Assembly (NCBI GenBank): GCA_025062295.1 | Contig: JANXAJ010000001.1 | Span: forward strand, 1 to 36,166 | DNA length: 36,166 nucleotides | Direction: 5' to 3' | Origin: Bacteroidia bacterium | GTDB lineage: Bacteria > Bacteroidota > Bacteroidia > SpSt-205 | Translations under genes and position numbers: made by a program | The notes under the pieces: generated by a model | Databases searched by the model: none | Told to the model about the DNA's origin: nothing | Seen by the model: the letters and a program-made list of their open reading frames with translations, nothing else | Shown here: positions 1-36,166 of the stretch, one piece after another | How the letters are laid out: each line of letters starts with the position of its first letter | Numbering within the stretch: position 1 is the first letter of the stretch

Positions 1-75
1 ACTCTCCTCCTAATCTTCTCCAAACTTGCCTAACGCTACCGCCAGACTCTCACGCAAAAGCCCTAATCACTTCTC

Positions 76-873
76 CTACTCTATTAGCACTATCACTTTA
101 TAAAACTTCTCTCCTTGCATATGGATGATGTAGATCTTTTCTCCCTTGTCGCTCAGGTCTAAAGTGAAGGTGGGACCCTTGTACTCTCCTTCATGAACCA
201 CATAGCCTTTTATTGTATAGACACGCACTCCAATTCTTCCACCTTCAGGAACAGTTACCTGGATAATCCCGGAGGTAGGATTTGGTCTAACCTCCATTTC
301 CAGAGAGCCCGACTTTTGATCCCCCAGCAGCTCTTCAATCTTCTCAATGAAAGTATCGGGCTCTTCGTAGGTATCTCGCTTCTCCATCTTTTTGAGAGCC
401 TGCTGAGCTTCTTCGTAAGTTATGTAAGCTTCTCTCATCTGTTTCTCTGCCTCCTCTACAGTCTTTCTCAGCTCTTCGGAGTATTCAGGCTTCGCTTCAA
501 GAGAAAGAGGAGAAGCGGAGCAGTCTTCAGTCTCTACTCCCCAAGTTACGTAGTAATCTATTTTTACATCCTTTGGCTTATTTCTGTATATTGAGTGAAG
601 CTGATCCTGATCTTGTATGATTATTTTTCGTACTTTTTTCTCATCACTCCTAATAATCCAGCGATGTATGGCTACACGATAATCAGAAAAGCTCGGAAGT
701 GCAGCCATAAGGACCTTCCAGCAAAGCTTTTCCCCCCCGCTGCAGCAGTTCAAGACGCAGATTTCTTTGCCGGATTCTTTTTCCTGCACGGTAATGCGTA
801 GGGTAAGACGAGGCTGTGGCTGGGCGATCATCCATCCACCCAGAAAAAGCATCATTGCATTTAGGCGCCACAT
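76..873 (-). CDS. Secreted protein with T9SS type A C-terminal sorting domain
   Basis: About 265 aa. The chosen ATG at 873 is followed by a hydrophobic segment (MWRLNAMMLFLGGWMIAQ) that looks like a Sec signal peptide. The reading frame is open further upstream, but that part overlaps the tail of a decayed gene, and a promoter-like box (TATACTTG, 885-878) ends 4 nt before this ATG. The middle is Glu/Lys-rich and probably helical, around residues 125-185. The last ~70 residues have the T9SS sorting-domain pattern: a NPTSG turn, a VRVYTIKG-like strand, then a short basic C-terminal strand (FYKVIVLIE). In Bacteroidota this domain directs export across the outer membrane and is then cleaved. No enzymatic motif is visible and the mature function is unknown. 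The sorting domain is fairly clear; any further role is not. Confidence 0.75.
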   Translation of the reverse strand: MWRLNAMMLFLGGWMIAQPQPRLTLRITVQEKESGKEICVLNCCSGGEKLCWKVLMAALPSFSDYRVAIHRWIIRSDEKKVRKIIIQDQDQLHSIYRNKPKDVKIDYYVTWGVETEDCSASPLSLEAKPEYSEELRKTVEEAEKQMREAYITYEEAQQALKKMEKRDTYEEPDTFIEKIEELLGDQKSGSLEMEVRPNPTSGIIQVTVPEGGRIGVRVYTIKGYVVHEGEYKGPTFTLDLSDKGEKIYIIHMQGEKFYKVIVLIE

Positions 874-877
874 GGGA

Positions 878-885
878 CAAGTATA
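878..885 (-). promoter_or_regulatory. -7 promoter element (TATACTTG) of the T9SS protein gene
   Basis: Matches the Bacteroidota TAnnTTTG box at all but one fixed position. It ends 4 nt before the ATG at 873, so transcription should begin at or next to the start codon. It lies just beyond the tail of the photolyase relic. Confidence 0.5.
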
Positions 886-895
886 TAATTTTTGC

Positions 896-1625
896 CTGAG
901 AGAGACGGAGGCGAGGATTCTGCGGTATATGGGTCTCATGTCGCCGTATCCATGACCAGAAGAGCCTATCCCCATAGCCTACCCATGCGCCTGCAGGATA
1001 ATGACTCGTAGAGCGCAAATACCAGCTTCCACAGAAGTATGTTTTTTATGAAAGCTGAGCCGCGCTAGATCCCATATACACTTGGCACCCTCACCCAATC
1101 ATATGCATCCACATAACTCTGCATAAAGAAGCGATACGCCCTATTGGGATGAACCTCATCCAGAAAAGAGGAAAACTTATAGCACCATCAGCTGTTCAAT
1201 GTGATGGGTATAGCCCGTAGCGATAAAGCCGATTGAGCGTGATATCATTTCGCTGGCAGATCTGACTCAATGGTGCCATATACTACGGTATGCGAACCAA
1301 AAAACGCCCCCACATCACCTGCGCCTGGGGGTATTGCCGAGGCTGAAATTTGGAATCGCAGTAGATTTCCGCTCTTTGTGGTAAGAAAGGCAGGTGTGGG
1401 GTGAAAAACAAGAATGTTTCCTACAGCGTTTTCTCCTCATTGAGGCCCTCTCAATAGCTAATCTACTGGCTCTATCACGTGACAGAACGATAAGCTTTCT
1501 CGAGAATCGCTTCCGAAGCTGCTGGCGAGCAAGGAGGGCCTATCGGATGAGAGTCTCACAGGGGCAATATTCTGTTTTCTATTCCGAAAACGCCACATCT
1601 TCCGCCAGCATCTAATAGGCTCTTC
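896..1625 (-). pseudogene. Relic of a COG3046-type photolyase-related gene
   Basis: No intact gene lies here, but conserved blocks of the cryptochrome/photolyase-related family (COG3046) appear in family order on the minus strand, in different frames. Near 1620-1570 is AGGRCGVFGIENRILP, comparable to the family's GGKWSFDAENRK block. At 1215-1180 is GYTHHIEQLMVL (family: AYAHHIQRLMV), followed directly by a stop. At 1163-1065 is a block containing DAYDWVRVPSVYGI (family: DAYDWV-x-PN-x-GM), ended by a stop. At about 1048-899 is a block with YLRSTSHYP, LFWSWIRRH and QNPRL (family: the Y-x-KMS-x-Y-P and LFW...H...NPR region). Several frameshifts and stops separate the blocks. The first and second are only ~350 nt apart, where roughly 650 nt would be expected, so an internal deletion is likely, and the N-terminal part is missing. 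Family assignment is from memory of the motifs. Confidence 0.8.
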
Positions 1626-1634
1626 CATATTAGC

Positions 1635-2648
1635 TTAACTTTGACTGCGCAGGATTTCCACCCACTCCAAAAGCTCCCTCTCATAAAAATGCCAGTATAA
1701 CTCTGAAGCCCCAGAACTACCCCTATATCTTCTCCAGAAAGCATCCCACACTCTACTCCTACTCTCTGGATATAAAAGCGGAATGCCTAAGGCTGCTGCC
1801 TCATAGAACTTGCTGGGGATTTTATCTCGGAGATGGGGCAGAGGATGGTAAAGCCCATACATGAGCTTTGCATGTCTTTGAAGATTCTGAATGAGAGGGT
1901 AGGGTACGAATAGGCTCCATATCCAAAGCCATGCCTTGTGGTGCTGAAGGTAGCCTCTCAGTAACTGGTAAAACGCTTGAGACTTCAGACTTCCAGCTAT
2001 TACTAAGGGATGAGTGGGTTTCTCAAGAGCGGCTTTAATGGCTTCAAGGACGCCCCAGCTTTCTGTAAGGTTGCCTGTGTAGAGAAAATAACCTTGAGCT
2101 AAAGCAGGTAGAAGAGGGGGGGCTTCCTCTACCTTGACGAAAGCATTCGGCAGGATTCGGCTTCTCGAGAGCGGGACAAGCGAGGCATAGGTGTATTCAG
2201 CTAAAGTGTAGCCCTTTGGGAGGGATTTTAGCCTCTTCCCTATTTTCCACAAAGCTATGCGAACAGAGGATTGGATTCTTGTATAGGCTGGATCTTCTAA
2301 AAAGTTTTTCTGATAATCTTCCCATATGTCCCAAATCAAGGGGCGCCGAAGAAGACCCCAAGGTAGATCGGAAGGATTACAAATCAGATGCTCACCATAG
2401 CAGCGATGCAGAAAGGAAGTAAAGGGAGAGGTCAAATATCGAATCGTCAAATTGGGTGGAGGAGAGGGTGGCTGGGTAAGTGCTTCAAGCACAGAAGAGT
2501 CAATCTCTTGGGCTAATGGCCCCTCAATTTGAAGGGGAGAAAAAGGCCTTCCCCATACTTGTAGGGAGAAGCGCTGAGAGAGAGAGAGAGCCAAGCGATA
2601 ATACCCTCGGGGATGAAAGACTGAGTCCTTTGTGAGCCATAAGTGCAT
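1635..2648 (-). CDS. Putative glycosyltransferase, GT-B fold (GT4-like)
   Basis: 337 aa with no signal peptide or membrane segment. The C-terminal half resembles the nucleotide-sugar-binding domain of GT-B enzymes: a strand-turn YFLYTGNLTESWG followed by a helix near residues 187-210, a VIAGSL strand near 217-222, and KFYEAAALGIPLLYPE near 280-295, which matches the K-x-YEAxAxGxP loop of family GT4. The N-terminal acceptor domain is divergent, so the substrate cannot be named. The ATG at 2648 sits 4 nt after a TAGCTTTA box and is divergent from the macro-domain gene. The gene stands alone on its strand, with only the photolyase relic downstream. Confidence 0.65.
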   Translation of the reverse strand: MHLWLTKDSVFHPRGYYRLALSLSQRFSLQVWGRPFSPLQIEGPLAQEIDSSVLEALTQPPSPPPNLTIRYLTSPFTSFLHRCYGEHLICNPSDLPWGLLRRPLIWDIWEDYQKNFLEDPAYTRIQSSVRIALWKIGKRLKSLPKGYTLAEYTYASLVPLSRSRILPNAFVKVEEAPPLLPALAQGYFLYTGNLTESWGVLEAIKAALEKPTHPLVIAGSLKSQAFYQLLRGYLQHHKAWLWIWSLFVPYPLIQNLQRHAKLMYGLYHPLPHLRDKIPSKFYEAAALGIPLLYPESRSRVWDAFWRRYRGSSGASELYWHFYERELLEWVEILRSQS

Positions 2649-2652
2649 TCCC

Positions 2653-2660
2653 TAAAGCTA
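2653..2660 (-). promoter_or_regulatory. -7 promoter element (TAGCTTTA) of the glycosyltransferase gene
   Basis: One mismatch to TAnnTTTG and 4 nt from the ATG at 2648. It is the left arm of an inverted repeat with the divergent promoter at 2663-2670; only 2 bp separate the boxes. Confidence 0.5.
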
Positions 2661-2662
2661 TG

Positions 2663-2670
2663 TAGCTTTG
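2663..2670 (+). promoter_or_regulatory. -7 promoter element (TAGCTTTG) of the macro-domain operon
   Basis: Exact TAnnTTTG match ending 4 nt before the ATG at 2675. It predicts a transcript starting at or one base before the start codon. Confidence 0.6.
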
Positions 2671-2674
2671 ACCT

Positions 2675-3193
2675 ATGGGTAATGTTGAAGTGCGGAGAGG
2701 AGATATTACTCAAATAGTGGCTGAGGCGATTGTAAATGCTGCAAATGAGATGCTTCTACCGGGGGGTGGAGTCTCTGGAGCTATTCATCGAGCAGCAGGT
2801 CCTGAGTTAGCCGAAGCTTGCAAGCTGCTGGCTCCCTGTCCTACAGGTGAGGCCCGAATAACTCCTGCTTTTCGCCTGTCATCCGCTCAATACATTATTC
2901 ACGCTGTGGGTCCTCGGTGGCAAGGCGGACGCGCTAATGAAGCCCAACTGCTTGAAAAGGCATACCGCAGCGCGCTCGCCTTAGCTCGTACTCATGGATT
3001 GCGAACAGTGGCTTTCCCCTCCCTCAGCACAGGTATCTACGGCTACCCTTTAGAAGAAGCCGCACCGATTGCCCTGCGCATCCTCTTAGAGGAGGCCTCC
3101 AGTTTTGACTTACTCCTGCTCGTAGCATTTGACGAGAAGACGTACCTCACTTACTCTAAAGTCTTACAAGAGATGGGGACTGCCAGCAGATGA
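2675..3193 (+). CDS. Macro-domain protein (ADP-ribose/O-acetyl-ADP-ribose binding, YmdB-like)
   Basis: 172 aa, a single macro domain. Ligand-binding motifs are clear: GDI at residues 9-11, NAAN at 21-24, GGGVSGAIHRAAG at 30-42, and the phosphate loop FPSLSTGIYGYP near 110-121. Family members bind ADP-ribose, and some hydrolyse O-acetyl-ADP-ribose or remove ADP-ribose from proteins or nucleic acids. The residue that is Asp in YmdB/MacroD (GGVDG) is Ser34 here, so catalysis by the usual mechanism is uncertain while binding should be intact. It is first in an operon and its TGA overlaps the tadA ATG by 4 nt. Predicted cytoplasmic. Confidence 0.9.
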   Translation: MGNVEVRRGDITQIVAEAIVNAANEMLLPGGGVSGAIHRAAGPELAEACKLLAPCPTGEARITPAFRLSSAQYIIHAVGPRWQGGRANEAQLLEKAYRSALALARTHGLRTVAFPSLSTGIYGYPLEEAAPIALRILLEEASSFDLLLLVAFDEKTYLTYSKVLQEMGTASR

Positions 3194-3624
3194 AAGAACA
3201 TGAGTACTTCATGCGATTAGCTCTGGCAGAGGCAGAGGCAGCTTATCGGGAGGGGGAGGTGCCAGTAGGAGCAGTATTAGTGATAAAGAAAGAAGTGATA
3301 GCACGAGATCACAATCGCACGGAGCAGCTTATGGACCCTACGGCTCATGCAGAAATGTTGTGCCTTACCGCTGCTGTGACTCATCTCCGTAGTAAATACC
3401 TTCGGCAGGCTACTCTTTATGTAACCTTAGAGCCTTGCGCTATGTGTGCTGGCGCTTTGGGCTGGAGTCAAATCGGACAAATTGTATTTGCCGTAAGGGA
3501 TCCTGAGCGTGGCTTCACTCGGTATGCCCCCTCCCTTCTCCATCCAAAGACACGCTGGTGCGAAGGACCTTGTGCTTCCGAGTCCCAGACGCTCCTTCAG
3601 CGGTTTTTCCGAGAGATACGATAG
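3190..3624 (+). CDS. tadA: tRNA-specific adenosine deaminase
   Basis: 144 aa, the usual size for TadA. It deaminates A34 to inosine in the wobble position of tRNA-Arg(ACG). The zinc site is complete: H53-A-E55 supplies one ligand and the catalytic Glu, and PCAMC supplies Cys83 and Cys86. The N-terminal segment GEVPVGAVLV is typical. The ATG overlaps the stop of the macro-domain gene (ATGA), which implies translational coupling. Guanine deaminases and other CDA-fold deaminases share the zinc motif, but the length and the N-terminal pattern favour TadA. Confidence 0.93.
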   Translation: MKEHEYFMRLALAEAEAAYREGEVPVGAVLVIKKEVIARDHNRTEQLMDPTAHAEMLCLTAAVTHLRSKYLRQATLYVTLEPCAMCAGALGWSQIGQIVFAVRDPERGFTRYAPSLLHPKTRWCEGPCASESQTLLQRFFREIR

Positions 3625-3635
3625 AGAAAAAAACT

Positions 3636-3643
3636 TACTTTTG
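3636..3643 (+). promoter_or_regulatory. -7 promoter element (TACTTTTG) before the T9SS protein gene
   Basis: Exact TAnnTTTG match, 5 nt from the ATG at 3649, in the 24-nt gap after tadA. It suggests the T9SS/DUF2905 pair has its own promoter. Confidence 0.55.
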
Positions 3644-3648
3644 TTTAT

Positions 3649-4713
3649 ATGTCGCTCAAGTCATTTCTTCCTTCTCTCTTGCTGGGACTCACCCTTCAGG
3701 CCCAGATCCAAATCACGGCGGGCGATCTCCCTTCGGCGGGAGAACTCTTTACCGTGAGCCAGAGTCGTCCCCAGCCTAATTTGAACTTTCTCTCTACAGG
3801 GGCTAACTATACATGGGACTTTAGCCAATTACCCGCCGATACCCAAATCGCAGTAGAATGGAAAAGTCCTCTCCAAGTGCCTCAATACATGATTTCTTGC
3901 GGAAATGCAAACTTTCAGGCTCTTTTTCTCAAAGTGGCGGATTCACTGCCTACTCCCACTGTTAGTGTGAGAGACCTATATGTTTTTTTGAGAAAATCCC
4001 CTCAGCAAATGACAGTTCATGGGATAGGGCTCACGGCAAATGGGGTTCCAATTACTGAATGTTATCGCGATCCTGATGAGATTTATGTCTTGCCCCTTTC
4101 TTATCTCCGAGAGGATAGCACCACTTTTTGGCTTCGCCTGCAGATTCCTTTGCCAGCAGGGGGTGCTGTTACTTTTGCTCAAAGAGGCTACCGCCTTCAT
4201 AAAGCAGACGGATATGGGCAGCTTAGGACGCCCTATGGCACATTCTCAGTACTGCGCCTGTATCGTGAGAATTATCAGCGAGACACAGTCTATTTGAATG
4301 GGATTCCCGTTCAGTCCAGAGATAGTTCATATTTAGAATTAGAATGGCTTGGACAGGGTGCAGGTATTCCTCTTCTGCGCGTCACAGGCTCATTTTCTCG
4401 TTTAGGAGGTACATTTACCTTCATCCCTACGCTCATTCAATTCAAGGATGAACCTCGGAGTTCTTCCCTCCTAATCGGTGGAAGCAAGCCCTCTATTACG
4501 CCAAACCCCTGCAGAGGGGTGCTTTATATCTCAGCCCCAGGCCAGCGCTATGTTTTATACAATCTGATTGGAAATGTCGTAGCGGAGGGCGAAGTTCCTG
4601 TTGATGGAGTTTTGCGCTTGGCTTCCGATTTACCAGAGGGAATCTACTTTATTCGCTTGTGGTATGAAGGGAAGGAATACTGGCATCGTTTTGCTTTAGT
4701 GCGAGAGGGATGA
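3649..4713 (+). CDS. Secreted protein with T9SS type A sorting domain
   Basis: 354 aa. Residues 1-19 form a Sec signal peptide (MSLKSFLPSLLLGLTLQAQ). The body is beta-rich with many short Thr/Ser/aromatic strands and begins with an ITAGDLPSAG motif often seen at the start of such Bacteroidota surface proteins. A T9SS C-terminal domain covers roughly residues 283-354: TPNPCRG, a YVLYNLIGNVV strand, LPEGIYFIRL, and a final basic strand. The protein should be exported to the periplasm by Sec and then across the outer membrane by the T9SS. No catalytic motif is recognised. The stop overlaps the next ATG (ATGA), linking it to a small membrane protein gene. Confidence 0.82.
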   Translation: MSLKSFLPSLLLGLTLQAQIQITAGDLPSAGELFTVSQSRPQPNLNFLSTGANYTWDFSQLPADTQIAVEWKSPLQVPQYMISCGNANFQALFLKVADSLPTPTVSVRDLYVFLRKSPQQMTVHGIGLTANGVPITECYRDPDEIYVLPLSYLREDSTTFWLRLQIPLPAGGAVTFAQRGYRLHKADGYGQLRTPYGTFSVLRLYRENYQRDTVYLNGIPVQSRDSSYLELEWLGQGAGIPLLRVTGSFSRLGGTFTFIPTLIQFKDEPRSSSLLIGGSKPSITPNPCRGVLYISAPGQRYVLYNLIGNVVAEGEVPVDGVLRLASDLPEGIYFIRLWYEGKEYWHRFALVREG

Positions 4714-4934
4714 CGGCTATAGGCAAGCTCTTGATTGGCGCAGGATTTTTTTTGCTCCTAATCGGGGCTCTTCTGTGGATAGTAGGAGAAACGGGGTGGA
4801 GCTTTCCTCGTCTTCCTGGCGACATAGTGGTCGAGCGTGGGAATATGAAAATTTTTATTCCGCTTGGTACGAGTCTTTTACTGAGCCTATTCCTAACTCT
4901 CGCCTTTTACCTTATCCATCGGCTCAGGTCGTAA
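4710..4934 (+). CDS. Small inner-membrane protein, DUF2905 family
   Basis: 74 aa with two hydrophobic helices (about residues 5-26 and 48-68) separated by a conserved polar loop, FPRLPGDIVVERGNMKIFIP. This PGDI-x-V...G-x-x-x-x-F-PL pattern is the signature of DUF2905, a widespread family of unknown function. The start codon overlaps the preceding stop by 4 nt. Confidence 0.85.
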   Translation: MTAIGKLLIGAGFFLLLIGALLWIVGETGWSFPRLPGDIVVERGNMKIFIPLGTSLLLSLFLTLAFYLIHRLRS

Positions 4935-5199
4935 TCAAGGACTGTGCTTTAATTTTTTGGAGTAGCGAGTGGCATTGAACTTCTGTGGGGTCTACCTTGC
5001 AGGTTCATCCCCCCCTAAACCTATTATCCTGTGTCGAACCAGAATGTTTACTCCAGCATCAAGCGAAAGAGCTTTTTTCAGCTTACTTTAGACAGGTTTG
5101 CTTTTAAGGTTCTTAACCCCATCAAGCATAAAAAAGAAATTTTGGCACTTTCCAATCGGAAGCCCGCTTTTTCTTACGCTTGTTGTGGATGACTTCGGT
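4935..5199. other. 265-bp gap between convergent genes; no gene seen
   Basis: No convincing gene and no hairpin with a T-tract that I trust. On the minus strand a protein-like stretch (GLPIGKCQNFFFMLDGVKNL and flanks, about 5192-5092) is open but short and has no start, so I do not call it. A run of seven C sits near 5010. Confidence 0.5.
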
Positions 5200-6606
5200 T
5201 CAGGTAAGTTCGTTCCATCTCTCTTGAAGGCTTGCTTTGAGTTGATTAGCTCTACTCTCATCTATGAGATGAAGCTGCCAACGACCTTCCACGATGTCTG
5301 CTGGTGTATAAGCCCAACCTAATCGCCGCCAAAACCGCACTTCTCCCTCTGTAAATGGTTCTTGAGGAAGAATGGGAGAGGGGTAGGCGCGCTTGAGAGC
5401 TTCTAATGCTGAAAGATCGGGTACGATCTGTTCTACAGACGCTCCTTCAGGAAGAGAGGTATGTATCACTTTCTCATAGAGAGATTTCATAACATCTTCA
5501 CCCATTTTTCGGAAAGTTGTCCATTTCCCCCCTAAAATATGAATGCAGCGCTGATTTGACCATACCTCTATGACATGAGTGCGGGCTAGGCGAGCGGTAG
5601 GGCTCTTTTCATTTGCTGCTACTAGGGGTCGAAACCCAGCAAAGCGAGCTTTGATCTTAAATTCGCCTTCAAAGTATCGGTTCAAGTGCGCTAAGAGGTA
5701 GCTCTCTTCCTCTGAGGGGACAGCTGGATTCCACTCAGGTACTTGGGCTTCTACGTCGGTTGTACCCAAAAGCCAGTACCCTTCTTTCCAAGGGAGGACA
5801 AAGATTATGCGTCCATCAGTAGTACGAGGGATTAGAAAACCACTAAAGAGGGGTGTCGGTCCCTCCAGAACTAAATGACTGCCTCGGCTTATCCGCAGTC
5901 GTGGAGTGATCGTGGGAACTAAAGCACGGCGCAAAAAATCACTCCATGGGCCTGTAGCGTTGATGAGAAAATCTCCTTCTTCTGTGTATCTTTCTCCATC
6001 AGCCGTCTCTATCTCTACTTTGATGGAATTTTTTCTTGGGTGAGCTTGCGTTACTCTATGATAGGGGCGAATCTCTACGTTAAATCGCTGGCGTAAAAAG
6101 AGGGCTAAATGAACTGCATATAGGCGGTCCTCAAACTGTCCATCCCAATAGAGCCACCCACCTTTGAAACCCTCTTTCATGGTGGGAAACTGCTTGTAGA
6201 GCGCGTTTTGATCAAGCCAACGAGGAGCCTCAAGACGATAAGGAAAACTAAGCCAATCATATAACTTCAAGCCAAAGCCATAGTATCCTCGCTCCCAGAG
6301 ATTAGAAGTAGGAATGACAATTGGGAGGGGACGACAGAGCTGGGGATGGCTATTTATCATCCAGTATCTTTCTTGAAGGGCTTCTTGAACAAGTTGCCAA
6401 TCTGTTCTACTTAGTCTCTTAAGGGCTGACTCTAAGTACCGAATACCACCGTGAATGAGCTTTGTTGAGGTGGTAGAAGTGCCTCCACCAATATCTCTGG
6501 CTTCCAAAATGAGTACTTGCCATCCCCGGCGAGCTGCTGCCAGGGCGGTTCCAAGTCCACTACTTCCGCTGCCGACGATAATCAACTTCCCGAGCGAGCT
6601 TCCCAT
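5200..6606 (-). CDS. glpD: Glycerol-3-phosphate dehydrogenase (FAD-dependent, GlpD type)
   Basis: 468 aa from the ATG at 6606. It oxidises sn-glycerol 3-phosphate to dihydroxyacetone phosphate at the inner membrane, passing electrons through FAD to quinone. The N-terminus has the dinucleotide fold IIVGSGSSGLGTALAAARRG, with GGGTS-x-x-STKLIHGGIRYLE shortly after, the GlpD/DAO-family signature. Later blocks typical of GlpD include NATGPWSD and LGTTD. The C-terminal helical domain is present. A longer open frame to 6672 adds residues that do not resemble the family. The start lies 47 nt inside the preceding membrane-protein gene, making this the last gene of a tightly overlapping operon. Confidence 0.92.
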   Translation of the reverse strand: MGSSLGKLIIVGSGSSGLGTALAAARRGWQVLILEARDIGGGTSTTSTKLIHGGIRYLESALKRLSRTDWQLVQEALQERYWMINSHPQLCRPLPIVIPTSNLWERGYYGFGLKLYDWLSFPYRLEAPRWLDQNALYKQFPTMKEGFKGGWLYWDGQFEDRLYAVHLALFLRQRFNVEIRPYHRVTQAHPRKNSIKVEIETADGERYTEEGDFLINATGPWSDFLRRALVPTITPRLRISRGSHLVLEGPTPLFSGFLIPRTTDGRIIFVLPWKEGYWLLGTTDVEAQVPEWNPAVPSEEESYLLAHLNRYFEGEFKIKARFAGFRPLVAANEKSPTARLARTHVIEVWSNQRCIHILGGKWTTFRKMGEDVMKSLYEKVIHTSLPEGASVEQIVPDLSALEALKRAYPSPILPQEPFTEGEVRFWRRLGWAYTPADIVEGRWQLHLIDESRANQLKASLQERWNELT

Positions 6607-7984
6607 AAGTGGCGAATATGACCGTGTAGAAGAAGAAAAGACCAGGCACTCTGTACCTAACGAGATTACCAAAATTGCCCGAGGTGAGGCCCATCATGTA
6701 TATAAAAAATACGGAGAAAATCATGAAAACTATGCTCCAAGGATTCTCTAAAATACCTCTCAGGACGCGCCACACACCATACTTTAGAAGCCCATATAGT
6801 AAGAAAAGGCTAAAAGCTGTGATTTCTAGCGAGGTAAGGAGGATAATAGGCTTTCTTGCTTCCCATAGGAAGGGTCTAAAGAGACCCGTATAAAATGCAA
6901 TGGGAAACTTACTCAGCATGCCGGGAATAGTTGGTTCAAATTCTCCTATATCATAAACACTGCCACCCATGGTAATATGGTAATAGGATTCATGCCGAGT
7001 AAGGTCTACGTAAGACAGATAAGCCTGAGTCGCCACATTTTGGAAGCTGTATTTCCCTGTTGATTCGGCAGCGACTTGAAGTAGGTACCATGAACCAAAT
7101 AGAACGGCTGTAGCGAAAAAAGGATAGATAAGGTAATTAAGAGCATGAGTTGTAGCCTTTAGATTGAAATTAGTTACTATTATCAATCCGAGGACAGGTA
7201 TCAGGCTGATAACAATGTAAGGCTTTACCGCATAGGCAAAGTAAAGCGCAGGAATAGATAATATCATACTATGTAGTCTTTTCTTATAAAGAAATATAGA
7301 ATTAATCGCATAAATTGATAGAGATAGAGAAATACCCTCCTTAAACGGGAGAGAAGTCCAAGAAAGAACCGAAGGCATGAATAGAATAGGGAACATAGTA
7401 TATTCCCAGGAATGTGGATATATCTTCTTTATTCCCATGAAAAAATAAAAGTAAGATAGGTAGGATAGGGTTGAGAATAGAATTATTGTTGCGTTTATGG
7501 AGCCAGCTGCTAGTAAATTGAGGGGAAAGATTACAAGAGGAACGGTCTGTGAAATATTGTCGTGAAGAAGTGAGAGAAATATATTGTTATTGACCCAGAA
7601 CCAATAAAAATCGGGGAATCTATCAAAATATTCAGTGTAACTGCGGCTCGCTATAGAATAAAGCATATAGTGGATTGTTTGAAGGGGTCTGTAAAAGAAT
7701 GATTTCACGAGTGATTGAGCATCAATCATGTAATTAATTATGTCGCCATAACCATAATAAAAGAAGTAGAGGTAATAGACGAAGAAAGCTCCTCCGATAC
7801 GAGCTATCCATCCATAAAAAGCGATTTTCTGAATGTATGGAGAAAATTCCGGCTTTTGTCTTAGAGGCTTGATAAATAGAAGATAGCATACTACCAGTGA
7901 GACAAAGCCTACTAAAAGATCTACGATAGGGTTCAGAAGAGGCTTCCGTGGGGGTAGATAAAATAGGATATTATAGTATTCCAT
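6560..7984 (-). CDS. AT-rich polytopic membrane protein, function unknown
   Basis: 474 aa with roughly 10 hydrophobic segments spread along its length, rich in Tyr, Phe and Ile. I see no catalytic motif. The overall look (many helices, a TGLFRPFLWE loop near residue 365, and TSGNFGNLVRYRVP before the last helix) recalls membrane proteins found among Bacteroidota polysaccharide and O-antigen genes, but I cannot place it in a named family. Base composition differs sharply from its neighbours: 7261-7320 has 12 G/C in 60, while 8641-8700 in hemW has 35 in 60. Its start overlaps the hemW stop by 1 nt (TGATG), and its end overlaps glpD by 47 nt. Confidence 0.75.
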   Translation of the reverse strand: MEYYNILFYLPPRKPLLNPIVDLLVGFVSLVVCYLLFIKPLRQKPEFSPYIQKIAFYGWIARIGGAFFVYYLYFFYYGYGDIINYMIDAQSLVKSFFYRPLQTIHYMLYSIASRSYTEYFDRFPDFYWFWVNNNIFLSLLHDNISQTVPLVIFPLNLLAAGSINATIILFSTLSYLSYFYFFMGIKKIYPHSWEYTMFPILFMPSVLSWTSLPFKEGISLSLSIYAINSIFLYKKRLHSMILSIPALYFAYAVKPYIVISLIPVLGLIIVTNFNLKATTHALNYLIYPFFATAVLFGSWYLLQVAAESTGKYSFQNVATQAYLSYVDLTRHESYYHITMGGSVYDIGEFEPTIPGMLSKFPIAFYTGLFRPFLWEARKPIILLTSLEITAFSLFLLYGLLKYGVWRVLRGILENPWSIVFMIFSVFFIYMMGLTSGNFGNLVRYRVPGLFFFYTVIFATYGKLAREVDYRRQRK

Positions 7985-9156
7985 CAGCCTTTTGACTCCA
8001 GCTTGAGTGTTATGAAATCAAACATCAGGGCACCTGTAGGTGAAAGATGCAAGGTATCGTCCCTCACTGTTATCCATCTGCGTTCGATCATCTCAGAGAG
8101 GAGGGGTGTGAGCTGGTGGAAGTTGGGACCAAAAAGAGCTTTTATAGAGGAGAGGGGAAGTCCTTGACGGGTGCGCAAAGTGGTTAGCCATAGTTCTTCT
8201 CTAATCTCTAAGGGGGAGAGACGCTCATGGAAGGTGAGAGGGAGAATACCCCTTGTTACTAAATTGAGGTAATCCTTTAGGCTACGGCGATTTGCCCATC
8301 GCTGTTCAGGGATGTAGCTGTGAGCGGAAGGACCCAAGCCGATATAAGAGAGTCTCCGCCAATAGCGCCAATTATGCTGACACTCATGTCCTTCTTGAGC
8401 CCAATTTGAAATTTCATACCACTTGTACCCTTTCTGATGAAGAAGCTCATGAGCGGCAAGATACATGGAAATATACAAATCTTCGTCCATTGGAGGAAGA
8501 CGACCTTGCTTGTGCTTTTTGTATAAGACGGTTCTTTCTTCAATCGTGAGTCCATAGAGGGAGAGATGAGGGGGAAGGTATATCAAAAGATGATCTAAAT
8601 CCTTTAAGAACTCTTCTAGCGTCTGTCCTGGAACTCCAAATATGAGGTCTGCGCTCCAGCTCGGGAAGTTTGCTTCGCTGAGGTAGAGGAGGGCTTGGGT
8701 AGCGGAGGAGGGGCGATGGAAGCGCCCCAGCATTTGAAGCACCTGTTCAGAGAAGCTCTGAATTCCAAGGCTCACGCGTGTAATCCCTAAGGCTTTCCAT
8801 GCTCTGAGATTTTCAGGGGTAATATCCTCAGGGTTAGCTTCTATTGTGATTTCTATGGGGCTGAAGGTCTGGAATTTCATCAGGTGGTCAAAGATCTTTT
8901 GATATAGGTTCAAAGGAAGCCAGCTGGGCGTGCCTCCACCAAAAAAGAGAGTCCTAATCCGGACCTTCTCTAAAAGGGGATGGTAGAGCTGCATTTCCTT
9001 GAGGAGGGCTTCTACATAAGCTTCCATAAGGCTGGATCGGGGGGTAAAGTAGAAATCACAATAATGACAAGCTCGGCGACAAAAGGGAATGTGAATGTAG
9101 AGTCCTATATCTGAGCAGAGGGCGTCGGCAGCTTCTTCAAGCCAATCAGGAAGCAT
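7984..9156 (-). CDS. hemW: Radical SAM heme chaperone HemW (coproporphyrinogen oxidase-like)
   Basis: 390 aa, the usual length. The radical-SAM cluster motif is Cys26-x3-Cys30-x2-Cys33 (IPFCRRACHYCDF). Other family blocks are FGGGTPS, EANPED, GIQSF and LIFGVPGQT. HNWRYW matches the HNxxYW motif found in HemW, and the protein lacks the extra N-terminal part of true HemN. It probably inserts heme into membrane enzymes; older annotation calls it an oxygen-independent coproporphyrinogen III oxidase. The only plausible start, 9156, lies 52 nt inside rlmE. Confidence 0.9.
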   Translation of the reverse strand: MLPDWLEEAADALCSDIGLYIHIPFCRRACHYCDFYFTPRSSLMEAYVEALLKEMQLYHPLLEKVRIRTLFFGGGTPSWLPLNLYQKIFDHLMKFQTFSPIEITIEANPEDITPENLRAWKALGITRVSLGIQSFSEQVLQMLGRFHRPSSATQALLYLSEANFPSWSADLIFGVPGQTLEEFLKDLDHLLIYLPPHLSLYGLTIEERTVLYKKHKQGRLPPMDEDLYISMYLAAHELLHQKGYKWYEISNWAQEGHECQHNWRYWRRLSYIGLGPSAHSYIPEQRWANRRSLKDYLNLVTRGILPLTFHERLSPLEIREELWLTTLRTRQGLPLSSIKALFGPNFHQLTPLLSEMIERRWITVRDDTLHLSPTGALMFDFITLKLESKG

Positions 9157-9704
9157 TCTGAACTGCCTTTTCGGGTCGCAGGCGGACGAAAAACAAACAC
9201 CTCTCTGAAGAGAGTTTGTGCAGCTTTTTGAAGGCTTGCTCGCTCTGGTCCTTCCAGCAATTTAGCTACCCAGAAACCACCAGTAGCCACTCCCTTTTGG
9301 GCTAGGATAAGGCTGCGCTGCACTAAGGCAGCCGAACGTGCTTGATCTGTAAGACGACTCCCAGTGGTACTGGGCGCCATATCTGAGACGAGTCCTGACC
9401 ATACCCTCCGAGTGATTATCTCCTCTACATAGTCATCAAATACATCTCCTTGATAGAATTCTACCCGGTTGTCTCTCAGAGAAAGCGGCTGTAAATCTAT
9501 TGCCAAGACCTTTCCTTCAAGCCCAGTCTTTTCTAAAATGTACTGTGTCCATGATCCAGGGGCTGCGCCTAAGTCCACAACCTGCATGCCTGCACGGAAT
9601 AAATGATATCGCTCATCTATAGCCTTGAGCTTATAGACAGAGCGCGCTAAATACCCTTCGGATTTGGCTTGTCGGAAATAGAAGTCTTGCGGGGTATAGC
9701 TCAT
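9105..9704 (-). CDS. rlmE: 23S rRNA (uridine-2'-O-)-methyltransferase
   Basis: 199 aa, close to the E. coli enzyme. It methylates the 2'-OH of U2552 of 23S rRNA (E. coli numbering) during large-subunit assembly. SAM-binding motif VDLGAAPGSWTQY is at residues 43-55. The catalytic K-D-K-E tetrad is complete: Lys25 (SVYKLKAID), Asp108 (SDMAPSTTG), Lys148 (FWVAKLLEG) and Glu183 (KGSSECFLIG). The start at 9704 overlaps the preceding stop by 4 nt (ATGA); the open frame further upstream is only a shadow of the peptidase gene. Confidence 0.94.
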   Translation of the reverse strand: MSYTPQDFYFRQAKSEGYLARSVYKLKAIDERYHLFRAGMQVVDLGAAPGSWTQYILEKTGLEGKVLAIDLQPLSLRDNRVEFYQGDVFDDYVEEIITRRVWSGLVSDMAPSTTGSRLTDQARSAALVQRSLILAQKGVATGGFWVAKLLEGPERASLQKAAQTLFREVFVFRPPATRKGSSECFLIGLKKLPTPSAQI

Positions 9705-12280
9705 AGAATTTTTTGGTAGATGGGGCGGAGCTGAGGATGAGTTTCTTCTTCCTTTAGCTGACGCAGAAGCTGGGCAATTTGGGGATCTCGTCCTAAACGA
9801 GATTTGAGATATTGAACAAGCTGGAGGCGAAGGTACCAAGGATTTTCTTCTCGTGCGATACGCTGAATGAGAGAGAAGAGTTGAGGGCGATATATAGGTC
9901 CTCGCTGATAAGCAGCTGCAAGGAGTCCTATGGCCTGAAATCGGGCGCTCAATCCACTCAGGCAGGGATATCGGTTTATCAGGTGTAGGATTGCCTGAGT
10001 ATCTCCTCTTTGAATAAGAAGTAGGGCAGCTGTGACGAAAAGCCCTTCTGATTCAGTTGTTAGGCGGCGTCTGGCCTCTTGCAGGGCTAAGATTGAGTCT
10101 ACGCTAAAGAGTCCCCACAGAGCATAGCTCTGGATGTCGCTGCTGGTGTCTTGAAGGGCGGTGAGGAGATCATTTTTCCATGATTCTAAGGACAAGAGTC
10201 CCTGCTGGGCGCCGTTCGCTAAGAAAGCCCAAGCGGCAAGGCGCACACGTGCTTCATTTGCCTTAATAGCTTCACGAGCAAGGGGAAGCACTTGAGCCAC
10301 CGCCTCTGAATCGGCAATAAGCTGGAGAGCATCCCATACCTCTTTTTTCCATACTACTCCTCCCCGTCTATAAGCGGTGAGAAGAAGGTTGAGCTTCTCA
10401 CTATCCCCACTCAAATAAGGTTGAATTTGAGACAATCCCTCCAGTCGCTGCCATAGATAACGCCCCTCCAAGACGATGTGATCCCACCATCTTTCTGGGT
10501 AAGAGCGACGACTTTCCCCTATAAAAAGGCGCTTGGGATCCACATCTGCATAACGGATGGCAGGCCGTACAAGAATAAGAGTAGTATCCTTCTCAAATTT
10601 TAGGGGGATCTCTTCATAGCCAGCTTCAGATAAGACACCAACTTTGAAGAAATATCGGTATGGACCGTGAATCGTATCATAATCCCTCTGCTTAATAGAG
10701 ATAAAAGCGGTATCGCCTCGCTGCTCTCCTACGACCAGCAGGCGAACCTTGTCTGAGCGGTGGAAATGCTGGTCAAAAAACCATGTCCAGTCTTGTCCTG
10801 TAACTTTTTCAAATGCATGTCTCAGATGATCTATGTCAGCTGTACCATAGGCATTCGCAGTGAGGTAGAGCCGAAGCGAGAGAAAGAAAGCAGAGTCTCC
10901 CGTGAGCTGACGAAGAAGGTGAAGGGTAAGTCCCCCCTTCTGATAGCTGTAGGCATCAAACATATTCATGGGATCCCCATAATCATAGCGGATGAGGGGC
11001 ACCCGCTTTGTTTGGCTCTGGGCAAGGTAGGTAAAAAAAGCCTGTCGTCGATGTTCCTCGGCTACCTCCTCTCCATAAGCATGCTCAAGCCAAAGATATT
11101 CCGCATAGTCGGCGAAGCTCTCATTGAGAGGAAGTTGCGCCCAGCTTTCACAGGTTACTAAGTTGCCAAACCAGTGATGAAACAACTCATGAGCGATTAC
11201 CTCCTCTCGATTCTCGGTTACAGCTTGAGCACCATCGTAGAAGAGCATATCCCCATGAATGACGGCTGTCGTATTTTCCATTGCTCCAGAGACGAAATCA
11301 CGAACAATAACCTGACTATATTTTGGCCATGGATAATCAACACCGAGCTTGTTTGAAAAAAACTCTATCATCTGTGGCGTCTTGCCAAATATAGACTTTG
11401 CATGAGGGGCCCATTTGGGCTCCATATAGTAGGACACTTCTTTTCCTCGCCATGTGTCCTTGATGATCTGAAAAGGACCGACCACAAGAGCAAATAGATA
11501 AGGTGCATGAGGCTGCTTGAGTTCCCAGCAATCTTGCCGTTGTCCGTTCGCTAGCTTTTTTTGAGAGATGAGGAGTCCATTTGAAAGAGAGACCAGTGAA
11601 TCATCAATTGTAATGCAAAGCTTTTGAGTACTTTTTTGGTTGGGGCTATCTATTGTAGGAAACCACGCTGAAGCGGCCTCAGGCTCGCCTTGTGTCCAGA
11701 ATTGCCGAGGAACGCACGGACGGCTTCCAGTTGGGTTGATAAAGTAGCCGCCTTTTCGTCCACCAATAGCTGTGGAACCGCCACTTCCTATTTTCTCAGG
11801 GCAAGCCCGATACCGAATATAGATTCCTATAGTTTCCTGAGCGGTATAATAGCGATCAAGCTCAATGTAAAGCTTCATCGTGTCGTAAGTATAGCTGATA
11901 ATTTTGCCAAGAGAAGGACGCAGGAGACGAAGCTCTTCTATCTGGAATGCTTTTGCATCCAAAATTAGTTCCTTCTGAGGGGCGAAATAGGGGCGGAGAA
12001 AGATTTGAGCTTCTCCTGGGATCTGCTGACGCTCCCAATCTAAGGAAAGGGAGAGCTCAGTATGAATAAGCTGCCAAGTGAGGGGAGAGCTTCCCTGGTA
12101 GGTTTGGGAGCGATAGGGAAGAAAGATGGTGTCTTTCTCTCCTGACTCATCCTCCTTCAATAGCTGAGTCAGAGACTCGAAGAGGGTATCTTCATCACTT
12201 ACAGGAGGGGTGGAGGGAGCATGAGCCTTGCGTGTGCAGGCTGCTACGAGAAGCACAAAGAGGACAAAGCGGAGCGGCAT
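9701..12280 (-). CDS. M1-family aminopeptidase, predicted lipoprotein
   Basis: About 859 aa from the ATG at 12280. The N-terminus MPLRFVLFVLLVAACTRK is a lipoprotein signal with a lipobox ending at Cys15, so the enzyme is probably membrane-anchored outside the cytoplasm. The M1 exopeptidase motif GAMEN is at about 332-336. The zinc site H364-E365-x2-H368 with Glu387 18 residues later (HELFHH...NESFADY) is complete. The C-terminal part is helical with HEAT-like repeats and may close the active-site cavity. The frame allows a TTG start at 12289, but that codon lies inside the TATCTTTG promoter box, so the ATG 6 nt after the box is preferred. It heads the operon with rlmE, hemW, the membrane protein and glpD. 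Confidence 0.92.
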   Translation of the reverse strand: MPLRFVLFVLLVAACTRKAHAPSTPPVSDEDTLFESLTQLLKEDESGEKDTIFLPYRSQTYQGSSPLTWQLIHTELSLSLDWERQQIPGEAQIFLRPYFAPQKELILDAKAFQIEELRLLRPSLGKIISYTYDTMKLYIELDRYYTAQETIGIYIRYRACPEKIGSGGSTAIGGRKGGYFINPTGSRPCVPRQFWTQGEPEAASAWFPTIDSPNQKSTQKLCITIDDSLVSLSNGLLISQKKLANGQRQDCWELKQPHAPYLFALVVGPFQIIKDTWRGKEVSYYMEPKWAPHAKSIFGKTPQMIEFFSNKLGVDYPWPKYSQVIVRDFVSGAMENTTAVIHGDMLFYDGAQAVTENREEVIAHELFHHWFGNLVTCESWAQLPLNESFADYAEYLWLEHAYGEEVAEEHRRQAFFTYLAQSQTKRVPLIRYDYGDPMNMFDAYSYQKGGLTLHLLRQLTGDSAFFLSLRLYLTANAYGTADIDHLRHAFEKVTGQDWTWFFDQHFHRSDKVRLLVVGEQRGDTAFISIKQRDYDTIHGPYRYFFKVGVLSEAGYEEIPLKFEKDTTLILVRPAIRYADVDPKRLFIGESRRSYPERWWDHIVLEGRYLWQRLEGLSQIQPYLSGDSEKLNLLLTAYRRGGVVWKKEVWDALQLIADSEAVAQVLPLAREAIKANEARVRLAAWAFLANGAQQGLLSLESWKNDLLTALQDTSSDIQSYALWGLFSVDSILALQEARRRLTTESEGLFVTAALLLIQRGDTQAILHLINRYPCLSGLSARFQAIGLLAAAYQRGPIYRPQLFSLIQRIAREENPWYLRLQLVQYLKSRLGRDPQIAQLLRQLKEEETHPQLRPIYQKIL

Positions 12281-12286
12281 ACGAAG

Positions 12287-12294
12287 CAAAGATA
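12287..12294 (-). promoter_or_regulatory. -7 promoter element (TATCTTTG) of the peptidase-glpD operon
   Basis: Exact TAnnTTTG match, 6 nt before the ATG at 12280. It rules out the upstream TTG as start. It is divergent from the box at 12310-12317. Confidence 0.6.
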
Positions 12295-12309
12295 TGCAAC
12301 AAACCTTCG

Positions 12310-12317
12310 TACCTTTG
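12310..12317 (+). promoter_or_regulatory. -7 promoter element (TACCTTTG) of the CcmD-like gene
   Basis: Exact match. The ATG follows after 19 nt, longer than at most starts in this window. Confidence 0.5.
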
Positions 12318-12336
12318 GGAAGTGAAAGAATGGCTA

Positions 12337-12471
12337 ATGGGCTTTGAGAAGCTGAATACGGTTTTAGCTGTGATTCTTGTGATTTGGATGGGTTTAGCAG
12401 TGCATTTGTGGCGACTCACTGCTCGCATAGATAAGCTGGAGAAAGCTATGAGAAAGGATGAGGCTTCATAG
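12337..12471 (+). CDS. 44-aa CcmD-like single-pass membrane protein
   Basis: A short hydrophobic helix (NTVLAVILVIWMGLAVHLW, about residues 7-25) is followed by a charged helix (TARIDKLEKAMRKDE). This length and the order helix, Leu-x-Arg-Leu, KLE resemble the small CcmD-like proteins of Bacteroidota linked to heme export for cytochrome c maturation. No ccmB, ccmC or other cytochrome maturation gene is in the window, so the call rests on pattern only. An ATG at 12330 in another frame gives only five codons. The promoter box at 12310-12317 supports a real gene here. Confidence 0.6.
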   Translation: MGFEKLNTVLAVILVIWMGLAVHLWRLTARIDKLEKAMRKDEAS

Positions 12472-12492
12472 TTTTGAATGTGAATAAAGTGT

Positions 12493-12500
12493 TATCTTTG
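12493..12500 (+). promoter_or_regulatory. -7 promoter element (TATCTTTG) of the 80-aa gene
   Basis: Exact TAnnTTTG match, 10 nt before the ATG at 12511. Confidence 0.5.
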
Positions 12501-12510
12501 CCCCCGAAAT

Positions 12511-12753
12511 ATGCCGATGCCGAAGATTGAGCCGATTGAGTTAGAGTCTCAAATCCGTCATGTTCGGCGGATCCTCACGCTAGAGCTGAATCGGTATAAG
12601 GTCACTGGACAAGCTGCCCTCACAGAAGAGGAAATTCAACGCTCGCTAGATACCCTCCGATACTTTGAACGAAAAGGGATTCGTAATCTGGATTACTACG
12701 ATCTGGCTCGTTTCCAGCGAATTCTCTTGAGGCTTCCTCCTTCAGAAAACTGA
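12511..12753 (+). CDS. Small hypothetical protein, 80 aa
   Basis: I do not recognise the family. The protein is charged and probably all-helical (ESQIRHVRRILTLELNRY, TEEEIQRSLDTLRYFERKG), with no cysteines, signal peptide or membrane segment, so it should be cytoplasmic. It has its own promoter-like box and lies 39 nt after the CcmD-like gene. The absence of stops, the promoter and the amphipathic pattern make it likely to be real. Confidence 0.65.
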   Translation: MPMPKIEPIELESQIRHVRRILTLELNRYKVTGQAALTEEEIQRSLDTLRYFERKGIRNLDYYDLARFQRILLRLPPSEN

Positions 12754-12991
12754 ATCTTCATCCTGCAGTACAATTGAGCTGAGAGGATGAGGTGGCGAGT
12801 TTCGCTCGCTTGCTGAGTCTTACTCTCTGCGGTGTAGGAGGAAGACAAGACCTGAATAAGAGGGGGCAAGTTGCGCATTCAGCTTTCTTCAGAAGGGAGG
12901 TATATCCTTTCCCAGTCCCGAGTGACGGTCTCCTCTACTTGAAAAGGGAAACTGAATTTACCTAATGCACAAATAAACTTACCTTTACCTC
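12754..12991. other. 238-bp intergenic stretch; nothing firm
   Basis: No gene is visible. A 5-bp hairpin with a 5-nt loop (12795-12809) has no T-tract and is too weak to call a terminator. The promoter of the next gene is at the right end. Confidence 0.4.
12980..12987 (+). promoter_or_regulatory. -7 promoter element (TACCTTTA) of the M43 protease gene
   Basis: One mismatch to TAnnTTTG, ending 4 nt before the ATG at 12992. This placement supports the ATG of the short first fragment as the true start of the whole protease gene. Confidence 0.5.
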
Positions 12992-13207
12992 ATGAGCCTC
13001 TTCAATTCCCATCTTCTCGCTTTTGGGCTTATAGGCATCCTCTTAGGTCAAGGATTCCATTGTGGAACCATGGAAGTAGAGAGTCTCAAGCGAGCACTCT
13101 ATCCGGACTGGCCGCGCTTAGATGCGTATGAGCCCTTTTTGCGGGCAAGGGTGCAGGCTTACAAGGCACTCTATCGTCAGGGACTAACGATCGGGGGGGG
13201 TATATAA
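12992..13207 (+). CDS. N-terminal fragment of the M43 metalloprotease (signal peptide and prodomain)
   Basis: 71 aa. A signal peptide (about residues 1-21, ending in GILLGQGF) is followed by CGTMEVESLKRALYP, the short Cys-containing segment that begins many Bacteroidota M43 proteases. The frame ends at 13207, just after a run of eight G (13193-13200). With seven (or ten) G the frame would continue into V-Y-K-I-P-V-V-V-H-V-I-H, the usual first strand of the protease domain, which is exactly what the next frame encodes. This fragment and the next are therefore one gene of about 1566 codons split by a one-base change. Confidence 0.85.
   Translation: MSLFNSHLLAFGLIGILLGQGFHCGTMEVESLKRALYPDWPRLDAYEPFLRARVQAYKALYRQGLTIGGGI
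13193..13200 (+). repeat. Run of eight G at the frameshift in the M43 gene
   Basis: The homopolymer separates the signal-peptide frame from the protease frame. Loss of one G or gain of two restores a single frame. It could be a sequencing or assembly error, a slippage site, or a true mutation. Confidence 0.9.
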
Positions 13208-13214
13208 AATACCC

Positions 13215-16200
13215 GTGGTGGTTCATGTGATTCATGATGGGGAGCCTGAAGGAGTGGGAATGAATATCCCTACCGATAATATTCTGCATCAGATAGAAGT
13301 TCTGAATGAAGATTTCAGGCGGCGTCCAGGGACTCGGGGCTGGAACGAAGATCCACGAGGGGCTGATGCTCGGATAGAGTTCGTCCTTGCTCGGCGGGAC
13401 CCGAATGGCAACCCCACTACCGGGATCAATCGGATTAATCGTCATCTTCAAGGATGGACTGCTCCTCCCTACGACAAGGCCTACATAGAAAATACCATCA
13501 AGCCTGCCACTATCTGGGACCCTACCCAGTATTTCAATATATGGGTGATGGAGTTAGAGGGCACTCTTCTTGGATATGCCCAGTTTCCAGCTGCCTCTGG
13601 ACTCTTGGGTATGCCAGGCGATGAGGATATGGGCTCCTGTCTTCCTGGTGCGAATACGGATGGAATCGTTCTCAAGTACACTACCTTCGGCTCTGTAGAA
13701 AAGGGTTCTACTGGGCTGATGGGGGGGTATGACTTAGGACGCACGACGACTCATGAGGTGGGGCACTGGCTTGGACTTCGTCATACTTGGGGAGATGGGG
13801 ACTGTAATGTAGATGATTTTTGTGATGATACCCCTATCTGCAGCGATCCTCATTGGGGTTGTCCCTCTCCAGCACCGTCTTCTTGCGTCCCTGGTGTTCC
13901 TCGCATGATAGAGAACTACATGGACTACTCAGGTGATTACTGCTTCAATATATTCACGCTAGAGCAGGTGCTTCGGATGCGGACGGTTTTGGAGACTTGT
14001 CCAAGGCGACGCACTCTCCTTACCTCTCCCGCTCTTATCCCTCCGACCACTGTTGATGCAGCACTGATTTCCCTACCCTCTCCTCAAGACCTGTGTCCAG
14101 GTATCTATCCTATCCCTGTCCTTATTCGCAATAATGGAACTCAACCTCTCACTACTATTCCTGTCGCATATCGTCTCAATAACGGACCATGGCAAACTGC
14201 CACATGGACTGGCAACCTTAGCCCGGGTGGTACCGCAACTTTCCTTATTCCGAATGTAAACCTTGCTAATCCAGGGGAATACACTCTCACTGCGTGTACG
14301 AATCTACCTAATGATCCTGATCGGAGTGAGGACACTGTCATTACTCAACTTTTGGTGCATGAAGGAATCTTTCCTTTCTATGTGGATTTTGAACAAGGTG
14401 GAGAAGCTCCTCCCTCTCCTCCCAATCTCTGGCAAGTGGTTGATCCAGACGCAGACTGTTTCACTTGGCGGACTGCTTCTTGCATAGGAAGTGATGGACA
14501 ACCTACTACGGCGATGTACATTAATTTCTGGGGCTATAGCGAAGTAGGAAGGCGAGATGAGCTTTATACTCCCATCATAGATCTCACAAATGCTCCTAAT
14601 GATGTCCAAATTCTTTTTGATATAGCCCATAGGCGATATGATAATACAACCAGCGATGAGCTTCGAGTAGAAATATCTACAGATTGTGGTCAGACATGGC
14701 AGCCTATGCCCATATTTCAGCAGTCTGGTGCAGCTCTTGCCACAGGTCCTAATACAACGAGCCGATTCATTCCATCCGCAGCGAGTGATTGGCAACTCAG
14801 GAGCGTCTCTTTAGCTAATTATGTTGGACAGAAGATTCGGCTACGTTTCGTTGGCGTGAACGGATATGGAAACTGCCTATGGATTGATAACATACGTTGC
14901 ATCAGTCCTAGCCTTTCTACGTGCCTCTACCTGATGAACTCTGTTTATCAAGATGTTCCGTTAGGTTTGGCTAACTGCTGCGGAGGAGTAGAATTTTATG
15001 ATAGTGGAGGACCAAATGGGAGCTACTCAAATAAGGAAGAGCGAACATTTATTTTCCGAGCGCCGGAGAATCAAGAAGTGCGTGTAGAGTTCTCTACTTT
15101 TTCCCTTTTGGGGGGAGACACCTTGTATGTTTATAATGGGGCTTCAGCTACTTTGATTGGTGCCTATAGTGGCAATAGCCTTCCCCCCGTTGTAACGAGC
15201 TGGGGAGGCAGTCTTACTTTTCGGTTTATCTCTGATGCAACTGGCACTTCAGCTGGATGGGCAGCTGCTGTAGAATGTCTGGCAGGTCCGAGCGCTTGTA
15301 CTTATTGGATGCCCGCAGGTGGAAGCCGATATGTGGAGCTTACTTCTCGGGGCTGCTGTGAAGCTGCCTCTTTTTATGATGCTGGGGGAAGTGGCGGTTC
15401 CTATGCGCCGAATGAGAGAGGAATCTTAACCTTCGCAGCTTCTTTTGGCCAGCAAGTTCGGGTGGAATTCTCTGCTTTTGAGCTGACCACTGGTCAGGAT
15501 AGCCTATATGTGTATAATGGAACTGATACGACTGCTCCCCTTCTAGGCAGTTACACAGGTATTCGCTCGCCTTTCTCTGTTACGAGCACGGCAGGCAGCC
15601 TTACCTTTCGGTTTGTTTCTCACTCTACAAATCCCTCCCCTGGCTGGATGGCTTCAGTTCAGTGTATAAATCTATCTCCCTGGTGTGAATACTTTATGTC
15701 TTCTTCTCAACGCATAGACATTGCTGCGTCGGGGTGCTGCGGTGGTGGTCAATTTTATGACAGTGGAGGTCCGCTTTATGACTATGGAGATAGCGAGGAT
15801 CAAATTATTACCTTTCTTGTGCAGAATAGTCAGCAGATCCGAGTGGAATTCACTGAGTTTGACTTAGAGCAAGGATATGATTATTTAGAGGTGTATGATG
15901 GCCCCTCAACTACCGACCCTATGATAGGGAGCTATACGGGTGGCGGTCTTCCCCCCGTTATCCTCAGTAGTGGAAACGCTCTTACTTTTAGATTTCAATC
16001 AGATGGATCAATTACAAGGGCAGGATGGCAGGCGCTGGTTAGCTGTTTTGGATGTGGGGCGCCTGTGATTGAAGTGCTTTCAAATAGTCCTGTATGTACG
16101 GGAGAAACGATTGAGCTCTCGGCAGTGGTAAATGGGTGTGGTCCTTTCACCTATGCTTGGAGCGGGCCGGGAGGCTTTAGTAGTGTGGAGCCAAACCCTT

Positions 16201-17693
16201 TTCGTCCAAACGCCACTCCTGCGGATGCTGGGACTTATATCCTTACTGTCACAGATGGGGAGGGCTATAGTTCCTCGGCTTCTATTGAGGTGGAAGTAAC
16301 TACCATAGATACGACAGTGTCTAGGGTAGGAAATGCGCTCAGAGTAGCCCAGGCTGGTGCTACCTACCGATGGATAGACTGTGATGATCCGAGTGAAACG
16401 ACTTTAGCAACTCAACAGGGATTTGCTCCGATCCGAGATGGACGATATGCTGTCGTAGTGGAATACAATGGTTGTACCGCTCGCAGCAGCTGCCACTTTT
16501 TCAGCTCATGCGGACCTCTTCAAGTTAGTGCCACTGCGTCTCCCTCTGTATGTGTAGGTGCGGTCATTTCCCTTTCGGCTCAGGTGAGTGGTGGGTGTCC
16601 CCCCTATACCTACAATTGGAGTGGTCCAGCGGGCTTTACGAGTACTGCTTCTAATCCTACTCGTCCCAATGCTGATCCCTCTCACAGTGGCATTTATACT
16701 CTCACCGTTATAGATGCTGCGGGTACGAGCCTCTCTACGCAGGTCTCTGTCAATGTGATAGCTGTAGATACAGGCGTGCAGCAAGCGGGAGCTACTCTGA
16801 TTGCTCTTCAGAGTGGGGCGAGTTATGCATGGATTAGCTGTACTGATCCGAATCCATCTATCCTTAGTACTCAGCGGAGTTTCACTCCTTCCCAAGCGGG
16901 TTCATATGCAGTCATTATAGAGTTTCAAGGCTGTCAAGATACCAGCGAGTGTTATGAAGTGGCTCCATGCGTGAATACTTACCCACGGGTTATCGCTTCT
17001 TCAAATAGTCCTGTGTGTAGGGGAGATACCCTTTTCCTTTCCGCTCAAGTGGAAGAGGGCTGTCCACCTTATACTTATAGCTGGAGTGGTCCAGCGGGCT
17101 TTACGAGTAATCAAGCGAGTCCGATTCGCCCCGCTGTCCAATCCTCCCATGCTGGCATATATCTCGTAGAGGTTTTTGATGCCCAACAGCGGGTCGCTTC
17201 TGGAAGCGTAGCTGTTTTCATTCAGTCCATAGATACTGCTGTTCTTCATCAGGGGGATACACTAATCGCTGTCTTCGTCGGTGCTTCGTCTTATGAGTGG
17301 ATAGATTGTGCAACAGGCTCTATTTTAGGGAGGGATCGCATATTCTCTCCTTCTGCTAGCGGAAGCTATCGCCTGCGCGTATATAGCGGTGAATGCGTTG
17401 ATTCGAGTGCATGCTTCTCAGTAGACCTTTCTTCTACCGCTTTCTCTAATGTGTCCAGCAATGAACCCGTTCGGATTTATCCTAATCCAACAGAGGGCAT
17501 TTTGTACATTCAAGCCAGAAGCTCCCTCGTTTATGCTCGGCTCTTAGACGGAGTAGGGCGAGAGGTCTATTCCCGTCAGCCTGTAAGGGGAGGGCAGCTC
17601 TCTCTGCAAGGGCTTGCTGCAGGGCCTTATGTGCTAGAAGTAGAAGTGGAAGGGGTGCTGCGGTGGTACCGGATCTGGCTTATCAAGCCGTGA
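13215..17693 (+). CDS. M43 (pappalysin-like) metalloprotease with CUB and Ig-like repeats and T9SS sorting domain
   Basis: 1492 aa from a nominal GTG; the true start is probably 12992, via the frameshift at 13193-13200. The zinc motif HEVGHWLGLRH is at residues 180-190, followed by Cys-rich DDFCDDTPIC and the Met-turn YMDYSG, as in family M43B. Next come a CARDB-like Ig domain (~277-390) and a jelly-roll-like region (~390-560). Three CUB-like domains start near residues 570, 695 and 824, each with GCC...FYDSGG and LYVYNG-type blocks. Three ~152-aa Ig/PKD-like repeats start near 947, 1099 and 1252. A T9SS sorting domain ends the protein (YPNPTEG ... WYRIWLIKP). It is expected to be secreted by the T9SS and either released or anchored at the cell surface. 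The last 11 nt overlap the convergent EamA gene. Confidence 0.88.
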   Translation: MVVHVIHDGEPEGVGMNIPTDNILHQIEVLNEDFRRRPGTRGWNEDPRGADARIEFVLARRDPNGNPTTGINRINRHLQGWTAPPYDKAYIENTIKPATIWDPTQYFNIWVMELEGTLLGYAQFPAASGLLGMPGDEDMGSCLPGANTDGIVLKYTTFGSVEKGSTGLMGGYDLGRTTTHEVGHWLGLRHTWGDGDCNVDDFCDDTPICSDPHWGCPSPAPSSCVPGVPRMIENYMDYSGDYCFNIFTLEQVLRMRTVLETCPRRRTLLTSPALIPPTTVDAALISLPSPQDLCPGIYPIPVLIRNNGTQPLTTIPVAYRLNNGPWQTATWTGNLSPGGTATFLIPNVNLANPGEYTLTACTNLPNDPDRSEDTVITQLLVHEGIFPFYVDFEQGGEAPPSPPNLWQVVDPDADCFTWRTASCIGSDGQPTTAMYINFWGYSEVGRRDELYTPIIDLTNAPNDVQILFDIAHRRYDNTTSDELRVEISTDCGQTWQPMPIFQQSGAALATGPNTTSRFIPSAASDWQLRSVSLANYVGQKIRLRFVGVNGYGNCLWIDNIRCISPSLSTCLYLMNSVYQDVPLGLANCCGGVEFYDSGGPNGSYSNKEERTFIFRAPENQEVRVEFSTFSLLGGDTLYVYNGASATLIGAYSGNSLPPVVTSWGGSLTFRFISDATGTSAGWAAAVECLAGPSACTYWMPAGGSRYVELTSRGCCEAASFYDAGGSGGSYAPNERGILTFAASFGQQVRVEFSAFELTTGQDSLYVYNGTDTTAPLLGSYTGIRSPFSVTSTAGSLTFRFVSHSTNPSPGWMASVQCINLSPWCEYFMSSSQRIDIAASGCCGGGQFYDSGGPLYDYGDSEDQIITFLVQNSQQIRVEFTEFDLEQGYDYLEVYDGPSTTDPMIGSYTGGGLPPVILSSGNALTFRFQSDGSITRAGWQALVSCFGCGAPVIEVLSNSPVCTGETIELSAVVNGCGPFTYAWSGPGGFSSVEPNPFRPNATPADAGTYILTVTDGEGYSSSASIEVEVTTIDTTVSRVGNALRVAQAGATYRWIDCDDPSETTLATQQGFAPIRDGRYAVVVEYNGCTARSSCHFFSSCGPLQVSATASPSVCVGAVISLSAQVSGGCPPYTYNWSGPAGFTSTASNPTRPNADPSHSGIYTLTVIDAAGTSLSTQVSVNVIAVDTGVQQAGATLIALQSGASYAWISCTDPNPSILSTQRSFTPSQAGSYAVIIEFQGCQDTSECYEVAPCVNTYPRVIASSNSPVCRGDTLFLSAQVEEGCPPYTYSWSGPAGFTSNQASPIRPAVQSSHAGIYLVEVFDAQQRVASGSVAVFIQSIDTAVLHQGDTLIAVFVGASSYEWIDCATGSILGRDRIFSPSASGSYRLRVYSGECVDSSACFSVDLSSTAFSNVSSNEPVRIYPNPTEGILYIQARSSLVYARLLDGVGREVYSRQPVRGGQLSLQGLAAGPYVLEVEVEGVLRWYRIWLIKP
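14922..16050 (+). repeat. Three tandem CUB-like coding repeats
   Basis: Units begin at about 14922, 15297 and 15684 (about 375-387 bp each). Each starts with a Cys, contains a Cys-Cys pair and FYDxGG, and ends near an aromatic GW-x-A-x-V-x-C motif. They are similar as protein but have diverged in DNA sequence. Confidence 0.75.
16053..17434 (+). repeat. Three tandem Ig/PKD-like coding repeats
   Basis: Units begin at 16053, 16509 and 16968 (456-459 bp). Shared blocks are SP-x-C-x-G, GCPPYTY-x-WSGPAGF and AG-x-Y. Units 2 and 3 share an identical 28-base stretch (16617-16644 and 17082-17109), and units 1 and 3 share near-identical DNA around 16079 and 17001. This suggests recent duplication or gene conversion within the gene. 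Confidence 0.8.
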
Positions 17694-18528
17694 GAAAGAT
17701 AGCTCCAACCCCTAACGCATATCCTATGCCCACTTCCCATGAGAGTTTCTCTTTGAAAAAGGCGATTCCCACTATGCCAGAGAGTAGGATAATTCCGAGG
17801 TTATTCCAAAGGAAAAATTGAACCGCTGGCAAAGTGTTGAGCGCCTTGAGATAGAAGAAAATAGAGAGAAGATTGATAGCTCCTAAGATGAGAGCACCCA
17901 GCCAGACTTTGGTTTGAAAAAGGGAGGGGAATTGATTTCGTACAGTGTGAAGAAGAATGCCTAAGAGTCCAGCTACACTCATGATGCAGAGGGGGATTTG
18001 GAGAGGCGAGAGAGGGTGCCAAGTAGGATAGAAGGCTTTGAAAAGAATATCTATGACTCCATTTCCTATCCATAAGATAAATCCGACTCGGGCAAAGCGA
18101 AGAAGGTGAGGAAGTCCTCCTGCGCGAAGGTAAGGAGCATGCACGAGGATGATGGCAGCGACCCCTATTAGGAGTCCAGCCACTTGCCGCTCTGTGAGCC
18201 TTTCTTTTAGAAATAGGGCTGCAAACCCAATAGGCAGAATCACAGAAAGTTTCGTTAGCATTCCTGTCAGCCCTACTCCGATATTACGAACTGCCTTGCC
18301 TGTGAGGAGAAAAACGGAGATAAAGAGGATTCCTTGGATGCCCAGCACGAGGAGAGAGAGGGGTGAAAGCTTTTGAAGAGAGCTAAGAGAGAGAGGTTCT
18401 ATGAATTCAGCTAATCCTACGCAGACAAAGTAATTGAGGGTGATAAGGGTAAGAAGGGGGGCTTGCCAGAACCGAAGCCAGATAAGAAGCAGGACGTTAG
18501 TAAGGATACAGCCCGCAACGAATATCAC
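17683..18528 (-). CDS. EamA/DMT-family transporter
   Basis: 281 aa with about 10 transmembrane helices arranged as two EamA repeats (about residues 5-130 and 148-281). Each repeat ends in the family's F-x-KE-x-L motif: ALFLKERLTERQ near 103-114 and AFFKEKLSWEVG near 255-266. The family exports or imports small metabolites such as amino acids or nucleotide-sugar precursors; the substrate cannot be told. The start is GTG at 18528; a CATTTTTG box (one mismatch to TAnnTTTG) ends exactly 4 nt before it. The 3' end overlaps the convergent protease gene by 11 nt. Confidence 0.88.
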   Translation of the reverse strand: MIFVAGCILTNVLLLIWLRFWQAPLLTLITLNYFVCVGLAEFIEPLSLSSLQKLSPLSLLVLGIQGILFISVFLLTGKAVRNIGVGLTGMLTKLSVILPIGFAALFLKERLTERQVAGLLIGVAAIILVHAPYLRAGGLPHLLRFARVGFILWIGNGVIDILFKAFYPTWHPLSPLQIPLCIMSVAGLLGILLHTVRNQFPSLFQTKVWLGALILGAINLLSIFFYLKALNTLPAVQFFLWNNLGIILLSGIVGIAFFKEKLSWEVGIGYALGVGAIFLTA

Positions 18529-18532
18529 GCTT

Positions 18533-18540
18533 CAAAAATG
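18533..18540 (-). promoter_or_regulatory. -7 promoter-like element (CATTTTTG) of the EamA gene
   Basis: One mismatch to TAnnTTTG, ending 4 nt before the GTG start. It is divergent from the box at 18551-18558. Confidence 0.4.
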
Positions 18541-18550
18541 CGTCTTCTTC

Positions 18551-18558
18551 TACCTTTG
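18551..18558 (+). promoter_or_regulatory. -7 promoter element (TACCTTTG) of the xer-FkbM operon
   Basis: Exact TAnnTTTG match ending 4 nt before the ATG at 18563. Confidence 0.6.
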
Positions 18559-18562
18559 AGAG

Positions 18563-19417
18563 ATGCTTGAACAGTTTTTGAAGTATCTGCAGGAGATTCG
18601 TCGGGCGAGTCCTCATACGGTTTCAGCTTATTGCCGAGACTTGAGGCAGTGGCAAGCCTTCTGCAAGAGACACTATGATATTGATCCATTGCAGAGTCCT
18701 TTGAGTTGGGCTCAGGTGTCTCCCCTTCATCTGCGAGCTTGGCTAAGTCTATATAAGCACTTGGCGACTCGCGCTCGGAAAGTAGCGGCTTTGCGTCGGA
18801 TGGATAAGTACATTCGTCAGGTGCTGGGGGAGCGAGGCCTCTCGTGGCGGATTCGGACTCCTCGTTATTACCCCTCCCTTCCGAAGGCTCTCCCAGAGTC
18901 CCAACTCCTTCCCCTGCTTGGAAGGATGGATGAGATTCCCCTTGAGTTCTCTTCCCTTCGTGATCGCTTGCTTATAGAGCTGTTGTATGGGTGCGGGCTT
19001 CGGCGCAGTGAGGCGCTTAGCCTTCGTCTTGCCCAAATTCATCCCCAACAGCTTCATATCTTGGGCAAGGGGAATAAGTGGAGAGTCCTTCCGCTCTATC
19101 CGCGTCTGGAGCAGCTGCTTCAAGCTTATATGTTTGAACGGTCAAAGCTTTCTCCCTCACATGACTATCTTCTATGCAATTCCAAAGGCAAACCTCTCTC
19201 CCCTAGAGCTGCTCATCGCATTGTGCGTCTGCGATTAGGAACTCATCCTCATGCTTTGCGCCACAGCTTCGCCACTCACCTCCTGAAAAGAGGAGCTCAT
19301 ATTCAGGCTATTCGTGACCTTCTGGGGCATGAAAGCTTGGCTACTACTCAGCGATACATTGCTATTACTCCTGATGACCTGCGGGCAGCCTATAAAAAAT
19401 TTCACCCCAGAGCATGA
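18563..19417 (+). CDS. xerC/xerD: Tyrosine recombinase XerC/XerD
   Basis: 284 aa, a little under the usual ~300. The N-terminal SAM-like core-binding domain (about 1-85) has SPHTVSAYCRDLRQW. The catalytic domain has a complete set of active residues: Arg147 in YGCGLRRSEAL, Lys in GKGNKWRVLPL, His230 and Arg233 in HALRHSFATHLL, His256 in LLGHESLATTQRY, and the nucleophile Tyr265. Family members resolve chromosome dimers at dif. I cannot tell XerC from XerD, and an integron or mobile-element role is unlikely given the housekeeping context. The stop overlaps the start of the FkbM gene. Confidence 0.9.
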   Translation: MLEQFLKYLQEIRRASPHTVSAYCRDLRQWQAFCKRHYDIDPLQSPLSWAQVSPLHLRAWLSLYKHLATRARKVAALRRMDKYIRQVLGERGLSWRIRTPRYYPSLPKALPESQLLPLLGRMDEIPLEFSSLRDRLLIELLYGCGLRRSEALSLRLAQIHPQQLHILGKGNKWRVLPLYPRLEQLLQAYMFERSKLSPSHDYLLCNSKGKPLSPRAAHRIVRLRLGTHPHALRHSFATHLLKRGAHIQAIRDLLGHESLATTQRYIAITPDDLRAAYKKFHPRA

Positions 19418-20322
19418 TGCGCTGGCTCTACTTTCTCAAGATTCTACTCAGGCTTAACAAATTTCGTCATGCAGTAGCTTGTCCCTTCCAGAGCCTTCTT
19501 CAAATCCTTCTAAGAAGGGACTTGCACTCTCTGCACATAACAGGAGACCAATTTATAGAACGTCACATCACTCCACCGAACCTTTATGGATTTATGCTTC
19601 TGAGAGAAGGAGGAATAGCTTTAGCCCCTGTTCAGCCGCAAGAATCCGATTCCCTCCTGTGGGAGCTTCTCCCGGGCAGAACTTTCCGCACTCGTCTCAC
19701 TCAGGGGATGGACCTTATGACATTGTACGAGCTATTTGTGAGAAAAGACTATGGGGAAGACTTTAGAGACAAGATAGTAGTAGATGTTGGCGCCTACAAT
19801 GGAGACTCTGCTACTTTTTTTGCTCTCAAGGGAGCTCGGCGAGTCATAGCTTTAGAACCTTACCAGTCGAACTACCTGCTGGCTTGCGAGAACGTGGAGC
19901 GAATGGGGCTCTCAGACAGAGTTGAACTTTTGCCAATCGGATTGGGTGCGATGGAAGGACGCCTTCCCTTTCGGGTGGCTCCTACCTCTCTAGACGCTAA
20001 TACCTTTCCCGAGGGGGGGTCGGCTCTCCAGCGCTTCATTCGGTATGAAGTCACTACCGAGGTGGAGGTATGGACCCTTCCTACCCTCCTTGCGCGAACT
20101 GACCTTGAGGAAGTGGATTTTCTCAAGTTAGATTGTGAGGGGTGTGAGTTTGGGGTAATTGGGTCTCTTTCAGAAGTTGAGCTGCGACGAGTCTGCTGCT
20201 GGCACATTGAGTATCATGCTCGTCCCGAGCCATTGATTCGCAAGCTGCAGTCGGCTGGCTTTAGGGTTCGCAAAGAGAAAGACAGGGGGATTTTGGGATA
20301 CTTGGTTGCTGAGAGAATATAA
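19414..20322 (+). CDS. FkbM-family methyltransferase
   Basis: 302 aa. A Rossmann SAM-binding motif (VVDVGAYNGDSATFFALKGA) lies near residues 126-145, followed by IALEPYQSN with the acidic ribose-binding Glu. The conserved LKLDCEGCEFGVI block near 235-247 is the FkbM signature. Such enzymes O-methylate sugars or small molecules, often in glycan biosynthesis; the acceptor is unknown. About 110 residues precede the catalytic domain. The gene starts at ATGATG overlapping the xer stop. A run of seven G (20013-20019) lies in frame. Confidence 0.85.
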   Translation: MMRWLYFLKILLRLNKFRHAVACPFQSLLQILLRRDLHSLHITGDQFIERHITPPNLYGFMLLREGGIALAPVQPQESDSLLWELLPGRTFRTRLTQGMDLMTLYELFVRKDYGEDFRDKIVVDVGAYNGDSATFFALKGARRVIALEPYQSNYLLACENVERMGLSDRVELLPIGLGAMEGRLPFRVAPTSLDANTFPEGGSALQRFIRYEVTTEVEVWTLPTLLARTDLEEVDFLKLDCEGCEFGVIGSLSEVELRRVCCWHIEYHARPEPLIRKLQSAGFRVRKEKDRGILGYLVAERI

Positions 20323-20327
20323 ACTCT

Positions 20328-20335
20328 TACCTTTG
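20328..20335 (+). promoter_or_regulatory. -7 promoter element (TACCTTTG) of tRNA-Gly
   Basis: Exact TAnnTTTG match. The mature tRNA 5' end is 8 nt later, so the precursor leader would be about 4-5 nt. It may also serve the NHL/OmpA gene downstream. Confidence 0.6.
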
Positions 20336-20343
20336 TAAAGGCT

Positions 20344-20416
20344 GCGGGAGTAGCTCAGCTGGTAGAGCGTCAGCTTCCCAAGCTGAAGGTCGCGGGTTCG
20401 AAGCCCGTCTCCCGCT
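20344..20416 (+). tRNA. tRNA-Gly (anticodon CCC)
   Basis: 73 nt folding as a cloverleaf. The acceptor stem GCGGGAG/CTCCCGC has discriminator T. The D arm contains AGCTCAGCTGGTAGAGC. The anticodon stem TCAGC/GCTGA encloses the loop TTCCCAA, giving anticodon CCC for GGG codons. The T arm has GGTTCGA. The 3' CCA is not encoded (the genome reads CACC after the discriminator). Confidence 0.95.
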
Positions 20417-20456
20417 CACCTGTAGCGTGAGAGATGGAGCTTTCATACTCTGGTGT

Positions 20457-22448
20457 ATGAGTTCAAAAGCAAGGCAGGGTTGTCTTCTGGGGCTTCTCCT
20501 TTGGGCTCAGCCTTTGGAGGTTACTTACAAAGTAGAGGTCTCAACCGTAGCGGGAAGTGGACGCGTAGGATATAAGGGCGGAGCTGCCTTAGAGGCAGCC
20601 CTAAACCGTCCAAATGGGATTTTCGTTGATAAGACGGGCACGATTTACTTCTCGGATGACCACAATCACTGTGTCCGAAAAGTAACGCCCGATGGGCGGG
20701 TTGTATTAGTGGCAGGGCGTCCCGGGAGTGCCGGATATGAAGAGGGCGAGCGAGAGGAAGCCGCTTTCAATAGTCCCCATGGACTGACAGCCGATGGCAA
20801 TGGCAATCTATATGTGTGTGACTACTTCAATCATGCGATTCGCAAGATTACCCCTGGGGGTGAAGTAAGTACATTTGCAGGAGGAAAAGGGGGGGGGTTC
20901 AAAGACGGACCTGCTGAGGAGGCTCTTTTCCTTTTTCCAATTGCGATTGTCCGCGATAGCAAGGGCAATCTCTGGGTCCTTGATGGAGGGAATCACGCTC
21001 TTCGCAAAATCACTCCTCAGCGTCGGGTTATTACCGTAGCAGGTGATGGTTCCCCTGGCTACCAGGATGGGCCTGGCAAGCGAGCCCAGTTCAATTCTCC
21101 CGTTGGGCTTGCTATCAGCAAGGAGGATCACCTATATGTCGTAGATGCAGGGAATCGCTGCATTCGTCGGGTGCTGCCCGATGGGACAGTCAGTACCTAT
21201 GTGGATTTGAGCTTCAAAGGATGGACTATCCGAGGTGAATTGATGGGGGGATTGAGCTTTGCTACTTCTGGAGGCGGACATGGCGGTGGTGTCGCTGTAG
21301 ATGAGGAAGGGAATCTTTATATCGCCGATGGCGGACGTCATATCGTCTATCAAATCAACGCAGCCGAAAGGACAGTGGAAATTCTGGCAGGCAGTGGAAG
21401 GCCCGGTTGGATAGATGGGAATGGCAAATTTGCTCGCTTCCATGAGCCAGTAGAGATATGCATAGGGGAAAAGCCGAACGTCTTCTACGTATGCGACTAT
21501 CGGAATGCTGCAATTCGCCGCATTAGTATAGAGAAGCTGGAAAAATATCGGCGCCCTGTCGTGGCAGATACATCCAAGGCTCTGACTTCTATCCCTTTAG
21601 TGGTACGGGTGATAGAAGCAGGGTCCAAACAGCCGCTGAGCGGAGTCCAGCTCAAGGCTACCCCTGCGCAGAAGGGGTTTCCCCTCTCAACAAATGCATC
21701 AGGGGAGGCTCAAGCTGAGCTGATTCCCGGCAATTATACTCTGACGCTCTCAGCCGAAAAGGAAGGATATAAACCCCAGCAAAAGGCTCTCAAAGTTACA
21801 GGACAACCGCTGGAGGTAGAAATAGAATTGGTAAAAGAAGCTCCTTTGCCACCACCTCCCTTCTTTATCCGAGTTTTGGATGAAAATACGCTCACTCCCT
21901 TAGAGGAAGCCCAAGTTCGCATTATCTCGCAAGGTTCGCTTCTTCAAGCCGGTACTACTTCTTCCCAAGGCGAGTACCGATCTACGCTTTCGGGAAATGC
22001 AGAGATTGAGATTGAGAAGAAAGGCTATTTTCCCTTTAGAGGATGGACCTATATTCGTCCTGGTGATTCTATTGTTGTGCGACTCAAGCCAGCAGTGGTA
22101 GGAGCTATTCTCCGAGAGACTCGGATTCTCTTCAAACCGAATAGTCCGCAGTTAGAGCCTGAATCCTATCCAGTACTGGATCAGATTGCAGACTTTCTGA
22201 GGAAAAACCCCCATATTCGCCTTCGTATACATGGACATACAGATATTGGGGACCCAGATCCTCGACACAATCAGCGGCTGTCAGAGGAGCGGGCTATCAA
22301 TGTTCGTCAGTATCTTATCAGAAAGGGGATTGACCCTGCTCGGTTAGAAGCGGTAGGTCATGGGAATACTCGTCCGATTGCAGATAATCGTACTCCCGAA
22401 GGAAGAGCTCAGAATAGACGGGTTGAATTTGAGGTGATTTCGCCCTGA
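20457..22448 (+). CDS. NHL beta-propeller protein with two regulatory-like domains and OmpA C-terminal domain
   Basis: 663 aa from the ATG at 20457, chosen because MSSKARQGCLLGLLLWAQP reads as a signal peptide; a GTG at 20427 would add ten residues. Six NHL repeats (about residues 48-370; NG-x-x-VD...LY-x-xD...N-x-x-IRK-pattern) form a propeller. Two carboxypeptidase-regulatory/PEGA-like beta domains follow (~378-450 and ~467-545). Residues ~554-663 are an OmpA-like peptidoglycan-binding domain with HGHTDIG, NQRLSEERA and NRRVEFEV. The protein is probably periplasmic, held to peptidoglycan. The order propeller, regulatory-like, OmpA resembles the T9SS component PorE, though PorE has a WD40/PD40-type propeller and TPRs. 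A run of nine G (20889-20897) lies in frame. Its stop overlaps rnr by 1 nt. Confidence 0.88.
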   Translation: MSSKARQGCLLGLLLWAQPLEVTYKVEVSTVAGSGRVGYKGGAALEAALNRPNGIFVDKTGTIYFSDDHNHCVRKVTPDGRVVLVAGRPGSAGYEEGEREEAAFNSPHGLTADGNGNLYVCDYFNHAIRKITPGGEVSTFAGGKGGGFKDGPAEEALFLFPIAIVRDSKGNLWVLDGGNHALRKITPQRRVITVAGDGSPGYQDGPGKRAQFNSPVGLAISKEDHLYVVDAGNRCIRRVLPDGTVSTYVDLSFKGWTIRGELMGGLSFATSGGGHGGGVAVDEEGNLYIADGGRHIVYQINAAERTVEILAGSGRPGWIDGNGKFARFHEPVEICIGEKPNVFYVCDYRNAAIRRISIEKLEKYRRPVVADTSKALTSIPLVVRVIEAGSKQPLSGVQLKATPAQKGFPLSTNASGEAQAELIPGNYTLTLSAEKEGYKPQQKALKVTGQPLEVEIELVKEAPLPPPPFFIRVLDENTLTPLEEAQVRIISQGSLLQAGTTSSQGEYRSTLSGNAEIEIEKKGYFPFRGWTYIRPGDSIVVRLKPAVVGAILRETRILFKPNSPQLEPESYPVLDQIADFLRKNPHIRLRIHGHTDIGDPDPRHNQRLSEERAINVRQYLIRKGIDPARLEAVGHGNTRPIADNRTPEGRAQNRRVEFEVISP

Positions 22449-24535
22449 TGCGTCCAACTACCGCTGCTCTTATCAGCATATTCCTTCAGAAAGGCTCTAA
22501 AAAATGGCGGCTGTCCCAACTGCTGGAGCAGGTCAAGCCGCTCATGGATGAGGCGGTGCTTCTTGTAGAATTAGAGGAGCTGGTTCGGGAAGGATGGCTT
22601 CTTCAGGATGCTAAAGGTCGGTATGCGCTGAATCTGCTTGGACGCCAATTTATAGGTGAGGTCCATACTCGCCACGAAGAGGCATATGTTAGCATAGAGC
22701 CGCTTGGGCTCCGAGTTCTCCTTGGAGACTTTCGGAAGCTTCGGCTCTTGCCGGGAGAGCAAGTGGAAGTAGAGATTTATGCTCTCTATCCAGAGCAAGT
22801 CAGGGGTCGGCTTATTCGACGCCTTGCCCCTTCCACTCGCACCTTTGTGGGGATCGTAGAGGAGGGACGCAATCGTCGTTTGTATGTTACTCCTCAGCAG
22901 CCCCCTCTCAGTATGGACTTTCAGCTTCCGAAAGAGACTCCCTCTACTCTTATCGGGCAAAAAGTGGCTGTTCGCTTCCTTTCTTGGGGACTTAGGTATC
23001 CAATCGGGGAAGTGGTGCGAGTTCTAGGTCCTCCCCGTGTTCATTCTACAGAGATGCATGCTATCCTGTTTGAATTTGATTTGCCTGAGGGCTTTCCAGA
23101 GGATGTCTTGGCGGAAGCAGCCGCACTTCCCGAGGGGATTCCGCCTGAAGAGGAAGCTCGTCGCCACGATTTTCGTGGGATTCCTACTTTCACAATTGAC
23201 CCTGAAGATGCAAAAGATTTTGATGATGCGATTTCTTTACGGCAGCTGCCCGAGGGCACATATGAAGTAGGCATTCACATCGCAGATGTAAGCTATTACG
23301 TAAGACCCGAGACCGCTCTTGACCGAGAAGCATATGCCCGAGGAACTAGCGTTTATCTCGTGGATCGCACTATTCCGATGCTTCCTGAGCGGCTGAGTAC
23401 GCATTTATGTTCTCTTCGCCCGAATGAGGATCGGCTCGCTTTTTCTGTCGTCTTTCAGATGGATGCTAAGGCTCGGATTCGCACTTTCTGGATGGGACGA
23501 ACCCTCATTCGCAGCCAATATCGCTTCACTTATGAAGAGGCTCAACGCGTTTTAGAAAGTGGGAAGGGCCCCTTTGTTGAGGAGCTTCGGCTCCTCAATG
23601 CTCTGACTCACATCCTTCATCAGCGTCGGCTCAAAGAAGGGGGAATCCGCTTTGAAACAGAAGAGATTCGCTTTCGCCTTGACGAAGCCATGCGTCCAGT
23701 TGCCCTTTTTGTCAAGCAAAGAAAAGACACTCATAAGCTTATAGAAGAACTCATGCTTCTTGCCAATCGGCAGGTTGCACTATTCCTCTCAAAACAAAAG
23801 GGTATTCCTACTGTCTATCGGATTCATGATATGCCAAAGCCGGATAAGCTAAAGTTTCTTCAGATTTTTTTAGATGGATTTGGATATGAGATTAACATCC
23901 AGTCAGCTCGCTCTTTGACACGCTCTCTCAACGAACTGATTGAATTGATTGAAGGGAAACCCGAGGCTCACATCATTCAATCAATTGCTATCCGGTCAAT
24001 GCCGAAAGCCATGTATAATCCCAAGAATATTGGTCATTATGGGCTTGGCTTTACTCATTATACCCATTTCACCAGTCCAATTCGGCGGTATCCGGACCTG
24101 CTTGTGCATCGGATTCTGGAAGCATTACTGGAGGGCAAGCCCACACCCTATCCAAACGAGAGCCATTTAGCAGAGCTATGCCGTCACAGTTCTCAGCGAG
24201 AGAAGCTCGCAGAACAGGCCGAGCGCGCTTCTATTCGGTACAAGCAGCTTGAGTATTTGAGTCAGATGGAGGGGAAAGAGGTGGAGGGTCTGATTGCTGG
24301 GATTGAATCATGGGGACTGTATGTGGAGCTAAGCGAGACTCGAGCGGAGGGACTGATTCCCTTGCGCTCTCTTCCCACAGACCTGTATGAGCGGGACAGC
24401 TACGGGCATGTCTTGAAGGGGCGCTATACCCATCGTCGTTACCGGCTGGGGGATCAGGTGCTGGTGCGAATCGTTGGTATAGACTTTGACAGACGGCTGG
24501 TTGATTTAGAGCTAATCAAACACTGGGAGCGGTAG
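22448..24535 (+). CDS. rnr: Ribonuclease R (RNB-family 3'-5' exoribonuclease)
   Basis: 695 aa, typical of compact RNase R/VacB proteins. It degrades structured RNA from the 3' end. An N-terminal winged-helix-like region (about 1-70) precedes OB/cold-shock-like domains (~75-235). The RNB catalytic domain starts near 245 with IDPEDAKDFDDAIS; the metal-binding Asp residues lie at 251, 257, 259 and 260. HYGLGFTHYTHFTSPIRRYPD near residues 530-551 is the conserved RNB core. A C-terminal S1 domain begins near 610 (EGLIAGIESWGLYVEL). The ATG overlaps the previous TGA by 1 nt. Confidence 0.95.
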   Translation: MRPTTAALISIFLQKGSKKWRLSQLLEQVKPLMDEAVLLVELEELVREGWLLQDAKGRYALNLLGRQFIGEVHTRHEEAYVSIEPLGLRVLLGDFRKLRLLPGEQVEVEIYALYPEQVRGRLIRRLAPSTRTFVGIVEEGRNRRLYVTPQQPPLSMDFQLPKETPSTLIGQKVAVRFLSWGLRYPIGEVVRVLGPPRVHSTEMHAILFEFDLPEGFPEDVLAEAAALPEGIPPEEEARRHDFRGIPTFTIDPEDAKDFDDAISLRQLPEGTYEVGIHIADVSYYVRPETALDREAYARGTSVYLVDRTIPMLPERLSTHLCSLRPNEDRLAFSVVFQMDAKARIRTFWMGRTLIRSQYRFTYEEAQRVLESGKGPFVEELRLLNALTHILHQRRLKEGGIRFETEEIRFRLDEAMRPVALFVKQRKDTHKLIEELMLLANRQVALFLSKQKGIPTVYRIHDMPKPDKLKFLQIFLDGFGYEINIQSARSLTRSLNELIELIEGKPEAHIIQSIAIRSMPKAMYNPKNIGHYGLGFTHYTHFTSPIRRYPDLLVHRILEALLEGKPTPYPNESHLAELCRHSSQREKLAEQAERASIRYKQLEYLSQMEGKEVEGLIAGIESWGLYVELSETRAEGLIPLRSLPTDLYERDSYGHVLKGRYTHRRYRLGDQVLVRIVGIDFDRRLVDLELIKHWER

Positions 24536-24537
24536 GT

Positions 24538-25572
24538 CTATATGCCAAAGCGCTGCCGAGCCCATTCATTGTGTTCCCCTAAAGCAGGGACTTGAAGACT
24601 TGTCTCAGGAGAGAAAGTGAGAAACCCCTCCTGCCATATCTGACTGGCCCATGGCATTTGAAGAGCCTCTTCAAAGGTATAAACAGGGGAGACACAAAAC
24701 TGAGTCTCCTGCAAGCGCTCTTTCCATTCAGCCCATGTGGCAGAGGCAAATATCTTTTCCATTTCTGCATGAGGGAAAGGGTCGCTTATACTTCGTCCAT
24801 AGGGGATAAGGTCTGGCCGTCCCAAGAACTCACATAATTCCTTCCAGAACTTTTCTTCTATTGCAGCGACGGCGAGATACCTATTATCTGCAGTCCGGTA
24901 GAGGCGATAGGAGGGCATTCCTCCTGAAAGAAAGTCCATGCTGGGGGGCGGAAGAGTACCGCTAAAAAGACGATATAGATGAGCTGAAGCGATGCTCCAG
25001 CGTAAAATCTCCTCACGCATGGCGACGGAGATGTATGCGCCTTTGCCGCTCTGTTTTTGATGATATAGGGCTGCCAAGAGGCGAATAAGGGCTGAGGCCG
25101 TCCCCCCGAGCAGATCGCCCACAAGAAATCCTGGAACTATCGGTGATGCTTCTGGAGCGGGGCGCAAGCGATCTAATGCGCCACTCTCTGCTAAAAAATT
25201 GAGGTCATGTCCTGGACGCCCGTCAGAGAATCCCGTAAGATTGACATAAACTAAATGGGGATGCTTTTGGAGAAGTACTGAAGGAATTAAGCCCATTTCG
25301 GTCTGGGTTTGGGGACGGTAGTTTGTCAAGAGTACTTGGGCTTGGGGGAGCAGCTTAGATAGCGCTTCGTGGAGCTTCTCCGCTTCCAGGGCAACACTGT
25401 ATTTGCCGCGATTGAGAAGGGTAAAAAGCTCGGTCCCCCGAAGAGAATCGCCGCGAGGAAGGAATTCTACCTTGACAACCGTCGCACCTAAATCTCGGAG
25501 AATAGTGCCTACAAATGGAGCTGGAAGAAGCCGAGCTATCTCTATTACAATGAGCCCCTCAAGTGGCTGCAT
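24538..25572 (-). CDS. CaiB/BaiF family protein, alpha-methylacyl-CoA racemase-like
   Basis: 344 aa from the ATG at 25572 (MQPLEGLIVIEIARLLPAP, the usual family start); an ATG at 25599 would add nine unrelated residues. Family III CoA-transferase fold motifs are present: LGATVVKVE and LNRGKYSVAL. GFSDGRPGHDLNFLAESG carries the His equivalent to the racemase catalytic His, and VGDLLGG carries the Asp equivalent to the second catalytic residue of AMACR/MCR. This suggests a 2-methylacyl-CoA racemase rather than a CoA-transferase, but the substrate is not evident. It is the last gene of the sugar-nucleotide/symporter operon. Its start overlaps the symporter stop by 14 nt, and its end lies 2 nt from the rnr stop. 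Confidence 0.85.
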   Translation of the reverse strand: MQPLEGLIVIEIARLLPAPFVGTILRDLGATVVKVEFLPRGDSLRGTELFTLLNRGKYSVALEAEKLHEALSKLLPQAQVLLTNYRPQTQTEMGLIPSVLLQKHPHLVYVNLTGFSDGRPGHDLNFLAESGALDRLRPAPEASPIVPGFLVGDLLGGTASALIRLLAALYHQKQSGKGAYISVAMREEILRWSIASAHLYRLFSGTLPPPSMDFLSGGMPSYRLYRTADNRYLAVAAIEEKFWKELCEFLGRPDLIPYGRSISDPFPHAEMEKIFASATWAEWKERLQETQFCVSPVYTFEEALQMPWASQIWQEGFLTFSPETSLQVPALGEHNEWARQRFGI

Positions 25573-26935
25573 AGAGTCGTATTCGTCTGAATCTTTCAAT
25601 CAAGAGTCCGCCTATATACCCGCCGCATGCTCCTCCCATCCCATACCAGAGGGGATGAATCACAGGCTCTCCTACCTTCATAAGGTAGTATATGCCTATA
25701 CCTAATATCATGCTTGCGATTGCCCCATAGCTGCTACACCAGCGGGGCATATGTAGGCCTACGACCATCGGAACAAAAAGAGTAACGAGGCTAAAAATAG
25801 AAGATTCTCCCACTAGGTCATAGACATTCTGCTCATAGAGAGCCATGAGAAAGCAAATAACTGCGACAAGGAGAACAGACAATCGGGCCCGCGTAAGAGG
25901 GGAAAAGCGCTGCCACTGGCCTATCATATTCTCTGCGAGCAGAGCAGCAGGAGCGAGGATACCCCCACTGGCTGAGCTCATGATAGCAGATACCAGAGCT
26001 CCCCAGAAAAGGACTTGAACGCCTGGGGGCATGTAAGATTCTATAAGTCGCAGAATAGAAGCACTTTCTCCTCCGCCTTGGAGCCATTCAGGGTGATGGA
26101 GACGAACGAAAAGACCCGCTATGAGAGGGAACAAGCCTATAGTAAGGTAAAGAAAAGCAGCTCCAATCGCAGCTTGTACCGCTGTCCGTTCATTTCGGGC
26201 TGCTACCACCCGTTGGTACATATCCTGTTGGGGGAGCGACCCTAGTCCAATGATCATCCATGCAGCAAGGTAATTCATCCATGCTGAAGGGGTAGCAGGG
26301 GGGATAAATCGCAGGAAGCCATCGGGAAGTTCCCCAAGCCGAGCTTCCCATCCTGACGGAAGAAAAGCGATTAAGACAACGAGTCCAATTACAATCACAG
26401 CGTTTTGAAGAAGGTCTACAGCTGCTACGGACCACATTCCGCCCCATATCGTATAGGAGAGAATTAAGACCGTTGCTATGGCCATCGAAATGGGTAGGCT
26501 TAGTCCAGTAAAATGCTTGATGACTTGGCCCATTGCCACGAGCTGAGCAGCTATCCATCCGAAATAGGAGACAATCATAAGCGGTGTGGCGATTCGCTCT
26601 GTCCACTTCCCAAAGTAGAGCGCATAAAAATCACCGAAATTTCTCACCGGAAGCCGATAAAAGGGACGAGCTAGCCAAATGCCTACAAGTAAAAGACAAA
26701 GGGCGCTACCGAAAGGGTCCTCAATCACTCCTAAGAGACCTTCCGTGGCGATAGTTTCCGAAGCTCCCAATATAGTTTCTGATCCAAACCAGGTAGAGAA
26801 AAGAAGTGAAAGTGTCCAGAGCAAAGGAAGCCTCCGACCCGCTACCAGATAGTCTTGGGTATTTTTGACTCGGCGAGCAGCCCAAAAGCCCACACCCACA
26901 GAAGTGAGTACATACAAAAGGACTATCCACCCCAT
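25559..26935 (-). CDS. Sodium:solute symporter family (SSS) transporter
   Basis: 458 aa with about 12-13 transmembrane helices. The N-terminal segment with FWAARRVKNTQDYLVAGRRL is the typical SSSF start. LLFSTWFGSETILGASE near residues 44-60 is the unwound TM1 region that binds sodium and substrate, and LGSLPQQDMYQRVVAARNE near 230 is another SSSF block. The substrate (sugar, amino acid, carboxylate, pantothenate or other) cannot be read. The start overlaps the aminotransferase stop by 1 nt (TGATG). Confidence 0.9.
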   Translation of the reverse strand: MGWIVLLYVLTSVGVGFWAARRVKNTQDYLVAGRRLPLLWTLSLLFSTWFGSETILGASETIATEGLLGVIEDPFGSALCLLLVGIWLARPFYRLPVRNFGDFYALYFGKWTERIATPLMIVSYFGWIAAQLVAMGQVIKHFTGLSLPISMAIATVLILSYTIWGGMWSVAAVDLLQNAVIVIGLVVLIAFLPSGWEARLGELPDGFLRFIPPATPSAWMNYLAAWMIIGLGSLPQQDMYQRVVAARNERTAVQAAIGAAFLYLTIGLFPLIAGLFVRLHHPEWLQGGGESASILRLIESYMPPGVQVLFWGALVSAIMSSASGGILAPAALLAENMIGQWQRFSPLTRARLSVLLVAVICFLMALYEQNVYDLVGESSIFSLVTLFVPMVVGLHMPRWCSSYGAIASMILGIGIYYLMKVGEPVIHPLWYGMGGACGGYIGGLLIERFRRIRLYAAT

Positions 26936-28062
26936 CAGCGGAAAAACAAATGAATTGTCTCGGCTATATAGGCAATTTGGTCCTCCGACAGAAAGGGATG
27001 CATAGGAAGAGAGAGTACCTCCTGAGAGAGTCTTTCAGCATGGGGAAAGCTGCCAGGAGGGTATTCCTTACTGGCATATGCGGGCTGCAGATGAAGCGGT
27101 TTAGGGTAATAAATCATAGCCGGGATACCTCGTTCAGATAAATAAGCTTTGAGCTGGTCTCTGCGACCATCAAGGACTCGTAGAGTGTACTGATGAAAGA
27201 TATGAGTACTCCATGAGACTCGCTGAGGCAGTTGAAGTTCGGGAATGTCCTGCAAGTAGAGTGTATAAAGTTCGGCTGCTGCTTGTCTCTGGGCATTCAT
27301 TTGGTCTAAATAGGGTAGCTTAACCCGAAGAATAGCAGCTTGAATGCTATCTAATCTGGAATTCACTCCAATTTCAGCAAATTCATAGAGTGTGCTCTGA
27401 CCATGATTAGCAATACGCGCTAAGCGTTCTGCTCGCTCTTGAGAGAAGGTAAAAACTGCCCCTCCATCCCCATAGCATCCAAGATTCTTAGAGGGGAAGA
27501 AAGAAGTGCAGCCAATATCCCCGATAGTGCCTACTTTCTGATGAAGACCTGAGGGGAAAATGTATTCTGCCCCTAAAGCTTGAGCGGTATCTTCTATGAC
27601 AGCGATGCCTTTCTTCTGAGCAAACTCTAGTATTTCTTGCATGGGAGCTGCCTGTCCAAAAAGATGAACGGGGATTATCGCCTTGACATCTGGAGCCCAT
27701 GCTTCTTCTAATCCTTCGGGAAGAAGATTGAAGTGGTCTAAGGAAACCTCCACCCACCGAATCTTTAGTCCAAGAAGTGCTGCGACTTCAGCGGTAGAGA
27801 CGTAAGTGAAGGCAGGAACAAGAACAGCATCTCCAGGACGAAGGTCCAAAACCATGAGCGCAAGTTGAAGTGCATCAGTGCCATTTGCACAGGGGATCAC
27901 TCGGATTCCTCCTAAATATTCCCCTAAAGCTTGGGCGAATGCCTGAACCTCGGGTCCTCGAATAAACTGAGTGTGATTAAGCACCTCTAAAACAGCGCTC
28001 TCCACCCTGGGGCCAAAAAAACGGCGTTCTAACTCTAAATCCACCATTTTGAGCGGTCTCAT
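26935..28062 (-). CDS. DegT/DnrJ/EryC1/StrS-family sugar aminotransferase (WbpE-like)
   Basis: 375 aa from the ATG at 28062, which overlaps the dehydrogenase stop by 4 nt (ATGA). It is a PLP-dependent enzyme that transfers an amino group to a keto-sugar nucleotide. Motifs include ANGTDALQLAL near 78-88, VPAFTYVSTAEVA, VIEDTAQALGA and the PLP-binding Lys192 in FFPSKNLGCYGDGGA. Pairing with a nucleotide-sugar dehydrogenase fits synthesis of a 3-amino uronic acid sugar for surface polysaccharide, as with WbpA and WbpE of Pseudomonas. The dehydrogenase/acetyltransferase partners of that route (WbpB, WbpD) are not in this window. Confidence 0.9.
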   Translation of the reverse strand: MRPLKMVDLELERRFFGPRVESAVLEVLNHTQFIRGPEVQAFAQALGEYLGGIRVIPCANGTDALQLALMVLDLRPGDAVLVPAFTYVSTAEVAALLGLKIRWVEVSLDHFNLLPEGLEEAWAPDVKAIIPVHLFGQAAPMQEILEFAQKKGIAVIEDTAQALGAEYIFPSGLHQKVGTIGDIGCTSFFPSKNLGCYGDGGAVFTFSQERAERLARIANHGQSTLYEFAEIGVNSRLDSIQAAILRVKLPYLDQMNAQRQAAAELYTLYLQDIPELQLPQRVSWSTHIFHQYTLRVLDGRRDQLKAYLSERGIPAMIYYPKPLHLQPAYASKEYPPGSFPHAERLSQEVLSLPMHPFLSEDQIAYIAETIHLFFR

Positions 28063-29336
28063 AGGCTCCAGTAAAAGAACCCCTCCCAATTCTCCTTTCG
28101 GAAAATACCCCTGATATCTACTATAAGGGTGCGATCTTTTGCCCATTTCTTAAAGTCCTTGGGGGTAAGCCGACGATATACAGCATGCGGTACCGCAATC
28201 ACAATCGCATCATACGCACCTTCCTTCGGTGAGATCAATTCAATCCCATACTCTGAAAAGACTTCCTGGGGATGAGCCAATGGATCTGTGATATCTACCT
28301 CTACTCCGTACGACTTTAAGGTCTGGGCTAAATCATAGACTTTTGTATTGCGAATATCTGTGATATTTTCCTTGAAGGTGAAGCCTAAGATTAAAACCTT
28401 TATGGGTGGATACACTTGCAGTTGGTTGAGCTTCTGCAGGATACGCTCAGCTAAGTATCGGGGAAAGGAGTCGTTGATTTGCCGTCCCGCTAAGATAAGC
28501 TGTGGATGGAACCCTAAGGCAGTCGCTTTGTAGGTAAGATAGTAAGGATCAACGCTAATACAGTGACCTCCAACTAAGCCTGGGAAGTATGAGTGAAAGT
28601 TCCATTTAGTACCTGCTCCCTCTAAGATATCATATATGCTGAGCCCCATCTCCTGAAAGAACATGGCAAGTTCATTGATTAGGGCAATATTGAGATCTCG
28701 CTGAGTATTTTCAATAATCTTAATGGCTTCAGCGACTCGGATGGAGGGTGCTTGATGAAGGCCCGCTTTTATGACTTGCCCATATATAGAGGAGATCCAA
28801 GTGAGCCCTTCTGGCGTAAGAGCTGACACGACTTTGACAATTCGCTCTAAAGTATGTTCCTTGTCGCCGGGATTGATGCGCTCAGGCGAGTATCCTAAAT
28901 GAAAATCCTTTCCTGCTTTGAGCCCACTTTTTTCTAAAATGGGAAGACATATCTCTTCGGTGCAGCCAGGAAAGACAGTGCTCTCATATACAACCGTATC
29001 TCCCACCTTAAGAAGCGACGCAATCATCTCACTCGCTTGACGAAGAGGACCTAGGTCAGGAATCTTGTGAGTATCTATTGGGGTTGGTACAGCTACGATA
29101 TAAAATGTTGCCCGTTTCAGGTCATGAACCTGGTCTGTAAACATAAGACCTTCACGCTGCAATGCATCAGGGGCATACTCTCCATGACGATCATATCCCC
29201 GATTAAGTTCTGATACCCTTTCAGTATTGATGTCAAATCCAATGACAGAAAAAGAGCGAGCAAAGCTCACAGCCACTGGCAGTCCCACATAGCCAAGCCC
29301 TATTACTCCGATTACAGGAGGATCTACTGGCTTCAT
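28059..29336 (-). CDS. Nucleotide-sugar dehydrogenase (UDP-HexNAc 6-dehydrogenase type)
   Basis: 425 aa from the ATG at 29336. It oxidises C6 of a UDP-sugar to the uronic acid in two NAD+-dependent steps. The Rossmann motif IGVIGLGYVGLPVA is at the N-terminus. VYESTVFPGCTEE, ENTQRDLNIALINELA and the catalytic Cys259 in GGHCISVDPYYL follow, and the C-terminal NAD/UDP-binding domain has LGFTFKENITDIRNTKV. The sequence style (VDPYYL, long central domain) points to the UDP-N-acetyl-hexosamine group (WbpO/TviB, WbpA) rather than UDP-glucose dehydrogenase. An ATG at 29375 is rejected: TACCTTTG at 29350-29343 lies between the two, 6 nt before the chosen start. First gene of the operon down to 24538. 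Confidence 0.9.
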   Translation of the reverse strand: MKPVDPPVIGVIGLGYVGLPVAVSFARSFSVIGFDINTERVSELNRGYDRHGEYAPDALQREGLMFTDQVHDLKRATFYIVAVPTPIDTHKIPDLGPLRQASEMIASLLKVGDTVVYESTVFPGCTEEICLPILEKSGLKAGKDFHLGYSPERINPGDKEHTLERIVKVVSALTPEGLTWISSIYGQVIKAGLHQAPSIRVAEAIKIIENTQRDLNIALINELAMFFQEMGLSIYDILEGAGTKWNFHSYFPGLVGGHCISVDPYYLTYKATALGFHPQLILAGRQINDSFPRYLAERILQKLNQLQVYPPIKVLILGFTFKENITDIRNTKVYDLAQTLKSYGVEVDITDPLAHPQEVFSEYGIELISPKEGAYDAIVIAVPHAVYRRLTPKDFKKWAKDRTLIVDIRGIFRKENWEGFFYWSL

Positions 29337-29342
29337 GGGAAG

Positions 29343-29350
29343 CAAAGGTA
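29343..29350 (-). promoter_or_regulatory. -7 promoter element (TACCTTTG) of the sugar-nucleotide operon
   Basis: Exact TAnnTTTG match, 6 nt before the ATG at 29336; it decides the start of the dehydrogenase. Confidence 0.6.
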
Positions 29351-29380
29351 GGAGATTCCACACCTTTTGTCTCATCTGTT

Positions 29381-29388
29381 TATCTTTA
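29381..29388 (+). promoter_or_regulatory. -7 promoter-like element (TATCTTTA) before the secreted unknown
   Basis: One mismatch to TAnnTTTG, 9 nt before the ATG at 29398. An overlapping TTACTTTG (29386-29393), also one mismatch, ends 4 nt from the ATG and may be the real box. Confidence 0.4.
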
Positions 29389-29397
29389 CTTTGTTTG

Positions 29398-30102
29398 ATG
29401 ATACGGCTTTTTTTCCTGATACCCGTAGCCTTGCTAGGGTGGATCAGGATAGGATTTGCTCAGGACTTAGACCCTCGTATGCCAAAGTATCGCCATCCAG
29501 TCATCAAAATATTTCCTCTTTCATTTATAGACCCATTTCAATATACGCTGCATATGGGAGTAGAGGTTCCTACCTCTCCGCACAATAGTGTGCAGATAGA
29601 AGGGGGATGGGTTTTTGGATATCTCGGTGATAATCAGCCCTTTGGGACAAGTGAAGAAGAATATAGGCAGAGGGGTCTGAGGGCAAGGGCTCAGTGGCGA
29701 GAATACTTTTTATCTAACCGTTCTTCAAATCGGACTCTTTACACCCATACTGGAGGATATATCGCTCTCCTTATAGGATACCAGTATTATCATCAAAACT
29801 TAGGATATTTGGACACCAGCCAGGTTTATCCTCCTCAGCCTACACCTACGGGTATAGCTTATGAACGGCATATTCAAGGGTTTTCAGGCGGCTTTTTGTT
29901 TGGCTATCAAAATCAAATTGGTTCCTCCCGTATTGTGTTTGACGCCTATACAGGTATAGGAGTAAGATATACTATTCATGAATGGCAACCGCTGAATCCA
30001 CCCTACCTTTATCGGTACACGCCGATAGGGGAGGTGATTCTCCGACGGGGAGGGCGTCCTATTTTATACATGGGCTTCTCGGTGGGGTGGGTAGTGCGCT
30101 GA
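29398..30102 (+). CDS. Secreted or outer-membrane protein, unknown function
   Basis: 234 aa from the ATG at 29398, chosen because it begins a clean signal peptide (MIRLFFLIPVALLGWIRIGFAQ); the frame is open to 29335 but those extra residues overlap the divergent promoter. The mature part has repeated alternating strands (YTLHMGVEVP, VQIEGGWVFGYLG, YIALLIGYQYY, GGFLFGYQN, PILYMGFSVGWVVR) and ends in an aromatic/Arg pattern, consistent with a small outer-membrane beta-barrel. It lacks a T9SS sorting domain. I do not recognise the family. Confidence 0.7.
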   Translation: MIRLFFLIPVALLGWIRIGFAQDLDPRMPKYRHPVIKIFPLSFIDPFQYTLHMGVEVPTSPHNSVQIEGGWVFGYLGDNQPFGTSEEEYRQRGLRARAQWREYFLSNRSSNRTLYTHTGGYIALLIGYQYYHQNLGYLDTSQVYPPQPTPTGIAYERHIQGFSGGFLFGYQNQIGSSRIVFDAYTGIGVRYTIHEWQPLNPPYLYRYTPIGEVILRRGGRPILYMGFSVGWVVR

Positions 30103-30270
30103 TGCTCAATCTGAGATGACCTTAGGGTTTTAGGACTGCCTAGGGAAGAGGAGCCAGCACATCGGTAAAAAGGGCAGCCGTTTTCTGCTCTCCTCCACAG
30201 GTCTCCCCTCTCTTATTTATTGCTCAAAGGCTCGGAGCCTGAGCTAAAAAGCAAAGCTGTCTCTGATGGC
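30103..30270. other. 168-bp gap between convergent genes with weak inverted repeats
   Basis: A compact inverted repeat (GCTCA..GGCTC/GAGCC..TGAGC) lies at 30220-30242, and a longer imperfect one (GAGGAG near 30149 with CTCCTC near 30194). Neither is followed by a clear T-tract, so a terminator role is only possible. Confidence 0.3.
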
Positions 30271-31083
30271 TTACTCATAGCTCTCCTCAGGTGAAGGGAA
30301 AGTTCTATTCTTGACATCTTGGATGTAACGCTGGCATGCAGTGGAAACGATGTGAGCCATGTCTGCATATCGGCGCAAGAAGCGCGGAGAAAATGCCTGA
30401 GTGAGTCCCAGCATATCGTGAAGGACAAGGACTTGACCATCGCAGTGCACGCCAGCGCCGATTCCAATTGTAGGGATAGAGAGACTCTCGGTTACCTCCT
30501 TAGCCAGAGAGGCAGGGATTTTCTCTAACACGAGGGCAAAAATGCCAGCCTTAGCTAGCAGGCGGGCATCCTGTCGGAGCTTCTCGGCTTCAGCAGCTTC
30601 CCGAGCCCGAACCCTATATCCACCGAATTGATAAATAGATTGAGGTGTCAACCCTAAATGTCCCATGACCGGGATGCCAGCAGAGATAATGCGCTGGACT
30701 GAGTCCAGTATGGTTTCTCCTCCCTCTACCTTGACTGCATGGGCTCCCGTTTCCTTCATAATACGGATAGCTGCTCGGAGAGCAGCTTTTGAATCCCCCT
30801 GATAGGAACCAAAAGGCATATCCACTACTACCATCGCCCTTCGGGCTCCCCGCACCACTGCTTTGCCATGATAAATCATTTCATCTAAGGTTATGGGAAG
30901 TGTCGTCTCATATCCAGCTATTACATTTGCTGCGGAGTCTCCAACGAGAAGTACTTCTATCCCAGCTTCGTCTAGCAGCCTGGCGAAGGTATAATCGTAC
31001 GCTGTAAGCATAGTAATAGGCTCTTTACGAGCCTTCATTTCGGCTAAGGTGCGGGTAGTGATGCGCTTAACTTTGCTCTCCAT
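30271..31083 (-). CDS. panB: 3-methyl-2-oxobutanoate hydroxymethyltransferase
   Basis: 270 aa, the usual length. It transfers a hydroxymethyl group from 5,10-methylene-THF to 2-oxoisovalerate, giving ketopantoate for coenzyme A synthesis. Conserved blocks include [29 protein letters not shown] (Mg-binding Asp), [10 protein letters not shown] (second Asp), AVKVEGG and [14 protein letters not shown]...[13 protein letters not shown], also typical, lies in the C-terminal half. The ATG is 4 nt after a TACTTTTG box that overlaps the first base of the divergent ubiE start codon. No other pantothenate genes are in the window. Confidence 0.96.
31068..31075 (+). promoter_or_regulatory. -7 promoter element (TAACTTTG) of the ubiE-porT operon
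   Basis: Exact TAnnTTTG match, 19 nt before the ATG at 31095. It lies inside the panB coding region. Confidence 0.5.
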
Positions 31084-31087
31084 CCTT

Positions 31088-31095
31088 CAAAAGTA
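31088..31095 (-). promoter_or_regulatory. -7 promoter element (TACTTTTG) of panB
   Basis: Exact TAnnTTTG match ending 4 nt before the panB ATG (31083). Its first base is the first base of the ubiE start codon, so the two promoters face each other. Confidence 0.6.
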
Positions 31096-31790
31096 TGCAA
31101 AACGAGACCGTGTCAGAGCTCTTCCGGCGAATCGCTCAGCGCTACGATCGGATGAATCGGCTCATGACATTTGGACTGGATCGGCAATGGCGAAGTGCAG
31201 CTGTCCGCAAGCTGCGTCCGCTAAAACCAAAAACACTGCTGGATTTAGCAGCGGGAACAGGCGATTTCGCCCAGGCAGCTTCTAAGCTTCTGCCCTCACT
31301 AAAGCAGATATACTTAGTAGACATTACTCCCGAAATGCTGAAATTAGCCTTATCTAAAAAGCCTTCCATTCCTGACCTTGAGTGGCATTTTATTGTCGCG
31401 GATGCTCAGGCTTTACCTTTCCCTGAGAGCTTCTTTGATGCAATTGTAGTGGGGTATGGACTGCGCAACTTTTCTGACCGTACTCGCGCTCTCTGTGAAA
31501 TATACCGCGTGCTGCGTCCAGGAGGCATGGCCTTGATCTTAGAAACAGGCATCCCTCGAAATCTCATCTGGCGATTTCTTTTTTGGGGGTATTTCCGCTT
31601 TTATGTACCACTTTTAGGTGCTCTTATCGCAAAAGATAAAAAAGCATATGTTTATCTCTCTACTTCCACCGCAGCTTTTCCGCATCGGGAGGAGTTTTTA
31701 TACCTTTGCAAAGAAGTAGGATTTGTAGATTTGAGCTATACAGAGTTTCTAGGCGGCGTCTCTATTTTGTATAAGCTAAGGAAATTATGA
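31095..31790 (+). CDS. ubiE: Demethylmenaquinone methyltransferase (UbiE/MenG)
   Basis: 231 aa. It C-methylates demethylmenaquinone with SAM in the last step of menaquinone synthesis. Family signatures are visible: FRRIAQRYDRMNRLMTFGLD near residues 10-29, the SAM motif LLDLAAGTGDFA near 49-60, DITPEML, and VVGYGLRNFSDR near 118-129. The C-terminal signature region has YVYLSTSTAAFP. In Bacteroidota the product is expected to be menaquinone rather than ubiquinone. The stop overlaps the porT start by 4 nt (ATGA), a pairing I recall from other Bacteroidota. Confidence 0.95.
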   Translation: MQNETVSELFRRIAQRYDRMNRLMTFGLDRQWRSAAVRKLRPLKPKTLLDLAAGTGDFAQAASKLLPSLKQIYLVDITPEMLKLALSKKPSIPDLEWHFIVADAQALPFPESFFDAIVVGYGLRNFSDRTRALCEIYRVLRPGGMALILETGIPRNLIWRFLFWGYFRFYVPLLGALIAKDKKAYVYLSTSTAAFPHREEFLYLCKEVGFVDLSYTEFLGGVSILYKLRKL

Positions 31791-32455
31791 ATAAAATTGC
31801 CCATCTTTTATTTATTGGATCTATAGCTTTCTCACAATATAATCTCTACTATGATATCCGTTCTTTCAATCTTGGCTTCAATATCGGGGTGAATTACAAT
31901 CAGGTCAAAATTGAATACCAGCATCTTCAGTATAATGCTCCCTCTAACTCAAGCCCTTCCATGGTCTGGATTCAGGGGATCCCAGGACTCAATTTGGGGC
32001 TTATTATGAATAAAAAGCTCCATAAATACTTTGATCTTCGGATGATTCCTCAGGTATCTCTTCAGCAGCGGAATATTCTTTTTGAACTGCGGGATACTGT
32101 AATCAAACGACGTTTGGAAGCCTCGTATCTATACATTCCTCTCTTGCTCAAGTATAAGTCGCAGTTTTACAAGGGCTACCGGGTCTATATTTTAGGAGGA
32201 GGACAAGTTGGGATTAATCTGGCAAGTGATAAGCGAGTGCGCGACAATCCTGAGCTGATTCGGACGGAACGAGTAGATTTTCAGTGGATCGCAGGGGTGG
32301 GAATGGACTTATACTTAGATAAAGTCAAGCTTTCACCGGAGCTGACCTATTCGTTAGGATTTCGCGATATTTATGACCCGACCGGCACCCGCTATGGCTA
32401 CGTGATCCGCTCTCTTCACATGCAGACGATTACGCTCAATCTTCATTTTGAATGA
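31787..32455 (+). CDS. porT: PorT-like outer-membrane protein (T9SS component)
   Basis: 222 aa. A short signal peptide (MNKIAHLLFIGSIAFSQ) is followed by alternating beta strands characteristic of an eight-stranded barrel of the PorT/OMP_b-brl type: LGFNIGVNYNQVKIEYQ, GLNLGLIMNKKL, FDLRMIPQVSLQQRNI, ASYLYIPLLLKYK, YILGGGQVGINLAS, IAGVGMDLYLDKVKLSPEL. The R-x-IPQVS-x-Q-R block and the linkage to ubiE are what favour PorT over other porins. PorT is required for type IX secretion, and this window encodes three cargo proteins. Divergent barrels are hard to assign by eye, so PorT is likely but not certain. Confidence 0.8.
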   Translation: MNKIAHLLFIGSIAFSQYNLYYDIRSFNLGFNIGVNYNQVKIEYQHLQYNAPSNSSPSMVWIQGIPGLNLGLIMNKKLHKYFDLRMIPQVSLQQRNILFELRDTVIKRRLEASYLYIPLLLKYKSQFYKGYRVYILGGGQVGINLASDKRVRDNPELIRTERVDFQWIAGVGMDLYLDKVKLSPELTYSLGFRDIYDPTGTRYGYVIRSLHMQTITLNLHFE

Positions 32456-32479
32456 AAAAGAGTACCATGCAAAGAGTTT

Positions 32480-32487
32480 TATCTTCG
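32480..32487 (+). promoter_or_regulatory. -7 promoter-like element (TATCTTCG) of pyrR-pyrB-miaA
   Basis: One mismatch to TAnnTTTG, ending exactly 4 nt before the GTG start at 32492. Confidence 0.45.
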
Positions 32488-32491
32488 CTAA

Positions 32492-33034
32492 GTGCGCCGA
32501 GTTGTGGCGGAAGGGGAGCGGATTCAGCTGACTCTGCGGCGGCTGGCTCAGCAGATGCTAGAGGGGGGGCTTCCTTTTGTGATTATAGGGATAGAGCCTC
32601 GGGGCGTAGCAGTTGCCGAAGCCCTGTGGGCTCAGCTGCACACGCTCACCAATGACCCCATTCCGTTTGGAACGCTGGATGTAACTTTCTGGCGAGATGA
32701 CCTTCATCGCTCAGAGAAGCTGCGCATCCCCCGTCCAGCTCATCTCCCTTTTCCGATAGAGGGGCAGCGCATTTGGCTTGTGGATGATGTGCTCTATACA
32801 GGACGGACAGTAAGAGCTGCTTTAGATGCCTTGCGTGAGCTGGGTCGTCCCGCAATGGTCCGGCTAGCTGTGCTGGTAGAGCGGCGAGGTCTGCGCGAGC
32901 TTCCCCTTGCCTCGGATTGTGTCGGCTTCCTGCTGGATACTCATCCCGATGAAAAAGTTATTGTGCAACTGCAGCCTGTACCTTTGATATCAATAGAAGT
33001 GGCTCATGGTCCGTCATTTGCGGGGTATTCGTGA
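32492..33034 (+). CDS. pyrR: PyrR: pyrimidine operon regulator / uracil phosphoribosyltransferase
   Basis: 180 aa from a GTG start, set 4 nt after the promoter-like box. It has a type I phosphoribosyltransferase fold with the PRPP loop IWLVDDVLYTGRTVRAALD near residues 92-110, and the other PyrR blocks GIEPRGVAVAEAL and TFWRDDL. RPAMVRLAVLVERRGLRELP is typical of PyrR. In Bacillus PyrR senses UMP/UTP and binds leader RNA to attenuate pyr genes, and it also has weak UPRTase activity. Here pyrB starts inside the pyrR gene (29-nt overlap) and almost no 5' leader precedes pyrR, so the classical attenuator site has no place upstream or between the genes. Confidence 0.9.
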   Translation: MRRVVAEGERIQLTLRRLAQQMLEGGLPFVIIGIEPRGVAVAEALWAQLHTLTNDPIPFGTLDVTFWRDDLHRSEKLRIPRPAHLPFPIEGQRIWLVDDVLYTGRTVRAALDALRELGRPAMVRLAVLVERRGLRELPLASDCVGFLLDTHPDEKVIVQLQPVPLISIEVAHGPSFAGYS

Positions 33035-33905
33035 TTTGACACTCTCTCAGATTCAGCAGCTGTATGAACTGGCGGACCGTTTTCTTGAAGTCCTTCAGCA
33101 GCCTTCCAGAAAAGCACCGGCGCTTACGGGGAAAACGATCGCTCTTCTTTTCTTTGAAAGTTCTACACGGACTCGCCTTTCATTTGAATTGGCGGCGAAG
33201 CGGCTGGGTGCTGATGTCCTAAATTTTTCTGCGGCGGGATCCAGTCTCAGTAAGGGGGAGACCCTCTTAGATACAGCTTTGAATATATTGGCAATGGGGG
33301 TAGATGCCTTCGTAGTTCGTCATGGGGGAGTCGGTACTGCTTATTTCTTGGCCCAGCATTTGCCAGTGCCCGTCATCAATGCAGGGGATGGTACCAACGA
33401 ACATCCCACTCAGGCTCTTTTAGATACCTATACCTTGCGGCGGCATTTTGGGCGATTGGAAGGGTTGACGCTTGCGATTATTGGAGACTTGCTTCATAGT
33501 CGGGTGGCTCTCTCTCACCTTCTTCTTGCACCTCAGATCGGGCTTTCGCTTCGTTTGTGTGCGCCACCTTCGCTTGTGCCGCCCCTTTGGTATAGAGTGG
33601 GTTTTCCGATTTACCATCAAGTTGCGTCTGCGGTGCAGGGCGCAGATGCTCTATTAGTGCTGCGTATGCAAAAGGAGCGCCAAAAAAATCCCCCCCTCGC
33701 TTCTTGGGAAGAATATGCTCGGTTTTATCAGGTCAAGCCAGAACATCTAACGGAAGGACAGGTGCTAATGCATCCAGGACCAGTGAATTGGGGAGTAGAA
33801 CTGCATCCCGCTCTAATGGAGACCTCTTCTAACCGTATATTAGATCAGGTCCTATATGGGGTGGCTATTCGGATGGCTATTTTGTATGCCCTCTTGCGGG
33901 GATGA
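33006..33905 (+). CDS. pyrB: Aspartate carbamoyltransferase catalytic subunit
   Basis: 299 aa, normal for the catalytic chain. It joins carbamoyl phosphate and aspartate to N-carbamoyl-aspartate, the committed step of pyrimidine synthesis. The carbamoyl-phosphate site FFESSTRTRLSFE has SSTRTR at residues 52-57. GSSLSKGETLLDT with the catalytic Lys, GDGTNEHPTQALLDTYT and HPGPVNWGVEL (family pattern HPGP-x-NRG) follow. The ATG overlaps the end of pyrR by 29 nt. No pyrI regulatory chain is adjacent. Confidence 0.95.
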   Translation: MVRHLRGIRDLTLSQIQQLYELADRFLEVLQQPSRKAPALTGKTIALLFFESSTRTRLSFELAAKRLGADVLNFSAAGSSLSKGETLLDTALNILAMGVDAFVVRHGGVGTAYFLAQHLPVPVINAGDGTNEHPTQALLDTYTLRRHFGRLEGLTLAIIGDLLHSRVALSHLLLAPQIGLSLRLCAPPSLVPPLWYRVGFPIYHQVASAVQGADALLVLRMQKERQKNPPLASWEEYARFYQVKPEHLTEGQVLMHPGPVNWGVELHPALMETSSNRILDQVLYGVAIRMAILYALLRG

Positions 33906-34837
33906 AGCGGGATCCCTTTCTTTTGGTTATTAGTGGGCCTACAGGGGCTGGCAAGACAGAACTGGCTATAGACCTATACATCCGATATGGATGGCCTATC
34001 ATCAGCGCTGACTCCCGCCAAGTATATCGTTACTTAGATATTGGAACAAACAAGATTCCGCAGAGCTTACAGGCGGAGGTGCCGCACTTCCTTATAGATG
34101 TATGTTCTCCGAATGAAAGCTATAGCGCAGGACGCTTTGTAGAAGAAGTAGAGCGCCTTCTTTGTTGCTGGAAGGTGCCAGTTGTTCAAGTAGTGGGAGG
34201 GACAGGGTTTTATATTCATGCCCTTTTACATGGGCTGGCTTCTATTCCTCCGATTCCGAATGAGATAAGGCATCGTGCGCAGGCTTGGCTTGACCAAGCT
34301 GGCTTATCAGCCGTGGTCCAGTGGCTGCGGGAGAAAGACCCTCTTACTGCGGCTCATATAGATCTTCATAATCCCCGACGCGTTCTTCGGGCAGTAGAGG
34401 TGCTTCAAGCAACTGGCAAGCCATGGGTGAGCTTTTGGAGTCAGCAGCCTCCACGTCATCACGGACTCAAGGTGGTTCTGAGCCTTCCCAGAAGTGCTCT
34501 CTATAAAGCTATCGCTCAAAGAACTCAAGCTCAAGTAGCCGCAGGTTGGCTGGAAGAGACGCTCTTTGTTTTGGAGAAGGGCTACCCTCCCACTGCTCCC
34601 GCTTTCCAGACTTTAGGCTATAAGGAGTGTTTAGAGGTGCTCCAAGGGAAGCGCCAGTCCTCCACCCTTCTTGACTCTATTACCACAGCTAATCGTCAAT
34701 ATGCTCGTCGCCAGCTTACATGGTGGAGAAGACGCGCTCCTCATCTTTGGATAGAAGAGGCTTCGCTCTCTCATCGGCGACAAAAGGTGATAGAAGAGCT
34801 CCTTCGCCTCATGAATCAGCTTTCCCCTTCTCAGTAG
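33902..34837 (+). CDS. miaA: tRNA dimethylallyltransferase
   Basis: 311 aa. It transfers a dimethylallyl group to N6 of A37 in tRNAs reading UNN codons. The P-loop GPTGAGKTE is at residues 12-20. The conserved block ISADSRQVYRYLDIGTNK near 34-51 contains the catalytic Asp region, and VVGGTGFYIHALLHGL near 97-112 and NPRRVLRAVEV near 158-168 are typical. The start overlaps pyrB by 4 nt (ATGA). The 3' end overlaps the convergent prenyltransferase gene by 7 nt. Confidence 0.96.
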   Translation: MKRDPFLLVISGPTGAGKTELAIDLYIRYGWPIISADSRQVYRYLDIGTNKIPQSLQAEVPHFLIDVCSPNESYSAGRFVEEVERLLCCWKVPVVQVVGGTGFYIHALLHGLASIPPIPNEIRHRAQAWLDQAGLSAVVQWLREKDPLTAAHIDLHNPRRVLRAVEVLQATGKPWVSFWSQQPPRHHGLKVVLSLPRSALYKAIAQRTQAQVAAGWLEETLFVLEKGYPPTAPAFQTLGYKECLEVLQGKRQSSTLLDSITTANRQYARRQLTWWRRRAPHLWIEEASLSHRRQKVIEELLRLMNQLSPSQ

Positions 34838-35697
34838 GCTCTAAGCAGCAGTGAGCTAATAGCCAGACTCCCAAAAACTACAGAAGCAAGACCATTATAG
34901 GTAAAAAAGGCTCTATTAATCTGAGATTTGTCTAAGCTTACCCAATGCTGGTAAAACACGAATGCGCTGAAAGCACTCCATCCTATCCAATACAGAAGGT
35001 CGCCTACGGTCTGCCTGTGGAGAATGAGCCCGACCCATGCAAGGATGCTTACAGCAATTATGTGGCTCAAAAGGGAGATTCGCCTAGCCCATCGCTCACC
35101 CAACCGCGCAGGGATGCTATGAAGTCCGTAATTCCTATCAAATTCTTCATCTTGAAGGGCATATAAAATGTCAAATCCGCCTACCCACAGCATCACAGCT
35201 GAACCTATCAGCCATAGAGGGTAGGCAAAAGCTTCTACTACAGCTACATATGCACCAATCGGAGCTAGTCCAAGAGCTATTCCTAAGACATAATGGGACA
35301 TGAAAGTGAAGCGCTTCGTATAAGAATAGCCTAATAGTATAAGCAGAGCTAGAGGTGCAAGCAGAAGACAGAGGGGACTCAACATCCATGAGGAAATAAG
35401 GAAAAGAAGAGTACTGGCTATTGTCAGTCCTAAGGCTTCGGCGGGCTTAACTTGACCCTGAGGGATTTCGCGCTGAGCAGTGCGTGGATTTTGAGCATCT
35501 ATGCGCCAGTCGGCGTACCTATTGAAGGCTAAAGCGGCTGTGCGAGCTGAGACTACTGCCACTACTACCCATAGCAGCTTATTTTTCCACCCAGCATACT
35601 TGACCTCTTGTATGCCTAAGATAAATCCCCAAAGAGCAAAAGGAAAGGCAAATACCGTATGAGAAAGTGCTATCAGCCTAGCATATTTCCGCCACAC
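34831..35697 (-). CDS. ubiA: UbiA-family polyprenyltransferase (MqnP/UbiA-like)
   Basis: 288 aa with about 8-9 transmembrane helices. The first Asp-rich motif is NRYADWRIDAQNPRTAQREIP near residues 59-79, and the second is DILYALQDEEFDRNYGLHSIP near 175-195. Both bind the Mg-diphosphate of the prenyl donor. YSYTKRFTFMSHYVLGIALGLAPIGAY is typical of the UbiA subgroup used in quinone synthesis, including MqnP of the futalosine menaquinone route. With ubiE nearby, a menaquinone role is plausible, but the aromatic acceptor is not proven. The start is GTG at 35697, 12 nt after the upstream gene's start-to-stop frame ends at 35710. Confidence 0.87.
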   Translation of the reverse strand: MWRKYARLIALSHTVFAFPFALWGFILGIQEVKYAGWKNKLLWVVVAVVSARTAALAFNRYADWRIDAQNPRTAQREIPQGQVKPAEALGLTIASTLLFLISSWMLSPLCLLLAPLALLILLGYSYTKRFTFMSHYVLGIALGLAPIGAYVAVVEAFAYPLWLIGSAVMLWVGGFDILYALQDEEFDRNYGLHSIPARLGERWARRISLLSHIIAVSILAWVGLILHRQTVGDLLYWIGWSAFSAFVFYQHWVSLDKSQINRAFFTYNGLASVVFGSLAISSLLLRAY

Positions 35698-35709
35698 CTC
35701 GTGCTTGCT

Positions 35710-36166
35710 CTATTTTGATGGAGCCATCTGGAGAGACATTCGCCCGTGGTGAGCCAGATAGCGCCCGTATCCCTCTTCTCCCATATACTTTTGTAGGAGG
35801 GTCGGATCTACAGTCAGCAAATCGGTTACCATGAGGATATCTAAGGCATCGTTGAAGGAGTGGTCTATATTGAATGCAATAATGCGGGCGCCCATCTTGA
35901 GATAATGCTTGATGAGTATAGGAACCTTCAAGTGGCTGCCTTCTAATTCCTCAATAAGTTCTTGTACGTCTTGAAGGCTTTGAACGGAGATGATGTAATA
36001 ATGTTTTTTGTACTGGTCTGGGATAGTATAAGGGGTACGACCTCGGGCGGTGCTCATGAGCTCAGTCGCTGCATGCTTATCTTCTAAAAAGGCAGCAAGC
36101 AGGGCTTTGGAAAGGTCTGGGAATTGGGAGCTCACGCTTACAGGTCCAATCAGATAGCGATAATCA
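35710..36166 (-). CDS. C-terminal part of a hemolysin-like (GNAT/OlsB-type) acyltransferase, cut by the window end
   Basis: 152 residues are visible and the frame is open to the window edge. The GTG at 36135 is unlikely to be the start, because the residues before it (DYRYLIGPVS) read as the family's conserved RYLIGPVS strand. Downstream, VPILIKHYLKMGARIIAFNID, FNDALDILMVTDL and the Tyr/His-rich tail fit the lipid-acylating GNAT proteins often annotated as putative hemolysins. Relatives N-acylate ornithine or glycine in amino-acid lipids. The product is incomplete, so the assignment is moderate. It is probably cotranscribed with the UbiA gene 12 nt downstream. Confidence 0.65.
   Translation of the reverse strand, partial: DYRYLIGPVSVSSQFPDLSKALLAAFLEDKHAATELMSTARGRTPYTIPDQYKKHYYIISVQSLQDVQELIEELEGSHLKVPILIKHYLKMGARIIAFNIDHSFNDALDILMVTDLLTVDPTLLQKYMGEEGYGRYLAHHGRMSLQMAPSK

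Follow-up and report, generated by a model that had tools for sequence, protein, structure and literature searches.

An isolated one-base break at a run of eight G in a predicted secreted M43 protease gene of a Bacteroidia genome

In the stretch of Bacteroidia DNA that was analysed here (the window; 36,166 nucleotides of contig JANXAJ010000001.1, assembly GCA_025062295.1), a run of eight G (G8) divides the gene of a large, predicted secreted protease into two reading frames. This G8 is probably an isolated, non-programmed +1 homopolymer break (probability about 0.8), and no regulation appears to be involved at the run. As the source of the extra G, an assembly consensus error comes close to an even bet, while a recent mutation is put forward more tentatively. 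These probabilities are judgements and were not computed, the rival explanations overlap, and a fixed pseudogene is counted as a sub-case of recent mutation. The initial annotation had raised a phase-variable switch and transcriptional slippage, with sequencing error as the simple alternative. Isolated homopolymer breaks in metagenome-assembled genomes are easily taken for switches; a family alignment, a genome-wide census of runs and an in-genus dnaX control together allow an accidental slip site to be told apart here from one that is maintained.

Organization of the interrupted protease gene

The coordinates first assigned to the G8 are exact in the given sequence. The features of the gene and of the region directly before it are as follows.

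12980–12987, forward strand: TACCTTTA, a 7/8 match to the Bacteroidota TAnnTTTG box, shortly before the ATG
12992–13207, forward strand: first fragment, 71 aa, with signal peptide and prosegment; Cys24 at 13061–13063, the cysteine-switch position by analogy with cytophagalysin C24 (PMC11674741)
13193–13200, forward strand: G8 over the conserved Gly-Gly codons, the frame-break site
13209–17693, forward strand: second frame, with M43 pappalysin-type catalytic domain, three CUB domains, Ig/PKD-like domains and type IX secretion sorting tail
13752–13784, forward strand: HEVGHWLGLRH, the metzincin zinc site HExxHxxGxxH, aligned to HEVGHWLDLRH of mirolysin
17475–17651, forward strand: Por_Secre_tail, the C-terminal type IX sorting domain (E 1.5e-5; 25.6 bits, just under the 27-bit cut-off)

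The frame from the ATG at 12992 ends in TIGGGI with a stop at 13207. The frame starting inside the G8 reads ...GGVYKIPVVVHVIH and is open as far as 17693, with no stop in the approximately 1,500 codons 3′ of the run. Residues 1–69 of the first fragment align to the N-termini of intact relatives, indicating that both frames belong to one gene. A signal peptide in the 71-aa frame and a protease domain in the next had been proposed in the initial annotation, and both the translations and the matches to M43, CUB, Ig/PKD and Por_Secre_tail agree with this. The N-terminus of the first fragment is signal-peptide-like by inspection, and the second frame matches Peptidase_M43 (PF05572; E 7.9e-14). Mirolysin (E 2.3e-47) and ulilysin align along the length of its catalytic domain, and both the extended zinc motif and the Met-turn of the M43 lower pappalysins are present (NYMDYSGDYC, with MDYS as the Met-turn motif). 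Cys24 aligns with the cysteine-switch position of cytophagalysin, mirolysin and ulilysin; in cytophagalysin C24 is the putative cysteine switch, and mirolysin and ulilysin have their switch Cys at the equivalent place (PMC11674741). The prosegment is present but, as assembled, out of frame with the catalytic domain. From these domains the gene product is predicted to be a secreted M43 protease, and translation as assembled would yield only a 71-aa secreted stub.

The promoter that had been placed before the first fragment was upheld in part. The TAnnTTTG-like box has an exact TAnnTTTG counterpart at the equivalent place in 9 of 13 relatives (read by eye), whereas a search for a sigma-70 promoter site ahead of the first fragment gave no match.

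The break site in relatives and paralogues

The 13 gene copies compared come from the genus and the family of the window copy, and one of them is a paralogue on contig C23 of the same genome; the other comparison genomes are of other species, the nearest with approximately 74 % identity in the protease. The nearest named relatives are metagenome-assembled Bacteroidia (KatS3mg025, KatS3mg026, SKW103 and others), and their names suggest a hot-spring origin. All 13 copies are uninterrupted through the site and have a conserved IG(G/E/D)VY motif, the glycine codons of which vary among copies (GGC GGC, GGA GGT and so on). The intact relatives have a seven-base spacing, which confirms that seven G (or ten) would restore the frame. 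No G-run is found at the site in 12 of the 13 copies; the remaining copy, from KatS3mg026, has a run of seven G that is in frame, and G8 recurs in no relative compared. The preferred reading is that the family motif Ile-Gly-(Gly/Glu/Asp)-Val-Tyr happens to be written GGG GGG G in the window copy and that the assembled sequence holds one G above what the protein frame allows. Either the consensus would contain a one-base error, or slippage during replication would, very recently, have disabled a duplicated and redundant protease gene or be segregating in it.

The C23 paralogue is intact (73 % identical, with a 1233-aa open frame) and there are six weaker M43-like places, making seven further places in the genome. 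Phylogenetic reconstruction grouped the C23 copy among the main orthologues and the window copy, with weak support, in a looser and faster set, on a branch longer than those of the main orthologues. Both the seven further places, one of them a close intact paralogue, and the longer branch are consistent with a fixed pseudogene, in which the species would have lost the window paralogue for good. This is rather unlikely, however, as no second lesion is found across approximately 1,500 codons and the zinc site and sorting tail are intact. Between the window copy and the genus copies, pN was 0.18–0.26 against a near-saturated pS of 0.70–0.85. Third-position differences dominate and, with the low pN, indicate that the frame after the break was constrained until recently. 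The lack of a downstream stop and a pN far below pS likewise imply that any loss is recent.

Genome-wide census of homopolymeric runs

Slipped-strand mispairing at a poly-G tract could switch the secreted protease on and off, with the assembled state being OFF. The gene has a G-run near its 5′ end, an otherwise open frame and a promoter-like box ahead of the first fragment, and G tracts of at least eight vary in Campylobacter jejuni NCTC 11168 (PMC6321876). G-runs were counted across the genome (2.05 Mb in 74 contigs), with expected counts computed from the base context of approximately 470 kb of it. Internal runs are those away from contig ends and gaps; two runs adjoining N gaps were left out, and very long G/C runs at contig ends or N gaps were excluded as assembly junk.

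There were 60 internal G-runs of at least eight (81–93 expected), eight of at least nine (22–26 expected) and, outside assembly junk, none of at least ten (6–8 expected). Counts drop steadily with length, with 244 G7, 52 G8 and 8 G9, in contrast to Campylobacter, whose G-runs have their length peak at 9–10 (PMC6321876). Instead of being maintained, long G-runs are depleted in this genome, as harmful runs would be expected to be, and the G8 as a run is unremarkable. Within the window there were three overlapping G8 matches against 1.34 expected. Frames were judged from stop to stop with manual reading, by which counts could move by one or two: 57 of the 60 internal runs fall within a single open frame, two interrupt a gene and the remaining run is intergenic. 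Among sampled G7 runs, 28 of 30 were in frame, with no split. G-runs of at least eight numbered 69–163 per genome across all 11 genus genomes, contig-end junk included.

A genome-wide repertoire of poly-G switches was rejected, since the runs are no commoner than expected by chance and almost all of them are in frame. Eight apparent G-run breaks (C21:21182, C26:19381, C27:2694, C74:39587, C55:20136, C35:11648, C16:2106 and C73:28453) were resolved on reading as ordinary starts or ends of genes, or as uninterrupted frames. No G-run in the window is longer than the G9 at 20889–20897, which is in frame within an NHL-repeat-like open frame of 673 aa. At contig ends and gap edges, long homopolymers of mixed G/C (and A), reaching C32, look like assembly junk (loci L136–L140, L187, L188, L193, L198, L204 and L211, with L117 and L312 beside N gaps) and would inflate naive homopolymer counts.

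The phase-variable switch of the initial annotation is unlikely on this evidence. The tract is kept in none of the relatives, in each of which a G-run is absent or in frame; long G-runs are depleted genome-wide; eight G is short for a hypermutable tract; and similar one-base breaks occur at a T8 (C7:40290) and at another G8. A species-specific, newly arisen contingency locus, in which the Gly-Gly codons would have drifted to a G-run that switches one of two pappalysin paralogues, is judged quite improbable. A literature search gave no account of phase variation by poly-G tracts in hot-spring-type Bacteroidia, and with mixed run lengths in the reads the locus would be an unusual example of such variation in a free-living member of the Bacteroidota.

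Other one-base frame breaks in the genome

The second gene-breaking G8 (C51:7541) causes a one-base break in the gene of a DUF7948 (SBBP-type) surface protein, the two halves of which match adjacent parts of the DUF7948 profile (1–122 and 123–175). It sits approximately 160 bases from a contig end (locus L214, G000:C51:6041-7702, with the G8 at 1502–1509). Among A/T runs of at least eight, one additional gene is broken by an extra base, at the T8 of C7:40290 (L273, T8 at 1501–1508), leaving 334 and 248 codons; the function of its product is not assigned, and its relatives are uninterrupted and mostly of 525–576 aa. This similar break at a T8 indicates that breaks of this type are not confined to G-runs.

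Two of the three breaks are in large secreted-type proteins, where phase variation is also expected, and this counts against an isolated, non-programmed break. A consensus error is opposed by the finding that most long homopolymers in the assembly are in frame, indicating that such error is not rampant. Of 30 runs sampled in a related genome, one is a clear break. The relative G006 has a GDSL/SGNH-like gene that is interrupted by a G8, and also a G19 within or close to a further frame (L325, C1:173084; L339, C1:474630).

A conserved dnaX run as a positive control

An A8–A9 run is present in dnaX in 11 of 11 genus genomes, where it stands at the end of a frame of approximately 390–420 codons, and in most of these genomes a second frame of approximately 150 codons takes over. 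The genome under study has an A9 at 1502–1510 of locus L290 (G000:C20:5941-8949; the relatives are loci L377–L387), and a GAGG-like sequence lies just upstream of the A-run in several genus genomes. The run is a conserved and probably programmed slip site of the known two-ORF kind. Two-ORF dnaX genes have been reported in Chlorobi (PMC3711429), and the A9 of Thermus dnaX is a site of transcriptional slippage (PMC1088944). The protease G8 is unlike a maintained slip site as seen in dnaX. Slippage was also rejected as a general explanation, since the run at the genuine, conserved dnaX site consists of A.

Some full-length protein would be made if transcription slipped at the G8 or if the ribosome slipped by +1 on GGG GGG G: the frames would be joined either by an RNA that is one G short or by a tRNA-Gly that reads GGG and shifts by +1. 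A tRNA-Gly with anticodon CCC, which reads GGG, is encoded at 20344–20417, 7 kb downstream of the G8, and the genus appears to use the dnaX slip site. By frame arithmetic, the ribosome would have to shift by +1 or −2 to join them; a shift of −1 does not. Slippage of either kind at the G8 is nevertheless very improbable. The site is not conserved, in contrast to the dnaX run; no clear stimulatory element was found near the G8 (fold z only −2.05); and the sequence just upstream lacks the GAGG-like element of several dnaX sites. In a survey of transcription indels in E. coli and Buchnera, only A and T runs had homopolymer insertions, and runs of G or C were considered non-slippery (PMC5574713). 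The survey makes it unlikely that RNA polymerase rescues the G8 gene in this lineage and weighs against the slippage suggested in the initial annotation.

Comparison with known systems

The protease resembles the lower pappalysins of family M43 (mirolysin, ulilysin and cytophagalysin) in its mirolysin-like catalytic domain, with HEVGHWLGLRH and the Met-turn MDYS, and in the prosegment Cys at the cysteine-switch position. As in cytophagalysin, accessory domains come after the catalytic domain. The window copy differs from these enzymes in that, as assembled, prosegment and catalytic domain are in separate frames.

Like the poly-G phase-variable surface genes of Campylobacter, Helicobacter and Neisseria, the protease gene has a G-run in its 5′ part, a large secreted product and an open downstream frame. 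It differs in that the tract is not conserved in the genomes compared, which are of other species, is not above chance length and is not part of a genome-wide repertoire. With the dnaX slip sites of Thermus and Chlorobi it shares a homopolymer at the frame break, and its own genome has such a run, the dnaX A9. However, the dnaX run is kept genus-wide and the protease G8 is not, and the repeated base is A in the former and G in the latter.

The singleton frame-break genes of the GeneTack survey likewise occur in one genome only, have intact homologues and have a homopolymer at the break. Nothing was found that separates the protease G8 from these genes, whose BLAST-validated singleton breaks were read by GeneTack's authors mostly as sequencing error (PMC3711429).
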